Origin: Cytophagaceae bacterium ABcell3
GTDB taxonomy: Bacteria > Bacteroidota > Bacteroidia > Cytophagales > Cytophagaceae
DNA length: 64,000 bases
Direction of reading: 5' to 3'
Assembly: GCA_030913385.1 (NCBI GenBank)
Contig: CP133159.1
Coordinates: forward strand, 2,874,584 to 2,938,583
Every line of letters begins with the position of its first letter. The first letter of the stretch is position 1. A program made the position numbers and the translations under genes. The notes under the pieces were generated by a model. The model was given only the letters and a program-made list of their open reading frames with translations. It was not told the origin of the DNA and searched no databases. This document shows positions 1 through 64,000 of the stretch, piece by piece.

Positions 1-1
1 T

Positions 2-1876
2 GAATCTGGTAAAGCAAAGTTTGAATGGGTTCCAGGTGAGGATGAAGATGACATAGTCCTTCATGGAGATTTTGAATTTATTATTAACAAAATAGACTCG
101 TCATTGCCTGTTGGTGTCATTAAAAAAATGTACACTGGAAAATATTCCAACAACTTTAAACATGGCTCTTGGAGGTATGAATATGCTGACTTGCTTCTCA
201 AAGTTAAAGAAGTACAGGATTATACTGTGTCTACTTCCACAGAAGGGGTAGTTGGTCATTTAAATGCTATATACAGCAATGGGTTTGCAGATGGAGCATG
301 GTCAGTACATGAGGATCTGATGAAAGCTGGGGAAATTCAAAAGGTTTTAAAAACTGGTTCTGCTAATTTTAGAGAAGGGTTTATTACTGGGAATATTGAT
401 GTCAGCGCAAAAGGGGAGAAGGCTTATGAAGTTAAGGGAGGTTTTGATGAGTATGGTTTTCTTGATGGGTTTTGGACAGTTACTTATTTAGACAATGACA
501 GTATTCAGGTGGTAGAACATAGGCAGTATGAGAGTGGTTTTTTACTTTTTTTGTTGAAGCAAAACAAGACTACGGGTGATACATTGACCCATGTATTGTA
601 TGAAGATGTAAAGCTTCAACTTGACAATATAGATAATCAGGATGACTACTCTATTAGCGATGAAAGGTTTGGGCTTATGTTCGATAATGGTTATCAACCC
701 GATTCCAAAAAATCGCATGCACAAATAGACGGAAATGACATTATTGTGAAAGCAATGCAGTCTTTCTCTGGCAGAGATTCCCTTACTTTTGAAGTAAAAG
801 GAGGGAAGGAAATAAAGACAGGAGCTACTAAACGTTTTTACTATCCGCTTTCTGAGGAGGATGAATTTCTACTTCAGAAAATTAGACAAGAAGGAGATTC
901 AATTAAAGAGTTGTTGACTCAACGTTTGAACGATCCTGTTTTTAAAATTTATCACCAGCAGAGTGACTCTTTAGCTTATATATTTAACTATTATAGTTTA
1001 GCAGTCAGTAAAGCTGAAAAAGTTTCTCTGCTTTCAGCTCAAATTATGGAAGATGACTTCCGTTTTAAAAATATTAATAATTATTTTTCAGAGGGCATAT
1101 CCGGATTGTCAACCAAAGACTCTGTGGTTTATGAGTTTGATGGACAAGAAGAAAGGCGCTTGTTTGAACCTCAATTAACATTTAGTGTTGATAGCAGTCC
1201 TTTATCGATAATCGATGGTTACTTCTCAGAACTTATTGCAAAAATTGAAAGTTACGAAAGGGTTTTACTGCCAGCTCTTGACGATGTTGAAAGACAGCGT
1301 TATTCTACAGAATTAGAAAATATTATTAGTGAGAACATTGATGAAATTGAAGAAATGTATGTGGGCAAGGATACCATGCCTGTCAAACCAAATTATCTTC
1401 AACGGAAAATATATGATAGGTTTGCTGTAAGTGAACTGAACAGGATGAAACAAGAATATGCACAGCTGACGGAACTTGATAAGAAAAAAAGTAAAGCCAA
1501 AACAATTATTGAATTACAGACCACTTTAAAGAATATTCATAGACCATTGGGCAATTTACCTGAGCGTCGTGAAAAACTAGACAGCGTTTATACTGTATGG
1601 GCCTATAATCCTTATATGGATAGACATGATATCAAGGTAAGGGTAAAACCTCGTTTGTATAATGCATTAGTGCACGATGTATGGCCTTGTCTTGAAGATG
1701 CTTTGTTGACAGAAGATGATTTTACTAATTTGGAAGAAAGGGTTGATATGATTGATAGGCTGTACTACAAAGCGATAGAATTGAGAAAGCGTGATGATAA
1801 GGAGGCTTCAAAACTAGAACGAAAGATTCGAAGAGAAAGGGACATTATGAAGATTATACAAATGTTGGATATCTAA
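2..1876 (+). CDS. MORN/YwqK-like repeat surface protein, left-truncated by the window
   Basis: The frame is open to the window edge without a start codon, and the first visible residues align with about residue 43 of the paralogue at 4641..6644, so the signal peptide and roughly 40 residues lie outside. The N-terminal third holds degenerate G-x-Y/F-x-x-x-x-x-G-x-W repeats of the YwqK/MORN type (for example NNFKHGSWRYEYA and DEYGFLDGFWTVTY). The rest is charged and helical and contains YNPYMxRHDIK followed by KPRLYN, shared with the paralogue. Function is unknown. The signal peptide of the paralogue suggests export to the envelope. An internal TTG start at 104 is possible but would cut through the aligned region. 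Confidence 0.8.
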   Translation, partial: ESGKAKFEWVPGEDEDDIVLHGDFEFIINKIDSSLPVGVIKKMYTGKYSNNFKHGSWRYEYADLLLKVKEVQDYTVSTSTEGVVGHLNAIYSNGFADGAWSVHEDLMKAGEIQKVLKTGSANFREGFITGNIDVSAKGEKAYEVKGGFDEYGFLDGFWTVTYLDNDSIQVVEHRQYESGFLLFLLKQNKTTGDTLTHVLYEDVKLQLDNIDNQDDYSISDERFGLMFDNGYQPDSKKSHAQIDGNDIIVKAMQSFSGRDSLTFEVKGGKEIKTGATKRFYYPLSEEDEFLLQKIRQEGDSIKELLTQRLNDPVFKIYHQQSDSLAYIFNYYSLAVSKAEKVSLLSAQIMEDDFRFKNINNYFSEGISGLSTKDSVVYEFDGQEERRLFEPQLTFSVDSSPLSIIDGYFSELIAKIESYERVLLPALDDVERQRYSTELENIISENIDEIEEMYVGKDTMPVKPNYLQRKIYDRFAVSELNRMKQEYAQLTELDKKKSKAKTIIELQTTLKNIHRPLGNLPERREKLDSVYTVWAYNPYMDRHDIKVRVKPRLYNALVHDVWPCLEDALLTEDDFTNLEERVDMIDRLYYKAIELRKRDDKEASKLERKIRRERDIMKIIQMLDI

Positions 1877-1924
1877 TTTTCAATAATAACTGGCGAGGGA
1901 TAAGTTCCTCCTCTTTTCTAATTT

Positions 1925-2074
1925 TACCTGGATTATGCATTAGATTTCGTTATGAGGGGCATAAGAACAAAAAATCAGCGTATTGGGTTTGCAAAGCATA
2001 GTGGTTCTATGGTTAAAAACCAAATGCGAGAATGCGAGCGAAGCGTCTGATTTGAAGTTATTTTGTCACGCAAT
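1925..2074 (+). repeat. Truncated copy of the AACCTGGATTATGCATTAG repeat family (copy A)
   Basis: It begins TACCTGGATTATGCATTAG and matches the copies at 22740..22916 and 58221..58394 over about 150 bp, including the internal GGTTCTATGGTTAAAAACC motif. After CACGCAAT it departs from the family and lacks the right terminal inverted repeat, so it looks truncated or recombined. No coding capacity is credible. Confidence 0.75.
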
Positions 2075-2527
2075 TGATGATTTAGAGCCATTGCCAAGGC
2101 AACCATTCCAGCTTTTATTCCTTGTTAGCACTGGACTTGGTTCCGCCCCCAACGGGGCTAGTTGGTGTTGGATCGAAATCCATACCGATATTTCGCCCTT
2201 AGCAGGGCTTTCTTTGTTTGATGATACTATCCCAATTTTTTTGAGCAAAAAAATATAAAATAACTGAAGCCTTTTTTTTCTAATATTTCCTGAAAAACTT
2301 TACAAGTAAAATACGTTTCCCAATGCGCCTGAAATACAAAGTCTATCTGTCTAATGTAGGGCGCGCTGAAAAACGCCCAAAACATTGACCTGTTGAAATT
2401 TGCATAAAAATTAGGAGGTGTAGGTGCAAGGGTTTTCCGGTTATTTCTTATTTTTCCGTGCACATTAAAGTAACAAGCTTTTAACCCAATACTTTTTTGG
2501 GCTAGCCACAAGCGCACAATCTACTTT

Positions 2528-2574
2528 ATGGCCTTACATTCGAAGTATTCCAATACGTCTTCATGTAAGGCCAT
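2528..2574. repeat. 12-bp perfect inverted repeat hairpin
   Basis: ATGGCCTTACAT at 2528..2539 is exactly complementary to ATGTAAGGCCAT at 2563..2574. The inner bases (GAAG-TATT against AATA-CGT-CTTC) extend the pairing imperfectly. It has no T-run and lies beside insertion-sequence-like ends, so a repeat or element end is more likely than a terminator. Confidence 0.6.
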
Positions 2575-2589
2575 GCGTATCTTGCACAC

Positions 2590-2613
2590 TTGTGACTTTT
2601 TCAGGAGACCCTA
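2590..2613. repeat. Insertion-sequence-like end, first copy
   Basis: TTGTGACTTTTTCAGGAGACCCTA recurs in nearly identical form and the same orientation at 2719..2742. The CTGAAAAAGTCAC type of end (reverse complement) resembles terminal repeats of some IS families, as far as I recall. No transposase is present, so this is a relic at most. Confidence 0.4.
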
Positions 2614-2718
2614 ATGTAAACTTCAGCATTCTACATTTTCTCTTTCTATGGGTGAATCAATAGCTCTAGGGCAGGTGTATTGCTGAAATTTTTTTATAAT
2701 AACTTACCTATTTTGCTA

Positions 2719-2742
2719 TTGTGACTTTTTCAGCAGGGCCCT
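2719..2742. repeat. Insertion-sequence-like end, second copy
   Basis: TTGTGACTTTTTCAG followed by CAGGGCCCT, a direct repeat of 2590..2613 with a few changes, about 129 bp further on. Two ends in direct rather than inverted orientation suggest remnants of separate insertions or a rearrangement. Confidence 0.4.
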
Positions 2743-2748
2743 AGCTAT

Positions 2749-2799
2749 ATATAAGATAAAAACCCTAAGTTTTATTAACTCAGGGTTTTTATCTTATAT
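2749..2799. terminator. Strong bidirectional terminator hairpin
   Basis: ATATAAGATAAAAACCCT at 2749..2766 pairs perfectly with 2782..2799 (18 bp). It stands 16 bases past the stop of the minus-strand MORN gene, with A/T runs inside the arms, so it probably ends the 6644-to-2815 operon. Confidence 0.8.
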
Positions 2800-2814
2800 C
2801 TTTTATAACTTAGG

Positions 2815-3702
2815 CTAGTTTACATTATTCTGGGTTATTTCTTTTTCCTCTTTAATTTCATCATCCTTCCATATACCGCTTACAATAACTTCACCTTCCT
2901 TGTCGTACATCGTTCCTTTTCCACTTCTTTTGTTGTTCATCCACTCTCCTATATACTTTTCTCCTGATGCGAAGAAGTATGTTCCTTTTCCTTGTCTTTG
3001 GTCTCCGTAATATTCACCTTCATAACGGCTTCCGTCTTTCCAACTATAAACACCTTTGCCATGTCTTAAATTGTTTTTCCACTCTCCTTCATAAACTCCG
3101 CCAGTATTAAACAAACCATAACCTTGGCCATGGGCTTTGCCATTTCGCATATCCCCGACATAATATACCTTTACACCTTTAAGGGATTCAAACTCGACCT
3201 TTCCGGTTTTCGAGCTGTTTTTGGCGTTTAATTCCGTATCTGCTAATTGCTCCTGAAGGTGTGCAACCTCTTTTTGCAAGTTTTGGACTTTAAGCTCTGA
3301 CGCATTGTATAAGGAATCTTTCTTTTGTGCTTCCTCTTGCAACATGTCTTGCCTTTCTTTTAATTCTTTTCGGGTCTTATCTAATGTGTTGCGCAATTGC
3401 TTCGATAGATTTCCTCTATTTCTATAGTTTTCAGCAAGTTGTAGTTTTTCTTGGTGGTTTCTTTTGATCCCTGAAACACTGTCAGACTTCTCGTAGTACC
3501 TCCTGGCTTCTTCAATTTTACCATACAGCGTTAAGGAGTCTGCTATAGACTTATACCGGTAGTAGTTTAATGAATCGCTTGTAAATTCTGTGCTGGTCAG
3601 CTCACTTTTGAGCAACTCTTTGTAAGAATTTACCCGATAAAAATGTAATGCAACCAAGGCTGCAATAACTACTCCAAAAATTACAAAATGCTTAATCTTC
3701 AT
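2815..3702 (-). CDS. Membrane-anchored MORN-repeat protein
   Basis: 295 residues. An N-terminal hydrophobic helix (residues 5-22) is followed by a charged helical and probably coiled-coil segment (about 60-160) and four MORN repeats (about 180-280) of the form YxGEWxxxxRxGKGxYxxxDGxxY. MORN modules generally act in membrane or protein contacts, with no fixed enzyme activity. It is the last gene of a three-gene operon, 49 bp after the DUF2490 gene, followed by a strong terminator. The first operon gene also has MORN-like repeats, so the products may assemble together in the envelope; that is inference. Confidence 0.8.
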   Translation of the reverse strand: MKIKHFVIFGVVIAALVALHFYRVNSYKELLKSELTSTEFTSDSLNYYRYKSIADSLTLYGKIEEARRYYEKSDSVSGIKRNHQEKLQLAENYRNRGNLSKQLRNTLDKTRKELKERQDMLQEEAQKKDSLYNASELKVQNLQKEVAHLQEQLADTELNAKNSSKTGKVEFESLKGVKVYYVGDMRNGKAHGQGYGLFNTGGVYEGEWKNNLRHGKGVYSWKDGSRYEGEYYGDQRQGKGTYFFASGEKYIGEWMNNKRSGKGTMYDKEGEVIVSGIWKDDEIKEEKEITQNNVN

Positions 3703-3751
3703 ACTATATTCTTTTTAAAACCTTTGTTGGGTTATAAGAAAACTTTTTGGT

Positions 3752-4627
3752 TTAATCGTGCAGATGGATTTGAGGCATTAGCCTTTTGTCCTTGCCAGGC
3801 AATCTTACTTTAGACAAGTAATCTACAAAGAGATAAACCATAGGCCCTCGAGACATGTCAACCCATTGGTTGCCTGTTTGTGGGTTAAAGCTATTTCTCC
3901 AGTTGTATTGATGAACATATCCAACGTCAACCCTTACCCAATCCCAGAACCTGTACCCTACACCAATAAAGTTCCTGTTTTGAGCAAAGTTATTTATTCC
4001 AAATTCAGGGCCGTTCTCAATATGTAATTCATGATAGTTTACTAAGTAAAACACATTATTCTCATAAAAGTGCCTACCGTTTAACGGAACTCTGAAACGA
4101 ATACGGTACCTAAACCTCCAGTTCCATACAACATCTCCTTCAGGGTTCCAAACATCACGCCAACGACTTTCAAACCGGTACCGGTGTGTATAGTTAATCC
4201 ACTCTTTGCCTCGTCTGTGAATATAGCCATATTTTAGAATTTCCAAAGTTGTTCTTAACTCATGCTCTAAAGGGAGAAGTTGATCATTTTCATTACCCAA
4301 CCTGCCATGACTTCTAAAATAGCCTAGGGGATTTATTTGTATGGCAAGGAATCTACCAAACATCCGTCCAATATAAGGTCTTACGCTAAGCCTGAGAGGG
4401 TTTGCTGCTACATTAAAATCGTCTCCAAAATCACTTTGCCGTCTGTATACAATGTCCATCATCCAGAACCATGTTTTATCTTTATCCATAAAGTCCTGAA
4501 CGATATATTTTGTATAAAGCACTCGTTGATCCATTCTGTCCGAGTTCTGGTTCTGGAACTGAGCTTTGGTTGGAAATATAACGAAACCATTAAGGAGAAT
4601 TATAACTATTCCTATATACTTATACAT
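3752..4627 (-). CDS. DUF2490 outer-membrane barrel protein
   Basis: 291 residues with a signal peptide (about residues 1-22, ending TKA-QF). The mature part has alternating aromatic strands (for example NYTHRYRFESRWRDVW and GVGYRFWDWVRVDVGY) ending in a strand-like region. This is the DUF2490 pattern of Bacteroidota, a predicted outer-membrane beta-barrel with unknown ligand. It starts 13 bp after the stop of the 667-residue protein upstream, so the two are almost certainly cotranscribed. Confidence 0.8.
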   Translation of the reverse strand: MYKYIGIVIILLNGFVIFPTKAQFQNQNSDRMDQRVLYTKYIVQDFMDKDKTWFWMMDIVYRRQSDFGDDFNVAANPLRLSVRPYIGRMFGRFLAIQINPLGYFRSHGRLGNENDQLLPLEHELRTTLEILKYGYIHRRGKEWINYTHRYRFESRWRDVWNPEGDVVWNWRFRYRIRFRVPLNGRHFYENNVFYLVNYHELHIENGPEFGINNFAQNRNFIGVGYRFWDWVRVDVGYVHQYNWRNSFNPQTGNQWVDMSRGPMVYLFVDYLSKVRLPGKDKRLMPQIHLHD

Positions 4628-4640
4628 GAGATTCTTCTTC

Positions 4641-6644
4641 TTAAATATTTAAAACGTAAATGAAAACATCGATGTCCTTTTCCCGGCGCAACTTCTTTTC
4701 TAGTCTCCGTGTTTCCTTTTTGTCATACTTTTTTAGTTCTAAAGCTCTGTGGTGAAGGCGTTTCAACATGTCTATGTGGTCATCAAGCATAGTGTAATCT
4801 TCTTCATACCAAAGGTCTTTTTCAAAACAAGCCCATAAGTTATTTACTAGGATATTGTAGAGCCTTGGTTTTAATCGATTTTTTATATCATGTCTCCCCA
4901 TATAAGGGTTGTAAGAGTAGTAAGAGTAAGCTTCGTCAATTTCTTTCTTTAACTTAGGAAGCTTGCCCAATGCATCATGAATGGAGATCAACTGTGTTTG
5001 TAATTCAATTATTTCTTCTCCTTTTTTATTTTTTTCCTCTGTATCTGTTAGTTGCGAGTAAGTTTGGATCATCCTATTTTGTTCCCTTACGGCAAAGTTT
5101 TCATAGATACGCTTTTGCAATGCATTTGGCTCTTTACTTTCGGTTTTGGTTCCGAAGTACGCTTTGGTAACCTTATCCATGTTTTCACTGATAAGGTTTT
5201 CTAGCTCATGTGAATATTTTACCTTTCTGATTTCTGCCAAGGCTGTTTCTGTGTTCTTCTGGTGTTTTAGAACAGTAGCCTTTAGTTCCTCCTGGTACTT
5301 AGAAATAGATTTAATGACTCCTATTTCTGGATCTATAGAGAGTCTAGGTTTGAAATCCACCATTTCCTTACTTCCGTCATATTCATATACAACAGAATCT
5401 AATGTGGAAAGCCCCTCAATGCCACCTTCATAATAGATGTCAATATTTTTAAACCTAAACTCTTCTGATTTAATGTCTTCTAAAACACTTTGCATTTGTT
5501 TAGCCTTTGAAATTGCTTTTTCAAAATAGCTAAAGGTAAGGGAAAGGCTATCTGACTGTTGATGGTAAATTTTAAATATGGGATCTGATACGCTTTCGTT
5601 TAAAGACTTTCTTAGGGAATCGGCTGTTTTTGATAGTTCCCGGACAAGCAGCTCCTCCTTCTCTGTAAGTGGATATACAAATCTTCTTGTAGCACCAGAT
5701 TTTACTTCTTTAATTCCTGGAAGGTCTCTATTAATAGAACTGGGGCCGTAAAAAGCTTCTATGGAGTTCTTAATGTATGTATTGCCAATTTCTTGTATAC
5801 TTTTCTTTTTGAAGTGTGGCATGTAGCCATTGTCAAAGTCAATCCCAAATCTTTTATTGCTTATAGAGTAAAAGGTATCAGCTTTTACAAGCGCAAGCTG
5901 GTCTATGACATCTTGATAAATAACTAAGGAGATGGTATCGCCTGTAGTCTTGTTTTGTTTGAGGATGCTCAGAAGAAAACCATTTTCATACTGTCTGTTT
6001 TCAATAACCTTAGTGCTGTCGTCAGAGTCCACATATTCTAAATGCCACTCTTGATTCATAAAGCCTTGATCATCAAAACTTCCAAGGACGGAATAAGCTT
6101 GATCGGAATTTTTTTCCATTTCAAAATTTCCGGTCATTGTACCTTTGTCAAAGTGTACATTTCCTTCTTTAACAGGTTTTTTCCTCTCACCATTCACCAT
6201 ATACTCTTCTCTGAGCGTCCATATGCCTTCTGGTGCACCTTTTTTATATAAACCTTGAAGTTTTCCTGCAATACCTTCTGTTGATGTGGTTACATTATAG
6301 CCTTTTACCTTTCCAAGAATTAGGTTCAGGTTAGCGTATTCGTAATTCCAAAAATCATTTTTAAGATTTTCCTTATAATTACCCTCGTAAGATTTTTTTA
6401 TGAGGCCTAAAGGAAAGGTAGAGTCTATTTTGTTTATGGAAAAATGGAATGAACCATTAAGTATTTTATGGTCACTTTGTTTGTCTGGAGTGTACTGAAA
6501 AGTTGCAATACCTTCTTCCTTTAGCTTGTTCAGGTAGTTGCCTGAGTACTCTTTTTGTTTTTGTGCTTGGGTATTGGACGTAAATAAAAGATTTAATAGT
6601 ATAAAAACAGAAGTTGAATATATATATATCAGGTTATACTTCAT
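4641..6644 (-). CDS. Secreted MORN/YwqK-like repeat protein, intact paralogue of 2..1876
   Basis: 667 residues with a clear signal peptide (about 1-27, ending NTQA). Residues ~35-240 carry degenerate repeats like GLYKKGAPEGIWTL and GSFDDQGFMNQEWHLEY, similar to YwqK-type MORN variants. The C-terminal half is helical, charged and ends in KKLRREKD. The order of segments and the YNPYMGRHDIK / KPRLYN motif match the gene at the left edge throughout. It is first in an operon with DUF2490 and MORN genes. It has no catalytic motif I can name and its function is unknown. A TAnnTTTG-type -7 element sits about 43 bp upstream of the start codon. Confidence 0.8.
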   Translation of the reverse strand: MKYNLIYIYSTSVFILLNLLFTSNTQAQKQKEYSGNYLNKLKEEGIATFQYTPDKQSDHKILNGSFHFSINKIDSTFPLGLIKKSYEGNYKENLKNDFWNYEYANLNLILGKVKGYNVTTSTEGIAGKLQGLYKKGAPEGIWTLREEYMVNGERKKPVKEGNVHFDKGTMTGNFEMEKNSDQAYSVLGSFDDQGFMNQEWHLEYVDSDDSTKVIENRQYENGFLLSILKQNKTTGDTISLVIYQDVIDQLALVKADTFYSISNKRFGIDFDNGYMPHFKKKSIQEIGNTYIKNSIEAFYGPSSINRDLPGIKEVKSGATRRFVYPLTEKEELLVRELSKTADSLRKSLNESVSDPIFKIYHQQSDSLSLTFSYFEKAISKAKQMQSVLEDIKSEEFRFKNIDIYYEGGIEGLSTLDSVVYEYDGSKEMVDFKPRLSIDPEIGVIKSISKYQEELKATVLKHQKNTETALAEIRKVKYSHELENLISENMDKVTKAYFGTKTESKEPNALQKRIYENFAVREQNRMIQTYSQLTDTEEKNKKGEEIIELQTQLISIHDALGKLPKLKKEIDEAYSYYSYNPYMGRHDIKNRLKPRLYNILVNNLWACFEKDLWYEEDYTMLDDHIDMLKRLHHRALELKKYDKKETRRLEKKLRREKDIDVFIYVLNI

Positions 6645-6686
6645 ATAGCTGATTAATGATTAAATAATATTAAGACTTTTGCTGAA

Positions 6687-6694
6687 CAAAATTA
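6687..6694 (-). promoter_or_regulatory. Candidate -7 element for the 6644 operon
   Basis: On the minus strand the bases read TAATTTTG, matching the Bacteroidota TAnnTTTG element, about 43 bp before the ATG. No clear TTG-type -33 box is visible at the usual spacing. Confidence 0.35.
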
Positions 6695-7213
6695 AGGTTG
6701 GTCGGTTAAATAATTTTTAGGTATTGATTGCCTATGTGTTTATACACCAAACCAAGACTTTTTATTAAAATGAAACAAAATGTTTTAATAGCCGTATATT
6801 GAAAATTAACGATAAGTCAAGGTGATTCTATATTAATTCAACAACTTTTTTGATGCTATAATCTGTGGTTTTATATTTAACTTGTACATTATCACGACTT
6901 TAATTGTCATTTTAAATGACGGATTCCTATGTTTTGTTTGTCACAATTAGTCTGTTTGACGCAAATATGCTAAAAAATATTTAACCTAATAAGTAAATCG
7001 GGGCTAAATTTTAACAATAGCTGTTTAAAATCAGTGGAAAATTGCTGTTTTTTTACTAGTCCCAGAATAAATACCCTACATTAAAATTGACTTCTGTCGT
7101 TTGGCACGTTGCAATCTCTCCTGAAGACTTTTGTGTTTATCTATATATTTTTGGCAGGATTATCCATGTAGCATATAGCTGACCTTAAAAGGTTTTTTTA
7201 GGTCTGTTGTAAT
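6695..7213. other. AT-rich spacer without recognised features
   Basis: About 520 bp between the surface-protein operon promoter and the 3' end of the SLC13 permease gene. It is very AT-rich, has no plausible reading frame or strong hairpin, and none of the repeat families found elsewhere in the window. Confidence 0.6.
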
Positions 7214-9007
7214 TTAAAAAGGGAAAAATACAGGTATAAGAAAAGTGGCAAGCACCCAAAATATGAGATTCAGAGGGCCGCCCACTTTTATAAAGTCTCT
7301 GAACTTAAATTCACCCGCACCATAAATCATGGTATTGGTTTGGTATCCAACAGGCGTCATAAAGCTGGCAGATGCAGCAAAGGTTATTGCCATTAAGAAA
7401 GGCCTTGCGTCTACTTCCATGACATTGGCCGCGGCTATGGCAATGGGGGCAAGTAGAACTGCACTGGCGTTATTAGACATGGTTTCGGTCATTAACGAAG
7501 AAATAATGTACAGCAATGAAACTATGGCTATAGGGCCTAGTTGCCCAGCATAGTCTATTAAAAACTTTGAGAGCAATTTGGCCGCCCCACTATTTTCTAA
7601 AGCAATGCCTAAGCTTAAAGCTCCTCCTAATAAAAATATTACTTTCCAGTCTATGGCTTCGTAAGCTTCGTTCATGCTAATGCATTTAGTAAGAACAAGC
7701 AAAGCAAAGCCTGCAATGGCAGCTACCATGACAGGAAGGATCTCTAAAGATGCAACAGTTACAATGCAAGCTAAAATTGCAAGTACCAGTACAATTTTAT
7801 TCTTTCGGAATTCCGGTAGCCCTAGTTCGGAAATTAAAAGGAATGGACTGTTCCTTTTATAGCCTTGCCGCTTCAACTCTTTAAGGTTTTCTTTTTTAAC
7901 CTCTAGAAGCAAGGTGTCACCTGCCCGTAAAGGAGTATCCGCAAGCCTTTCGCGCATGAGTTCCCCTCTATGCCTTATAGCCAACGCCGTGGCGTGGTAT
8001 TTATACTTGAAACCAATTTGCTTAAGCGTTCTTCCTTCAAATTCAGAGTTTGGGGCTATCACCGCCTCCATTAATGTCATGTCTTTGCTCTTGAGGTCTT
8101 GATCATTCCACCTCATGTCAGATTTTAAGGCAAAGCCTTCTTTATTTTTTACTTCATTGATCTTTTCAACTTTACACCTGACCCTTAAGACGTCATTTGC
8201 TTTTAAGGTCATTTTACTGGAGGGCATAAAAAACTTTTGGTCTTCTCTTTGTATCTCAATGACATCCATGTCTAATTTGGTATTCAGAGGAGTCTCATTG
8301 ATCCGTTTTCCGACAGAAGGGGAGTCGGGGAGGATGATTATTTCAGTTAAATAATCGCCTAGCCCAAACTTTTCGGTTAGCTCCCTGTCCTTGCCTCTTT
8401 CTGGGATAAGGCGTATTCCTGCCAACCACATGTATAAAATGCCGATAGAGAAAAAGATTATTCCCAGGCCTGTCATTTCAAACATACCTATTGGCTCATG
8501 TCCATATTGTACAGCAATACTGCTGACAAGAATATTGGTGGAAGTTCCAATTAAGGTGCAAACACCCCCAAACATAGAAGCAAATGATAGTGGCATGAGC
8601 AATCGGCTCGGGGGAAAGCGGGAATGTCTTGCTGCATTGATCACTATAGGTATAAAAATAGCAACAACTGGGGTATTGTTGATAAAGGCCGAGATTACAC
8701 CTACACTGATCATTAAGGCGATTACCCCCATCCAAAAATTTACTTTAATAGCTGCCGCCAAATATATTCCCAGTTTGTTGACTGCACCTGTTTTAAAGAG
8801 GGCAGAGCTCAGGACAAACATGACGGCTACCGTGATAGTGGCATCATTGCTAAAGCCCGAAACCCCTTCTTCTGGACTAATCACTCCAGAAAGAATTAAA
8901 GAAGTCATAATAAGCACAGCAACTAAATCCACAGAAAGTACTTCTGTGGCAAAAAGTATTATGGCCGCAACCATTACACATAAAACAATGATGACATCCG
9001 GGGTCAT
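7214..9007 (-). CDS. SLC13/DASS-family permease with two TrkA-C domains
   Basis: 597 residues. Two blocks of transmembrane helices (about 1-205 and 400-597) flank a soluble segment (about 210-390) holding two RCK/TrkA-C type domains. The halves contain the paired Asn/Thr-rich hairpins of this fold: FINNTPVVAIFIP with GTSTNILVSS, then SNNASAVLLAP with VGYQTNTMIYG. The family moves sulfate, dicarboxylates or similar anions, usually with sodium. The substrate cannot be read from sequence. It is monocistronic by appearance, ending in FPF. The ATG at 9007 precedes a plain hydrophobic start, so no signal peptide is expected. Confidence 0.88.
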   Translation of the reverse strand: MTPDVIIVLCVMVAAIILFATEVLSVDLVAVLIMTSLILSGVISPEEGVSGFSNDATITVAVMFVLSSALFKTGAVNKLGIYLAAAIKVNFWMGVIALMISVGVISAFINNTPVVAIFIPIVINAARHSRFPPSRLLMPLSFASMFGGVCTLIGTSTNILVSSIAVQYGHEPIGMFEMTGLGIIFFSIGILYMWLAGIRLIPERGKDRELTEKFGLGDYLTEIIILPDSPSVGKRINETPLNTKLDMDVIEIQREDQKFFMPSSKMTLKANDVLRVRCKVEKINEVKNKEGFALKSDMRWNDQDLKSKDMTLMEAVIAPNSEFEGRTLKQIGFKYKYHATALAIRHRGELMRERLADTPLRAGDTLLLEVKKENLKELKRQGYKRNSPFLLISELGLPEFRKNKIVLVLAILACIVTVASLEILPVMVAAIAGFALLVLTKCISMNEAYEAIDWKVIFLLGGALSLGIALENSGAAKLLSKFLIDYAGQLGPIAIVSLLYIISSLMTETMSNNASAVLLAPIAIAAANVMEVDARPFLMAITFAASASFMTPVGYQTNTMIYGAGEFKFRDFIKVGGPLNLIFWVLATFLIPVFFPF

Positions 9008-9195
9008 AAAAAATCAAGAAACTTAATTTGAAAAATCACTTTACTTCTTAACCTGTTGGACGATACAAAGTTTACTTTTTAGCCCTGATTATTCATTGGG
9101 GTGTTATGGCTGGTAGTTGTTGAGCTTATAAAACTTTGACATATACTGGAAATGATGCATTAAATGCAAACAGGATATTATATGTAATTTGAAAT

Positions 9196-9217
9196 GCCGT
9201 AGCAAAGATGCTACGGC
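9196..9217. terminator. Hairpin downstream of accC
   Basis: GCCGTAGCA and TGCTACGGC (9 bp perfect) around AAGA, about 40 bp past the accC stop on the minus strand. The T-run after it is weak on either strand, so termination is likely but not certain. Confidence 0.5.
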
Positions 9218-9256
9218 TTATGGCAATTGGGTATGTTCCCAGATATAGATGTATTC

Positions 9257-10744
9257 CTATTTTCTTCTACGCTGCGACTTCCATTTGCTAGACTTTTGGA
9301 GGAATTGAGATGTTTCTTTTTGTGTCTTTGTGCTGCTGACCAGAAAGCCTGCCAAAGCGGCTGCTACCTCTATTTCTTGCCCTCCTTTGGCCTGATGGAG
9401 GTTGTGAGGTTTAAAGTTCTTGGCTACAAAGTGGGTGTCAAACTTTCCTGAGGTAAAATCCTTATGGTTCATGACCAGTTTTCCAAAAGGCAAAGTGGTT
9501 TCTATCCCAGTAATAAGGTATTCGTCAATTGCCCTGATCATTCTTTGAATAGCTTCTTGCCTGTCTTTTCCCCATACAACGAGTTTTGAAATCATTGGAT
9601 CGTAGTGCACGGGAATGGGCATTCCCTGAAGAAAAGCATCGTCTACTCTTACACCTGGCCCTTGGGGCACTACATAAGTGTTTAAGGTCCCTGTGTCTGG
9701 CAGGAAGTCATTGGCTGGATCTTCTGCATATACCCTTAATTCAATAGCGTGTCCATTGATGAACAAGTCTTCTTGTGAAAATGAGAGCTTTTCTCCTTTG
9801 GCAACAAGTACTTGTTCTTTTACCAAGTCTTTACCGGTGATCATTTCTGTAACAGGGTGCTCCACTTGTAGCCTGGTATTCATTTCAAGAAAATAAAAGT
9901 CGAGGTTTTGATCCAGGATAAATTCTACAGTTCCGGCTCCATAGTAATTGCATGAACGGGCTACGTCTATGGCTGCTTTTCCCATTGCTTCTCTTACTTC
10001 AGGTGTCAAAACCGAAGAGGGTGCTTCTTCCACTACTTTTTGATAGCGTCTTTGCACAGAGCACTCCCTTTCAAACAAGTGAACGATGTTCCCATGCTGA
10101 TCTCCCATGATCTGTATTTCTATGTGCCTAGGCGAAGAAATATATTTTTCAATAAATACAGCTCCATCTCCAAAAGAAGATTGGGCTTCGCTTACAGCAC
10201 GTTTCATTTGCTCTTCCAAGTCTTCAGGTTTTTCAACGATGCGCATACCTTTCCCACCACCACCTGCAGCTGCTTTAATAAGAATGGGGTAACCTGCAGC
10301 TTGCGCAATTTTATTAGCTTCTTTCAAATCACTGATGGCTTTGTCGCCTCCCGGAATCATTGGGATGTTATATTTGGAGACTGCGGCTTTGGCAGCAAGT
10401 TTATTGCCCATGATCTCTATTGATTTTGGATCGGGGCCTATAAATATTAAACCAGCATTTTTTACTTTTTCTGCAAATACTGCATTTTCTGACAAAAAAC
10501 CGTAGCCAGGATGGATAGCATCTGTACCCGAAGCTAAGGCAACCTCAATAATTTTGTCCGCTTTCAAATAAGATTCTGAAGAAGGGGCAGGTCCCAATAA
10601 ATATGCCTCGTCTGCAAAGCGAACATGTAGCGCTTCTCTATCCGCTTCACTATAAACAGCTACAGTTTGAATTTTCATTTCTTTTAAAGACCTGATAATT
10701 CTTAAGGCAATTTCTCCTCTATTAGCAACTAATACTTTCTTCAT
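9257..10744 (-). CDS. accC: Acyl-CoA carboxylase, biotin carboxylase subunit
   Basis: 495 residues with the full biotin carboxylase architecture: N-terminal MKKVLVANRGEIALRI, an ATP-grasp glycine loop AAAGGGGKGMRIV near residue 165, and the active-site block EMNTRLQVEHPVTE near 290. It carboxylates biotin on a carrier protein using ATP and bicarbonate, feeding acetyl- or propionyl-CoA carboxylase. It is some 45 residues longer than the E. coli AccC, with a basic C-terminal tail ending RRRK, which fits Bacteroidota acyl-CoA carboxylase subunits and leaves acetyl versus propionyl specificity open. No accB or carboxyltransferase gene is adjacent. Confidence 0.9.
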   Translation of the reverse strand: MKKVLVANRGEIALRIIRSLKEMKIQTVAVYSEADREALHVRFADEAYLLGPAPSSESYLKADKIIEVALASGTDAIHPGYGFLSENAVFAEKVKNAGLIFIGPDPKSIEIMGNKLAAKAAVSKYNIPMIPGGDKAISDLKEANKIAQAAGYPILIKAAAGGGGKGMRIVEKPEDLEEQMKRAVSEAQSSFGDGAVFIEKYISSPRHIEIQIMGDQHGNIVHLFERECSVQRRYQKVVEEAPSSVLTPEVREAMGKAAIDVARSCNYYGAGTVEFILDQNLDFYFLEMNTRLQVEHPVTEMITGKDLVKEQVLVAKGEKLSFSQEDLFINGHAIELRVYAEDPANDFLPDTGTLNTYVVPQGPGVRVDDAFLQGMPIPVHYDPMISKLVVWGKDRQEAIQRMIRAIDEYLITGIETTLPFGKLVMNHKDFTSGKFDTHFVAKNFKPHNLHQAKGGQEIEVAAALAGFLVSSTKTQKETSQFLQKSSKWKSQRRRK

Positions 10745-10843
10745 ATGCGCTTTTTAGTTTCCTTATATTACAATGGTATGAAAAAAATAAGAATTTGGAT
10801 ACTTAATTTTAATTTAGATTTATAAGAAATCATTAATAAATTG

Positions 10844-10851
10844 TAACTTTG
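10844..10851 (+). promoter_or_regulatory. Candidate -7 promoter element for the PLP enzyme
   Basis: TAACTTTG matches TAnnTTTG exactly, giving a predicted transcript start near 10858 and a leader of about 35 bases. A canonical -33 TTG is not seen at the usual distance. Confidence 0.45.
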
Positions 10852-10892
10852 TTTTCAATAAATGTAGTAGAACATTAAAACTGCTTAAAAAA

Positions 10893-12137
10893 TTGGATCT
10901 ATTTGACAAATTACTTACCGACCGTGGCCCTCTGGGTAAACACTCTCAGGTTGCCCATGGATATTTTGCTTTTCCTAAACTAGAGGGCGAGATTGCTCCA
11001 AAAATGAAATTTAGAGGAAAAGAAGTTCTTACGTGGAGTCTTAATAATTACTTGGGGCTAGCCAATCACCCAGAAGTTAGAAAGGCAGATTATGAAGGCG
11101 CTAAAGAATATGGATTGGCTTATCCGATGGGTGCTAGAATGATGTCTGGTAATTCAAACATTATTGAGCAGTTTGAAGCTGAACTTTCTGAATTTGTTGG
11201 GAAAGAGGATACCATGTTGCTAAATTATGGCTACCAGGGTATCATGTCGTTAATAGATGCTTTGGTAGGAAGGCATGATGTTATTGTTTATGATGCAGAG
11301 TCGCATGCAAGTATCGTGGATGGGGTAAGGCTGCACCAAGGCAAAAGGTTTGTGTTTGCACACAATGATATAGATAATCTTAAGAAGCAATTGGAAAGAG
11401 CATCTAAATTAGTCAAAGAGACTAATGGTGCTATTTTGGTAATTACAGAAGGTGTGTTTGGGATGGCTGGTGATATGGGTAAACTTAAGGAAATTGTAGA
11501 ACTTAAGAAGCAATTTAACTTTAGGTTACTTGTAGATGATGCGCATGGTTTTGGAACTTTGGGAAAAACTGGTGCTGGTACAGGAGAGGAGCAAGGGGTG
11601 CAAAATGAAATAGATCTTTACTTTTCTACCTTTGCTAAGTCTATGGCTGGTATAGGGGCTTTTATCTCTAGCAATGAGCAAGTGATTGAATACTTAAGAT
11701 ATAATACACGCTCTCAAATTTTTGCTAAAACCTTACCTATGCCTATTGTTATAGGTTTAAGAAAAAGGCTTGAATTGTTGAAATCGTCCCCTGAACTTAA
11801 AGATAAACTTTGGGTTGTTGTTAATGCACTTCAGAAAGGCCTAAAGGAGAAGGGCTTTAATATAGGCCGTACCGAGTCTCCAGTTACGCCAGTTATTCTT
11901 AGCGGTACTGAGAGCGAAGCTGCTCAAATGATTATAGACCTAAGAGAAAATTATAGTATCTTTTGTTCTATTGTTGTTTACCCTGTTGTTCCTAAGGATG
12001 TTATGATGCTTCGTATTATACCTACTGCTGAACATTCCCTTGAAGATGTGAATGTAACGATCAAGGCGTTTGAGGAAGTGGCTGTTAAGCTTAAAAACGG
12101 TATGTACGCCAGCGATCTATCACAAATATCTGTTTAA
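10893..12137 (+). CDS. Alpha-oxoamine synthase family PLP enzyme
   Basis: 414 residues of fold-type-I PLP enzyme. Visible features are SHASIVDG (His138, cofactor stacking), LLVDDAHGFG (Asp215, His218) and the Schiff-base lysine in STFAKSMAG (Lys249). The family condenses an amino acid with an acyl-CoA (8-amino-7-oxononanoate synthase, 2-amino-3-ketobutyrate ligase, serine palmitoyltransferase). This subtype, with GPLGKHSQ near the N-terminus and TFAKS at the lysine, is common in Bacteroidota and its substrate is not certain; a sphingolipid role is possible. The start is a TTG, since no in-frame ATG exists before residue 38 and the conserved N-terminus would be lost. A good -7 element supports it. 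Confidence 0.82.
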   Translation: MDLFDKLLTDRGPLGKHSQVAHGYFAFPKLEGEIAPKMKFRGKEVLTWSLNNYLGLANHPEVRKADYEGAKEYGLAYPMGARMMSGNSNIIEQFEAELSEFVGKEDTMLLNYGYQGIMSLIDALVGRHDVIVYDAESHASIVDGVRLHQGKRFVFAHNDIDNLKKQLERASKLVKETNGAILVITEGVFGMAGDMGKLKEIVELKKQFNFRLLVDDAHGFGTLGKTGAGTGEEQGVQNEIDLYFSTFAKSMAGIGAFISSNEQVIEYLRYNTRSQIFAKTLPMPIVIGLRKRLELLKSSPELKDKLWVVVNALQKGLKEKGFNIGRTESPVTPVILSGTESEAAQMIIDLRENYSIFCSIVVYPVVPKDVMMLRIIPTAEHSLEDVNVTIKAFEEVAVKLKNGMYASDLSQISV

Positions 12138-12264
12138 ACAATCTTTGATTTGTAAGATTTATTAAAAATATGCTTTATTTCGATGAAGATCTTTGCAAAT
12201 CATTGAGATATATGTAAATTAGAGCGTTGGAAAAATATTAATAACCTAAAAATTTTTTAGCAGA

Positions 12265-12447
12265 ATGAAGAGATATGAAGAAATCAAGGATCTAATTTTA
12301 TCTTTGGAAGCAGACTTTCAAAAATTTTATGACAAAGGTAACTCAGCGGCTGGAACCCGAGTAAGAAAAGGTATGCAAGAGCTTAAGAATATTGCTCAAG
12401 AGATCAGAGTTGAGGTTCAGAACATGAAAAACAACGAAACTGCTTAA
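12265..12447 (+). CDS. Histone H1-like (Hc1 family) protein
   Basis: 60 residues, with the run KGNSAAGTRVRKGMQELK typical of bacterial Hc1-like proteins, a single helical domain rich in Lys, Arg and Glu. Such proteins are thought to bind DNA and compact or modulate the nucleoid. The ATG follows an A/T-rich leader without a Shine-Dalgarno sequence, and a strong terminator lies directly after the gene, so it forms its own short transcript. Confidence 0.75.
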   Translation: MKRYEEIKDLILSLEADFQKFYDKGNSAAGTRVRKGMQELKNIAQEIRVEVQNMKNNETA

Positions 12448-12473
12448 ATGATTGGATTCTTCAATTATGTTTG

Positions 12474-12512
12474 CATAAAAAAAGCTGTTTATTATAAACA
12501 GCTTTTTTTATG
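12474..12512. terminator. Perfect palindromic terminator
   Basis: CATAAAAAAAGCTGTTTAT at 12474..12492 is exactly complementary to 12494..12512, with T7 in the right arm and A7 in the left. It terminates the Hc1-like gene and could act on both strands. Confidence 0.9.
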
Positions 12513-12580
12513 TCTTGACCCTAGCGCTGTACGCTTTGCGACTCAAAAATGGTGGTTTGTTGCTACTTTGCTCATCATGA

Positions 12581-12606
12581 TGAAACCAATCGCATAACTC
12601 AGATTA
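12581..12606. repeat. Fragment similar to 34699..34727
   Basis: TGAAACCAATCGCATAACTC followed by AGATTA resembles AGAAACCTATCGCATAATTCAGGTTT at 34699..34727, with similar bases (TTTGCTC, ATGA) just upstream in both. It may be a degenerate end of the AACCTG repeat family or a second family. Confidence 0.35.
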
Positions 12607-12634
12607 AAAAAAAGCCGGAACATTGTCCGGCTTT
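12606..12634 (-). terminator. Terminator of the ligA-dapA operon
   Basis: AAAGCCGGA (12611..12619) pairs with TCCGGCTTT (12626..12634). On the minus strand the stem is followed by a run of T, about 50 bp after the dapA stop. Confidence 0.85.
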
Positions 12635-12682
12635 GAGGATTTATTTTGTACGTAATAGAATGCGCTATTGCATATTTCAGCT

Positions 12683-13561
12683 TTAGTTCACTTCTGTCAT
12701 TTTCTCACGTATTCTGTCTTTCAATGAGTCGCTGCATTTTACCAAAGGTAACCTTACATGACCTTCGCAAATATTAAGAAGTTCTAAGGCTTGTTTGATG
12801 CCTACAGGGTTGCTTTCTTCATAAAGCAAAGGGTTGAGGCCTGAAAAGGATTTTAATATAGGTAGTGCGTCCTGAAAATTCTGGTCAAGGCTTTTTCTTA
12901 CCATTTCAGAATACTGTGAAGGATATGCATTGGCAAGAACAGATATAACGCCCTTGGCTCCAATTGAGATCATTGGAACTGTAAGCATATCGTCTCCTGA
13001 TATTAGGTAGAAGTCTTGAGCTGCACCTTTTACCACTTCCAGCCCCTGTGTGAGATCGCCTCCTGCATCTTTTACACCTATAATGTTAGGGTGTTGTGAA
13101 AGCCTGATAGTGGTCTGTGCCGTTATGTTTACCCCTGTCCTTCCCGGAACGTTGTAAAGGATGATTGGCACAGGGCAGTTGTCTGCTATGGCTATGTAAT
13201 GTTGGTATATTCCTTCCTGACTGGGTTTGTTGTAATAAGGGCAAACTGATAATACTGCTTTGACGCCTTCCAGGTCTGTGGATTTTATCCTGGAGATTGT
13301 ATCTGCTGTATTATTGCCTCCAATACCATATACTATGGGCAACTTGCCTTGAAGGTGTTTCTTGGCTGTATCCAGCAGTAAGGTTTTCTCTTGCGAATTA
13401 GTTGTTGCAGATTCCGCAGTTGTTCCATTTACAACAACATAGTCAACTCCTCCTTTCAGAACATGATCTAAAAGTCTGCCAAAGGCTGCTAGATCAGGAG
13501 TGAGATCAGCTTTGAAAGGTGTTGCTAGTGCTACACCGGTACCGGTAATGTCAATACCCAT
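12683..13561 (-). CDS. dapA: 4-hydroxy-tetrahydrodipicolinate synthase
   Basis: 292 residues, the normal length for DapA. It condenses pyruvate with aspartate semialdehyde in the lysine and diaminopimelate pathway in the cytoplasm. Visible residues are the substrate loop NGTTAES (about 45-51), the catalytic Tyr136 in LYNVPGRTG and the Schiff-base Lys164 in GVKDAGGD. Its start codon directly abuts the stop of the preceding gene, so it is the last gene of the ligA operon and needs no promoter of its own. Other family members (NanA, KDG aldolases) are less likely given the Thr pair and GRTG motif. Confidence 0.93.
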   Translation of the reverse strand: MGIDITGTGVALATPFKADLTPDLAAFGRLLDHVLKGGVDYVVVNGTTAESATTNSQEKTLLLDTAKKHLQGKLPIVYGIGGNNTADTISRIKSTDLEGVKAVLSVCPYYNKPSQEGIYQHYIAIADNCPVPIILYNVPGRTGVNITAQTTIRLSQHPNIIGVKDAGGDLTQGLEVVKGAAQDFYLISGDDMLTVPMISIGAKGVISVLANAYPSQYSEMVRKSLDQNFQDALPILKSFSGLNPLLYEESNPVGIKQALELLNICEGHVRLPLVKCSDSLKDRIREKMTEVN

Positions 13562-16092
<2,531 letters not shown>

Positions 16093-16105
16093 TCAATAAT
16101 TTCTG

Positions 16106-16113
16106 CAAATGTA
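16106..16113 (-). promoter_or_regulatory. Candidate -7 element of the ligA operon
   Basis: The minus strand reads TACATTTG, an exact TAnnTTTG match, 17 bp before the ligA ATG. The predicted leader is only a few bases. No clear -33 box was found. Confidence 0.45.
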
Positions 16114-16260
16114 ACTAATACATCTATATTTTAATACCTAAAAAGGAAAAGAGGGTAGGGGTAATTTCTTTTCATTTGATGCCGTAAATGAAATTAGGGT
16201 ATTGGCTAGGGCTTTGGCTGCTACAGCGGTTGCAGTTAAGGGAGCCTAAAGCCTATTTTT

Positions 16261-16974
16261 TTATTTACAGAACTTCTTCTTAAAATTTAATGCTTCTTTG
16301 TTCCCTAGGTTGATGCTTTTTTCTAAAGTCTCACATCCTTCTGAAGTCTTTCCTGAAAAAATTTGTGCTAAGCCTAGACCTTGGTAAGCTTTGGCGTAAT
16401 TTTTATTGATACTAATCGCTTTCTTTAAATCTTTAATAGCCCCTTTATAATCTGTTAATACCAGTTTGACGTTTCCTCTATTGCACCAAATTTTCTCGTC
16501 AGCAGGGTCAAAGCTTAGTGCCTTGTTAAAATCATTGAGCGCACTGGTATAATTGCCTGCGGTAAAATAAGAAATTCCCCTATTGGTATAAATATCTGGG
16601 TGTTCACCTTTGAGCTTTAACGCAATGTTATAGTCCTTCAAAGCTTTTTCTACTTCATTGTTCTCAAAAAATGCTTTGCCTCTGTTGTAATACGGTCTAT
16701 AGTCTAAAGAGTCCAGCTCAATACTTTTACTAAAACATTTGATGCTTTCTTCCATATTATGGAGTTCAAGAAAGGCAATGCCTCTCATATTGTATACATC
16801 TGTACGTGCGGTATTGTGTTCCAGTATTTTTCCTGTAATATCTATAACACCTTTGTAATTTTTTTCATGAAGCATACGTGTTGCTTCTAGTTGTAGTTCT
16901 TGGGTGGAAGGACGGCATGAAACGGTTAGGATCAAAAGGACAATAGGAGCGAGTATGTAGCTTAGGTTGTTCAT
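16261..16974 (-). CDS. TPR-repeat lipoprotein
   Basis: 237 residues. A lipoprotein signal peptide ends in LTVSC with Cys20 as the lipidated residue, followed by about six tetratricopeptide repeats (from near residue 35 to 225) showing the A-x-x-x-Y/F-x-x-A pattern, such as AYYNRGKAFF-type helices and ALNDFNKALSFDP. It is probably anchored in the envelope and works as a protein-protein scaffold. Partners are unknown and the gene stands alone. Confidence 0.85.
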   Translation of the reverse strand: MNNLSYILAPIVLLILTVSCRPSTQELQLEATRMLHEKNYKGVIDITGKILEHNTARTDVYNMRGIAFLELHNMEESIKCFSKSIELDSLDYRPYYNRGKAFFENNEVEKALKDYNIALKLKGEHPDIYTNRGISYFTAGNYTSALNDFNKALSFDPADEKIWCNRGNVKLVLTDYKGAIKDLKKAISINKNYAKAYQGLGLAQIFSGKTSEGCETLEKSINLGNKEALNFKKKFCK

Positions 16975-17099
16975 TCCATGTAATTTTTTTTTAATTTATT
17001 AGCCTTTGTTTAACATTTTTTTTCTACTTGTTGTTATAAAATATATATCCTTATTTCTTAAAAGTAAAGCTATATTTTAAAATTTGGAGGAAACAGACA

Positions 17100-17408
17100 A
17101 TGGACATTAAGATAAAACATGATAGTGATCATAACAAATTCTTTGCCATAATTGCTGGAAAAGAGTGTAGTCTAAGATACGAAAAAATGAACAATAATGT
17201 AATAGATGCAAAGCTTATGTTTGTCCCTAAGAATATGAGAGGGCAGGGAATCGCTAGTCAACTAGTGGAGCAAGCTGTAAATTTTGCAAAGAAAAACAAT
17301 TACAGAATAAAGCCAACCTGCTCATATGTGGATGAATATATAAGAGGAAATGCAAAGTACCTACCTATTTTGGCGGAAGACGCAGAACCTGTAACAGCAA
17401 ATAAATAA
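17100..17408 (+). CDS. Small GNAT-family N-acetyltransferase (YjdJ-like)
   Basis: 102 residues. The core MFVPKNMRGQGIASQLVEQAV is the acetyl-CoA-binding motif A, with the R/Q-x-x-G-x-G/A signature. The C-terminal KPTCSYVDEYI is typical of the very small Acetyltransf_CG subgroup, whose substrate is unknown. The start is supported by GGAGGA about 12 bases upstream, one of the few Shine-Dalgarno-like sequences in the window. A terminator follows directly. Confidence 0.85.
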   Translation: MDIKIKHDSDHNKFFAIIAGKECSLRYEKMNNNVIDAKLMFVPKNMRGQGIASQLVEQAVNFAKKNNYRIKPTCSYVDEYIRGNAKYLPILAEDAEPVTANK

Positions 17409-17437
17409 ACTTAATTGACCTTGAAAAAATATTGAAG

Positions 17438-17461
17438 AAGCGCAGAAATGCGCTTTTTTTT
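17438..17461 (+). terminator. Terminator of the small GNAT gene
   Basis: AAGCGCA and TGCGCTT around GAAA, followed by a run of T, 29 bases after the stop codon. Confidence 0.85.
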
Positions 17462-17601
17462 GAATAATTGCTTTTAACCTGAAAAAGGAATAGAGTTTTT
17501 GCAAAATAACTTCAAATCAGGCGCTTCACTTTTAATGAATCAAAGGACGTTCTTAACGTACTTTAGCAATTTGCAATATTACAGTAGATAAATAAGCAGA
17601 A

Positions 17602-17627
17602 AACCGTTTGGTGTTAGTCAAACGGTT
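17602..17627 (-). terminator. Hairpin downstream of the PorT-like gene
   Basis: AACCGTTTG and CAAACGGTT (9 bp) around an 8-base loop, 35 bp after the minus-strand stop. On the minus strand a short T-run follows. Confidence 0.65.
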
Positions 17628-17661
17628 CTGCTACAATTAATTATATGAGTTTTTGTACTGG

Positions 17662-18333
17662 TTAACAACCGGTCCTTCTTCCGCCAAAAGTCCAGCCAAA
17701 GGTTACTTGTCCGAAGTGTTCTCTTGCTGGGTTTACAAAAGACTCGGGGTTGTTATTACTTCCTCCGAAATCGCCAAACCCACGTCCGTATCTTACGCCT
17801 AAGCTGAACCCTGAGAAGAACTCGTAACCCAGACCTACTACAGCAGCGTATTCTAATCTATTTTCCACATCTCCACTAGTAACCCCTGTAGCTCCTTCGG
17901 GGCTTGCAAATTGATGTCTTGACCTTAACAGATAAGACGCTTGTGGACCTGCTAGAAAATGTAGACCTCTAGTAACATTGATTCTTAAGAAAACTGGAAG
18001 GTCTAAGTATTCGACCCTTCGCTCATAGTTTTCAAGTGGCATATCTGTTACTGGGTCTGTTGCTGTGCCTGGTGATCTGTTTACAGAACCTTCTCTTGAA
18101 TATAGAAGCTCTGGTTGCAAAGCAAAACTTCTGCTGAAACCAATGATACCAAAAACACCCATGTGGTACCCGTATAAATCTCCACCGTATAGCCCTTCAG
18201 AATCTTGGAATTGGTTATAGTTAAAACCTCCTCTAATACCAAAACCCGACTTCTGTGCAAAAGCTGAGTTGCTTGAAAATATCAAACCTGCGATTAACAA
18301 AACAACTACCTTAAAACCCTTCTTTATATCCAT
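17662..18333 (-). CDS. PorT-like outer-membrane beta-barrel protein
   Basis: 223 residues with signal peptide (residues 1-26, cut after SAFA) and an eight-strand barrel pattern beginning GFGIRGGFNYNQF. Strands such as FALQPELLYSREG, LHFLAGPQASYLL, GLGYEFFSGFSLGVRYG and a final VTFGWTFGG are typical of the PorT/OmpA-like barrel family of Bacteroidota. Many members are simply outer-membrane proteins of unknown cargo. It ends in RRTGC rather than a terminal aromatic, a small oddity. Confidence 0.82.
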   Translation of the reverse strand: MDIKKGFKVVVLLIAGLIFSSNSAFAQKSGFGIRGGFNYNQFQDSEGLYGGDLYGYHMGVFGIIGFSRSFALQPELLYSREGSVNRSPGTATDPVTDMPLENYERRVEYLDLPVFLRINVTRGLHFLAGPQASYLLRSRHQFASPEGATGVTSGDVENRLEYAAVVGLGYEFFSGFSLGVRYGRGFGDFGGSNNNPESFVNPAREHFGQVTFGWTFGGRRTGC

Positions 18334-18517
18334 TGCTGTGTTTTGTTTACTTTCTATACCTATTCTACTTTACCTCAATTTTTACTTAAAGCTTTTGTTA
18401 ATTCAACCTGTGCTAAAAACAAATTGTTTAGTTTGCCTATTTTGTAAATATGTTATGTAATGAATGGATTGAGTAATTTTATAAGTAGTTTATAGATTAG
18501 AAAAACGCTTGAAGGAG

Positions 18518-19249
18518 ATGGCCTGGGTACGTGCTTTAATAAGAAAACTTTTTCATTTTGCTAAGATGCTTATAGTTATAGGTTTTCTGTTGAGCATTTT
18601 TTTTACAATTTTATTTAGGTACGTCTCCCCGCCTATCACTCCTTTGATGGTACTGCGTGGTTGGAATATGTGGCAAACTGATGGGGTGTATAAAGTCGAT
18701 AAAGAATGGGTGCCGCTTAGGGAAATGTCGGCACACTTGCCGGTGGCGGTTATTTCGTCAGAGGACCAGAAGTTTTTATTTCATTATGGGTTTGATTGGG
18801 ACGCTATTCAAAAAGCTTGGCAAAACAACAGCAACCCAAACAGGAAGCACTTAAAAGGTGGCAGTACAATTTCCCAACAAGTCGCTAAGAATGTTTTTTT
18901 ATGGCCTGACCGGACTTGGCTTAGAAAAGGATTTGAGGCTTACTTTACTCTTTTAATAGAAATATTTTGGCCTAAAGAAAGGATCTTAGAGGTTTATCTT
19001 AATGTGATAGAAACGGGAAACGGTGTTTACGGGGTTGAACGCATAAGTCAAGCTTGTTTTAGCAAAAGCGCCAAACATCTCTCTAAGGAGGAGGCTGCAT
19101 TAATTGTTGCGACTATCCCCAATCCGAGGTTATGGTCTCCTTGTACCCCAAATTTTTATATTCACAACCGTAAAAACAATATTCTTAAAGCCATGGGTAA
19201 TGTAAATAGGGTTTTTAAGTATTCAAAGTCTGCACAAAACAAAAAATAG
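18518..19249 (+). CDS. mtgA: Monofunctional peptidoglycan glycosyltransferase
   Basis: 243 residues. One N-terminal transmembrane helix (about 15-37) is followed by a GT51 domain with motif 1 SSEDQKFLFHYGFDWDAI (catalytic Glu in EDQ), KGGSTISQQVAKNVFLW, and EIFWPKERILEVYLN. It polymerises lipid II glycan chains at the inner membrane. No transpeptidase domain is present, which defines the monofunctional type. I chose the ATG at 18518; an in-frame TTG at 18509 would add three residues. The AAGGAG immediately before the ATG is too close to be a normal ribosome site for it. Confidence 0.92.
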   Translation: MAWVRALIRKLFHFAKMLIVIGFLLSIFFTILFRYVSPPITPLMVLRGWNMWQTDGVYKVDKEWVPLREMSAHLPVAVISSEDQKFLFHYGFDWDAIQKAWQNNSNPNRKHLKGGSTISQQVAKNVFLWPDRTWLRKGFEAYFTLLIEIFWPKERILEVYLNVIETGNGVYGVERISQACFSKSAKHLSKEEAALIVATIPNPRLWSPCTPNFYIHNRKNNILKAMGNVNRVFKYSKSAQNKK

Positions 19250-19395
19250 GAGGCACTTAAAACAAGATGTCGTTTATTCATATGTGAAATTTTCTCGCCT
19301 GAAGTTGTAATAGGCTTTTTGAAAAATTACGAAAACTTCAATTTTGCCTCTTTTGTAATCTTTTGCTGTAATTCCACTTTATACATTCCAAAAGC

Positions 19396-19427
19396 ATAAA
19401 AAAAGCTGCCATTTTGAGGCAGCCTTT
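19396..19427 (-). terminator. Terminator of glgB
   Basis: GCTGCC and GGCAGC with flanking A and T runs, about 30 bp past the minus-strand stop. On the minus strand the stem is followed by T7. Confidence 0.8.
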
Positions 19428-19457
19428 TAAATTGTGTAATATAACTTTATATTAAAT

Positions 19458-21473
19458 TTACCTTTGTTTTTTCATTACCAAAGCTGTCCTATTGGTCAGG
19501 TATATTTTCAAGTTCTGATCTTGGTCGGTTTTATAAGTAATGCTGGTATCTATTCTGTCGAAACCTCCAAACTCAGATGCATCACTATTTAATATAATTT
19601 TATAGGATCCTTTCTGAGGAGCTTTAAACTCGTAGTCAAAGATTGAATTGCTTACAGAAAAGTTAAAGATGAATATCAAGTTATTTCGTTCAAATATGAT
19701 GACGTTGTTTTGATTGTCCATATTTAACTGCTTTCCTGGAAGCGCAGAAAGGATGTGGTTCTTTCTTATGGTCTTGATCATTTCCCTGTCAAAATTCAGC
19801 AGGTATTGATACTTAAGTTGTTTGCTGTCTGCTAGTGTCCACTGTCTTCTGGCGTAGGCATAGGACCAGTTGTTTCCTTGACGAGGGAAGTCTACCCACT
19901 CTGGATGTCCAAACTCATTGCCCATAAAGTTCAAATAACCCTCTCCTCCAAGAGAGATAGTCAATAGCCTGATCATTTTATGCAATGCAATTCCTCTATC
20001 AATGATCAGGTTTTGGTCTCCTACCAACATGTGGTAATACATTTCTTTGTCCATGAGCCAGAAAGCCAGTGTTTTGTCTCCAACCAAAGCTTGGTCATGC
20101 GACTCACAATAAGCAATGGTTGGCTCCTTCCACCTTCTGTTGTTTAGGACATTAAATATTTCATGAATATCCCATTCTTCATCTGACTTTTCCTTCAAAA
20201 TCTTAATCCAGAAATCAGGGATTCCCATCGCTAGTCTGTAGTCATAACCTAAACCACCATCTTCATTCGTCCTGCACAGGCCTGGCATGCCGCTGACATC
20301 TTCCGCTATGGATATAGCGCCTGGTTTAAAGTCATGCACTAGCTTGTTTGCCAGTTGTATATATATAATTGCATCCCAATCTACATCATATTTGAAGTAT
20401 TTGTCATAGTGATCAAATGAGGTATGTCCATGGTGGAAGTAAAGCATGGATGTTACGCCATCGAAACGGAAACCGTCGAAGTGAAACTCCTCTAGCCAAT
20501 AGCGAAGGTTGCTAAGCAAGAACTTTTTAACTTCCCATTTTCCATAATCAAAAAGCTTGGAGTCCCAGCCCTCATGATAGCCTCTGCCGCCTGGGTGAAA
20601 ATACTGGTGGTCGGTGCCGTCAAATTCATTAAGGCCTTCGGCAATATTTTTCACAGCATGAGAATGAACCACGTCCATAATTACTGCAATACCCTCTTTG
20701 TGGGCTTTGTTTATTAGGTATTTCAGGTCTTCGGGTGAGCCAAACCTACTTGAAGGGGCAAAAAAGTTTGAAACATGGTAACCAAAAGAGCCATAGTAAG
20801 GGTGTTCCTGTACAGCCATCATTTGGATAGCATTATAACCGCCCTTCTTTATACGTGGTAAAGTTTCGTCAGCGAACTCTCTGTAAGTTCCTACGCCTTC
20901 TTTTTCCTGAGCCATTCCTATGTGGCACTCATATATAACTAGCTCGTCGCATTTTTTTACATCAAACTTATCGTCATCCCATGCAAACTCTTTTTCTGGC
21001 ATCCACATTTGGCCAGAAAAATCATAGGTTTGCGGGTCTTGTACCACACGCCTAATATAAGCAGGAATTCTGTCTAGTGAGCCGTTGTTGGCTACGATAT
21101 GAACTTTAATTTTACTTTCATGGGTCAGTTTGTCTTTGTACTTGCTATCCGGTAAAAAAATCTCCCAGTCTCCATTGCTGTTTCGCTCCAATGGATGGGA
21201 GTTCCTGTCCCAGTTATTGAAATCTCCAGTTAGGTAAATCTGGTGCGCACCCGGTGCCCATTCTCGGAACCACCACCCTTTCTTTTTTTTGTCATAGTTA
21301 AAGCCATAGTATTGATGTGCAGTTGCAAACTTCTCAATGCTTCCTGCATCTTTTTCTATTTCACCCAAAGCTTTATGGTACCTTTCCAGACGAGCAGCAA
21401 TGTCATCTGAATATGGCTCTAACCATGGGTCGTCTTGGATAAGTGGTAGTTTTTCCTGATCGGTAAGGTTCAT
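19458..21473 (-). CDS. glgB: 1,4-alpha-glucan branching enzyme, eukaryote-like GH13
   Basis: 671 residues. An N-terminal CBM48 (FREWAPGAHQIYLTGDFNNW, residues 69-88) precedes a GH13 barrel with nucleophile Asp338 in DGFRFDGVTSMLY, acid/base Glu391 in AEDVSGMP and His459-Asp460 in ESHDQ, then an all-beta C-terminal domain. It forms alpha-1,6 branches in glycogen. The MLYFHHGH motif resembles the eukaryotic GBE1 subgroup rather than E. coli GlgB, which several Bacteroidota share. No other glycogen gene is adjacent. Confidence 0.93.
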   Translation of the reverse strand: MNLTDQEKLPLIQDDPWLEPYSDDIAARLERYHKALGEIEKDAGSIEKFATAHQYYGFNYDKKKKGWWFREWAPGAHQIYLTGDFNNWDRNSHPLERNSNGDWEIFLPDSKYKDKLTHESKIKVHIVANNGSLDRIPAYIRRVVQDPQTYDFSGQMWMPEKEFAWDDDKFDVKKCDELVIYECHIGMAQEKEGVGTYREFADETLPRIKKGGYNAIQMMAVQEHPYYGSFGYHVSNFFAPSSRFGSPEDLKYLINKAHKEGIAVIMDVVHSHAVKNIAEGLNEFDGTDHQYFHPGGRGYHEGWDSKLFDYGKWEVKKFLLSNLRYWLEEFHFDGFRFDGVTSMLYFHHGHTSFDHYDKYFKYDVDWDAIIYIQLANKLVHDFKPGAISIAEDVSGMPGLCRTNEDGGLGYDYRLAMGIPDFWIKILKEKSDEEWDIHEIFNVLNNRRWKEPTIAYCESHDQALVGDKTLAFWLMDKEMYYHMLVGDQNLIIDRGIALHKMIRLLTISLGGEGYLNFMGNEFGHPEWVDFPRQGNNWSYAYARRQWTLADSKQLKYQYLLNFDREMIKTIRKNHILSALPGKQLNMDNQNNVIIFERNNLIFIFNFSVSNSIFDYEFKAPQKGSYKIILNSDASEFGGFDRIDTSITYKTDQDQNLKIYLTNRTALVMKKQR

Positions 21474-21742
21474 ATCTCTAAAAATTAATATAAAACGTAG
21501 TTCTTTTAATTTAGTAATTAAACAAAAGGTTAAAAAATCTTTTGGCTTTTTAATCCGTTTAGCATAAAAATATCTTCAAAAGTAATATACTTTTTTCTGT
21601 TCCAATAGTTTTTAAATTTTATTAAATTTTTTCTGAATATGGCATTCCGCTATTTGGGTCTTAATTTTTTTTATGGAAGTAAATTACTTTGTTGCTGTAT
21701 TACGTCTTTGCAAGCTCCGAAAAATTTACCCTATAACTCAGT

Positions 21743-22729
21743 TTAAATTTTAACTTCGTACTTTGAAGTTACTCCTTTTTCCCAACAGTCTAATGTAAAA
21801 GCAGTAGTTTGAGCGATATTTGATAAAGCCTCTCGGGTAAGAAAAGCCATATGCCCAGTAATAATGACATTTTTAAATGACAGAAGCCTTGCAAATGTTT
21901 CGTCTTTAAGGATCGCATTGGAGTGGTCCTGAAAAAACAGACCAATTTCGTTTTCATAAACATCTAGTCCTAACCCGCCTATGTGTTCATTGACTATTTC
22001 ATCGATTGCGTCTTGTATATTGACTAGCTGTCCTCGGGCTGTATTGACCAGTAAAACACCTTTTTTCATCAAGGCTATAGTTTTTTTGTTAATTATGTAG
22101 TGTGTGTGTTTATTATAAGGTAAATGTAATGAGATGAAGTCTGACTCTTTGCACAATTTTTCTAATGTACAAAACTCCACTTGGTACTTTTCAGTAAGGT
22201 CAGGTTTTTCCGATCTGTTATATCCTAATATTCTGCAACCAAATCCATTCAAAATACTTGCCATTGCCTGACCAGTCCTTCCTAGTCCAACTATTCCGGC
22301 AGTTTTGCCGTGCAAGTCTGTCCCCACAAGGTCATTGAGCGTAAAGTCATATTCTCTCACTTTAGTGTTTGCCCTTAAAAGCTTTCTATTAAGTGCAAGT
22401 AAAAGCATCATAGCATGTTCTGCAACGGCAAAGGGGGAGTAGTCTGGCACATGCGCTATGGTAATGCCAACTTTGGAAGCATAACGGGTGTCTATTCTGT
22501 CAAGTCCGGCAATTCTTAGGGCCACATGTTTGACTCCTTTTTCCACCAGTTTGTTTAGCATTGGTTTGTCCAGCGCTTCTCCTGATATGGAAATGGCATA
22601 GGTGTTGTCAATATTTGCTGCACTTTCTATGCTTAGAGGCTCTTCCACATAATTTACTTCATGATTATGCAGGGCCCCTTTCAAAAAAGGTAATTCGTAA
22701 AGCTGGGTATTAAACACAATTACTTTCAT
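21743..22729 (-). CDS. ldhA: D-lactate dehydrogenase-like 2-hydroxyacid dehydrogenase
   Basis: 328 residues. A Rossmann NAD-binding motif GIVGLGRTGQAMA lies near residue 144. The D-isomer 2-hydroxyacid dehydrogenase signature MKKGVLLVNTARG supplies the active-site Arg, LGLDVYENE the Glu, and ITGHMAFLT the catalytic His, with the HMAFLT version typical of the fermentative D-lactate dehydrogenase branch. It would reduce pyruvate to D-lactate. The symbol is by analogy. Repeat copy B begins about 10 bp upstream of the start codon, so that element may contain or disturb the promoter. Confidence 0.85.
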   Translation of the reverse strand: MKVIVFNTQLYELPFLKGALHNHEVNYVEEPLSIESAANIDNTYAISISGEALDKPMLNKLVEKGVKHVALRIAGLDRIDTRYASKVGITIAHVPDYSPFAVAEHAMMLLLALNRKLLRANTKVREYDFTLNDLVGTDLHGKTAGIVGLGRTGQAMASILNGFGCRILGYNRSEKPDLTEKYQVEFCTLEKLCKESDFISLHLPYNKHTHYIINKKTIALMKKGVLLVNTARGQLVNIQDAIDEIVNEHIGGLGLDVYENEIGLFFQDHSNAILKDETFARLLSFKNVIITGHMAFLTREALSNIAQTTAFTLDCWEKGVTSKYEVKI

Positions 22730-22739
22730 AGATAATTTT

Positions 22740-22916
22740 TTAACTTGGATTATGCATTAGATTTCGTTAAGAGGGGCAAAAGGATAAAAAAATCAGCGTA
22801 TTTGGTTTTGCAAAGCATAATGGTTCTATGGTTAAAAACCAAATGGGAGCGGAGCGCCTCATTTGAAGTTATTTTGCCACGCAATAGAAAGTTCTAATGC
22901 ATATTTCAGGTTTAAC
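22740..22916 (+). repeat. Full-length AACCTGGATTATGCATTAG element (copy B)
   Basis: About 177 bp with terminal inverted repeats: left TTAACTTGGATTATGCATTAG, right (reverse complement) TTAAACCTGAAATATGCATTAG. It is non-coding and shares an internal GGTTCTATGGTTAAAAACC hairpin motif with the other long copies. It lies between the divergent ldhA-like and DUF6089-like genes. Confidence 0.8.
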
Positions 22917-23183
22917 CCTATATTTCCAAAAGAGTTATGTGCCTCTATTTATTACGTTACTTTAGGTTACTAGTTTTCCTGTTTTGTAAGCCCAATACAC
23001 GCACTAAGGTTCTTTTTATATGGTATTCACTTCATTGGCTTGTTTCTCTGATGCTAATTGTTTTAAAATTAAATAGTTATTTGAGGTTTCATGCATTCAA
23101 ACCAAACCTTATTTTATAAACTAAGTTAAGGAAGTCCTTTAGTCTTTCTAAACACAAAAAAAGTTTATTTTTGAGGTAGCGAT

Positions 23184-23213
23184 TTTGTAAAAGGGGCGGA
23201 TATGTGTAATTTG
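23184..23213 (+). promoter_or_regulatory. Candidate promoter of the acidic-tail barrel gene
   Basis: TTTG at 23184..23187 and TAATTTG at 23207..23213 are separated by 19 bases, close to the Bacteroidota TTTG / TAnnTTTG layout (one n short). The gene starts 27 bases further on. Confidence 0.4.
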
Positions 23214-23239
23214 CTTGTTTAAAAACGTCCAAAAAACTG

Positions 23240-24277
23240 ATGAAAAAGATTTTCTTTTTGATATTGACAGTGTTTAGCTGTTTTCAAACTGTAAAGGGGC
23301 AGCATCAACTGGAGTATTCTGGTTTTTTTGATAGCTACTATTATCGTTATTTTAACATTACTGCTGGTGGTGGAATTTCTGCTTACCGTGGCGATTTGTC
23401 CCATAACCTAGGTTTAAATACGATGGGGTACAATGCCAATATTGGTGCTCATTATCGGATTTGGCCAAGGGTGATGTTTGGTGGTGAATTTACATGGTTT
23501 ACGTTAAGGGCAGAAGATGAACATGATTACAGAAACCTAAATTTTGAGTCTCAAAATTGGGAGGTGACAGGAATTGCTAAATTTTTTATTATAGATGATG
23601 CCGTTCGTGTGGCCCGGGACAGGAGTCGCCCGCCTAGGTTTAGTAAGCCTTATATTTTTACAGGTGTAGGTTTTTTGAGCTATAATCCTGAATCTTGGTA
23701 TACCGAACCTTCTCCTGATATGATTGAATATGAAGATGGAGAACGGAACTATCCTGGGGGGACATTGGTGATTCCTGCTGGTTTGGGTGTTTCATTTTAT
23801 GTTTCTCCCAAAATAAGCATCTTAGCTGAAGCGTCTTATAGGTTTACTTTTACTGACCATTTGGATGATGTGAGTGAGCGTGGCGATTTGGCCGGAAATG
23901 ATGGATATGCATTGTTCAGCTTGAAACTGCAATTTACCCCAGACCCACCAGCATTTAGGAAGAAACGGAAAAGAAGGAAAGCTTTGCCTCCTCCTGCGCC
24001 TTCCAGAGAAAGCAATGGAGATAGAGAAGAAGGCGGTAGGGAAGAAGGTGGTAGGGAAGAAGAGCAACCTTCTCGCTCAGGAGACCCATTGGAAGATCAA
24101 AGAGAACCTTCACCTGAGCCAGAGCCTGAAATTGAGGAAGAGCTTGAGGAAGAGCTTGAAGAAGAGTTAGAAGAAGATCAAAACTATGATGATGGTTATG
24201 AGGAGGATATTGAACCTTATTCCGAGCCAGAGGATGATTACGACTGGGGTGATGATTGGGGAGATGACTGGGATTAA
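23240..24277 (+). CDS. Outer-membrane barrel (DUF6089-like) with acidic low-complexity tail
   Basis: 345 residues. A signal peptide (about 1-20, ending VKGQ) precedes a beta-barrel-like region (about 30-235) with FNITAGGGISAYRGDLS, GGEFTWFTLRAED and ISILAEASYRFTFTDHLDD, resembling DUF6089 proteins of Bacteroidota. After a basic stretch KKRKRRK the last ~110 residues are Glu/Asp/Pro-rich with tandem units EEGGR, EEEL and DDWG. A tail of this kind on a barrel suggests a periplasmic, ion- or protein-binding extension. The tail's role is inference. Confidence 0.75.
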   Translation: MKKIFFLILTVFSCFQTVKGQHQLEYSGFFDSYYYRYFNITAGGGISAYRGDLSHNLGLNTMGYNANIGAHYRIWPRVMFGGEFTWFTLRAEDEHDYRNLNFESQNWEVTGIAKFFIIDDAVRVARDRSRPPRFSKPYIFTGVGFLSYNPESWYTEPSPDMIEYEDGERNYPGGTLVIPAGLGVSFYVSPKISILAEASYRFTFTDHLDDVSERGDLAGNDGYALFSLKLQFTPDPPAFRKKRKRRKALPPPAPSRESNGDREEGGREEGGREEEQPSRSGDPLEDQREPSPEPEPEIEEELEEELEEELEEDQNYDDGYEEDIEPYSEPEDDYDWGDDWGDDWD

Positions 24278-24470
24278 TCAATGCGCTCAGGACAATTACT
24301 GATTGTTTTTGATGGTCGGAGGCTTCTAATTTTGCATTTTATTTTTAAATTTGAAGCTCCTGAACTAATATTGCCTTAGAAAACCGTATGTTTTTGCGGT
24401 ATTTCTAAGAATATTACAATTAATTGTTTTATATCTTTTATTTTCATAAACAAAAAAATAAACAGACGAA

Positions 24471-26072
24471 ATGGCCGAAGTAATCAAAATGCCTAAGATG
24501 AGCGATACAATGACGGAAGGGGTTATCGCTGCATGGCATAAAAAAGTAGGTGATAAAGTAAAGTCCGGTGATGTTCTGGCAGAGGTGGAAACAGACAAGG
24601 CTACAATGGAGCTTGAAAGTTATGACGAAGGCACTTTGCTTTACATTGGTGTTAGTGAAAAAGAAGCAGTTCCTGTAGATGGGGTACTTGCTGTTATTGG
24701 AGAAGAAGGGGAGAACATTGAAGGTCTTCTAGAATCTATTAAAAATGGATCATCGTCAAATGGCGATTCGTCTGAAAGTGAAGATCAAGATGACGATGGT
24801 TCTGAAGAAGACATTGATACTTCTGATATTGAAGCGGAAGTTATCAGAATGCCAAAAATGAGTGATACCATGACAGAAGGTACCATTGTTGCATGGCATA
24901 AAAAAGAGGGAGATAGTGTACAGTCGGGAGACCTTTTAGCTGAAGTTGCTACGGACAAGGCTACTATGGAACTTGAGTCTTATGAAGATGGTACACTTTT
25001 ATATATCGGGGTAAAAGAAGGAGATTCAGTCCCTGTTGATGGTATCATTGCTATTGTAGGTGAAAAAGGGGCTAACTATGAAGCACTTCTCAAAAAAGAA
25101 TCTGCTCCTAAGAAGAAAGAAAAGGCAGAACCAAAGAGCCAGCCTTCTTCCGAGCCTGCCAAACAAGAAAAGCCTGCCGCTTCTAAATCTACTGCTGATG
25201 GAAGAATAAAAGCTTCCCCTCTGGCTAAAAAACTTGCAAAAGAAAAAGGTATAAACCTAGCTGATGTTCAAGGAAGTGGAGAGCATGGTAGAATTGTCAG
25301 AAGGGATGTTGAGTCTTATCAACCATCTGCAAAACCAGAGGCAACAGGAAAAGCCGAGCAAGGTGTTGTATTGCCTCCTGTAGTAGGTCAGGAAAGCTTT
25401 GAAGATGTACCTGTTTCTCAAATGAGAAAAGCTATCGGCCGTAGGGTTTCGGACAGTAAGTTTACAGCCCCTCATTTCTACGTGACTATGGAAATTAACA
25501 TGGACAAAGCCATTGAAGCTAGAACTAGCCTTAATGCCATTTCTCCAGTTAAAATTTCATTCAACGATATGGTAATTAAAGCAGTGGCTGCCGCTTTAAG
25601 ACAAAACCCTAGCGTTAATGTTTCTTGGCTTGATGATAAGATGCGGAAAAATAACCACATCCACATTGGTGTGGCTATGGCTGTGGGCGAAGCACTTTAT
25701 ATCCCTGTTGTTAAATTCGCTGATAACAAATCATTCTCTCATATCGCTGCTGAAGTAAAAGATTTTGCTGGAAAAGCAAAAGCTAACAAACTTCAACCTT
25801 CTGATTACGAAGGTAGCACATTTACTATTTCAAACCTTGGTATGTTTGGTGTAGAAGAATTTACAGCGATTATTAACCCACCAAATGCATGTATATTAGC
25901 TGTAGGTGGTATTAAAGAAACCCCTGTAGTGAAAAATGGCCAAGTGGTCCCTGGAAATGTTATGAAAGTAACCTTGTCATGTGACCATAGGGCTGTGGAC
26001 GGTGCTAATGGTGCAGCTTTCCTTAAAACGCTGAAAGGTCTGTTGGAGGATCCAGTACGTATCCTCGTTTAA
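24471..26072 (+). CDS. pdhC: Pyruvate dehydrogenase E2, dihydrolipoyl acetyltransferase with two lipoyl domains
   Basis: 533 residues. Two lipoyl domains lie at about 1-80 (Lys43 in ETDKATMEL) and 122-200 (Lys163 in ATDKATMEL), joined by an acidic Ser/Asp/Glu linker. A peripheral subunit-binding domain (about 245-280, KASPLAKKLAKEKG) and the acetyltransferase core with HRAVDGANG near 506-513 follow. It transfers acetyl groups from lipoate to CoA in the pyruvate dehydrogenase complex. The two lipoyl domains are nearly identical, suggesting recent duplication or gene conversion. E1 and E3 genes are not adjacent. Confidence 0.93.
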   Translation: MAEVIKMPKMSDTMTEGVIAAWHKKVGDKVKSGDVLAEVETDKATMELESYDEGTLLYIGVSEKEAVPVDGVLAVIGEEGENIEGLLESIKNGSSSNGDSSESEDQDDDGSEEDIDTSDIEAEVIRMPKMSDTMTEGTIVAWHKKEGDSVQSGDLLAEVATDKATMELESYEDGTLLYIGVKEGDSVPVDGIIAIVGEKGANYEALLKKESAPKKKEKAEPKSQPSSEPAKQEKPAASKSTADGRIKASPLAKKLAKEKGINLADVQGSGEHGRIVRRDVESYQPSAKPEATGKAEQGVVLPPVVGQESFEDVPVSQMRKAIGRRVSDSKFTAPHFYVTMEINMDKAIEARTSLNAISPVKISFNDMVIKAVAAALRQNPSVNVSWLDDKMRKNNHIHIGVAMAVGEALYIPVVKFADNKSFSHIAAEVKDFAGKAKANKLQPSDYEGSTFTISNLGMFGVEEFTAIINPPNACILAVGGIKETPVVKNGQVVPGNVMKVTLSCDHRAVDGANGAAFLKTLKGLLEDPVRILV

Positions 26073-26085
26073 ATTATATAGCTTT

Positions 26086-26117
26086 AAAGCCTCTCTAACA
26101 ATTGAGAGGCTTTTTTG
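26086..26117 (+). terminator. Terminator of pdhC
   Basis: AAAGCCTCTC and GAGAGGCTTT (10 bp) followed by T-rich sequence, 14 bases after the stop codon. Confidence 0.9.
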
Positions 26118-26139
26118 TTAATAATTAAAATGGTTTTTT

Positions 26140-26589
26140 ATGAAGGACACTTTTTATAGTTCTCTTTTACTTTTATTATTATCTGCTTTACTTATATTTT
26201 CTTCTTGCCGAAGGGAAGACAGGGTGATTTTGGGAGCTTGGCAACTACGTGAGATGTATACCATGCCAGCAGACACAAATGTTGCTCCTGATACTTTACA
26301 ACCAGAACAAGAAGAGGTTTACATATTCAGTCCTGATGGTACGTATACACTTGATAAAATAGTAGAAAGACAAGGTGACGAGGATCTTGTGATTATGCGG
26401 GGCAGTTGGGAGATGACAACTGTACAAGAGAATGACCAAGATAGGAGCATGTTGAGGTTGAGGGAAAAACAACTAAATAGGGTAGTAGAAAAATCTTATC
26501 AAATTGAACGTTTGGCAGAAGATACGCTTATTTGGAACGATAGGCGTAGGTTAAGATATTTTTTCAGTAGAGTAGAGGACAATAACTAA
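26140..26589 (+). CDS. Small lipocalin-like lipoprotein
   Basis: 149 residues. The lipoprotein signal ends IFSSC, and the mature part begins with GAWQLREMY, then FSPDGTYTLDK and GSWEMTTV, a strand-rich layout like the Bacteroidota lipocalin-like lipoproteins. No ligand can be named. It sits 3 bp before hslV with no terminator between, so the two are probably cotranscribed, separate from pdhC. Confidence 0.75.
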   Translation: MKDTFYSSLLLLLLSALLIFSSCRREDRVILGAWQLREMYTMPADTNVAPDTLQPEQEEVYIFSPDGTYTLDKIVERQGDEDLVIMRGSWEMTTVQENDQDRSMLRLREKQLNRVVEKSYQIERLAEDTLIWNDRRRLRYFFSRVEDNN

Positions 26590-26591
26590 TT

Positions 26592-27134
26592 ATGATAGAA
26601 ATCAAATCAACTACAGTATTGGCCATCATCCATAATGGACAGGTGGCTATAGGAGCCGATGGACAGGCTACTATGGGAAACACTGTTGCAAAGAGCAATG
26701 TTAAAAAACTTAGAAAACTTGCAGACGGTAAGATCGTGACTGGTTTCGCCGGGTCGACCGCTGATGCATTTTCTTTACTGGAGCGACTTGATGAAAAGCT
26801 AAGTGCTTACGGTGGCAATATGAAACGTGCGGCCATTGAGCTGGCCAAAGATTGGCGTACAGACCGTTATCTTAGGAAGCTGGAAGCAATGATGATCACT
26901 GCTAACAAAGATGAATTACTGGTAATTTCAGGTACTGGCGATGTTTTAGAGCCAGATAAAGAAATTGCTTCTATAGGATCTGGTAGTATGTATGCCCAAT
27001 CCGCAGCCATAGCTTTGAAGAAACATGCTCCGCACCTTTCGGCAGAAGAAATGGTTAGGGAGGCACTCCATATAGCTGCTGATACATGTATTTACACCAA
27101 TCATAACATTATTATAGAGACCCTAAGCCAGTAG
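26592..27134 (+). CDS. hslV: ATP-dependent protease peptidase subunit HslV
   Basis: 180 residues. The N-terminus IKSTTVLAIIHNGQVAIGADGQATMGN is the proteasome-beta-like core, with catalytic Thr most likely Thr7 after removal of a six-residue propeptide, compared with the usual single Met. KLADGKIVTGFAGSTADAF and IGSGSMYAQSAA are family landmarks. HslV forms a dodecamer that works with the AAA+ unfoldase HslU, which is not in this neighbourhood. It follows a lipoprotein gene by 2 bp. Confidence 0.92.
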   Translation: MIEIKSTTVLAIIHNGQVAIGADGQATMGNTVAKSNVKKLRKLADGKIVTGFAGSTADAFSLLERLDEKLSAYGGNMKRAAIELAKDWRTDRYLRKLEAMMITANKDELLVISGTGDVLEPDKEIASIGSGSMYAQSAAIALKKHAPHLSAEEMVREALHIAADTCIYTNHNIIIETLSQ

Positions 27135-27240
27135 TTTTATCTATATTTGATAAATAGACGCAAGAAACAGCAAATGCGAAAGAATGGCTGTTTTTTAGGT
27201 GTTGAGTGTTGAAACTTATTTTAGTTTTTGAAAATAATAT

Positions 27241-27264
27241 AGCCGGCTTTTGTCGGCTTTTTTT
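27241..27264 (+). terminator. Terminator downstream of hslV
   Basis: AGCCG and CGGCT (extended by GC and TG) around a short loop, then T7, about 107 bases after the hslV stop. Confidence 0.7.
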
Positions 27265-27344
27265 GTGAGTGGGTGGTATCTAACCCAAATTTTTATAGTT
27301 AATTTCAACATCTGTAGGATCCGTTCGTTGTTATATTTTTAAAT

Positions 27345-27723
27345 AGGATTACCCATTTAAGTCTCTAGAAGTAATAAGTTTTTTGCATGATAAAATGCTT
27401 TAAACGGTCTTCCTTAAGTGACGGTACGTGCCATAGTTAGACAATAAGACGGCCATTGATGAAATTGCGTAAAGAACTTTATAACCATGGAGCGGCCAAA
27501 AAATTTGCTGTCTGAGCCCGACGCAAGGAGGGTGAGTTTCATCCCGATAGCTATCGGGATAGCGTAATGGTTATAAAGTTTAGCAAATTTCATCACAGGC
27601 CTTGACTTTTTTGCTTACTTTTTTTGTCCAAGAAAAAAAGTAAGGCCTTGCCGGCGAGGCAAAAAGTAACTTAGCTAGCCTATGTAAGCTAATAAAGCAT
27701 CAGATATCTAAATGGGTAACCCT
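27345..27723. mobile_element. 379-bp MITE-like element, copy 1, with 10-bp target duplication
   Basis: The ends AGGATTACCCATTTA and (reverse complement of the right end) AGGGTTACCCATTTA form 15-bp inverted repeats. The element is flanked by a perfect direct repeat ATTTTTAAAT at 27335..27344 and 27724..27733. Inside are a long imperfect dyad (27457..27488 with 27567..27595), the palindrome ATCCCGATAGCTATCGGGAT at 27541..27560 and a stem CTTACTTTTTTT / AAAAAAAGTAAG. No transposase is encoded. The second copy is at 32619..32988 in the same orientation. Confidence 0.85.
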
Positions 27724-27733
27724 ATTTTTAAAT

Positions 27734-27969
27734 ATTTTAAAGAGCAACCATGGGTTCAAAAGTGTTATTTAAATCTCCTTTTGTATGTAGTTTACACATA
27801 TGTTGGTTGCTTATATAGGCTTTCTGTACAGTAAGGTGTTTTTCTTTATTCGTTCAATCTATAGAAATGTTTGGTTGATAGACTTCGATGCGCCTTCTGG
27901 CTTTTTGTTTTTTTTGGTATATGAAAATCGAGTATATTGTATTTTAAATCAAATGTGATTTAGGGTTGT
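27734..27969. other. Spacer after the MITE
   Basis: About 236 bp, AT-rich, with no gene, terminator or repeat that I can support. It presumably holds the promoter of the gene at 27970, but no good TAnnTTTG match is visible. Confidence 0.5.
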
Positions 27970-28419
27970 ATGTCTTTTGAAAACGACTTTCAAGCTATAC
28001 GTATCCAGGAGGGCATTCTCCATGTGATACTTAAAAATGTTGAGTCTATTGATTTGGACTTTGCTAAACATATGGTGCATGAGCGCAAACTGTTTATAAA
28101 AGATAATGCTTTTCCCGTATTAATTGATTGTGGAGTTCTAGGAAGCATGGATAGGGATGCACGCCTTTACCTTGCTGATGATGAATCTTGTAAAGGTTTA
28201 TTGGCTTGTGCTTTATTTATTCACTCGCCTGTACAGAAAATCATAGGGAATTTCTATGTAAATATCAACCCGCCTTCAATTCCTTCAAAGGTTTTCACTG
28301 ATCATGAAGAAGCGATTTTTTGGCTGAGTCATTTTAAGGTTAACAATGAGTCTAATATCTCTTTGCCATTTACACCTAACAATACATCAGGTAACAATCC
28401 TATAAAGATCTTTAATTAA
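27970..28419 (+). CDS. Hypothetical protein, possible STAS/SpoIIAA-like fold
   Basis: 149 residues, no signal peptide or membrane segment. The sequence runs IQEGILHVILKNVESIDLDFAK, then FPVLIDCGVLGSMDRDARLYL, then FTDHEEAIFWLSHF. This alternation of strand, helix and an acidic loop recalls the SpoIIAA/STAS-like proteins of Bacteroidota in which the last motif reads D-x-x-x-A-x-x-WL. That is a fold guess only. It has no operon partner and its function is unknown. Confidence 0.6.
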   Translation: MSFENDFQAIRIQEGILHVILKNVESIDLDFAKHMVHERKLFIKDNAFPVLIDCGVLGSMDRDARLYLADDESCKGLLACALFIHSPVQKIIGNFYVNINPPSIPSKVFTDHEEAIFWLSHFKVNNESNISLPFTPNNTSGNNPIKIFN

Positions 28420-28694
28420 CACATTTAGCTATTATTTTTTCTTTCTCAAAATGAATTAGGTATGTAGAAAAGATGCAAGTGTGTAAGACCGGATGGGCTT
28501 TAGGTGAAAACTATTTAATCAAGCTTTGTTTTTTATAGTACTTTTTTACAAGCTCCTTTCACCAATACTTAAACAAATCTTTACTTTTACTTCTAATTCC
28601 AAATTTGAATTTTTACGTACGCTCTAATTATTACCCGTTGGTATATTTGTTAGATGAATTGAAACAATTACCCAAAAGCAGGGTTTTCCGGTTA

Positions 28695-29507
28695 ATGGTC
28701 GTAAACAATAATTATAAACCGGTTGTAAAAAAGCTTGCAAGATTTGGATGCTTTTCTATTGGTACCGTGTATGTTCTTGTAGGGATAATGGCTCTGTTGT
28801 CTTTTTTAGGAGAAACAGCAGAAGATGCTGCCGATGAGGAACGTATTATGGACCGAATAATGGAAATACCTTTAGGGGAAGTTATTATTGGAGCACTTAT
28901 TATCGGTTTGTTGGGATATATTATCTGGAGGGTCTTTGAAGCCATAACAGATCCTTATAAATTTGGAAATGATGCAAAAGGATTAGCCAGACGTATCGGT
29001 ATTGCTTTAAGTGCCAGTGGATATGCATTGATTGCTTTTTCTTCTGCTGAAATACTGTTTGGGGAAAGACAAGAAAATGGAGAAGAAGAGCAACAGATCA
29101 TGGTAGCCGAAGTGTTAAACTGGACAGCAGGCGCTTGGCTTGTTGGTGCTGTTGGTGTAATAGTTGGTTTGGCAGGGTTGGTACAATTTAAATATGTCAT
29201 TCAGGGAGATCATAACCCTAGGCTAGCTATAGAGCATCTTTCCGATAAAAAGCGGTCCATCATACAGTTTTTAGCGCACACTGGTTATTTTGCCAGGGGG
29301 CTTATTTTATTGGTTATAGGATACCTGATAGTATACGCAGCAGTACAAGGAGAACCCGGGGCAGTAGGTGACACCGATTCAGCTTTTGATTTTATAGGGG
29401 GAGGGGTAATAGGTAGTGTGTTTCTGGTACTGGTCGCTATTGGTACCATATGTTATGGCGCATTTATGTATGTTTCTGCTGTATATTATAGTTTTCGTCG
29501 TGGATAA
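28695..29507 (+). CDS. DUF1206 membrane protein with three repeat units
   Basis: 270 residues counted from the ATG at 28695; a TTG 90 bases upstream would add an unlikely segment. Three DUF1206 modules of two transmembrane helices each (about residues 8-90, 95-175 and 190-270) each begin with the family pattern FGxxxxGxVYxxxGxxAL, as in ARFGCFSIGTVYVLVG and TGYFARGLILLVIGY. The family occurs widely in the inner membrane; its role is unknown. A deoxyribosyltransferase gene follows 23 bp later. Confidence 0.85.
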   Translation: MVVNNNYKPVVKKLARFGCFSIGTVYVLVGIMALLSFLGETAEDAADEERIMDRIMEIPLGEVIIGALIIGLLGYIIWRVFEAITDPYKFGNDAKGLARRIGIALSASGYALIAFSSAEILFGERQENGEEEQQIMVAEVLNWTAGAWLVGAVGVIVGLAGLVQFKYVIQGDHNPRLAIEHLSDKKRSIIQFLAHTGYFARGLILLVIGYLIVYAAVQGEPGAVGDTDSAFDFIGGGVIGSVFLVLVAIGTICYGAFMYVSAVYYSFRRG

Positions 29508-29530
29508 TCTATTGATTAAGAATTAATATT

Positions 29531-30019
29531 ATGAAAATTTACTTAGCCGGACCTGATGTTTTTAGAGGAAATGCAAAAGCTCATTTTGAACGGATGAAAG
29601 TAGCCTGTGAGGCACATGGTCATGAAGCCTTAATTCCGCTCGATAATGAAGTAGATATGAGCAAAGATAGAAAGATTATTTCCGCTTCTATCTTTAAAGG
29701 AAACATTAACATGATGGACAAGGCCGATGTTATCATTGCCAATATTGAACCTTTTCGTGGTGCTTGCATGGATGATGGTACTGCTTTTGAAATAGGCTAC
29801 TGTTATGCAAAAGGGAAAAAAATATTGGCTTATACCACTTGTGTTGATTTAGATTTGCCAACCATTACTTCTCGGATGTTTGACATGAGTAAACAGCCAG
29901 ATTATACAGAAATAGAAGACTTTGGTAGCTGTGTCAATCTTATGATTAGCAATGCAGTTGAAGCTATTGGGGGTAAAATTTACACTTCTTTTGAAGAGTG
30001 TTTAAATCACCTAGAATAG
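29531..30019 (+). CDS. Nucleoside 2-deoxyribosyltransferase
   Basis: 162 residues with MKIYLAGPDVF (base-binding start), a helix region with DKADVIIANIEPFRG and the signature MDDGTAFEIGY, where Asp and Glu act in catalysis (Glu as nucleophile). The enzyme exchanges or hydrolyses bases on deoxyribonucleosides in purine and pyrimidine salvage. It lies 23 bp after the DUF1206 gene. A DNA-damage or sanitising relative with the same fold is also possible. Confidence 0.88.
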   Translation: MKIYLAGPDVFRGNAKAHFERMKVACEAHGHEALIPLDNEVDMSKDRKIISASIFKGNINMMDKADVIIANIEPFRGACMDDGTAFEIGYCYAKGKKILAYTTCVDLDLPTITSRMFDMSKQPDYTEIEDFGSCVNLMISNAVEAIGGKIYTSFEECLNHLE

Positions 30020-30041
30020 CTCGTTTTGGGTGCAATCTGGC

Positions 30042-31739
30042 CTATGTGGTCCGTCTCCTAAAGCCGTATAAAGAGTAAACCACTAAACCTGCGGCCAGCC
30101 ATACAAGGAACCTAATCCAGTTGTCCAAACCTAATTCTGACATTAAGTAAACATTTATAATTAAACCCAATACCGGAATTAAGGATAGTTTTTTATATAC
30201 GGCAGTAATGGAGAGGGCTGTGGCAAACAAAATGAAAAATATATGTAACAGGTTATCTACTGGAGCCAGAAAAGCATTGATATAATGGTCAGGGTAAAAA
30301 ATATCTGGCCATAGAGCCAAAAGAAGTAGAAAGGTAGCCAAAAATATAGGTATAAAGACCCTACTGTTTAAATAGGGTATTTTGAATTGATCTTTTTTAG
30401 GGGCAGCTTTCCGTACCAGTACTCCTCCACAAACTACCGCAAATGCAAATAAAGTGCCTATACTTGTTAAATCAGTTACTTGGGTTAGGTTCATAAACAG
30501 TGCAGGGATGGCTACGATTAGCCCTGTAACAATAGTAGCAAAAGACGGGGTATGGAATCTTGGGTGTATTTTTGAAAATACAGGAGGAAGCAACCCATCA
30601 CGACTCATGCTCATCCATATTCTAGGTTGCCCCATTTGAAAAACTAGTAAAACGCCGGTCATGGCAATAATGGCACCAAAAGCAACGATTCCAGAAATAA
30701 AAGACAAGCCCACTTTGTCAAATACAAATGCGAGTGGATCTCCCACACCTAATTCTTTATAATTAACCATTCCTGTTAAAACAAAAGAAATAGTCACATA
30801 TAAAGCAGTACAGATAATTAGGGAAACTATCATTGAAAGTGGTAGGTCTCTTTGCGGATTTTTCGATTCCTCTGCCGTAGTGGAAATTGCATCAAAACCT
30901 ATATAGGCAAAAAATACAGCAGATACCCCAGAAAGGACACCTCTCAAGCCTTCAGGGGCAAAGGGGGACCAGTTGTCAGGGTTTACATAAAAAGCACCAA
31001 CAATAATTACCATTAAAATAATGCCTAACTTAAAAACTACCATGAGATTGGCCGTTCTTTTGGTCTCCTTGATGCCGGTGTATACCAACGTGGTAATCAG
31101 GATAACAATCAACAGGGCTGGAACATCTGCAATAAGAGGGGTTCCACTTATTTGGGGGGCGCTAGTCCACGCCATATAGGCAGCTCGTTCGGTTAATAGC
31201 AGGTTCTCCCAAAGCACACCAGCTTCCAATTTCTGCACAACACTTTCATACCCGTTTATGGCGCTTAAATAATCCATGGACAACCAATGGGGAATATTTA
31301 TCCCTATCCCTTTCATCAAATTGGTGAAATAGTCAGACCATGAAATAGCAACAGCTATATTGCCTATAGCATATTCCATTATCAGGTCCCAACCAATGAT
31401 CCATGCTACAAACTCCCCAAATGACACATAAGCATAGGTATATGCACTTCCTGCCAACGGAATACCAGACGCAAATTCTGCATAGCAAAGAGCTGAAAAC
31501 AGACAGGCTATGGCCGTAAAAACAAATAACAGACTTACTGCGGGGCCACCCGCTGCACTTGCATTGCCAATCGTACTAAAAATCCCAGCTCCTATAATGG
31601 CTGCAATACCGAAAGACGTAAGGTCTTTAAATGTCAAATTTCTGCTTAGCTTTTTTTCGCTGCGCAGCTTTTGATGGATTTCCAGTGTTTGGCTGATGTC
31701 TTTTTTCTTTGTCAGTTTTTTGTAAAACTCTCTGTTCAT
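30042..31739 (-). CDS. APC-superfamily amino-acid permease (cationic-type)
   Basis: 565 residues with about 14 predicted transmembrane helices. The first helix motif GIAAIIGAGIFSTIGNASAAGGPAV is the APC substrate-binding break, and ISTTAEESKNPQRDLP is the typical loop of the CAT (cationic amino-acid transporter) branch. The N-terminus is basic and cytosolic. It would import Lys, Arg or similar amino acids, though substrate is unproven. The promoter region is shared with the divergent DUF922 gene. Confidence 0.88.
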   Translation of the reverse strand: MNREFYKKLTKKKDISQTLEIHQKLRSEKKLSRNLTFKDLTSFGIAAIIGAGIFSTIGNASAAGGPAVSLLFVFTAIACLFSALCYAEFASGIPLAGSAYTYAYVSFGEFVAWIIGWDLIMEYAIGNIAVAISWSDYFTNLMKGIGINIPHWLSMDYLSAINGYESVVQKLEAGVLWENLLLTERAAYMAWTSAPQISGTPLIADVPALLIVILITTLVYTGIKETKRTANLMVVFKLGIILMVIIVGAFYVNPDNWSPFAPEGLRGVLSGVSAVFFAYIGFDAISTTAEESKNPQRDLPLSMIVSLIICTALYVTISFVLTGMVNYKELGVGDPLAFVFDKVGLSFISGIVAFGAIIAMTGVLLVFQMGQPRIWMSMSRDGLLPPVFSKIHPRFHTPSFATIVTGLIVAIPALFMNLTQVTDLTSIGTLFAFAVVCGGVLVRKAAPKKDQFKIPYLNSRVFIPIFLATFLLLLALWPDIFYPDHYINAFLAPVDNLLHIFFILFATALSITAVYKKLSLIPVLGLIINVYLMSELGLDNWIRFLVWLAAGLVVYSLYGFRRRTT

Positions 31740-31834
31740 TCTTACCTGACTTAGGGCTTATGAAATGCCTTTTTATGTCTGCAATATAGTTAAATACACT
31801 TTGCAAGTGAAAAAGTACCTGCTTTATCTTACAT

Positions 31835-31874
31835 GTAGGTAATTCTCTAACCCTAAAAACAAGGAACTACCTAC
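31835..31874. promoter_or_regulatory. 11-bp inverted repeat between divergent genes
   Basis: GTAGGTAATTC (31835..31845) and GAACTACCTAC (31864..31874) are complementary apart from one position. It lies between the permease and the DUF922 gene, 96 bp and 48 bp from the start codons. It could be an operator or an RNA hairpin in either leader. Confidence 0.35.
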
Positions 31875-31921
31875 GGTGAATAGACCTTGTATATACTGAT
31901 TTTAAATTAAAGTTTTAGCTC

Positions 31922-32545
31922 ATGAAGTTATTTCTGTTTTTCTTCCTATTATTTTCAAATTTGTTTTCACTTAACAAGGATAAAGGCATTGCCAACGATG
32001 ATAATGCAGAGCAAATGATAGAGTGGTCGGAGTCTTATAAGTTGAAGTGGGACGATTTTCAAGGGGATCCTGCCCAGAATAAATTTGCTGCTATGACCTG
32101 TAGTGATATCAGTGTGAAAAGCTTCAAGACCGGAAAGGATGTTACCTATACCGTTAAATGCTCATTCAAAACTAACAAGTCCTGGACCAGGAGTAAATCT
32201 CAAAGGGTGCTTGCCCATGAACAGTTACATTTTGATATTACAGAATTACACGGACGTATTCTTAGGAAAAAATTCAGTGATGTTGGGGTGGCGCTTTCTA
32301 AGGAAGAATTCAAAACTACAGTAGACAAAGTTTTTGCCGACTGGAATAAAATGGAAAAGCTTTACGATAAGGAATGTAGGCATGGACTAAATAAAGAAAA
32401 GCAAAAAGAGTGGGAAGAAATGGTGGAACGGAAGCTTAATGAACTGGAAGATTATAAGTCATCGGCTGTTACTGTAAAGGGAAAAGAACAGCAGGAAACG
32501 GCTTCCCATTCCCAGTGCAAATCTCATATTTGTGCCTTACATTAG
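31922..32545 (+). CDS. DUF922 putative zinc protease
   Basis: 207 residues. A short signal-like hydrophobic start (residues 2-16) precedes a DUF922 domain: LKWDDFQGDP, then strands, then HEQLHFDITELHGR, with HExxHFD matching the zinc-binding pattern expected for the family. Residues after about 160 are helical with a Cys near the C-terminus. It is probably periplasmic or outer-membrane associated. The substrate is unknown. The gene is monocistronic, followed by a clear terminator. Confidence 0.8.
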   Translation: MKLFLFFFLLFSNLFSLNKDKGIANDDNAEQMIEWSESYKLKWDDFQGDPAQNKFAAMTCSDISVKSFKTGKDVTYTVKCSFKTNKSWTRSKSQRVLAHEQLHFDITELHGRILRKKFSDVGVALSKEEFKTTVDKVFADWNKMEKLYDKECRHGLNKEKQKEWEEMVERKLNELEDYKSSAVTVKGKEQQETASHSQCKSHICALH

Positions 32546-32556
32546 AATTTTTACTA

Positions 32557-32585
32557 ACCAGTATAAGTTTATACTGGTTTTTTTG
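32557..32585 (+). terminator. Terminator of the DUF922 gene
   Basis: ACCAGTATAA and TTATACTGGT (10 bp) followed by T7, 12 bases after the stop codon. Confidence 0.9.
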
Positions 32586-32618
32586 TTGAGAAAAGAGCTA
32601 TCACAAGAATTTCTATAT

Positions 32619-32988
32619 AGGATTACCATTTAAGTCTCTAGGAAGTAATAAGTTTTTTGATGCTTTAAACTGCCTTTCTTAAATGGCGATATGTGCCATT
32701 GTTAGAAAATAAGGTGGCCATTGATGAAATTGCGTTAAGAACTTTATAAGCATGAAGCGGCCAAAAAATTTGCTGTTTGAGCCCGACGCAAGGAGGGTGA
32801 GTTTCATCCCGATAGCTATCGGGATAGCGTAATGGTTATAAAGTTTAGCAAATTTCATCACAGGCCTTGACTTTTTTGCTTACTTTTTTTGTCTAAGAAA
32901 AAAAGTAAGGCCCTGCCGGCGAGGTAAAAAGTAACTTAGCGAGCCTAAGTAAGCTAATAACACATAAGATATCTAAGTGGGTAACCCT
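32619..32988. mobile_element. 370-bp MITE-like element, copy 2, with 10-bp target duplication
   Basis: This is the same element as 27345..27723 in the same orientation, with ends AGGATTACCATTTAAG and AGGGTTACCCACTTAG (reverse complement of right end). It is flanked by a perfect direct repeat ATTTCTATAT at 32609..32618 and 32989..32998. The internal GATAGCTATC palindrome and the CTTACTTTTTTT stem are conserved, while the terminal third has small indels. It has no credible gene. Confidence 0.85.
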
Positions 32989-33000
32989 ATTTCTATATTT

Positions 33001-33070
33001 AAACCTGAAATGTGCATTAGAACTTTCTTTTGCCCCTTATAACGAAATCTAATGCATAATCCAGGTTAAA
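33001..33070 (-). repeat. Short 70-bp AACCTG element (copy D)
   Basis: AAACCTGAAATGTGCATTAG begins the element, which ends CTAATGCATAATCCAGGTT. These are the two ends of the long copies B and C joined by a 30-bp middle, in inverted orientation. The left end sits only two bases after the target duplication of the adjacent MITE. Its near-palindromic sequence would fold as a hairpin. Confidence 0.75.
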
Positions 33071-33113
33071 GGACTAAATTTTTAGTATAATTGCTGGCTT
33101 TAACATATCCGTA

Positions 33114-33731
33114 ATGGTTAAAAACCTTATAAGGGAAGGGGAAGGAGAAACCCTTGACTTTAAACATACAATCTCAAGCGCCAAAAAAATTGCCAAATCT
33201 TTGGTTGCTTTTGCAAATACCCATGGAGGGAAAATTTTAGTTGGAGTTAAGGATAATGGATCCGTAGTCGGAGCAACGGCTGAGGAAGAGCGTTATATGT
33301 TGGAAGGTGCGGCTGCCCTAGAATGTAAGCCTCCTGTAAAAGTTGAATTTTGTGAAGAGATCATTAATGGTAAAACCATATTGGTAGCTGAAATTCCGGA
33401 AAGCCATAATAAACCGCATTATGCAAAAGACAGTGATGGCAGGTGGTGGGCTTATATTAGGGTTAAAGATCAGTGCCTGATGGCCAGTAAGATTATGTTG
33501 GATGTTATGCGAAACGAAAGTAAAGGTAAATCTCCCACCATTACTTTTGGGACTCCTGAAAAAATACTGTTAAAGTATCTTGAAGAAAATAATCAGATTA
33601 CTTTAAAAGGATTTTGTAAATTAGCCTATATTCCCAGATGGAAGGCCAGTCGTATTTTGGTAAATATGATTCGAATGAAAGTGATACGGGTTAATGCATC
33701 TGAGAAGTTGGAGTACTACTGTATATATTGA
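33114..33731 (+). CDS. AlbA_2 (Schlafen-type) domain protein with winged-helix tail
   Basis: 205 residues. The N-terminal ~125 residues match the AlbA_2 divergent AAA_4 domain: EGETLDFKHTI, AKSLVAFANTHGGKILVGVKDNG, KPHYAKDSDGRWWAYIRV. The C-terminal ~60 residues look like a winged helix (ILLKYLEENNQITLKGFCK). AlbA_2 proteins include Schlafen-like factors and transcription regulators, and some occur in defence loci. Nothing here proves that role. It lies 44 bp after repeat D and ends 4 bp before the PL14-like gene, suggesting cotranscription. Confidence 0.8.
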   Translation: MVKNLIREGEGETLDFKHTISSAKKIAKSLVAFANTHGGKILVGVKDNGSVVGATAEEERYMLEGAAALECKPPVKVEFCEEIINGKTILVAEIPESHNKPHYAKDSDGRWWAYIRVKDQCLMASKIMLDVMRNESKGKSPTITFGTPEKILLKYLEENNQITLKGFCKLAYIPRWKASRILVNMIRMKVIRVNASEKLEYYCIY

Positions 33732-33735
33732 CTTT

Positions 33736-34524
33736 ATGATTAGATCTTCATTTACTTTCTTTTTAATACTATTGTTTGCTTCGTGTTCAAACCGGTCCAC
33801 AAACGACGTTTTTTGGAAAAGTGATTTTGCTGATGGCATGAATGAACACCATTGGGGAATCCAAGAGAGTAAAATGTGGGGCATGGAAAACTTAAGCATC
33901 AAAACTATAGAAGATAGGCAAGTGTTGAATGTTGTTTACCCCAAAGGTTCGGCCAGTCCCAATGTGACGGTCAATGAGGGCGCGCCAGTTGGAGGCGGGC
34001 AATTTCTTGCAGCCTTATGCAACGTGGACTCTGTATTTTTTAAATATAATGTACGCTTTTCCCCTGACTTCGATTTTGTAAAAGGAGGGAAGTTGCCTGG
34101 ACTTTATGGAGGAACAGCTAATAGTGGAGGCAGTATTCCCACCGGTTACGATGGCTTTTCTACTAGATATATGTGGAGGGAGGATGGAGTTGGCGAACTT
34201 TATTTATATACCCCGGAAAGTGAACAATGGGGGACACCTATTGGAGCAGGTAATTGGACTTTTGAAGCAGGCAAATGGCATAGCGTACAGCATCAAGTAG
34301 TTTTAAATACCCCTAATGTTCATGATGGGAAAGTTAATATTTGGATTGACGGGGAGCTGGTGCATAGCGAAGAAGGTTTGCTGTTTCGGTCGACAGAAGA
34401 CCTTAAAATCAATGGTATATTTTTTAGTACCTTTTTTGGCGGTAATGATGGTTCATGGGGAAGTGGTTTAGATACATATATTGATTTTGATGATTTCTCT
34501 CTTAGCCAAACCTATATTAAGTAA
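33736..34524 (+). CDS. PL14-like polysaccharide lyase lipoprotein
   Basis: 262 residues. The ATG at 33736 is chosen over one 42 bases upstream that overlaps the AlbA_2 gene, because it yields a clean lipoprotein signal ending LFASC. The body has KGGKLPGLYGG near residue 115, ENL and GVGELYLY strands, and a FSTFFGGNDGSWGSGLDTYIDFDDF ending, which resembles polysaccharide lyase family 14 (alginate/glucuronan lyases with a beta-jelly roll). The substrate, probably an uronan, cannot be fixed from sequence. It precedes the T9SS-secreted GH8 gene on the same strand. Confidence 0.72.
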   Translation: MIRSSFTFFLILLFASCSNRSTNDVFWKSDFADGMNEHHWGIQESKMWGMENLSIKTIEDRQVLNVVYPKGSASPNVTVNEGAPVGGGQFLAALCNVDSVFFKYNVRFSPDFDFVKGGKLPGLYGGTANSGGSIPTGYDGFSTRYMWREDGVGELYLYTPESEQWGTPIGAGNWTFEAGKWHSVQHQVVLNTPNVHDGKVNIWIDGELVHSEEGLLFRSTEDLKINGIFFSTFFGGNDGSWGSGLDTYIDFDDFSLSQTYIK

Positions 34525-35170
34525 ATTTTTTCCTTTTTTGCTTGTTATCACCTGGTTCATCGATTTGTAGTAGATATTTGCAAGGAAATTACGATGCATG
34601 GTAGAAAGCTGCATGTACTACGGTTGTTTTAACCTTGAAAAAATAGGACTTTCTATACATAGCAAAAGTGCTGATTTACTGTTGTTTTGCTCCTAATGAG
34701 AAACCTATCGCATAATTCAGGTTTAACGTTGATGTTTTCCTTCTACAGACTTATTTACGTATTCATGTTTTTTCTTTGTTCCCCTATTTTAGTCTATGTA
34801 AAATTCCTGCTTTTTCTGCTTGTTTTTTACTGTGTAAGTATAGTGTAAATAATTGAAAATTAGATGTATGAATGTAGTGTTTGTGGATTAGTATGTATTG
34901 TACATATAGAAGATTTTTGTTTTATTTTACTTTTCGATTTAGGTAATATTTAGTATCATTTTTTATTAAATATTGGAAATATTACATAATATACTTTAAA
35001 AGTATAATGAAGCTGCTTATCTTTAAGCTTCCAATTGTGCTTTTCTTCGGATTGCTGTTTAGTGGTATGTACAGACAACACTTTGTATGCCTGCATGTAT
35101 AACACTAGATGGTCAAAGAGTATGATTGGGAAATTGTAAAACTTATTTTCTAACCCTAGCTAACTTTACC
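34525..35170. other. 646-bp AT-rich spacer before the GH8 gene
   Basis: It holds no gene. A short piece at 34699..34727 resembles the AACCTG repeat family and the fragment at 12581. The rest is T-rich and low in complexity, with no convincing TAnnTTTG box near the gene, although TAACTTTA sits just before the ATG. Confidence 0.5.
34699..34727. repeat. AAACCT...AGGTTT repeat fragment (copy G)
   Basis: AGAAACCTATCGCATAATTC followed by AGGTTTAAC carries small inverted ends AAACCT / AGGTTT and resembles the fragment at 12581..12606. It may be a minimal relic of the same family as copies A-F. Confidence 0.4.
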
Positions 35171-38100
35171 ATGAAAAAAAGCTACATTTTGCCGGTTCTC
35201 GGTTTTATCTGTATGGTTTTCGTACAGAAGGCATGGTCTCAAGAAGCATACCCCTTCCCTCAGGATGTGGAGTATACTTATGGACAAATGCCAAACAATC
35301 GAAACACGGCACATGCACAGGCTGCTTATGAAGCCTGGAAGAATGAATATGTTACCACAGAGGGTGCCTGTGGTCACAGACGTGTTATTTTTGACTTTTT
35401 CCCTGGAACCCAAAGAGGAGCCGAGGACAGATCTATGACTGTATCTGAAGGTATTGCCTACGGTATGCTTTTGGCAGCATACGCTGGTGACCGTCCTGTA
35501 TTTGATGGTCTATGGGGGTATTACCAGCACCATGCAAACCATAACGGGTTTATGCACTGGAAAATTCAGAACTGTAATGTTATAGGAGAGAACGGTGCTT
35601 CTGATGCTGACCTAGACGTTGCAATGTCTTTGGTTATTGCTTCTTATCAATGGCAAAGTGATGACTATCTTAGTGATGCAAGAAGAATGATTCGCTTGAT
35701 AAGAGAACACCAATTTGATGGCGACATATTGAAGCCAGGTGATATGTTTGGAGGATGGAATCTTACTAACGCTTCTTATTTCTCACCTCACTATTATAAA
35801 GTTTTTAAAAGGTATGACCATGGTCATGAGCAGTTTTGGGATGATGCGGTAACAAGAGGTTATCAGATCATAGAAGCTGCTGGTGGTACAACTGGTTTAG
35901 TGCCTGACTTTCACAGAGCTGATGGTGAGTATAGTCCTGATGCTTCCCATTACGAAGAAGGCGGTAGGGATTTTATCTTTGATGCTGTCAGAACTCCTTT
36001 GAGATCAGCACTTGACTATTTATGGCACGGATCGCCTGAAGGTAAAGCTTATTGTGAAAAAATTATTGGATGGTTAAGAGATTCTCATCAAGACAACCCT
36101 AATAATATTGGATCGCGGTATGCAACAAGAATCTCTACCAGTGGAAATGAAGGTGATAAACTTGGGCACCACCTTAACAATACATTCTTAGGATGCTTTG
36201 CTGTAGGTGCTATGGCTGCCGATGGTTTGGCTAATAACCAAAGTTTTGTGGATGAAATTTATCGTGTAAACCAAGAAGTAAACCCTGGTTATGGTGAGTA
36301 CTTTAATGCTACCATCAAAACTATTGCACTTTTTGTTCAGACAGGTAACTTTTACCTTCCTCCACCTGATCAATGTGAAGCTCCTGACTTAGGTGATAAC
36401 AGGTCTCTCTGTGAAGGTGCTATAACTTTGGATGCAGGAGTTTCTAACAGAACCTATACTTGGAGAAGAAACAATGTTACTTTGTCTGAAACTGGACAAA
36501 CGCTTCAAGTGTCTCAGGCAGGTGACTATGAAGTGGTTGCTACTGATGCTGAGGGTTGTACACGTAGAAGTAGGGTGACTGTTTATGATGAAGAAATTAA
36601 TGCTGATTTTACCTCTTCTGTAGTAGCAGGTAGTATTAGATTGAATAATACTTCAACTGGTGGTATTTCAGACTATCATTGGGAAGTTTCTTTAGATGGT
36701 GTGGTAGTAGAAGAAAGTGAAGAGGAAAACTTTGCAACTGAAATATTGAGCGAAGGTGCTTATGAGGTTACCTTAACTGTCAATAACTCAGGATTTGGTT
36801 GTTCTGATACTGATGAACTTACAAGAACTGTTCTCATTAGCGATGGTGAGGGATGGTCTGCTAACCAGTTTAATGACAATGCTTACGCGCAACCTTGGAT
36901 TGGAGCCAATGGCTATGAAGAATTACCTCGTACTTGGTGTTCTGAAGAAGCGCATGATGATGGGGATGACCCAGAATGTCTTGACTTACCTTGTGGCTTG
37001 TTAGAAGTTAATGTAACAGGTGGAGGACAGTATGATCCATTTGGTGTAAACTTCAGACATGATGACGAAGATGTAGCAGTAGATATGGATGCTGTTCCTT
37101 ATGTTACTTTTAGAGTTAGGACTACAGCAGATGTAACCCTTGGTGTTGGAGTTAATGATGGACAAGTAACTACAAACCGCGCAGAGGTTGAACTTACTGC
37201 CGGAGAAGCTCAAGTGGTGCAGGTAGAGTTCCCTGCTGATAATACAACTTTAAGAACAGGTTGGTTAGATGAAGACAACCCAAGTGTAGAGGTTGATTTT
37301 ACTAATATAGTTGCTGTTAACTTCTTCCCTATGGAAGACGATCCTGATTGGGAAGGCACTATAACTATAGAATGGATTACTGTTGGTGGTGCTACTGTTC
37401 CAACCCCAACTTTTGATCTGGAAGTTGATGAAAACGGTTTCCCTACTTATGATGCAGATGGTAACAGAATCTCAACTTGGCAGCAAAGGGTAAGTGCATG
37501 TGATGGAGAGGCTGTTGTTAATGCTCAGTCTTGTAGTGCAGAAGAAATTCGCTGGTATTCTGGAAATACGAACACGTTAATTGCTACAGGTGAAACAGCA
37601 GAGCTTGCTCCTGGTAGATATTATGTAGATTTGATTAACCAAGGAGGTATTACTCGTGATACTGTAGAAGTTAGAGGCGCTGACCTTGAAGCAAACTTTA
37701 GATATGAACTAGAGGACAATGGTCTTGGCCTTCGCTTGATCAATACTTCTGTAGACTTTGACTCTTGGGAGTGGAGTTATGGTACTGACGATTTTGAAGA
37801 AGGTGCCGAGACTTGGGAAGAAGGATATCATTATTATGAAGAAGAAGGCGAGTATGAGGTTTGTCTATATGTATTAAATGAAACTTGTGGAGATAGAGAT
37901 ACTATTTGTAAAACTATTGAAATCAAGTGTGAAGCGCCAATGGAAGACCCTGCTGGATTCAGTGTAGATGGTGCTGAAGTAGGTGATACGTTGACCACTT
38001 GTGCTGGAACTGAGCATGTAATCTCTGTCGAAGAGATCGAAAATGCTGAAAGCTATGCATGGTATGGTATGGAAGAAGATGCGCTAGAAGAAGATCTTGA

Positions 38101-41100
38101 GCTTACTTTCACTTTTGAGGAATCTCACTGGATCAAATTTGAAGCCTATAACCAGTGTGGTGAAAAAGTTGAAGACTCGCTTTACGTACATGTACTACCT
38201 GAAATGGTCGCAGAGTTTACTGCTACTGAACATGAAGATGGTGGTGGAAAATATATTTTTGAAGCTACGTGGGTAGGAGAAGAAGAGGATGTGCTTTATG
38301 AGTGGGTTATAGATGGAGAAACGAAAGGTGAAGGTATCTATATTGAACTGGAGCTTGAAGAAGGTGAAAACACTGTAGAGCTTCATGTAAGTGGAGAGTG
38401 TGGTGAGGATGATACTTTCGAAGTGATTGATGTTGAAGTTGAGTGTGAGGAAATAGGTACTGCTTCTAGCATAGAAGGTGATGACCTTGTTTGTCCTAAC
38501 GCTGATGAAGTAGTGTTTACCGTTGCAGATGTAGATGGTGCTACTTCTTATATGTGGACTGTTCCTGAAACTGCTGAAATTATTGATGGAGAAGGAACAA
38601 ACACTATTACTGTTTCTTTCGAGACTACTGGCGGCGTTGTTTCTGTCGTTCCTAGAAATGCTTGCCACTATGGCAATGAGGTAGAGCTTGAAGTTAATAT
38701 TTTAGAAGCTACTGCTGACATTACTGGTGAAATCGAAGGTGAAGAAGCTGTATGTAGTGGACTTGAGGATGTAGTTTACACTGTTGAGCCAGTTGAAAGT
38801 GCAGCTTCTTATGTTTGGACTGTACCTGCTGGTGCTGAAATCACTGCAGGAGAAGAAACAAACAGCATTACTGTAACTTTTGGTGAGGAAGCTGGAGCTA
38901 TCACAGTAGCTGCTATTAATGAATGTGGTGTAGAAGGTGCTTCTGTTGAACTTGATGTTGTCATTGAAGATGGTATCTCTGATGAGGTTGTTCAAGTATC
39001 AGGTAGCGAATCTGTTTGTAGTGGAGCTGTTGTTGAGTTCTCCGTACCTGAAGTAGCTGGTGCTACTGGATACGAGTGGACTATTCCTGCTGGTGCAGAA
39101 ATTTCATCTGCTGATGAAACAGCTAGTATAGTAAGTATTACATTTGGTGACCAAGGTGGTGATGTATCTGTAACTCCTTACAACGCATGTGCTGAAGGAT
39201 CTCCATCTGAAGCTTTTGCTGTTGAAATTAGTGGTGTAGCTAATCCTGCTGGAACTATTACTGCTAGTGCAGAAGAAGTTTGTGCAAACGCAACAGATCT
39301 AACTTTTGCAATTGACGCTGTTGATGGTGCTGACTCTTATAACTGGACACTTCCAGAAGGCGCTGTAATTACAGCTGGTGAGAATACAAATGAAATCACT
39401 GTGACTGTAGGTACTGAAGGGGGGACTGTAAGCGTAACACCTATCAGTGAATGTGGTGACGGAAGAGCTTCTTCTATTGAATTAGTTGTTAACGCTCCTG
39501 CTGCTGATGCTGGTGATATCGTAGGTGCTGAATCTGTATGTAGTGGTTTATCAAGAGAATTCTCAATTGCCGAAGTAGAAAATGCTACGGCTTATGAGTG
39601 GACTGTTACTGGTGACGCTACTATTGAAGGTGATGCTTCAGGAAATACTGTGACTATTGCTTTTGGAAGCGAAGGTCAAGTTGAGGTAAGTGTAACACCT
39701 ATTAGTGACTGTGGAAACGGTCAATCAGCTGAAACTTCTGTACTTGTTATAGAAGGTGTTGAAGCTGCTGGAGCTATAAGCGGTGATGAATCTGTTTGTG
39801 CAGGTGCTGAAAATGTTCAATATAGCATTGAGCCAGTAGCTGGCGCTGAAAGCTATACTTGGACTGTTCCTGCTGGCGCTGATCTTGTTGGTGATGATAA
39901 CGGTACTTCTGTTGTTGTTAACTTCAACAATTCTCAGGGTGGTGACATTACTGTTACCCCTCATAGCGAGTGTGGTGAAGGTACAAGTGCTACTTTACCT
40001 ATATCTGTAATAGCAATTCCTTCTATTGACCTAGAAGGTGAAGAAGCTGTATGTGCTAATGAGTCTTCAGTTTATACAGTAACTGAAGTTGAAGGTGCTT
40101 CTTATAACTGGACAGTATCTGGTGCTCAGATATCTAGTGGACAGAATACCAATGAAGTTACTGTTAACTTTGAGTCAACTGATGCACATGTTTCAGTAAT
40201 TGTTACAGGTGGATGTGCTAACGAAACTGCTACACTTGATGTAACTGTAAATGATGGCGCACCTACGCTTGGTGCTATTGACGGACTTGAAGATGTATGT
40301 TCTGGTACGGCTGTTACTTATTCAGTTGATGCCGTTGCAGGTGTAAATAGCTACGAATGGACTGTTCCTAGTGGCGTTTCACATGATATAGATGAAAACA
40401 GTGTAACTGTTAACTTTGGAACTTCAGGCAACTATACGCTTTCTGTAACTCCTGTTTCAGGATGTGGTGATGGCGAGCCTGTGTCTATCAATGTTGCAGT
40501 TGACCAAGGTCTAGGTGCAACCGGTGATATTACGGGAAGCAATGCTGTTTGTGTAAACCAAGAGTATACTTTCGAAGTCCCAGAAGTTTCTGGTGCTACT
40601 AGGTATAAGTGGATCTTGCCTTCTGGAGCTACTGCCGTTGGAAATAACAATGAGCGTGAGATTACTGTAAGGTGGAGTGAAAATCCAGGCGGTGAAATTA
40701 GAGTTATTCCTGCTGGAGAGTGTGGTAGTGGTAGTACTTCTACTTTGACTGTATCGGCTGCAACTGTTTGTAAGCCTGGTGATAGAGAAGTTGATGGGCC
40801 AAGGATTGTTTATACTAACAGTGAAGACAATAGGTTTGCTGTGGATCCAGTAGAAGGTTCTACTTATAGCTGGACTGTTCCAGAAGGTGCTATCATTACT
40901 TCTGCAAGCGCAGATAGCAGTGAAATATTTGTAACTTTTGGAGATGCTACTGGAGAGTTTGAAGTTACTCTTAGAGAAGAGAACTCTGAAGGAGCGCATA
41001 CCACTACTTTCCCTATTGCTGTTAGCTTTACTACTTCTGTAGGTGAAGAGCTTAGTGGAGAGGTTACTGTGGCGCCTAACCCAACTGAAGGTGTATTCTA

Positions 41101-41305
41101 CATTAACTTAAGTGAAGTGTTTAACGGTTCTGTTATTGTAAACGTTAGAAACGCTGTAGGTTCTCTTGTATACTCTACAACAGAAGAGCTTACAGGTAGT
41201 GGAGCTTCATTAAGAATGAATGTTTCTGATTACCCTTCTGGTATTTATATGGTTGAAATTCAAACCAATGATGCCATGGTAGTTAAAAGAGTAATTAAGA
41301 ACTAG
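35171..41305 (+). CDS. T9SS-secreted GH8 glycoside hydrolase with PKD-like repeat array
   Basis: 2044 residues from the ATG at 35171, which gives a clean signal peptide (about 1-23, ending AWSQ); an earlier ATG adds 15 residues and spoils it. A GH8 domain (about 25-400) carries SEGIAYG (Glu93), ASDADLD (Asp145/147) and FDAVRTPLR (Asp271), the expected catalytic residues. An Ig-like domain, a PKD domain, a jelly-roll-like module (about 565-760) and more PKD/Ig modules follow. Then come ten repeats of ~85 residues (about 1100-1950) built on AxSYxWTVPxGAxI ... VSVTPxNxCG. The end (about 1965-2044) is a T9SS type A sorting domain (APNPTEGVF ... YPSGIYMVEI ... VKRVIKN). It is probably a cell-surface endoglucanase or xylanase; the exact substrate is open. 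Confidence 0.9.
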   Translation: MKKSYILPVLGFICMVFVQKAWSQEAYPFPQDVEYTYGQMPNNRNTAHAQAAYEAWKNEYVTTEGACGHRRVIFDFFPGTQRGAEDRSMTVSEGIAYGMLLAAYAGDRPVFDGLWGYYQHHANHNGFMHWKIQNCNVIGENGASDADLDVAMSLVIASYQWQSDDYLSDARRMIRLIREHQFDGDILKPGDMFGGWNLTNASYFSPHYYKVFKRYDHGHEQFWDDAVTRGYQIIEAAGGTTGLVPDFHRADGEYSPDASHYEEGGRDFIFDAVRTPLRSALDYLWHGSPEGKAYCEKIIGWLRDSHQDNPNNIGSRYATRISTSGNEGDKLGHHLNNTFLGCFAVGAMAADGLANNQSFVDEIYRVNQEVNPGYGEYFNATIKTIALFVQTGNFYLPPPDQCEAPDLGDNRSLCEGAITLDAGVSNRTYTWRRNNVTLSETGQTLQVSQAGDYEVVATDAEGCTRRSRVTVYDEEINADFTSSVVAGSIRLNNTSTGGISDYHWEVSLDGVVVEESEEENFATEILSEGAYEVTLTVNNSGFGCSDTDELTRTVLISDGEGWSANQFNDNAYAQPWIGANGYEELPRTWCSEEAHDDGDDPECLDLPCGLLEVNVTGGGQYDPFGVNFRHDDEDVAVDMDAVPYVTFRVRTTADVTLGVGVNDGQVTTNRAEVELTAGEAQVVQVEFPADNTTLRTGWLDEDNPSVEVDFTNIVAVNFFPMEDDPDWEGTITIEWITVGGATVPTPTFDLEVDENGFPTYDADGNRISTWQQRVSACDGEAVVNAQSCSAEEIRWYSGNTNTLIATGETAELAPGRYYVDLINQGGITRDTVEVRGADLEANFRYELEDNGLGLRLINTSVDFDSWEWSYGTDDFEEGAETWEEGYHYYEEEGEYEVCLYVLNETCGDRDTICKTIEIKCEAPMEDPAGFSVDGAEVGDTLTTCAGTEHVISVEEIENAESYAWYGMEEDALEEDLELTFTFEESHWIKFEAYNQCGEKVEDSLYVHVLPEMVAEFTATEHEDGGGKYIFEATWVGEEEDVLYEWVIDGETKGEGIYIELELEEGENTVELHVSGECGEDDTFEVIDVEVECEEIGTASSIEGDDLVCPNADEVVFTVADVDGATSYMWTVPETAEIIDGEGTNTITVSFETTGGVVSVVPRNACHYGNEVELEVNILEATADITGEIEGEEAVCSGLEDVVYTVEPVESAASYVWTVPAGAEITAGEETNSITVTFGEEAGAITVAAINECGVEGASVELDVVIEDGISDEVVQVSGSESVCSGAVVEFSVPEVAGATGYEWTIPAGAEISSADETASIVSITFGDQGGDVSVTPYNACAEGSPSEAFAVEISGVANPAGTITASAEEVCANATDLTFAIDAVDGADSYNWTLPEGAVITAGENTNEITVTVGTEGGTVSVTPISECGDGRASSIELVVNAPAADAGDIVGAESVCSGLSREFSIAEVENATAYEWTVTGDATIEGDASGNTVTIAFGSEGQVEVSVTPISDCGNGQSAETSVLVIEGVEAAGAISGDESVCAGAENVQYSIEPVAGAESYTWTVPAGADLVGDDNGTSVVVNFNNSQGGDITVTPHSECGEGTSATLPISVIAIPSIDLEGEEAVCANESSVYTVTEVEGASYNWTVSGAQISSGQNTNEVTVNFESTDAHVSVIVTGGCANETATLDVTVNDGAPTLGAIDGLEDVCSGTAVTYSVDAVAGVNSYEWTVPSGVSHDIDENSVTVNFGTSGNYTLSVTPVSGCGDGEPVSINVAVDQGLGATGDITGSNAVCVNQEYTFEVPEVSGATRYKWILPSGATAVGNNNEREITVRWSENPGGEIRVIPAGECGSGSTSTLTVSAATVCKPGDREVDGPRIVYTNSEDNRFAVDPVEGSTYSWTVPEGAIITSASADSSEIFVTFGDATGEFEVTLREENSEGAHTTTFPIAVSFTTSVGEELSGEVTVAPNPTEGVFYINLSEVFNGSVIVNVRNAVGSLVYSTTEELTGSGASLRMNVSDYPSGIYMVEIQTNDAMVVKRVIKN

Positions 41306-41323
41306 TTTCTATAATTTACCTTT

Positions 41324-41360
41324 CGAAAAAAGCTCCTTCGGGAGCTTTTTTCGTTTTTAC
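41324..41360 (+). terminator. Terminator of the GH8 gene
   Basis: CGAAAAAAGCTCC and GGAGCTTTTTTCG (13 bp) around TTCG-like loop bases, followed by TTTTT, 19 bases after the stop codon. Confidence 0.92.
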
Positions 41361-41920
41361 CCTTTTTATATGATTAATTTGGCTCATAGAATAGCATAAG
41401 TACAGTAATTACTGTTAAGTTATATTGGCTAGTGGATCGATTGTACTGTAGTTGTTTTTGTTTGAGACATATCTAATTTGGGAGAAGTTAACAATGGAAA
41501 TCCCTACAAGCAGACTCATTAAACGAGGCAATACCGCTGTGAACTTGTTATAAACCTATATTAGGGCTGTGTAGGTATATGATTGTTAGGTTTAAAGGTG
41601 TTGTTAGCCCCTTTAATAGTTACTTTAAACAACTAACTTTTTGCATAGCTAAACCACCTAGTCGAGCCTAACCCTGTTTTGTCAATTTTTCATGCATTTG
41701 GAATACGACTTCAACTTTTCTTCAGAAATCTATGGGGTTGCTTTTAAAGCTGTATCAAGTACTGAAGTGTGAAGGGGCTTTGTAAAGAGCGAAATACACT
41801 GCCTTTCTTGTCTTCTGTAGGCTTAATGGAGGAGAAACTGTCTCTCTCTAGCACTAGAAAGAAACGATATGGAATATAATTACTTTTTTGGGATAGCAAC
41901 TCTATTGTAGGTCCTCTTTT
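41361..41920. other. 560-bp spacer between GH8 and histidine kinase genes
   Basis: The spacer lies between convergent genes and contains no recognised gene. A perfect 14-bp palindrome ACAGTAATTACTGT is at 41402..41415. A very short frame (ATG at 41493, 19 codons, product starting MEIPTSRLIKRG) follows a GGAG sequence by about 10 bases. Neither is assigned a function. Confidence 0.45.
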
Positions 41921-44900
41921 TTAAGGAGTTTTGTTAGGAATGACAATAGTAAAAGTACTACCGATACCTTCTTCGCTCTGTAATGATATGGTTCCGTCAA
42001 GCTTGTCTATTGTTGTTTTAACTATATATAAACCTAGGCCTGTACCTACAGAACTTTCATTGATTTTGAAAAACATATCAAAAACCTTTGACTGGTATTC
42101 TTTGTCAATTCCTTTTCCGTTATCTCGAAAAGTTAAAATCGCTTTATCCGGATTTATGTCTATTGTGATGTTTAGGAAGTTTTCTTCCTTCTCTGCATCG
42201 TAATATTTAATAGGGTTCTCTATTAGGTTTTGAACGATTGAATAAAGCAGGTTCCTGTCGGTATAGATATGTTTATTTTCAGTGATTTCCTTATTGATTT
42301 TTATTTTGTTAAATCCCGGGAAATGTTTAAAGTTGTCCAATGCTTCATTTATGAGCTGATTAGGGTCAATCTTATCTATATTCACAGAAGAGCTTTTTAC
42401 CTTTGTTAGCATTAGCAAGTCAGATAGTAATTTTTCTAGCTTACTAGTACTTTTTAGGATATGGCTAAAGTAGTTTTGCGCAACAGGGTCTTTAACGTCT
42501 TTTTGTCCAATGGTAGTCAATCCTATAATAGACTTTAGCGGGCCTTTAATATCATGGGATGCTTTGTATACAAAGGCATCTAGTTGTTCATTGCTTTCTT
42601 TTAGCTCTTTGGTTCTTTGTCTTACCTCTTTTTCTAAATTAAAACTTTTTCTCCTCTCGGTTAATGTTCTCCACTGAACTACACCAATTAGCGCAATAAA
42701 ACTCAGTGAAAACGCTATTAAATTGAACCACCAAGTTTTCCACCAAGGCGGATATATTGTAAAAGTAAAAGAAACGCCTTTTTTATTCCAGACATTGTCA
42801 TTATTCGCGCCAATTACTTTAAAAGTGTAAGTTCCTGGGTCTAAGTTAGTATATGTGGCAGTTCTTTGTTCTGTGGTTCGAATCCAGACAGGGTCAAACC
42901 CTTCTAGTTTGTATGCATATTTGTTTTTTTGTGGGTTGTTAAAATTTAAAACAGCAAAGTCGATTCTAATTCCGTTTTGATTGTGTTGTAAATCAATGGG
43001 CTTGTTTTTCTTGTGTAGTACTGTAGCGTTAAATGTTTTGGATGTATCCTCTACGGTTTTTTCTGAAATTTCTATATTAGTTACTACAACAGGAGGTACG
43101 GTTTCGTTTTTGACAAGATGTCTTGGGTCAATCACTAAATATCCCATATTAGTACCTAGATAGATCCTTCCATGCTTGTCTTTATACTTTGCTAAAGGAT
43201 AGTATGAATAGGCTGGAACTCCATCTTTATATGTAAAAGGTATCCCTTGTAAAGTTTCAAGACTGAACCTTGTTAACCCTGTATAAGTAACCAGCCATAG
43301 ATGATTTTTATCGTCTAGGGTAATATTTTTAATTCTGTTGTCGCTAAGCCCGTGTTTGGTAGTGAAAAAGTCATAAGTTTCATTTTTAGGATTAAACCTG
43401 ATAAGACCAGCTCCGTTAGAGGCTAGCCATAAATTACCCTCTTTATCCTCCACTACGTCAGAAGTGAAGTTACTTTCCATTTGGGAAAATATAGGAGAGG
43501 AGAAAGTGTAATTTTTGAAACAGTCTTTTTCAGGAATATATTTTGTTAGACCATTAAAACTTGTTCCCCAAAGTGTTCCTTCTGAATCCTCGAAAAAACT
43601 TTGGATCATATTGGAAGAGATTGTATTAGGGTCTTTGGGGTTATGGGTGTAGTGTTTAAATGTATTTGTTTTAATATCTAATACGGATAGGCCTGTACTA
43701 AAACCACTTGTCCAAATATTACCTTTTTTATCTTCATAAAGATACCTTATTTTGTCATTTCCTAGAGACTTAGGGTTATCTGGTTCATGAAGGTAGGTTT
43801 TTATTTCTTTTTTATCTGTGTTAAACACCTTAAGTCCTCCGCCATATGTTGCTAACCATAAATTATTGTTTTGGTCTTGCAGCATGGAGACTATAGGAAC
43901 TTCAGAAATATTTCCTTTTCCTGGTACTGGTTCATAAGCTTCTGGAAATAAGCTGTTCTTCCATTTTACGTATAAGCCTCCTCCATCAGTAGAGAACCAT
44001 AGGTTGCCAGCTTGATCTTCCAGAAAATAAGTAATTATACCCTTTGCAATCCCTTTTGAATGACCAGAATTATGTTTAAACATAGTAAACAGATTGGTCG
44101 TTGAATTTGAATACGCCAACCCATGCATAAATGTACCTGCCCAAATACCACCTTTAGAATCTTTATATACTGAAGTTATATTTTTACAAGGAAGTTGTGC
44201 TTCATTTTCATCACTGTAGTGATAAAACTTTTCTGTTCTTAAATCAAATATGTCTATCCCTCTGCCATCTACAGCAAGTAGCAATCTGTTTTCATCATAA
44301 GGGAAAATGTCATATACATTGTTTCCTTTGATAGAGTAAGGTTTATTTTGTTCATGCTGAAAGACTTTCAGCTTCCCTGATGAATCAATATACCTGAGAC
44401 CGGAACTTGTTGCCATCCATATTCTTCCTTGGTTATCAGCAATGATTTTCATTACATGATAGCCACTTCCATATAAAGGCCTTAGATCTCTAAATTCACC
44501 CGTAGAAACATTTAATTTTAATAATCCATCTCTTGTACCAACCCAAACATTTCCATTTTTGTCAGCAGACAGGCCTACAAAAATTCCGACATTTTCTTCA
44601 GGCTTAAATTGAAAATTGTCTGGCTTTTTGTTTAAATCACTGATTTTATACAAACCCTCGCTTTGTACTGTTACCCAAATGTTTCCATAAGTATCTTCAG
44701 TGATCTGGTCTATGTCCCCTTTGATGTATTTAAGAGCTTCGTAGTCGTCGGATTTGAAATTATAAAATTGATCAGATATGTTGTCATACATATTGAGACC
44801 GTTTCTGGTGCCAACCCAAAGCCTTTGTTTACTGTCTGTGAAAAATACCTTTTGGTCGTTGCTTGAAATAGAGTAGGGGGCACTTGTAGATTTATATATT

Positions 44901-45118
44901 TTGAAGTCTATTCCGTCATACCGGTTGAGGCCGTTTTCGGTAATGAACCACATAAACCCTTCTTTGTCTTCGGTTATGCCTCTGACAATGTTATCCGAAA
45001 TACCATTAACTATACTAAGTGTATGAAAGACCAAGAAAGGCTTCTCTTTATCATTTGATGAAAATGATATATTAGTGGTAAATACTAATAGTAAAACAAT
45101 AAAAAAATATTTTATCAT
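41921..45118 (-). CDS. Propeller-sensor histidine kinase (HTCS-like, no receiver domain)
   Basis: 1065 residues from the ATG at 45118, which gives a signal peptide (about 1-20); a start 57 bases earlier is weaker. About thirteen Reg_prop blades (GLNRYDG, GTRNGLNMYD, GTRDGLLKLN and so on, about 40-680) form a periplasmic beta-propeller, followed by a Y_Y_Y domain (GFDPVWIRTTE, about 730-790), a transmembrane helix near 800-820, a coiled coil, an H-box with His855 in ASHDIKGPL and an HATPase (DNGKGID, GTGLGLYIVK). Unlike classical HTCS regulators it lacks receiver and AraC output, so a separate regulator is needed. It faces the GH8 gene and may sense polysaccharide fragments; that is inference. 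Confidence 0.9.
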   Translation of the reverse strand: MIKYFFIVLLLVFTTNISFSSNDKEKPFLVFHTLSIVNGISDNIVRGITEDKEGFMWFITENGLNRYDGIDFKIYKSTSAPYSISSNDQKVFFTDSKQRLWVGTRNGLNMYDNISDQFYNFKSDDYEALKYIKGDIDQITEDTYGNIWVTVQSEGLYKISDLNKKPDNFQFKPEENVGIFVGLSADKNGNVWVGTRDGLLKLNVSTGEFRDLRPLYGSGYHVMKIIADNQGRIWMATSSGLRYIDSSGKLKVFQHEQNKPYSIKGNNVYDIFPYDENRLLLAVDGRGIDIFDLRTEKFYHYSDENEAQLPCKNITSVYKDSKGGIWAGTFMHGLAYSNSTTNLFTMFKHNSGHSKGIAKGIITYFLEDQAGNLWFSTDGGGLYVKWKNSLFPEAYEPVPGKGNISEVPIVSMLQDQNNNLWLATYGGGLKVFNTDKKEIKTYLHEPDNPKSLGNDKIRYLYEDKKGNIWTSGFSTGLSVLDIKTNTFKHYTHNPKDPNTISSNMIQSFFEDSEGTLWGTSFNGLTKYIPEKDCFKNYTFSSPIFSQMESNFTSDVVEDKEGNLWLASNGAGLIRFNPKNETYDFFTTKHGLSDNRIKNITLDDKNHLWLVTYTGLTRFSLETLQGIPFTYKDGVPAYSYYPLAKYKDKHGRIYLGTNMGYLVIDPRHLVKNETVPPVVVTNIEISEKTVEDTSKTFNATVLHKKNKPIDLQHNQNGIRIDFAVLNFNNPQKNKYAYKLEGFDPVWIRTTEQRTATYTNLDPGTYTFKVIGANNDNVWNKKGVSFTFTIYPPWWKTWWFNLIAFSLSFIALIGVVQWRTLTERRKSFNLEKEVRQRTKELKESNEQLDAFVYKASHDIKGPLKSIIGLTTIGQKDVKDPVAQNYFSHILKSTSKLEKLLSDLLMLTKVKSSSVNIDKIDPNQLINEALDNFKHFPGFNKIKINKEITENKHIYTDRNLLYSIVQNLIENPIKYYDAEKEENFLNITIDINPDKAILTFRDNGKGIDKEYQSKVFDMFFKINESSVGTGLGLYIVKTTIDKLDGTISLQSEEGIGSTFTIVIPNKTP

Positions 45119-45304
45119 AGAATAAGGTTTCCCCACACTGGCTAAAAGGAAATCAATAATATTGCTAGTAGTCAATCAACTTATTGTATACGGCGTATGT
45201 AATAAAAAGATACCTTTTTTAGGAAGTTTTTTTTAAATAATTGGCTGTAGATGTAAAACAGAACTATGTGGTGTGAATATATAATAATTTTTATAAATAA
45301 ATGT

Positions 45305-45312
45305 TATTTTTG
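45305..45312 (+). promoter_or_regulatory. Candidate -7 element of a possible small RNA
   Basis: TATTTTTG matches TAnnTTTG exactly and faces away from both neighbouring minus-strand genes. No -33 TTG at the usual spacing. Predicted start is near 45320. Confidence 0.3.
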
Positions 45313-45319
45313 CATAACC

Positions 45320-45400
45320 TCTCTTCTTACCTGATGTCGTGGGAGTGCGACATCCGAATTTGGTTAAAAAAGGCTGTCTAAATAAAGACAGCCTTTTTTT
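45320..45400 (+). ncRNA. Possible small RNA, two hairpins
   Basis: Downstream of the -7 match at 45305 the sequence folds into GATGTCG / CGACATC (45333..45354) and then AAAAAAGGCTGTCT / AGACAGCCTTTTTT with T7 (45366..45400), the order expected of a ~80-nt sRNA ending in an intrinsic terminator. The second hairpin also serves the SDR gene on the other strand, so the RNA is only a proposal. Confidence 0.25.
45366..45400. terminator. Bidirectional terminator after the SDR gene
   Basis: AAAAAAGGCTGTCT pairs with AGACAGCCTTTTTT. On the minus strand it lies about 41 bp past the SDR stop; on the plus strand it ends in T7. Confidence 0.85.
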
Positions 45401-45441
45401 ATAAGCTTCAAATACTTTTGGCCATCTTGATTTTATTATAC

Positions 45442-46305
45442 TTAGTGTCTAATTTGTGCATGTCCTTCATGCTCATGATGTAGCTCAAGTTCTCCTTCAG
45501 GATCTTCTTTTAAAGCATCATCAGCCATTAAGCCCATAGGTCCTTTTCCTATCGTTAATCCACCATCTACTTTATACTCAGCACCTGTTACAAAAGAAGA
45601 AAGGTCTGATGCCAAGAATAAGTATACGTTGGCAACCTCTTCCGTTTTTCCAAATCTTCCAATTGGAATAGCGCTTTTGAAAAGTCCTTTTTGTTTCATG
45701 GTCATAGGGCTCTCGGTAATTCGCATCCATGAAGTGTCTACAGGGCCAGGGGCGACAATATTTGCTCTTACTCCATATTTTGCCTGTTCTACAGCAACGC
45801 TTTTAGTAAATGCATGAACAAATCCTTTTGTTCCGGCATATGCAGCAACTTCTGGCTCGCCGTCCATTCCTGCTTCAGACCCTGCAGAAACAATACAACC
45901 TTTGGTTTTTTGGAGTTCCGGAATGGCATACTTGGTCATCAGTAATGCTGACTGTATGTTGTTTTTTATTAAATAGTTAAAAGCGTCCACTGAAAAGTCT
46001 TGAACGGGACCAGTTTCTGGAAAAACTCCTGCATTATTTATTAATACATCTAGTTTCCCATAGGTTCTGAGGGCAAAATCTACACAACCTTTGGCTTGCT
46101 CTTCGATAGCCATGTCTCCTTTATAGGAAATGGCTTCGCCTCCGGAATCCTTAATTTCTCCTACTACATTATCTACAGGGTCTTCATGAAAACCGCAAAC
46201 TATAACCTTAGCTCCATGTTTTGCAAATTTTTTACATATAGCTTCACCTATACCGGATCCGCCACCTGTAACTATTGCCACTTTCCCTTCTAATAATTTT
46301 TCCAT
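45442..46305 (-). CDS. Short-chain dehydrogenase/reductase
   Basis: 287 residues of classical SDR: cofactor loop TGGGSGIGEAIC (residues 14-25), NNAGVFPETG, the Tyr-x-x-x-Lys pair in YAGTKGF with the Ser upstream in VSAGSEAG, and a PGPVDT loop. The His/Glu-rich tail (about 270-287, with HHEHEGHAQIRH) is unusual and could bind metal. The substrate cannot be assigned; relatives are called glucose 1-dehydrogenase or oxidoreductase. No operon partner on either side. Confidence 0.88.
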   Translation of the reverse strand: MEKLLEGKVAIVTGGGSGIGEAICKKFAKHGAKVIVCGFHEDPVDNVVGEIKDSGGEAISYKGDMAIEEQAKGCVDFALRTYGKLDVLINNAGVFPETGPVQDFSVDAFNYLIKNNIQSALLMTKYAIPELQKTKGCIVSAGSEAGMDGEPEVAAYAGTKGFVHAFTKSVAVEQAKYGVRANIVAPGPVDTSWMRITESPMTMKQKGLFKSAIPIGRFGKTEEVANVYLFLASDLSSFVTGAEYKVDGGLTIGKGPMGLMADDALKEDPEGELELHHEHEGHAQIRH

Positions 46306-46393
46306 TTTCTTTTTGTTTACATCTATCCTTTAAAAGGTAATAAGTAAGGGCGCAGGATTGTTATGGGTACTGAAGGGCACACTTGTGGCCCGC

Positions 46394-46440
46394 AAAAAAC
46401 AAAAGCACCCAGTGTTATGCTGGGTGCTTTTGTTTTTTTA
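46394..46440. terminator. 18-bp stem terminator upstream of SDR, downstream of PepSY-like gene
   Basis: AAAAAACAAAAGCACCCA (46394..46411) pairs with TGGGTGCTTTTGTTTTTT (46421..46438). It follows the minus-strand PepSY-like stop by 12 bp and has T-rich flanks on both strands. Confidence 0.9.
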
Positions 46441-46451
46441 AACTAATGATA

Positions 46452-46901
46452 TTAGCTTTCTATTTTTTCTACAATTTCACCATCTTCGTCAAAGAAAGCC
46501 TCAACTTCTTCTTCCTCTTCAGTTTCTGCTTCTATTTTATAAAGCGTGCTTTCTTGATTTTTGTAATGTCTGGCAGTTTCTTCTTCGTCTATAGTCAGGT
46601 TGTTATCTTTGATACCTTCCTTCACTTCTTCAGGAAGCTTTTCGGCATCCATTTCAGACTTAGAAGAAACCAGTTCTCCAGCTTTATCGATGATCACTTC
46701 GTGCTCCATTCCTTCATGCTCGAACTCCGCTGTGTATTGGAAATCTTCACGCTCCCAATCCACATCATCCATGCTTACATCAGGAAACTCCTCTTGAAAT
46801 TCAGATTTAACTTTCTCTGGAACTTCATCGTTGTCAAGGTTCTGAGCATTTATAAAATACCCTGTAAGAACCAACACCATTATTGAAAGAAACTTTTTCA
46901 T
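46452..46901 (-). CDS. PepSY-like exported acidic protein
   Basis: 149 residues. A signal peptide (about 1-19, ending FINAQ) precedes two PepSY-like units: VPEKVKSEFQEEFPDV with YTAEFEHEGMEHEVIIDKAGELV, and LPEEVKEGIKDNN with YKIEAETEEEEEVEAFFDEDGEIV. This resembles the Bacteroidota PepSY_like (DUF2874) family. It is very acidic in its second half. The role is unknown; envelope location is expected. Confidence 0.78.
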   Translation of the reverse strand: MKKFLSIMVLVLTGYFINAQNLDNDEVPEKVKSEFQEEFPDVSMDDVDWEREDFQYTAEFEHEGMEHEVIIDKAGELVSSKSEMDAEKLPEEVKEGIKDNNLTIDEEETARHYKNQESTLYKIEAETEEEEEVEAFFDEDGEIVEKIES

Positions 46902-47057
46902 TATCTCTCTATTTTATATTCCCTACATGTTTCTCTATATCCATAACCTTTAGTAGGTAGTAAATGGTTCACCAATGTATCTTGGCATCTAATGATATGG
47001 GCGAAAAGGCTGGTTTGGGCTTATTTTGGGCGTTTTACAAACTGCACAATTTTGTAG

Positions 47058-47087
47058 AGAGAGAAGGCGCAATTTGCGCTTCTCTCT
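47058..47087. terminator. Hairpin downstream of cysM
   Basis: AGAGAGAAGGCGCAA pairs with TTGCGCTTCTCTCT, with one bulged base. There is no strong T-run on the minus strand, so it may be a transcript-stabilising stem or a weak terminator of the cysE-cysM operon. Confidence 0.55.
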
Positions 47088-47110
47088 AAAAGGTTAAGTT
47101 ACCAATGTCT

Positions 47111-47992
47111 TTAACCAAAGAGGTCAGAAGATAGGTACCTGTCTCCACGATCGCAGATAATACATACTATAACTCCGCTGTCGATTTGTTCGCTGAGCTT
47201 TGCAGCAGAAGCAACAGCACCGCCACTGCTCATTCCAGCAAATATGCCTTCTTCTCTGGATAGTCTCCTTGTCATTTGAGTGGCTTCCTCTTGTGAGACA
47301 TCTATTATTTGATCTACCCGTTCTTTGTCAAAGATTTTTGGGAGGTACTCTACTGGCCACCTTCTTATTCCTGGAATTTTGGATCCGTCGGTAGGCTGTA
47401 CTCCTACAATTTGAATGGCTTCATTTTGCTCTTTTAAAAATCTTGAAACCCCCATTATCGTACCTGTAGTACCCATTGAAGAAACAAAATGAGTAATTTT
47501 CTGATGGGTGTCTTTCCAGATTTCTGGCCCCGTAGAGTGGTAATGGGCCATGTAGTTGTCTGTATTGGCAAATTGGTTCAGCATCATATAGCCTCCACTG
47601 GCTACTTTTTCATGGGCAAGGTCGATAGCAGCTTCCATAGATCCGTCGGCCGGTGTCAAAATTACTTTTGCTCCATAAGCCTCCATGGTTAGAATGCGCT
47701 CTTTGGTGGAATTTTCAGGCATTATCAATTCTATATCTATTCCATAAAGCCGGGCTATCATTGCTAGCGCTATTCCTGTGTTGCCACTAGTGGCTTCAAC
47801 GAGTTTCATGCCTGGCTTGAGTTCCCCTCGTTCTAAGGCACCTTTTATCATTCCAAAAGCTGCGCGGTCTTTTACGCTTCCTCCTGGATTATGCCCTTCA
47901 AGCTTGGCGAAAAGTTGAATCCCTGGTTTTTTAATTATATTCTTAAGTTCAACAAGTGGTGTGTTACCAACAAAATCCAATAAAGAAGCCAT
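47111..47992 (-). CDS. cysM: O-acetylserine sulfhydrylase B (cysteine synthase B)
   Basis: 293 residues. PLP lysine Lys41 in NPGGSVKDRAA, substrate loop TSGNTGIAL (about 69-77) and GTTGTIMGVSRFL phosphate-binding loop place it in the cysteine synthase family. The IRRWPVEYLPKIFD stretch matches the CysM branch. It converts O-acetylserine and sulfide or thiosulfate to cysteine. It begins 5 bp after cysE, so the two enzymes of cysteine synthesis form an operon. Confidence 0.92.
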   Translation of the reverse strand: MASLLDFVGNTPLVELKNIIKKPGIQLFAKLEGHNPGGSVKDRAAFGMIKGALERGELKPGMKLVEATSGNTGIALAMIARLYGIDIELIMPENSTKERILTMEAYGAKVILTPADGSMEAAIDLAHEKVASGGYMMLNQFANTDNYMAHYHSTGPEIWKDTHQKITHFVSSMGTTGTIMGVSRFLKEQNEAIQIVGVQPTDGSKIPGIRRWPVEYLPKIFDKERVDQIIDVSQEEATQMTRRLSREEGIFAGMSSGGAVASAAKLSEQIDSGVIVCIICDRGDRYLSSDLFG

Positions 47993-47997
47993 AAAAA

Positions 47998-48807
47998 TTA
48001 AATTTTAGTTTTTCGAGTCATTTTTACTTGGGCTTGATGATAAACCCTTGAGAATGGAGGGACACTGGTGGTTAACCATACGTTTCCACCAATAATACTG
48101 TCATGGCCGATAACTGTTTCTCCTCCTAAAATTGTAGCTCCTGAATAAATTACTACATTGTCTTCAATAGTCGGGTGTCTTTTGGTTTCAGCCATATCTT
48201 TAGAAACACTCATGGCTCCTAAGGTGACACCTTGATAAAGTTTTACATTTTTTCCTATTACGGCTGTTTCTCCAATAACAATGCCCGTACCATGATCTAT
48301 AAAAAAGTTAGGTTGAATTTGCGCCGCCGGGTGGATGTCTATACCCGTTCTTGAGTGCGCATATTCGGTAAGTATCCGTGGTAAAAGGGGAATGTTTAGT
48401 TGGTATAAGCCGTGTGCCAATCTATAAAACGCTATTGCATAAAAACCCGGATAGGTTCTAATGACCTCATATTCTGTTTTGGCTGCAGGGTCTCCATTTA
48501 GTATAGAGTGGATATCCTGGATAAGGTAGTCGTATATTTCAGGAATCTTTTTCATATATGCAGCGGACAAAAGGGGAGCAGGGCAAGGCAGGAGGTGTTC
48601 CATCGAACTTAAAATATCTATAAGCTCTTGTTCCCTACGCTCAAAAAAGTTTTCTATATCTTTGGGGTCTTTATATTGTACACGAGATTGCTCAGGAAAC
48701 ATGACCAAGAGGATTTTGGTTATTAACCTGCTTATGGCAGAGGTAGCAGGAAGACGTGGTATTTCTTGGTGCTTTAGGTAAAGTTTTTCAACAAATGTAT
48801 TTTTCAT
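47998..48807 (-). CDS. cysE: Serine O-acetyltransferase
   Basis: 269 residues from the ATG at 48807. An upstream TTG at 48834 would lie inside the promoter element at 48832..48839, so it is less likely. The C-terminal part is a left-handed beta-helix with hexapeptide repeats and the active-site loop DIHPAAQIQPNFFIDHGTGIVIGETAVIG. It acetylates serine with acetyl-CoA as the first step of cysteine synthesis. The long N-terminal helical domain places it with EpsC-like enzymes of Bacteroidota. Confidence 0.92.
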   Translation of the reverse strand: MKNTFVEKLYLKHQEIPRLPATSAISRLITKILLVMFPEQSRVQYKDPKDIENFFERREQELIDILSSMEHLLPCPAPLLSAAYMKKIPEIYDYLIQDIHSILNGDPAAKTEYEVIRTYPGFYAIAFYRLAHGLYQLNIPLLPRILTEYAHSRTGIDIHPAAQIQPNFFIDHGTGIVIGETAVIGKNVKLYQGVTLGAMSVSKDMAETKRHPTIEDNVVIYSGATILGGETVIGHDSIIGGNVWLTTSVPPFSRVYHQAQVKMTRKTKI

Positions 48808-48831
48808 TCTTGTTTCCTGTTCTAAGAATTG

Positions 48832-48839
48832 CAAATTTA
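48832..48839 (-). promoter_or_regulatory. Candidate -7 promoter element of cysE-cysM
   Basis: On the minus strand the bases read TAAATTTG, an exact TAnnTTTG match, 24 bp before the chosen ATG. It supports the ATG at 48807 over the TTG at 48834. No clear -33 box is seen. Confidence 0.5.
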
Positions 48840-48888
48840 TATATAATGATGCTTTTATAATGAAAAAAGTGAGGTTTTGATTGAATAA

Positions 48889-51273
48889 CTACTCTTTGGA
48901 GGAAATAAATTCCATCATGAAGTCATTGTTTAGTTTTAGCTTACCGTCAACTTTTTCTCCCGTTTCATTTTTTACGAAACCTTTTATTAAGGACGTTTCT
49001 TTTCCGGAAAGTAAATGGCCTAAATGGGTCTTGTTAATCTCTTTTCCCCACCAAGTAAGCGGTATGCGAAGTTTGCAGCCTGCTTTCCATTCAGAGCACC
49101 CATAGGCAGTTTTTCCTTGCAATATGTGGCCTTTCTTACACTTTGGGCAAGAAAGGGCTTCTGTTTTTACTGTCTTTTTCTCTTTCTTCTCAAAAACCAC
49201 TTTACAGTTTTCATCCAATGATAAGATGCCTTCTATACTTTGATTGTCTATTTTAAAACCTTTAATGACAGATGTTTTTCCTTTTGAAATTAAACTGAAT
49301 ATTTGTTTTTCAGTCAATTTCTTCTCGTTGTAAACAAATGGTACAATAAACTTGCAGCCATTTTTATATTCACTGCATCCATATGCTTTGCTTCCTTTGA
49401 GCATATTCCCTTTTTTGCATTTTGGGCATGAGGGAGTTTTGGCCTCTACTTTTTTATTGGGTTGAGGTTTCGTTTCTTCCTGAACTTCTATCTCTATTTT
49501 TTCACCTTTACTTTTCTTTACATGCTGTACAATTTTTGAAACCATTTCTTTCATCTCATTGAGGAATGTTTTGGTTTCATAAGCTCCCTTTTCGATATCG
49601 CGCAGCTTTTTTTCCCAATTTCCTGTAAGTTCTGCCGATTTCAATAGTTCAAAATCTATGGTTTGTATGAGCTGTATGCCTGTTACAGTGGGTACAAGAT
49701 TTTTTCTTTCTTTTCGTATATAGTTTCTCCTGAAAAGTGTTTCTATGATATTTGCACGAGTAGAAGGTCTTCCAATGCCATTTTCTTTCATTAGGTCGCG
49801 CAGCTCATCATCGGCCACTTGTTTGCCCGCGGTTTCCATGGCCCTTAGAAGGGTAGCTTCTGTAAACGGCTTAGGTGGCCTGGTTTGTTTTTCAGCTAAA
49901 GCTGGTTCGTGTGGCCCTGATTCTCCTTCTTTAAACTCCGGCAAAAGCTGGTCGTCATCTTGCTCATTGTTGTCGTCGTCCTTCTTTTCTTCCATGTACA
50001 CTTTCCGCCAGCCCTCATCCAGTATCTGCTTACCTGTTGCTTTAAACTCTGTCTTATCGGCTTCTCCTATTACCTCTGTTTTGGAAATTTTGCAGTCTGG
50101 ATATAGGGCAGCCAAAAACCTCAATACAATTAAGTTATAGACATTAGCCTCGTTGCCATACAAACTTCCTGCTTTTACACTGGTTGGGATTATGGCATGG
50201 TGATCTGTTACTTTTTTGTCATTAAATACATTTTTAGACTTCCTGATCGGTGCGTCTAGCAGAGGCTGTGTCAAATGTTCGTACCCACTTAATTTAGACA
50301 GCACACCTTTCATTTTAGGATACATGTCTGTAGGCAAATAGACCGTGTCTACCCTGGGGTAGGTAACAAGTTTTTTTTCGTAAAGGTTTTGGACTGTTTT
50401 TAAGGTTTGATCTGCTGACAGCCCAAACTTTTTGTTGCATTCAACCTGGAGAGAAGTTAGGTCGAAAAGTTTTGGAGGACTTTCTTTGCCGTTTTTCTTT
50501 TTAAAAGAAATGATCTTGAAAGGCTTGTCTTTTATATTGTTCAGTACCTCTTCTGCTTCTTCAACTGAGAAGAACTTTCCAGATTTTGCAGAAAAGAGGA
50601 CATTTCTGTATTTCGTTTTAAGCTCCCAATACGTTTGCGGTTTAAAATTCTCGATTTCCAGGTGTCGGTTTACTATTAGTGCCAAGGTAGGAGTTTGCAC
50701 TCTGCCTATAGAAAGGACTTGCTTTCCTTCGCCATATTTTAAAGTATATAATCTGGTTGCATTAATGCCTAACAGCCAGTCTCCTATAGCCCTTGAGCTC
50801 CCTGCTGCATACAGAAGGTCAAAATCTTTGCTGTCCTTTAGTTTGTTGAAACCTTCTTTTATCGCTTCTTCGGTCAAAGAAGAAATCCATAGCCGCTTTA
50901 CAGGTTTTTTACATTTGACCTTAGTCAAAACCCAGCGCTGAATTACCTCTCCCTCTTGCCCAGCATCCCCACAGTTTATTACCTCTTCTGCTTTCTCTAC
51001 TAACTTGCCAATTATACCTAACTGCTTTTGGATGCCCTGGTTGTTTATTTCTTTGATGCCAAAGCGAGTAGGCAGGATAGGCAGATGGTGCATTTTCCAC
51101 CATTTCAACTGAGGGTTGTAATCCTGAGGCTCTTTGAGCGTACACAAATGTCCTATGGTCCAGGTTATTTGGTAACCATTGCCTTCATAATATCCATCTT
51201 TTCTATTTTTAGCGCCAAGGATAGAGGCTATTTCCCTGGCTACACTAGGTTTTTCAGCAATGCAGACTTTCAA
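48889..51273 (-). CDS. topB: DNA topoisomerase III (type IA)
   Basis: 794 residues. The Toprim domain begins MKVCIAEKPSVAREIA and reads GDAGQEGEVIQRW (residues 102-114), where canonical type IA enzymes have DADREGE, so the second acidic residue is Gly. The cleavage tyrosine is Tyr305 in VTYPRVDT. The C-terminal region contains two C-x2-C-x8to12-C-type zinc-ribbon repeats (CPKCKKGN and CPKCKKGH). It relaxes and decatenates DNA. It is downstream of truC and upstream of cysE on the same strand. Confidence 0.88.
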   Translation of the reverse strand: MKVCIAEKPSVAREIASILGAKNRKDGYYEGNGYQITWTIGHLCTLKEPQDYNPQLKWWKMHHLPILPTRFGIKEINNQGIQKQLGIIGKLVEKAEEVINCGDAGQEGEVIQRWVLTKVKCKKPVKRLWISSLTEEAIKEGFNKLKDSKDFDLLYAAGSSRAIGDWLLGINATRLYTLKYGEGKQVLSIGRVQTPTLALIVNRHLEIENFKPQTYWELKTKYRNVLFSAKSGKFFSVEEAEEVLNNIKDKPFKIISFKKKNGKESPPKLFDLTSLQVECNKKFGLSADQTLKTVQNLYEKKLVTYPRVDTVYLPTDMYPKMKGVLSKLSGYEHLTQPLLDAPIRKSKNVFNDKKVTDHHAIIPTSVKAGSLYGNEANVYNLIVLRFLAALYPDCKISKTEVIGEADKTEFKATGKQILDEGWRKVYMEEKKDDDNNEQDDDQLLPEFKEGESGPHEPALAEKQTRPPKPFTEATLLRAMETAGKQVADDELRDLMKENGIGRPSTRANIIETLFRRNYIRKERKNLVPTVTGIQLIQTIDFELLKSAELTGNWEKKLRDIEKGAYETKTFLNEMKEMVSKIVQHVKKSKGEKIEIEVQEETKPQPNKKVEAKTPSCPKCKKGNMLKGSKAYGCSEYKNGCKFIVPFVYNEKKLTEKQIFSLISKGKTSVIKGFKIDNQSIEGILSLDENCKVVFEKKEKKTVKTEALSCPKCKKGHILQGKTAYGCSEWKAGCKLRIPLTWWGKEINKTHLGHLLSGKETSLIKGFVKNETGEKVDGKLKLNNDFMMEFISSKE

Positions 51274-51364
51274 TGTTTTTTCAGAAATAGCAATCTTAAA
51301 GTTAGAAAAAATATTTAAATGTGTCGAAGGAAAACTTTATATAATGTTGTAATGGCTTCTTTCA

Positions 51365-52087
51365 CTATTCAGGTTTTTCATGTGCAACTTGTTTGAAATC
51401 AGGTAATTTTAGCTTTAATAGATCCGCTATTCTTGAGAATTCGCTCTGAACAGGAGCAGCAAGGGTAATTTTTTTATTGCAGACAGGGTGGTTGATAGTC
51501 AGCTCAGCTGCATGCAGAAGCATAGTGTTTAATTGCCAAGTATTTTTAAAAAAACGATTTTGTTTATTGCAACCATGGGGGCGGTCACCAATAATGGGGT
51601 GTGAAATATGTGCAAAATGCCTTCTGATTTGATGCATTCGTCCGGTTTTCGGATATACCTCTACCAAAGAGTACCTGACGCTGTTATGGTTGCCTAAGGG
51701 AATGGGAAGCTCAGTTGTTGCTAATCTAGTATAGTTTGTAATTGCTGTCTGTACAATGCCGTTTTCATTTCTCAACGGATAATCAATCTCTCCAGACTCA
51801 GGAGCAAAACCCCTTACTATAGCTAAGTGTTTTTTAATAGTTGTATGGTCAAAAAACTGCTGTTGGACTGGATAAACCAAATCGCTTTGAAGAGTAAATA
51901 GCAACACGCCCCCGGTTTTTCTGTCAATTCTATGCACAGGCCAAACTCTTTGTCCTATCTGATCTCGAAGTAATTGTAAAGCACATTCATTGGCATCTCG
52001 GGCTATTGGGGAGAAATGAGTCAACAGCCCATGAGGTTTGTTAATGGCTACGAGTGCCTCGTCTTTATAGATTATTGGAAGCTCCAA
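51365..52087 (-). CDS. truC: tRNA pseudouridine(65) synthase-like RluA-family enzyme
   Basis: 240 residues. The catalytic motif is HRIDRKTGGVLLF with Asp55, and TGRMHQIRRHFAHISHPIIGD is the second family signature; the latter strongly resembles TruC, which modifies U65 of tRNA. There is no S4 RNA-binding domain, as in TruC. It is followed 92 bp later by topB on the same strand, possibly in one transcript. Confidence 0.85.
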   Translation of the reverse strand: MELPIIYKDEALVAINKPHGLLTHFSPIARDANECALQLLRDQIGQRVWPVHRIDRKTGGVLLFTLQSDLVYPVQQQFFDHTTIKKHLAIVRGFAPESGEIDYPLRNENGIVQTAITNYTRLATTELPIPLGNHNSVRYSLVEVYPKTGRMHQIRRHFAHISHPIIGDRPHGCNKQNRFFKNTWQLNTMLLHAAELTINHPVCNKKITLAAPVQSEFSRIADLLKLKLPDFKQVAHEKPE

Positions 52088-52273
52088 AGTGTAATGGTTT
52101 AATAGAATGTAAAATTAGTTAGTAATAATTGAATTATACGTTGTTAGTCGACAAAATTATATTTTCAAAGGGAGAATTATGTCACTACTCATTGGTTAAA
52201 TATCTGAATTTATTGTAAATTCAAGCAATTTTTAGAACAATTTTAGGCAGGAACGAAAGAACAGCAGAATTAG

Positions 52274-54853
52274 ATGGACAACTCCGCAAATAGTAACGTA
52301 CAAGTTTTTAAAAGTTTAATAGGTACGAGGTATGAGATGTATAACAGTCTCTTTACCTCTCTACCATTTAGTAAGGTAGAAAAAACAGGTGTTTTATTAT
52401 CTTTATTTGTACTTCATTGTGAAGAAGGGTTGAATAAAGGCTTGAGCCCTTCTGAAATGATTAAATCATTTTTTGAACAGTTTACTTCATACCGAACAGA
52501 GCAAGAGCAAAATAGTCTTTTGTTTCGTTTTATTCAGTATGCAGAAAGACAGGTAGTGCTTTTTGATGCACTTGAGGATGCTGCTTTCAAGCATGTGCAT
52601 GATATGAAAGGTGTTGGTACTTTAAAGCATCTCGAAAGCCCGATTGACCAAAACATGTCTCAGGAAAAACTGGCTCAGAAGTTTGAAGACTTCGCCGTCA
52701 GGTTGGTTTTAACTGCCCACCCGACCCAGTTTTATACCAGTGAGGTGTTAGGCATTATTCATGATTTGTCTAAAGCGCTTACCTCGGATAATACGGCCCT
52801 TGTCAATACATACTTGCAGCAGTTGGGTAAAACTCCATTTTTTAAGAAAACAAAGCCTTCCCCTTATGAGGAAGCTATCAACTTGATTTGGTTCCTTGAA
52901 AATGTTTTTTACCAATCAGCAGGACGGATTCTTGCTTATTTAAAAAATCAATATCCAGACGCGGTCAATGCCAATAACCACCTAATAAGAATGGGTTTTT
53001 GGCCAGGAGGAGACCGTGATGGAAACCCTTATGTAAACGCTGGTATTACTATTAAAGTAGCAGAGGCCTTAAGGGGAAGTATTGTGAAGTCTTATTACAT
53101 GGACGTACGCCGTCTAAAAAGAAGACTTACTTTTGATGGCTTGGGTAATATCCTCACAGAATTGGAAGAAAAGCTATACAATAACCTGTTTATACCTGGA
53201 CATAAAGCAGACTTGACCAAAGAGGACATTATTGGCTCTCTGACAAAAATAAGGAATACAATTATTGAAAAGCATAACGGCTTGTTCCTCGAAATGGTTG
53301 AGAACCTGTTAAGTAAAGTAGAGCTTTTTGGACTATTCTTCGCTTCTTTAGATGTAAGGCAGGACAGTTCTGTTCATGCTCAACTGCTTGAAGCCATTTC
53401 AGAAAGAACTGATTTGCTACCTGATAACTACAAGACGCTTTCTGACAATGAGAAAATTGACCTTTTACTTCATGTCAGAGGAAAGGTGGATCCTTCGGTT
53501 TTTGAGGATAATGAATTATTTAAAGATACCCTTGAGACCATTGCTGCTATTAAAGAAATACAAGAGTTTAATGGAGAAAGCGGTTGTCATAGATACATCA
53601 TTAGCCACAGCACCAGTGCGTTAAATGTTATTGAAGTATATGGCCTCTTTCTTCTTGGAGGGTGGAAGCCAGAAGAACTTACCATTGATATTGTTCCTTT
53701 GTTTGAAACCATAGATGACCTTCGCAATGCGGGCGATGTTATGAAGGAGCTTTACACCAATAAGATTTACCGTGAGCAACTTCACAAGCGCTCAAGTATA
53801 CAAACCATTATGCTTGGGTTTTCCGATGGAACTAAGGACGGGGGCTACTTAATGGCCAATTGGAGCATTTATAAAACCAAAGAAGAACTGAGCGCTATTT
53901 CCAGAGAGTATGATGTACAGGTAGTGTTTTTTGATGGAAGGGGAGGACCTCCTGCCAGGGGTGGTGGAAAAACCCACCAGTTTTACGCTTCTATGGGAAA
54001 AAATATTTCTAGTAAAGAAATTCAGCTTACTATACAAGGTCAGACCATCAGTTCAAACTTTGGTAATGTCGATGCGGCTCAGTATAACATTGAGCAATTG
54101 ATGAATGCAGGTATAAGTAACGCTTTGTTTTCTTCTGAAACTGCTACTTTGAATCAAGAAGAGGACAATCTCTTAAACATGATAGCTGAGGAAAGTTATG
54201 TAGCTTATAATGAATTGAAGAACCATCCGGAATTTATAGAATACCTTAATTATGTGAGTCCTTTGAGGTATTATGCAGAGACCAATATTGGTAGTCGCCC
54301 ATCTAAACGTAAATCAGGTAAACTGAACTTAAATGACTTAAGGGCTGTGCCTTATGTTGGGTCATGGAGCCAGTTAAAGCAGAATTTGCCTGGTTATTAC
54401 GGTGTGGGGGCTGCTTTTGAAAAACTAGAAGCGACTGGAAAATGGGATGAGCTACAGAAGCTATACAAACACTCTTTGTTTTTCAAGACATTGATTGATA
54501 ACTGTGAAATGGCCATGAGCAAATGCTATTTTCCTGCCACAGCTTATTTGGCGAAGCATGAGAAATATGGCAATCTATGGCAAAATATATATGAAGAGTA
54601 TGAGCGGACGAAGAAGTACTTGCTGAAATTAACCGGTGCATCAGAAATTATGGGTAACAAACCGGTAGACTATTTGTCTATTCAGATGCGTCAAAGAATT
54701 GAGCTTCCGTTGATACTAATTCAACAACATGCGCTCACGAAAATCAGGGAAATGGCTGAGCAAGGACAAGATTTGCCTGAAAAAAGAATCTACGAAAAGC
54801 TGGTTATACGGTGTTCTTTTGGGATTATCAATGCAGAACGGAATTCTGCTTAA
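52274..54853 (+). CDS. ppc: Phosphoenolpyruvate carboxylase
   Basis: 859 residues, full length. Landmarks are VLTAHPTQ (His149 of the bicarbonate site), GGDRDGNPYV and the glycine-rich FFDGRGGPPARGGGKTHQF loop, with HHS-like TQIM... end motifs and C-terminal IRCSFGIINAERNSA. It carboxylates PEP to oxaloacetate as an anaplerotic step. The sequence is of the bacterial type with a variant NSA rather than QNTG tail. No neighbour in the same operon. Confidence 0.92.
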   Translation: MDNSANSNVQVFKSLIGTRYEMYNSLFTSLPFSKVEKTGVLLSLFVLHCEEGLNKGLSPSEMIKSFFEQFTSYRTEQEQNSLLFRFIQYAERQVVLFDALEDAAFKHVHDMKGVGTLKHLESPIDQNMSQEKLAQKFEDFAVRLVLTAHPTQFYTSEVLGIIHDLSKALTSDNTALVNTYLQQLGKTPFFKKTKPSPYEEAINLIWFLENVFYQSAGRILAYLKNQYPDAVNANNHLIRMGFWPGGDRDGNPYVNAGITIKVAEALRGSIVKSYYMDVRRLKRRLTFDGLGNILTELEEKLYNNLFIPGHKADLTKEDIIGSLTKIRNTIIEKHNGLFLEMVENLLSKVELFGLFFASLDVRQDSSVHAQLLEAISERTDLLPDNYKTLSDNEKIDLLLHVRGKVDPSVFEDNELFKDTLETIAAIKEIQEFNGESGCHRYIISHSTSALNVIEVYGLFLLGGWKPEELTIDIVPLFETIDDLRNAGDVMKELYTNKIYREQLHKRSSIQTIMLGFSDGTKDGGYLMANWSIYKTKEELSAISREYDVQVVFFDGRGGPPARGGGKTHQFYASMGKNISSKEIQLTIQGQTISSNFGNVDAAQYNIEQLMNAGISNALFSSETATLNQEEDNLLNMIAEESYVAYNELKNHPEFIEYLNYVSPLRYYAETNIGSRPSKRKSGKLNLNDLRAVPYVGSWSQLKQNLPGYYGVGAAFEKLEATGKWDELQKLYKHSLFFKTLIDNCEMAMSKCYFPATAYLAKHEKYGNLWQNIYEEYERTKKYLLKLTGASEIMGNKPVDYLSIQMRQRIELPLILIQQHALTKIREMAEQGQDLPEKRIYEKLVIRCSFGIINAERNSA

Positions 54854-54921
54854 AACTGTTAAGCTTTTTAAGGGTTATATATGACATGTGCACTATAGAC
54901 AGATTTGTCTATGGTGCTTTG

Positions 54922-54972
54922 TTAAACCTGGATTTCACGCAATAGAAAGTTCTAATGCTTATTTTAGGTTAA
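54922..54972. repeat. Short AACCTG element (copy E)
   Basis: TTAAACCTGGATTTCACGCA begins it and TTTTAGGTTAA ends it, about 50 bp. It joins the left tip to the right 35 bp of the long copies. It lies after ppc and before the gtrA gene, in the same orientation as copy F. Confidence 0.7.
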
Positions 54973-55014
54973 AATATTAAAACAGAGCATTTTTGCTCTT
55001 CGAATGATTGATTG

Positions 55015-55545
55015 ATGTTAAGAAAGCTTATCCTAAAAATTACTGATCCCTTTTATCCATTATGCAGCAGGTTTTTGGACATTCAAACCTATAGGTATGG
55101 AGTATGTGGCGCTTCTAATACAGCACTGGACATCTTTTTGTATTTCGTTTCTTATAACTTTATCTTAAACAAGCAGATTGTTTCTCTTGCAGGTTTTTCT
55201 ATAAGTCCGCATATTGCTGCATTTTTAATGGCTTTTAGCATTACTGCGCCAGCAGGCTTTTTATTGATGCGTATTGTAGTCTTTCCTGAATCAACAATAA
55301 AAGGCTGGGTGCAATTGAGCAGGTATTTTTCAGTTGTTGCATTAAACCTGTTCCTTAATTATGTATTGTTGAAGCTTTTTGTGGATGTTATGAACTTTTA
55401 TCCAACACCGGCCAAAATATTAAATACCGCTCTTATTGTTGCTATTACTTTTATTCTTCAAAAGTATTTTACCTTTAGGGTCAAAAAGATACCAAAGAAA
55501 GTTATTCCAAGAAAGTTGAGAAAGAAAGAAATGGTGGAAGCATAA
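55015..55545 (+). CDS. GtrA-family membrane protein
   Basis: 176 residues from the ATG at 55015 (the adjacent TTG is ignored). Four transmembrane helices with RYGVCGASNTALDIFLYF, VVALNLFLNYVLL and ALIVAITFILQKYFTFR match the GtrA/DPMS-associated family, implicated in translocating lipid-linked sugars or glycosyl donors. The C-terminus is strongly basic (KKIPKKVIPRKLRKKE). It is bracketed by two short repeat copies, 42 bp before and 29 bp after, an unusual arrangement. Confidence 0.85.
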   Translation: MLRKLILKITDPFYPLCSRFLDIQTYRYGVCGASNTALDIFLYFVSYNFILNKQIVSLAGFSISPHIAAFLMAFSITAPAGFLLMRIVVFPESTIKGWVQLSRYFSVVALNLFLNYVLLKLFVDVMNFYPTPAKILNTALIVAITFILQKYFTFRVKKIPKKVIPRKLRKKEMVEA

Positions 55546-55574
55546 TTTTCAAGGCAAGCTTTTAGTGTTATGTG

Positions 55575-55624
55575 TTTAACCTGGATAATGCAATAGAAAG
55601 CCCTAATACATATTTCAGGTTTAA
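55575..55624. repeat. Short AACCTG element (copy F)
   Basis: TTTAACCTGGATAATGCAAT begins it and CATATTTCAGGTTTAAA ends it, about 50 bp. It lies downstream of the gtrA gene and has the same orientation as copy E. Confidence 0.7.
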
Positions 55625-55726
55625 ATGTGGTAGAGCGCTAAGTGCCGCTCTTAGGCATAAAAAATGTTGGGTAAAGAGTCTTTTTACCTTTTCTTTTTCA
55701 ATATTGCCCAGATTTTACAAATAAAA

Positions 55727-55768
55727 AAAAGAGGAGTTGCTTCCCATAAGGGAGACATCTCCTCTTTT
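55727..55768 (-). terminator. Terminator of the desaturase
   Basis: AAAAGAGGAG and CTCCTCTTTT (10 bp) enclose a smaller stem. On the minus strand a run of T follows, 10 bp past the desaturase stop. Confidence 0.85.
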
Positions 55769-55778
55769 GCTATTTATG

Positions 55779-56531
55779 TTATTGATTTACTTTTGCCATT
55801 TCCGGAGTTTTGGGTAATTTGATTATCCTTAACATTGATAGCAGTTTTATAATTGGGTATACCGGGTCAAACTCATACCACTTTGCACCAAAGTTAGGTT
55901 TGTCAGCGTGTTTGTGGTGGTTGTTTTGAAAGAGTTCCCCTAGCATAAAGAAGTCAAACACTAGCGTATTTTTAGATTTGTCGTTATTGTCAAAATTAGC
56001 ATACCCCATTTTATGTCCAAACCAGTTAACTATAGCACCGTGCACTGCGCCCATTAAAAAATGGATTGGTAATAAGAGGAACATCCACCATTGTGTGGCA
56101 AAAGCTACGTAAAAGCCAATATAAAGCAAGCCCCATGCAATTCTTGAATAGCCTGACTCGCCTAAATTGTCAATAAATTTCCATTCAGGTAGGTTGTTGG
56201 CAAAGCGTGTACCGATTTCTTTTCTGCTATATACTAGGTCATTATATATTTTTCTAGTGTGCCACATCATGGTGAAAATGTTGTTGTGATAATGAGGAGA
56301 ATGAGGATCTTTTTCTGTATCACTATAGGCATGGTGCATCCGGTGAAGGATGCCATAAGCTCTTGGTGTCAGGTAAGAAGAACCTTGAAATAAGTAACTG
56401 AGGATATAGAAGGTTCTTTCCCAAAACTTGTTCATCGAAAACATTTTGTGCGCACCATATCTATGGTGAAAGAATGTTTGTGTGAATAGAGATAGGTACC
56501 AATGTAACACAAAGAATAATAGTATTGTCAT
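55779..56531 (-). CDS. Acyl-lipid/acyl-CoA fatty-acid desaturase
   Basis: 250 residues. Diiron histidine boxes are HHRYGAH (near 22-28), HRMHHAYSD (about 63-71) and NNHHKH (about 204-209), embedded among four membrane segments. It introduces a double bond into membrane fatty acids, often delta-9, using oxygen. It is a short member compared with animal enzymes. A perfect palindrome 120 bp upstream of its start may be its operator. Confidence 0.9.
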   Translation of the reverse strand: MTILLFFVLHWYLSLFTQTFFHHRYGAHKMFSMNKFWERTFYILSYLFQGSSYLTPRAYGILHRMHHAYSDTEKDPHSPHYHNNIFTMMWHTRKIYNDLVYSRKEIGTRFANNLPEWKFIDNLGESGYSRIAWGLLYIGFYVAFATQWWMFLLLPIHFLMGAVHGAIVNWFGHKMGYANFDNNDKSKNTLVFDFFMLGELFQNNHHKHADKPNFGAKWYEFDPVYPIIKLLSMLRIIKLPKTPEMAKVNQ

Positions 56532-56652
56532 AATTTGAATTTAAGGTAAATTTTTTTTGTTTATAAGTATGTAAGTGTTTAAATAATATTAATTAAGTTA
56601 AAAATGTTCAACAACATATACATTGTTAATAGGTTTTTGTTATTATTCTATC

Positions 56653-56673
56653 TATTTTTGTAATACAAAAATA
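56653..56673. promoter_or_regulatory. Perfect palindrome overlapping -7-like elements of both divergent genes
   Basis: Arms TATTTTTGTA and TACAAAAATA around a single A. Each arm contains TATTTTTG, an exact TAnnTTTG match, one facing each direction. It lies between the desaturase (start 56531) and the helicase (start 56903), so it could be an operator or a shared divergent promoter. No -33 box at optimal spacing. Confidence 0.4.
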
Positions 56674-56902
56674 ACAAAAGTCTTCTGTTTTCTCGCCATT
56701 GATATTTTTACTGCCTATTGAGTGATATAAATTTACCGAAGGATAGAAGGGAAGCTTACCCGCAAACCATACATTTCAAGGATCAGTTATAAAGATAACA
56801 TTTTGTTTGGGCAACTTAAAACTTAATAATAAAAATACTTTTTTTTACATATTTGTACCCTGATTGTCAGTGTTGTACAATTTTAATTCTAAACTTTAAT
56901 TA

Positions 56903-58159
56903 ATGTCATTTAATAAACTTAATCTTATTAAGCCAATTTTGGAGGCAGTGGAATCAGAAGGCTATGAATCTCCCACCCCGATTCAACAAGAAGCAATACC
57001 TTATATACTTGAAGGTAATGACCTTTTAGGTTGTGCACAAACTGGTACTGGGAAAACGGCAGCATTTGCTATTCCTGTTTTGCAATTGTTGTCCGGATCT
57101 GCTTATCAACATAAATCAGGAAAAATCAAAGCGCTTGTGTTAACGCCAACTAGAGAGTTGGCCATACAAATTGGTGACAGTTTTGCTGCTTATGGCAAAA
57201 AGTTACCTTTAAAGCATACTGTTGTTTTTGGAGGTGTATCTCAAGGTGCACAAGTCAATGTATTGAGAAAGGGCGTAGATATATTAATTGCTACCCCAGG
57301 AAGATTACTGGATTTAATTAACCAAAAGTTTATTTCTCTTAAAGATATTAGCTTTTTTGTATTGGACGAAGCCGATCGTATGTTGGACATGGGCTTTATT
57401 CATGATGTGCGTAAAGTAATAGGTAGATTGCCCGAAAAAAGACAATCAATATTCTTTTCCGCTACTCTCAACAAAGACATCCAAAGTCTTGCAGGCACCA
57501 TTCTTCGTAACCCTCAAAAAATTGAAGTTACGCCTGTCTCTTCTACGGCAGAGACTGTGGAACAGCAGGTGTATTTTGTTGAAAAGCCAGGTAAAAAACC
57601 TTTGTTGTTGCATTTACTTGCAGATAATGATATCGATGAGGTGCTTGTTTTTTCAAGAACCAAAAGAGGCGCCGATAGAATTACAAAAGATTTGAACAAA
57701 GCAGGTGTTTCTGCAGAAGCTATTCATGGCGATAAAAGTCAGAATGCCAGACAAAGGGCTTTGGGCAATTTTAAGGATAAAAAAATTCGAGTACTTGTGG
57801 CTACAGATATTGCCGCTCGTGGTATAGATATTGAAAAATTACCTTTTGTAATTAACTATGACCTTCCAAATGAACCTGAAACATATGTTCATAGGATTGG
57901 TCGTACAGGTAGGGCCGGTGCCGATGGTAAAGCTATTTCTTTTTGTGATGGTGAAGAAAAGGCATACCTTAAAGATATAAACAAGCTAATTGGTCTTACT
58001 ATTCCGGTTGTTACTGAACATCCTTTTTCCGATGTTAAGCCTGCTCCAAAGAATAACAGCCGCTCATCAAACAACAGGCCTAAGCAAGCAACTGCTTCTT
58101 CAAAATTATCTAACCCTTCTAGGAGGTGGTCTGGAAAAAGAAGAACTGCTAGACCTTAG
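56903..58159 (+). CDS. DEAD-box RNA helicase (RhlE-like)
   Basis: 418 residues. Motifs: [16 protein letters not shown] (I), PTREL (Ia), TPGR (Ib), VLDEADRML (II), SAT (III), ARGIDIE (V) and HRIGRTGR (VI). The basic Ser/Arg-rich tail (about 375-418) is typical of RhlE-like RNA helicases in ribosome assembly and RNA decay. A long 5' leader of about 240 bases is possible if the promoter is the palindrome at 56653. Confidence 0.9.
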
Positions 58160-58220
58160 AAGTTTTTACACCTAAATGTACGTAAACCTGTAATTGTAAA
58201 AATTGCAGGTTTGTTTTTTT

Positions 58221-58394
58221 ACTTGGATTATGCATTAGATTTCGTTATGAGGGGCAAAAGAACAAAAAAATCAACGTATTTGGTTTGCAAAGCATAGTGG
58301 TTCGTTCAATGGTTATAACCAAATGCTAGTGAAGCGTCTGATTTTAAGTTATTTGGCCACGCAATAGAAAGTTCTAATGGATATTTCAGGTTTA
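58221..58394 (+). repeat. Full-length AACCTGGATTATGCATTAG element (copy C)
   Basis: About 174 bp, beginning ACTTGGATTATGCATTAG and ending TTCTAATGGATATTTCAGG then TTTA. It follows the RhlE-like gene by about 60 bp. It shares its internal layout with copies A and B. Confidence 0.8.
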
Positions 58395-58412
58395 TGTAGC
58401 TATTTTTTACCT

Positions 58413-58904
58413 CTAGGCGATATGTGTTGTTTTTTTCCTTTCGTTCACAATTAGCAGTCCACCTACAATCAACAATATTATTGCAAAAGCCAAAAATAAT
58501 ATGTTGTAAAGGAAAGGGTTTGCTGTTTCTTCTCTAATATTATGAATCTTAAAAATGAAATGGTTGGCGCTATCGATCAGGTTGAATAAGCCCCAGCCGG
58601 CTAGTAAGCCACCGGCAAATATTTTATCTGACTTTACTACATTAGGTTTTGATGTTATTGACCATAGTATAAGTAAGCCTGTAAAAGTGAATGTCCATGT
58701 AAAAGCATGAAATACTCCATCCCAAAACATGTTGACCGATTTGTTAAGTAAAGTATCTGGTGTTACAATGTTCGAAATCATTTGGTGCCATTGAAGGATC
58801 TGATGGAAAACAATACCATCAATAAAACCTCCCAAGCCCATACCTAAAAGCAAGGTTGCCGCCACCAATGGGCCAGATCTTTTATTATGATTGTTTTTGC
58901 TCAT
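58413..58904 (-). CDS. DUF2243 membrane protein
   Basis: 163 residues, four predicted transmembrane helices, with GGFIDGIVFHQILQWHQM and GLFNLIDSANHFIFKIHNIRE as DUF2243 landmarks, including conserved His and Asp that could be metal or haem ligands. The function is unknown; homologues sit near cytochrome-oxidase-type genes in some bacteria. It starts directly after the stop of the upstream 63-residue gene, so the pair is one transcript. Confidence 0.85.
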   Translation of the reverse strand: MSKNNHNKRSGPLVAATLLLGMGLGGFIDGIVFHQILQWHQMISNIVTPDTLLNKSVNMFWDGVFHAFTWTFTFTGLLILWSITSKPNVVKSDKIFAGGLLAGWGLFNLIDSANHFIFKIHNIREETANPFLYNILFLAFAIILLIVGGLLIVNERKKTTHIA

Positions 58905-59096
58905 TTACTTTAGCCTAAAATAAATGGTTGTGATAAGTAGTCCTGCAAAGATGAAAGGAAGTATAAGTGTGAAAGTTAACTCCCAAAAGTTGTGGTTAAA
59001 AATAGCGTCTTGTAAAGGCAAATTACAGGTTGTACATGCCATAATGCGCTGACAAGGCAGCAGACTTAGTACAAAAAGTAAGGTTTTTAGTCTCAT
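58905..59096 (-). CDS. 63-residue membrane protein with CTTC motif
   Basis: A signal-like N-terminal helix (residues 4-18) is followed by ACTTCNLPLQDA and a C-terminal membrane helix (about 42-60). The two cysteines spaced by two residues, exported to the periplasm, could bind copper or haem. It is translationally adjacent to the DUF2243 gene. I do not recognise a family. Confidence 0.65.
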   Translation of the reverse strand: MRLKTLLFVLSLLPCQRIMACTTCNLPLQDAIFNHNFWELTFTLILPFIFAGLLITTIYFRLK

Positions 59097-59179
59097 TTGT
59101 GAATAGTGTTAGAACAAAAAATACATAGTGGAGTGCATAATGTTTAAAAAAATGTGTTTTAATATCGTAGATTTGGGAA

Positions 59180-60952
59180 ATGAAGAGGTATAGAGACTAC
59201 CCTGATAAGAAGAGAGCTTCACTGTCTGCGGTTAAGTATGCTTTTAAAAATATCATCTGGCCTAGGAGATATCTCCTTTTGCTAGGACTCGTTCTGATAA
59301 TTATCAACCGTTTGTCAGGCTTAGTGCTTCCAGGGTCTACAAAAATCCTAATCGACGATATTTTACCTGCGCAAGAGGTTCACCAATTATATGCTTTGCT
59401 TGGGGTTGTTGGCGGAGCTATTGCCATACAATCCCTCAGTTCCTATTTTTTGACACGTGTGTTAAGTGTTGAAGCGCAAAATCTTATAGCTCAATTGAGG
59501 CTCAAAGTTCAGAAACAAGTTTTGCACATGCCGGTAAATTTTTTTGATAATAACAGGTCTGGCTCACTGGTTTCTCGTGTCATGGATGATGTAGAAGGCG
59601 TTAGGAATTTGGTTGGTACGGGGCTGGTCCAACTTGTAGGCGGACTTCTTACGTCCGTGGTAGCTTTTCTGATATTGTTAAGGATTAATGCTTCAATGAC
59701 TTTGTTTGCCGTGCTTCCAATGTTGGTTTTTGGTTTTATTTCCCTTAAAGCTTTCAACTATTTAAGGCCTATTTTTAGGGAAAGGAGTAAAATTAAAGCA
59801 GAAGTTACCGGGAGACTTACCGAGTCGTTGAATGGCATAAGGGTCATCAAAGGTTTTAGTGCTGAAAATTTTGAAATAAATGTTTTTAGCATAGGTGTTA
59901 CAAAGCTTTTCAATAATATAAAGAAAACGTTAACGACCTCGAGCCTCGTAACCAGTTTGTCTACATTGCTTCTTGGCATGGCCAGCATTTTAATTATGGG
60001 TGTAGGGGGAAATAAAATAATGGATGGTCAAATGACAGTAGGCGATTTCTTTGCTTTTACCCTATACTTAGGCTTTATGGTGGCACCTATAGTTCAAATG
60101 GGCATGACAGGTAGTCAACTTACAGAAGCGTTTGCGGGTCTTGATAGGATGGAAGATCTTTTAAAACAGGAAAGGGAGAATGAAGACCCTAGGAGAAATA
60201 TTGAGCTTCCAAAGCTTGAAGGAAACATTGTTTTTGACAATGTGTCTTTTTCCTATAATGAAGGAAATGGGAAATATGTACTTAATAATATTAGCTTTGA
60301 TGCAAAGCCTGGTAGTATCACAGCTTTGGTAGGAAGTTCAGGGTCTGGCAAATCTACTATTGCAGGTTTAGTGGCTTCTTATTTATCTCCCCAAAAAGGT
60401 ATGATTTATGCCGACGGAAATGACCTTTCAAAGGTGACCTTGACCAGTTACCGAAGTCAGCTGGGGGTTGTGTTACAGGATGACTTTCTTTTTGAAGGTT
60501 CTATTAAAGATAATATTTTATTTGCAAGCCCAGGTGCTAGTGAACAACAGTTAATGGAAGCGGTGGATGCTGCATATGTGACGGAGTTTGCTAATGGCTT
60601 TGAACATGGTTTAGATACGCTGATTGGAGAAAGAGGAGTGAAGCTTTCTGGAGGCCAGAAACAAAGGATAGCTATAGCCCGTGCTTTACTCGCAAATCCT
60701 AAAGTGTTGATTTTAGATGAAGCAACTTCTAGCTTGGATGCAGAGAGCGAGTCGTTTATTCAGAAAAGCCTCATGAAGCTAATGAAAGGGCGGACTACCT
60801 TTGTAATCGCCCATCGATTAAGTACCATACGTCAGGCTGATCTGATTTTGGTTATTGAAAATGGAAGGGTGTTTGAAAAAGGTGTACATGAAGAGTTGTT
60901 GGAAAAAAAAGGTAGGTACTATGAGTTGTTTACCTATCAAAGTCGAATTTGA
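59180..60952 (+). CDS. ABC exporter, fused permease and ATPase (MsbA-like)
   Basis: 590 residues. An ABC membrane domain of six helices (about 25-315) is followed by an ATPase domain with Walker A GSSGSGKST (about 384-392), signature LSGGQKQR (about 487-494) and Walker B VLILDEAT (about 509). This arrangement is a lipid or drug exporter half-transporter acting as a homodimer. Substrate is unknown. A small ywbE gene follows 20 bp later, so they are cotranscribed. Confidence 0.9.
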   Translation: MKRYRDYPDKKRASLSAVKYAFKNIIWPRRYLLLLGLVLIIINRLSGLVLPGSTKILIDDILPAQEVHQLYALLGVVGGAIAIQSLSSYFLTRVLSVEAQNLIAQLRLKVQKQVLHMPVNFFDNNRSGSLVSRVMDDVEGVRNLVGTGLVQLVGGLLTSVVAFLILLRINASMTLFAVLPMLVFGFISLKAFNYLRPIFRERSKIKAEVTGRLTESLNGIRVIKGFSAENFEINVFSIGVTKLFNNIKKTLTTSSLVTSLSTLLLGMASILIMGVGGNKIMDGQMTVGDFFAFTLYLGFMVAPIVQMGMTGSQLTEAFAGLDRMEDLLKQERENEDPRRNIELPKLEGNIVFDNVSFSYNEGNGKYVLNNISFDAKPGSITALVGSSGSGKSTIAGLVASYLSPQKGMIYADGNDLSKVTLTSYRSQLGVVLQDDFLFEGSIKDNILFASPGASEQQLMEAVDAAYVTEFANGFEHGLDTLIGERGVKLSGGQKQRIAIARALLANPKVLILDEATSSLDAESESFIQKSLMKLMKGRTTFVIAHRLSTIRQADLILVIENGRVFEKGVHEELLEKKGRYYELFTYQSRI

Positions 60953-60972
60953 AATATATTAATTAGATTAAC

Positions 60973-61167
60973 ATGGACGGAAAAAATAGGGAAAATATTA
61001 GCCCTGGAACTAAAGTAAATATAATTTTAAAGAAAGATCAACGTAGCGGGAAGCTTACTGAAGGTGTGGTAAAAGATCTACTAACCAAATCTCCTTATCA
61101 CTCACGGGGTATTAAAGTTAGACTAGAATCAGGGGAGATTGGAAGGGTTCAGGAAATCTTAGATTGA
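60973..61167 (+). CDS. ywbE: YwbE family protein
   Basis: 64 residues with PGTKVNIILKKDQRSGKLTEGVV, SPYHSRGIKVRLESGEIGRVQ, the hallmark of the YwbE (DUF2196) family, a small beta-barrel-like protein of unknown function. It follows the ABC exporter by 20 bp and is closed by a palindromic terminator 24 bp later. Confidence 0.88.
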   Translation: MDGKNRENISPGTKVNIILKKDQRSGKLTEGVVKDLLTKSPYHSRGIKVRLESGEIGRVQEILD

Positions 61168-61190
61168 GGAATTATAGCTTTATATGAAAT

Positions 61191-61220
61191 AAAAAAACGG
61201 GCATTAATGCCCGTTTTTTA
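61191..61220. terminator. Palindromic bidirectional terminator
   Basis: ACGGGCATTAATGCCCGT is a perfect palindrome flanked by A6 and T6, between ywbE (ending 61167) and the minus-strand lipoprotein (ending 61229). It can terminate both. Confidence 0.92.
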
Positions 61221-61228
61221 AGGGTTTG

Positions 61229-61834
61229 CTAAAATGGTTGGGCGCTATAGTGACTATACACTTTAACCCCACTGGTTCTTACAGCGGAGAGTATCATTTC
61301 ACTGTCATTGACTTGTTCTATTTTCATCGTGCTAGTTCTTGAGGAAGAGCTGTTGTTGAAGCTACCGGTAAGAATTAGTTCGTTTTGCGTATTGGTAGTC
61401 CAGAATCCAGACATAACAGAAGTATTGTCGTTTGTAATCACTTCATGCGTGCACCCGGTATTCTCGTCATTAGAAAAGGAGTAGCTTGTAGAAGTGGTTG
61501 ATATATGCCAATTTACGGCACCTGTAGAATATAATGTTAGGGTATCGAAGTTAACTCCACTTCTGTCTGTATAGGTAAAGTTGTAAGGGCTATCATTGCA
61601 TGATAAGGTAACATCTTTTTCCTCGTCATGATATTCTCCAGCAAAAGTCTCCCTTATTTCGCCACTTGTAGAGTGTCTAACTGTTTTCTCTAATGCCCAT
61701 TTCCCAACCGCTTTCTCTTTAAAACTACTATCTACCGCTCCATTGGGATCCGGCTCTGGGTCTCTAGTTTTATCTTTACAAGAAAAAAAAGTAATTAAAA
61801 ACGCGGCAGTTAATACTAAAGGAATTCTCAACAT
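61229..61834 (-). CDS. Lipocalin-like lipoprotein
   Basis: 201 residues from the ATG at 61834, which gives a lipoprotein signal (LVLTAAFLITFFSC, Cys19). A start 87 bases earlier is not needed. The mature part begins with GKWALEKTVRHS and has a strand-rich Ser/Thr-rich body with Cys in LSCND and TGCTHE. This pattern resembles Bacteroidota lipocalin-like lipoproteins. Function unknown. Confidence 0.75.
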   Translation of the reverse strand: MLRIPLVLTAAFLITFFSCKDKTRDPEPDPNGAVDSSFKEKAVGKWALEKTVRHSTSGEIRETFAGEYHDEEKDVTLSCNDSPYNFTYTDRSGVNFDTLTLYSTGAVNWHISTTSTSYSFSNDENTGCTHEVITNDNTSVMSGFWTTNTQNELILTGSFNNSSSSRTSTMKIEQVNDSEMILSAVRTSGVKVYSHYSAQPF

Positions 61835-61992
61835 TATTAATTTAATATAAAAGTAGTTAGATTTTGCTTGTTTATTATAGTTAGCAAAACGAAAATAAAA
61901 TCGATTTTGCTCCCTTTCCAAATATTTTGCTTAAAAGATAACGCTACAGTTAACACAATATTTGTAACTAGTATGAAAAACCCTATTAAGGG

Positions 61993-63228
61993 TTATTTTT
62001 TCTTTTTTCCTTTATAAGCTTTTCGTTTTTTGTTTTCAAGAAATTCTATTTCTGAGAGTAAGGAGTTGATATCTTTTTGATTATCCTCTGAAAAGTCTAT
62101 TGTAGCCGCATATTCTTTGTTGTCGACATTGATTACTTTTACATTTTTGCCTATATATTTCTCAATATTATTAAAAAGTTCTTTTTCTTCAGGACTGCAA
62201 AAAGAAATGGCAAACCCTTTTTGTGTACCTCTGCCTGTTCTTCCCACCCGGTGTACATAACTTTCTGGCTGTTCTGGAATGTCATAGTTTATAACAAGTT
62301 CAACGCCAGGAATGTCTATGCCTCTTGCACTTACATCAGTCGTAATAAGCATTTTAGATGCACCCGTTTTAAACTGTTCCAGCGCATGTACTCTTTCAGT
62401 CTGATTTTTGTCTCCGTGCAATACTTCAGACTTAATATTTACTCTTTCCATGGCCTTTGCTACTCTTTCAGCACGAACCTTGGTTCTTACAAAAACAAGT
62501 ATTTTTTTGCCATCATTTTCATTATGAATACGCTCTAAAAAGAAACGTTTGTCATCCATTATAACCTCCATAACAGAATGATCCACATTCTTGGACACTG
62601 GGTCTTTGGGTGAAATTTGGATTCGGATGGGATTATGCACCAACGAGTACGCTAACTTTTTTATGTTTTCATCAATGGTAGCAGAAAAAAACAAAGTTTG
62701 GTGTTTTCTTGGTATATGCTTTAGAACATCTTTAATGTCTTTATAAAAACCTAAGGCAAGCATTTGGTCTGCTTCATCGAGAATAAGTGTATCTATTTGG
62801 CTTAAGTTGATATGATTTTGATGCATTAAATCAAACATCCTTCCTGGGGTTGCTACCAAAACATCAGCTTTTTTTAGCTTTTCAATTTGAGGTTGTTGGT
62901 CCACCCCGCCGTGTACACATGCCACCTTAACTGTTGTGCCTTTCCCAAGGGTTTCAAAAACCTGTGCTATCTGGGTTGCCAGTTCATGGGTAGGAACCAT
63001 TACCAGACAACTTAACCCTTTTCTATTTTTTTTATAGTATAGCTTTGAAAGTACGGGTATAGCAAAAGCTGCTGTTTTTCCGGTTCCTGTTTGCGCTATG
63101 GCCAATACATCCTCACCCCGAAGTATAGGCGGTATAGATTTAAACTGTATATCCGTAGGCCTTTTAAAACCTTCCTTGGCTAAATTTTGGTTTATTTCTT
63201 GTGCTATATTATAGCTTTCAAACTTCAT
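61993..63228 (-). CDS. DEAD-box RNA helicase
   Basis: 411 residues. Motifs: [15 protein letters not shown] (I), VPTHELA (Ia), TPGR (Ib), ILDEADQML (II), SAT (III), SARGIDIPG (V), HRVGRTGR (VI). A short lysine-rich tail ends YKGKKKK. It is the second DEAD-box gene within 6 kb but is not an obvious tandem copy of 56903..58159. A good promoter (TTG-19-TACTTTTG) lies directly upstream. Confidence 0.9.
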   Translation of the reverse strand: MKFESYNIAQEINQNLAKEGFKRPTDIQFKSIPPILRGEDVLAIAQTGTGKTAAFAIPVLSKLYYKKNRKGLSCLVMVPTHELATQIAQVFETLGKGTTVKVACVHGGVDQQPQIEKLKKADVLVATPGRMFDLMHQNHINLSQIDTLILDEADQMLALGFYKDIKDVLKHIPRKHQTLFFSATIDENIKKLAYSLVHNPIRIQISPKDPVSKNVDHSVMEVIMDDKRFFLERIHNENDGKKILVFVRTKVRAERVAKAMERVNIKSEVLHGDKNQTERVHALEQFKTGASKMLITTDVSARGIDIPGVELVINYDIPEQPESYVHRVGRTGRGTQKGFAISFCSPEEKELFNNIEKYIGKNVKVINVDNKEYAATIDFSEDNQKDINSLLSEIEFLENKKRKAYKGKKKK

Positions 63229-63245
63229 ACGCTTATTGAATTATA

Positions 63246-63275
63246 CAAAAGTAATAAATGTAAAGATAGCAGCAA
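63246..63275 (-). promoter_or_regulatory. Promoter of the second DEAD-box gene
   Basis: On the minus strand TTG (63275..63273) is followed after 19 bases by TACTTTTG (63253..63246), the full TTG / TAnnTTTG layout. The ATG lies 17 bp beyond the -7 box. Confidence 0.55.
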
Positions 63276-63432
63276 TGACATTGCGTGAATTAAGATTGTC
63301 TGTAAACATTATTATCTGGCACTGGTTATTTTTATAAAGAAACTTAGATAAAGGTTGAAGGGGAGATATGTGAGATATCGGTTTCTTTAAAGATGTTGGA
63401 AGAGGGGGAGAATCGCTGATTTACGTTTCATG

Positions 63433-63462
63433 AAGGCAAGGCCGTAACCTTGCCTTTTTTAT
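63433..63462 (+). terminator. Plus-strand terminator with no gene upstream
   Basis: AAGGCAAGG and CCTTGCCTT (9 bp) with a 6-base loop, followed by T6. The only gene to the left in plus orientation is absent back to 61167, so this ends an unannotated transcript or a small RNA. Confidence 0.75.
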
Positions 63463-63535
63463 ATAACTCCTTGATTTATATCTTTCGGGAATTTTTTGTA
63501 TCCTATAATGGTTTAGGGAAAAATATCTTTAAATC

Positions 63536-64000
63536 ATGAAAATATTCCCTTTCCTAGTTTTGATTTTTTTTGTTGTTTCTTGTAATAAAGAAAAAATAGA
63601 TCCTTCAGAGTCAAATGATGATTCAGGCGAAGAAATGCAAATGGATGATCCATTAGAGGAAGAGTATCCTAAAGATAGCGTAGATTTTGAATACCCAAAC
63701 GAAGAGGAGGAGGCCGATAGCTTAGATATGCCTGATTTAAGCAATTTTCAGAGGTTTTTAATAGGGAAAGGTAGCCATAGTTCAGTTTCTGTTGTTAGGT
63801 TTTTTACAGGCAATGAGATGAACTTTAATGCTGTTTTTGACGAATCTGCCATTTATGATCTGGCGTCTTCTAACCAAAGCGATATTAATAAACTTTATGG
63901 TTTCTCAGACTGCGGAAACTTTCACCATACCAATAGTGCCCGTTTTGGGTGGCGATGGTATCAGGAAGAATTACAGATATTTGCATACTGTTATAGCAAT
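63536..64000 (+). CDS. Lipoprotein of unknown function, truncated by the right edge
   Basis: 155 codons are visible with no stop before the window ends. The N-terminus is a lipoprotein signal ending FFVVSC (Cys16). A very acidic Asp/Glu/Pro stretch (about 20-65) follows, then FQRFLIGKGSHSS, a region with CGNFHHTNSARFGWRWYQEEL and FAYCYSN at the edge. The aromatic-rich last part recalls Bacteroidota surface lipoproteins but I do not recognise a family. Confidence 0.75.
   Translation, partial: MKIFPFLVLIFFVVSCNKEKIDPSESNDDSGEEMQMDDPLEEEYPKDSVDFEYPNEEEEADSLDMPDLSNFQRFLIGKGSHSSVSVVRFFTGNEMNFNAVFDESAIYDLASSNQSDINKLYGFSDCGNFHHTNSARFGWRWYQEELQIFAYCYSN

Follow-up and report, generated by a model that had tools for sequence, protein, structure and literature searches.

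Copies in the window

The window, a stretch of 64,000 nucleotides (G000:C1:2874584-2938583) in the 5.115-Mb single-contig genome of Cytophagaceae bacterium ABcell3, contained a dispersed repeat that is a MITE of approximately 165 bp, beginning with CCTG and finishing with CAGG. Its end pattern AACCTGNNWTATGCATTAG (up to three mismatches) was matched 14 times in the window, compared with 0.41 expected matches and a maximum of 2 in 100 shuffles. Two of these matches (30610 and 42235, with three mismatches each) were taken as chance. The reference copy was a full-length MITE of 167 bp at 22744..22910 (plus strand, 126.9 bits with model R1), flanked by an exact TTTAA at 22739-22743 and 22911-22915. 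Another full-length copy, of 169 bp at 58222..58390 (plus strand, 115.2 bits), had the left end CTTG, a small loop insertion and inexact flanks (TTTTA and TTTAT; row L024). The copy at 1927..2099 (plus strand, 87.7 bits) showed no visible duplication. A preliminary description of this DNA had placed it at 1925, about correctly, and called it truncated; it belongs to the full-length class and has a ruined right end.

The remaining copies were short or decayed. A form of 62 bp with an internal deletion lay at 33004..33065 (minus strand, 52.0 bits with R1) between exact TTAAA flanks, and a form of 40 bp, consisting of nearly just the two ends, lay at 55580..55619 (plus strand, 24.3 bits) between exact TTTAA flanks. 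Two others gave no R1 report at E ≤ 0.05: a 42-bp form at 54927..54968 (plus strand; end match, nhmmer E 1.7e-5; TTAAA on both flanks) and a decayed form of approximately 89 bp at 34633..34721 (minus strand; nhmmer E 4.3e-7; TTTAA on both flanks). Two decayed fragments stood back to back at 12513..12685 (12513-12608 on the minus strand, nhmmer E 3.5e-8, and 12621-12685 on the plus strand, E 5.2e-5), and a one-ended fragment occupied 17478..17530 (minus strand, E 1.2e-5), again with no R1 report for any of the three. All six copies named in the preliminary description (1925, 22740, 58221, 33001, 54922 and 55575) were present, with coordinates right within a few bases; the number of recognisable places in the window was about nine instead of six.

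The examined sequence held 13 short forms of 38–122 bp. Their junctions were mostly different, two forms of 57 bp having a common one, and 7 of the 13 were flanked by an exact duplication. To judge from their sequences, the short copies look like internal deletions of the long element, as the preliminary description had proposed. An older relative of 122 bp was seen elsewhere in the same genome (L096, 1108-1229), its loop having, by eye, a Cyclobacteriaceae-like look, which would suggest long residence of the family in this genome. The window also contained a 300-bp direct repeat (27395-27694 and 32660-32959, 93% identical) and a 2059-aa ORF with repeated units (35126-41305).

Element ends, target duplication and empty sites

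The consensus of the 30 best genome copies, after alignment, was 165 bp long, beginning with CCTGGATTATGCATTAG and finishing with CTAATGCATATTTCAGG; the ends of the family are CCTGGATTATGCATTAG and CCTGAAATATGCATTAG. The preliminary description had taken AACCTG as the element end and had seen no clear target duplication. Both points were mistaken: the outer AA/TT is part of a 5-bp target duplication, mostly TTNAA, and this duplication was exact beside CCTG/CAGG in 21 of the 30 best genome copies (TTTAA, TTAAA, TTTAG or TTGAA), with TTCAA as an additional type in other copies. In a more loosely collected set of 74 copies from the same genome, 30 duplications were exact and 15 were off by one base, compared with 11.1 exact duplications expected when flanks were shuffled between copies and with none in either of the two following 5-bp windows. 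Looser sets gave 22 of 28 exact duplications in genome G423 (8.2 with shuffled flanks; none in either following window) and 37 of 61 in other genomes (13.8 with shuffled flanks; 0 and 1 in the following windows).

Empty sites were provided by a different dispersed repeat of approximately 260 bp (TAGGGCGCGCTGAAAAACG...CAGCAGGCCCTA), which one MITE copy (G000:1297651-1297814, in L003) interrupted at TTTAA. Eight distinct other copies of this repeat (nine rows, L017 being the same place as L109a) were continuous through the site and had a single TTTAA; one of the eight lies in the window near 2352-2615. In a further copy of the 260-bp repeat, this TTTAA held a second MITE (L309), for which a separate and a shared insertion are both possible. 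The repeat itself was seen at about 2352-2615 of the window and in L003, L096, L097, L102, L108, L109 and L039. Because its ends resemble those of a resident 1652-bp insertion sequence (IS), TAGGGTCTGCTGAAAAA, it may be a MITE of that IS.

The element thus has the features of a MITE. It is short (165 bp) and gene-less, with no ORF of at least 120 aa overlapping 22744-22910, and it has terminal inverted repeats, with 99.2% of the cells of helix 1 paired. It has a target duplication and empty sites, the latter being other repeat copies of the same genome in place of sister strains; the relatives searched included no genome of its genus. Its ends are shared with autonomous elements of other genomes, none having been found in its own.

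Copy number in the genome

Searched genome-wide with up to two mismatches, the end pattern CCTGNNWTATGCATTAG gave 296 matches, compared with 17 for a reversed control pattern. Of 150 candidates scored with model R1 on both strands, 134 were matches, and at least 88 distinct near-full-length places (138–173 bp) were found in the 5.1-Mb genome among the R1 matches listed. These places were spread around the whole chromosome (test of uniform spread, p = 0.18); the family, described beforehand as a dispersed one with inverted ends and long and short forms, is therefore that, and neither its copies nor their terminal symmetry are confined to the window. An HMM search over 464 kb, made up of the window and 20 stretches of 20 kb at even spacing, produced 66 hits at E ≤ 1, counted as 42 places, nine of them in the window; this count includes decayed and short copies, some possibly chance. 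Three copies of equal score lay within 13 kb of one another (L308; G000:4722506, 4726845 and 4735242) and are perhaps part of a segmental duplication.

Relatives in other genomes

With the CCTG pattern (up to one mismatch), 44 of 118 genomes had any match; the ABcell3 genome had 176, followed by G003 with 7 (control 1). The CCCG pattern had matches in 74 of 148 genomes, and the richest (G424, 205; G438, 161; G404, 113; G423, 89; G445, 72) belong to family f19, Cyclobacteriaceae by its named records. An exact two-ended pattern recovered 32 stretches in named genomes (own-genome records possibly left out): Algoriphagus, Cecembia, Echinicola, Cyclobacterium, a Cyclobacteriaceae MAG, Galbibacter orientalis (Flavobacteriaceae) and a Chitinophagales MAG. 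The pattern admitted 159–189 bp, and 26 of the 32 stretches were 165 or 166 bp long. A fixed length was nevertheless rejected, since copies in Cecembia (G484, G441) measured 185–218 bp and some elsewhere 172–190 or 330 bp, by nested insertions. Smaller palindromes (TCCGCCGCGGCGGA, GTGCGCCGTGGCG, CCCGAT..ATCGGG, CTACC..GGTAG) were nested in the arms or loop of many Cecembia, G423-like and Algoriphagus copies (L196, L199, L208, L211-L222, L226, L228, L229, L231, L247, L253, L255).

A plasmid search with a G423 copy had a sole match, one 164-bp copy on Microscilla plasmid pSD15 flanked on either side by ATAAT, and phage sequences searched with the window copy gave no match. Of 395 genomes drawn evenly from the phylum and searched under stricter filters, at the cost of weak matches, 6 matched, the ABcell3 genome included; the family is therefore patchy. 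The copies of G423 (L191-L202, L326-L345) were closely similar: 19 copies of 166 bp had a median pairwise identity of 97%, 18 of 171 pairs reached at least 99%, and up to three copies were identical. The 30 best resident copies of the ABcell3 genome were 91–99% identical to their consensus.

Candidate partner transposase

Both MITE ends resemble the ends of IS1380-family elements with open transposase genes, found in G300, in G018 (same family as ABcell3) and on a plasmid of Aliarcobacter cibarius. The G300 IS (L112/L136) was 1403 bp long, encoded a 440-aa IS1380 transposase and had the ends CCTTGATTATGCAATAG and CCCGAATTATGCATTAG; the G018 IS (L111) was 1390 bp long with ends CCCAAAATAAGCGATAG and CCCGGATTAAGCATTAG and a TTTAA duplication. 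Both scored above the NCBIfam NF033539 (IS1380) cut-off of 180 bits (260 bits for L112, 242 bits for L111). The plasmid element (L362) had an open transposase gene, the ends CCCGCATTATGCAATAG and CCCAGATTATGCAATAG and an ATAAT duplication. An equally similar transposase in A. faecis (L363) had no such ends in the stretch examined. The resemblance concerns the terminal 17 bp of these ISs, and the G018 and A. cibarius copies carry 5-bp duplications as the MITE does. When 70-bp left ends of the MITEs of ABcell3, Cecembia and Algoriphagus were compared with the left end of the G300 IS, the score was reached in 0, 51 and 3 of 1000 shuffles, respectively, and compared with its right end, in 0 of 1000 for each. 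After removal of the terminal 17 bp, the inner 53 bp reached their score against the left end in 61, 898 and 922 of 1000 shuffles. At the sequence level the similarity appears to rest on the ends; the MITE differs from the G300 IS in having no gene, and no significant similarity to that IS was found beyond those ends.

Transposases of this kind were sought in the ABcell3 genome. The profile PF13701 (IS1380-type DDE), which does detect G300, had no match there, nor did the G300 IS1380 protein as a query, in a search that lacked a positive-control genome. The family looks orphaned in this genome because no IS1380 transposase was found in its single contig. The preliminary description, which had seen no transposase, was right as far as the genome was searched, and the likely partner class can now be named as IS1380. 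Among 390 genomes of the order, 26 matched PF13701, 9 of them above the cut-off. A match was obtained in 3 of 14 MITE-bearing genomes other than ABcell3 and G300, and G423, a single contig with recently spread copies, had none. The IS1380 transposase may be lost quickly or be plasmid-borne, or the mover may be a different enzyme. Lone ends in G423 were considered as ends of a hidden autonomous copy; the two places examined (L326, L327) were altered MITEs.

Resident ISs of the DDE_Tnp_1 class were also considered as partners and rejected. The genome had 22 DDE_Tnp_1 matches in four groups, and the three multi-copy groups have other ends: CAGGGCTGACGCATTTA, TAGGGTCTGCTGAAAAA and a third, poorly delimited, starting near GGTATTTTCGC. 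The single L140 gene was covered by the end-pattern scan.

Conserved fold between lineages and decay within the genome

To evaluate the fold, 34 copies chosen from many lineages, five of them from the ABcell3 genome, were aligned with MAFFT without fitting to structure. The hairpin scored comprised helices A, B and C, the base of helix D and a 7-nt side hairpin. As the structure came from RNAalifold on the same alignment with manual additions, the share of paired cells is biased towards the fold: 93.1% of 1377 cells were paired, compared with 83.0% in shuffles and 33–42% when the alignment was slid by 1–3 columns. Changes on both sides of a pair affected 162 cells, compared with 52.1 in shuffles and 6–31 when slid, and the covariation was 0.336 versus 0.153 in shuffles, cells not being independent here because the sequences have common ancestry. 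Double changes occurred in 19 pairs (15.5 in shuffles; reached in 5 of 500), and further pair types were not above shuffles (51 versus 51.8). Manual shifting of gaps in some rows brought the paired share to 95% of cells and the number changed on both sides to 207. The side hairpin read GCGAAGC here and GCAAAGC, GCGTAGC, GTGAAAC, GTGCAAC, ATGTAAT, ACTTAGT or ACAGCGT elsewhere, and was missing in some copies (G404 L203, L244). The imperfect hairpin and its side hairpin were thus kept by compensatory changes in the 34 copies though the letters differ.

Such constraint was not seen among 30 resident copies of the ABcell3 genome, which were those most similar to the window copy instead of a random sample. 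Substitutions affected 141 of 3588 paired sites (3.9%) and 66 of 1340 unpaired sites (4.9%; Fisher p 0.13), and pair-keeping changes made up 51 of 135, with a fraction of 0.374 expected (p 0.93). Three compensatory doubles were found versus 1.95 expected, a number reached in 153 of 500 permutations, the power for compensation being low at approximately 4% divergence.

Complementarity of the arms could arise merely from template switching or conversion between them, giving covariation without function, and long palindromes are known to be corrected in this way. Against this, the resident copies, approximately 4% from their consensus, had no compensatory excess, at the low power just given, and paired changes also maintain the side hairpin, for which the other arm holds no counterpart. 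We regard this explanation as unlikely, with a small but real chance of being right. Since the fold is kept between lineages and unconstrained among the 30 resident copies, we infer that it matters while the element is mobile and not for the host.

Gene context and strand of the copies

The strong covariation across lineages would also be expected if the host had domesticated a structured non-coding RNA, or a regulatory element such as a riboswitch-like leader, a terminator or a 3' stabiliser, that was spread by mobility and still works at each site. In line with that, none of 64 copies (at least 60 bits) lay inside an ORF of at least 80 aa, though approximately 87% of the sampled DNA was ORF; ORF calling was crude and purpose-made, and a copy splitting an ORF would count as intergenic and escape this test. 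Leaving aside the constant 5-165 pair, G-U cells exceeded A-C cells by 49 to 9 across lineages, the pattern expected from a folded sense strand, compared with 46 versus 32 in resident decay. This contrast between lineages and resident copies had p 0.001 when cells were counted and p 0.19 for distinct pair changes (23 versus 8), so that the excess is a hint only as to the strand. Domestication is opposed by the lack of constraint in the 30 resident copies and by the placement of the copies. The 64 copies occupied 39 co-directional, 13 convergent and 10 divergent gaps, with 2 at edges, which differed from background gaps (105, 44 and 55) with p 0.18. Among the 39 in co-directional gaps, 16 had the direction of the genes and 23 were against it, without orientation bias. 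Rfam 15 had 0 matches at the gathering score in the window; a copy searched by itself gave one hit (E 0.44; 15.6 bits, gathering score 60). A domesticated RNA is accordingly improbable in our estimation.

A covarying hairpin is also a feature of elements that move as folded single strands during replication, such as IS200/IS605, REP-RAYT or integron cassettes, and the side hairpin is of the type GC-GNA-GC, a very stable single-stranded DNA motif, in several lineages. REP/RAYT and IS200/IS605 elements are defined by single-strand mobility and the lack of a target duplication. The MITE has 5-bp target duplications and ends in common with DDE-type IS1380 elements. Integron attC sites form arrays among cassettes next to an integrase; the MITE copies are distributed evenly along the chromosome. 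Relative to forks deduced from GC skew, which flips near 0.5 and 3.25 Mb, its sense strand followed the fork in 42 and opposed it in 46 of the 88 listed places (p 0.75), without strand bias. Movement as a folded single strand of that kind is the least credible of the explanations weighed here, and we give it hardly any weight.

Interpretation

Taken as a whole, the data very probably describe a MITE family inserted by an IS1380-family transposase in trans, with a fold that would matter in the mobile phase and resident copies that decay neutrally. An IS1380-family DDE transposase would act in trans on non-autonomous elements of approximately 165 bp, inserting them mostly at TTNAA with duplication of 5 bp. 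The transposase would later have been lost from this genome, where the remaining copies would decay neutrally and shorten by internal deletion. During the mobile phase the fold may, for example, help to join the two ends of the 165-bp DNA, or act in single-stranded form or as a transcript. The first part of this account, a large IS1380-type MITE family that is apparently orphaned in this genome, is close to settled. A further proposal is offered tentatively, as a minority possibility: the branched hairpin may be a working part of transposition, in which a cruciform, single strand or transcript would join the ends of a DNA whose 165 bp are too few for easy looping, and selection on mobility, not on host function, would preserve the covarying structure of this DDE-type transposon throughout Bacteroidota.

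Other known systems share some of these properties. The IS982-derived MITE of Cardinium is likewise short, gene-less, IS-derived and spread genome-wide; there, intact parental IS copies are present in the genome and the element is reported from that strain only, whereas here no parental IS was found, and there are relatives in several families and a covarying fold (PMC9769881). REP/RAYT elements are likewise small palindromic repeats of high copy number (PMC3733652), and differ from the MITE, which has 5-bp duplications and DDE-type ends. The eukaryotic piggyBac elements, for which IS1380 has served as the outgroup, target TTAA and have 5' end motifs such as CCCTT, CCCTC and CCCAT, comparable, by description, to the TTNAA target and CCYG ends of the bacterial family described here, with a 4-bp duplication there and a 5-bp one here (PMC10813416). 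With its CCC-like ends and TTNAA target, this IS1380 group also recalls piggyBac.

The element is of a known kind, a MITE; the novelty lies in its conserved fold and in the enzyme being missing from two single-contig genomes. No description of this family was found in the literature searched, in which coverage of subscription journals was poor. If the ordinary part alone is true, a large IS1380-type MITE family has been recognised that is useful for annotation. MITEs are usually described as leftovers with interiors free to vary. Here compensatory changes preserve the fold of the interior across genera, and across orders as well, while copies within one genome rot freely. This contrast separates selection in the mobile phase from use by the host, and makes the family natural material for testing which features other than its ends a MITE requires.
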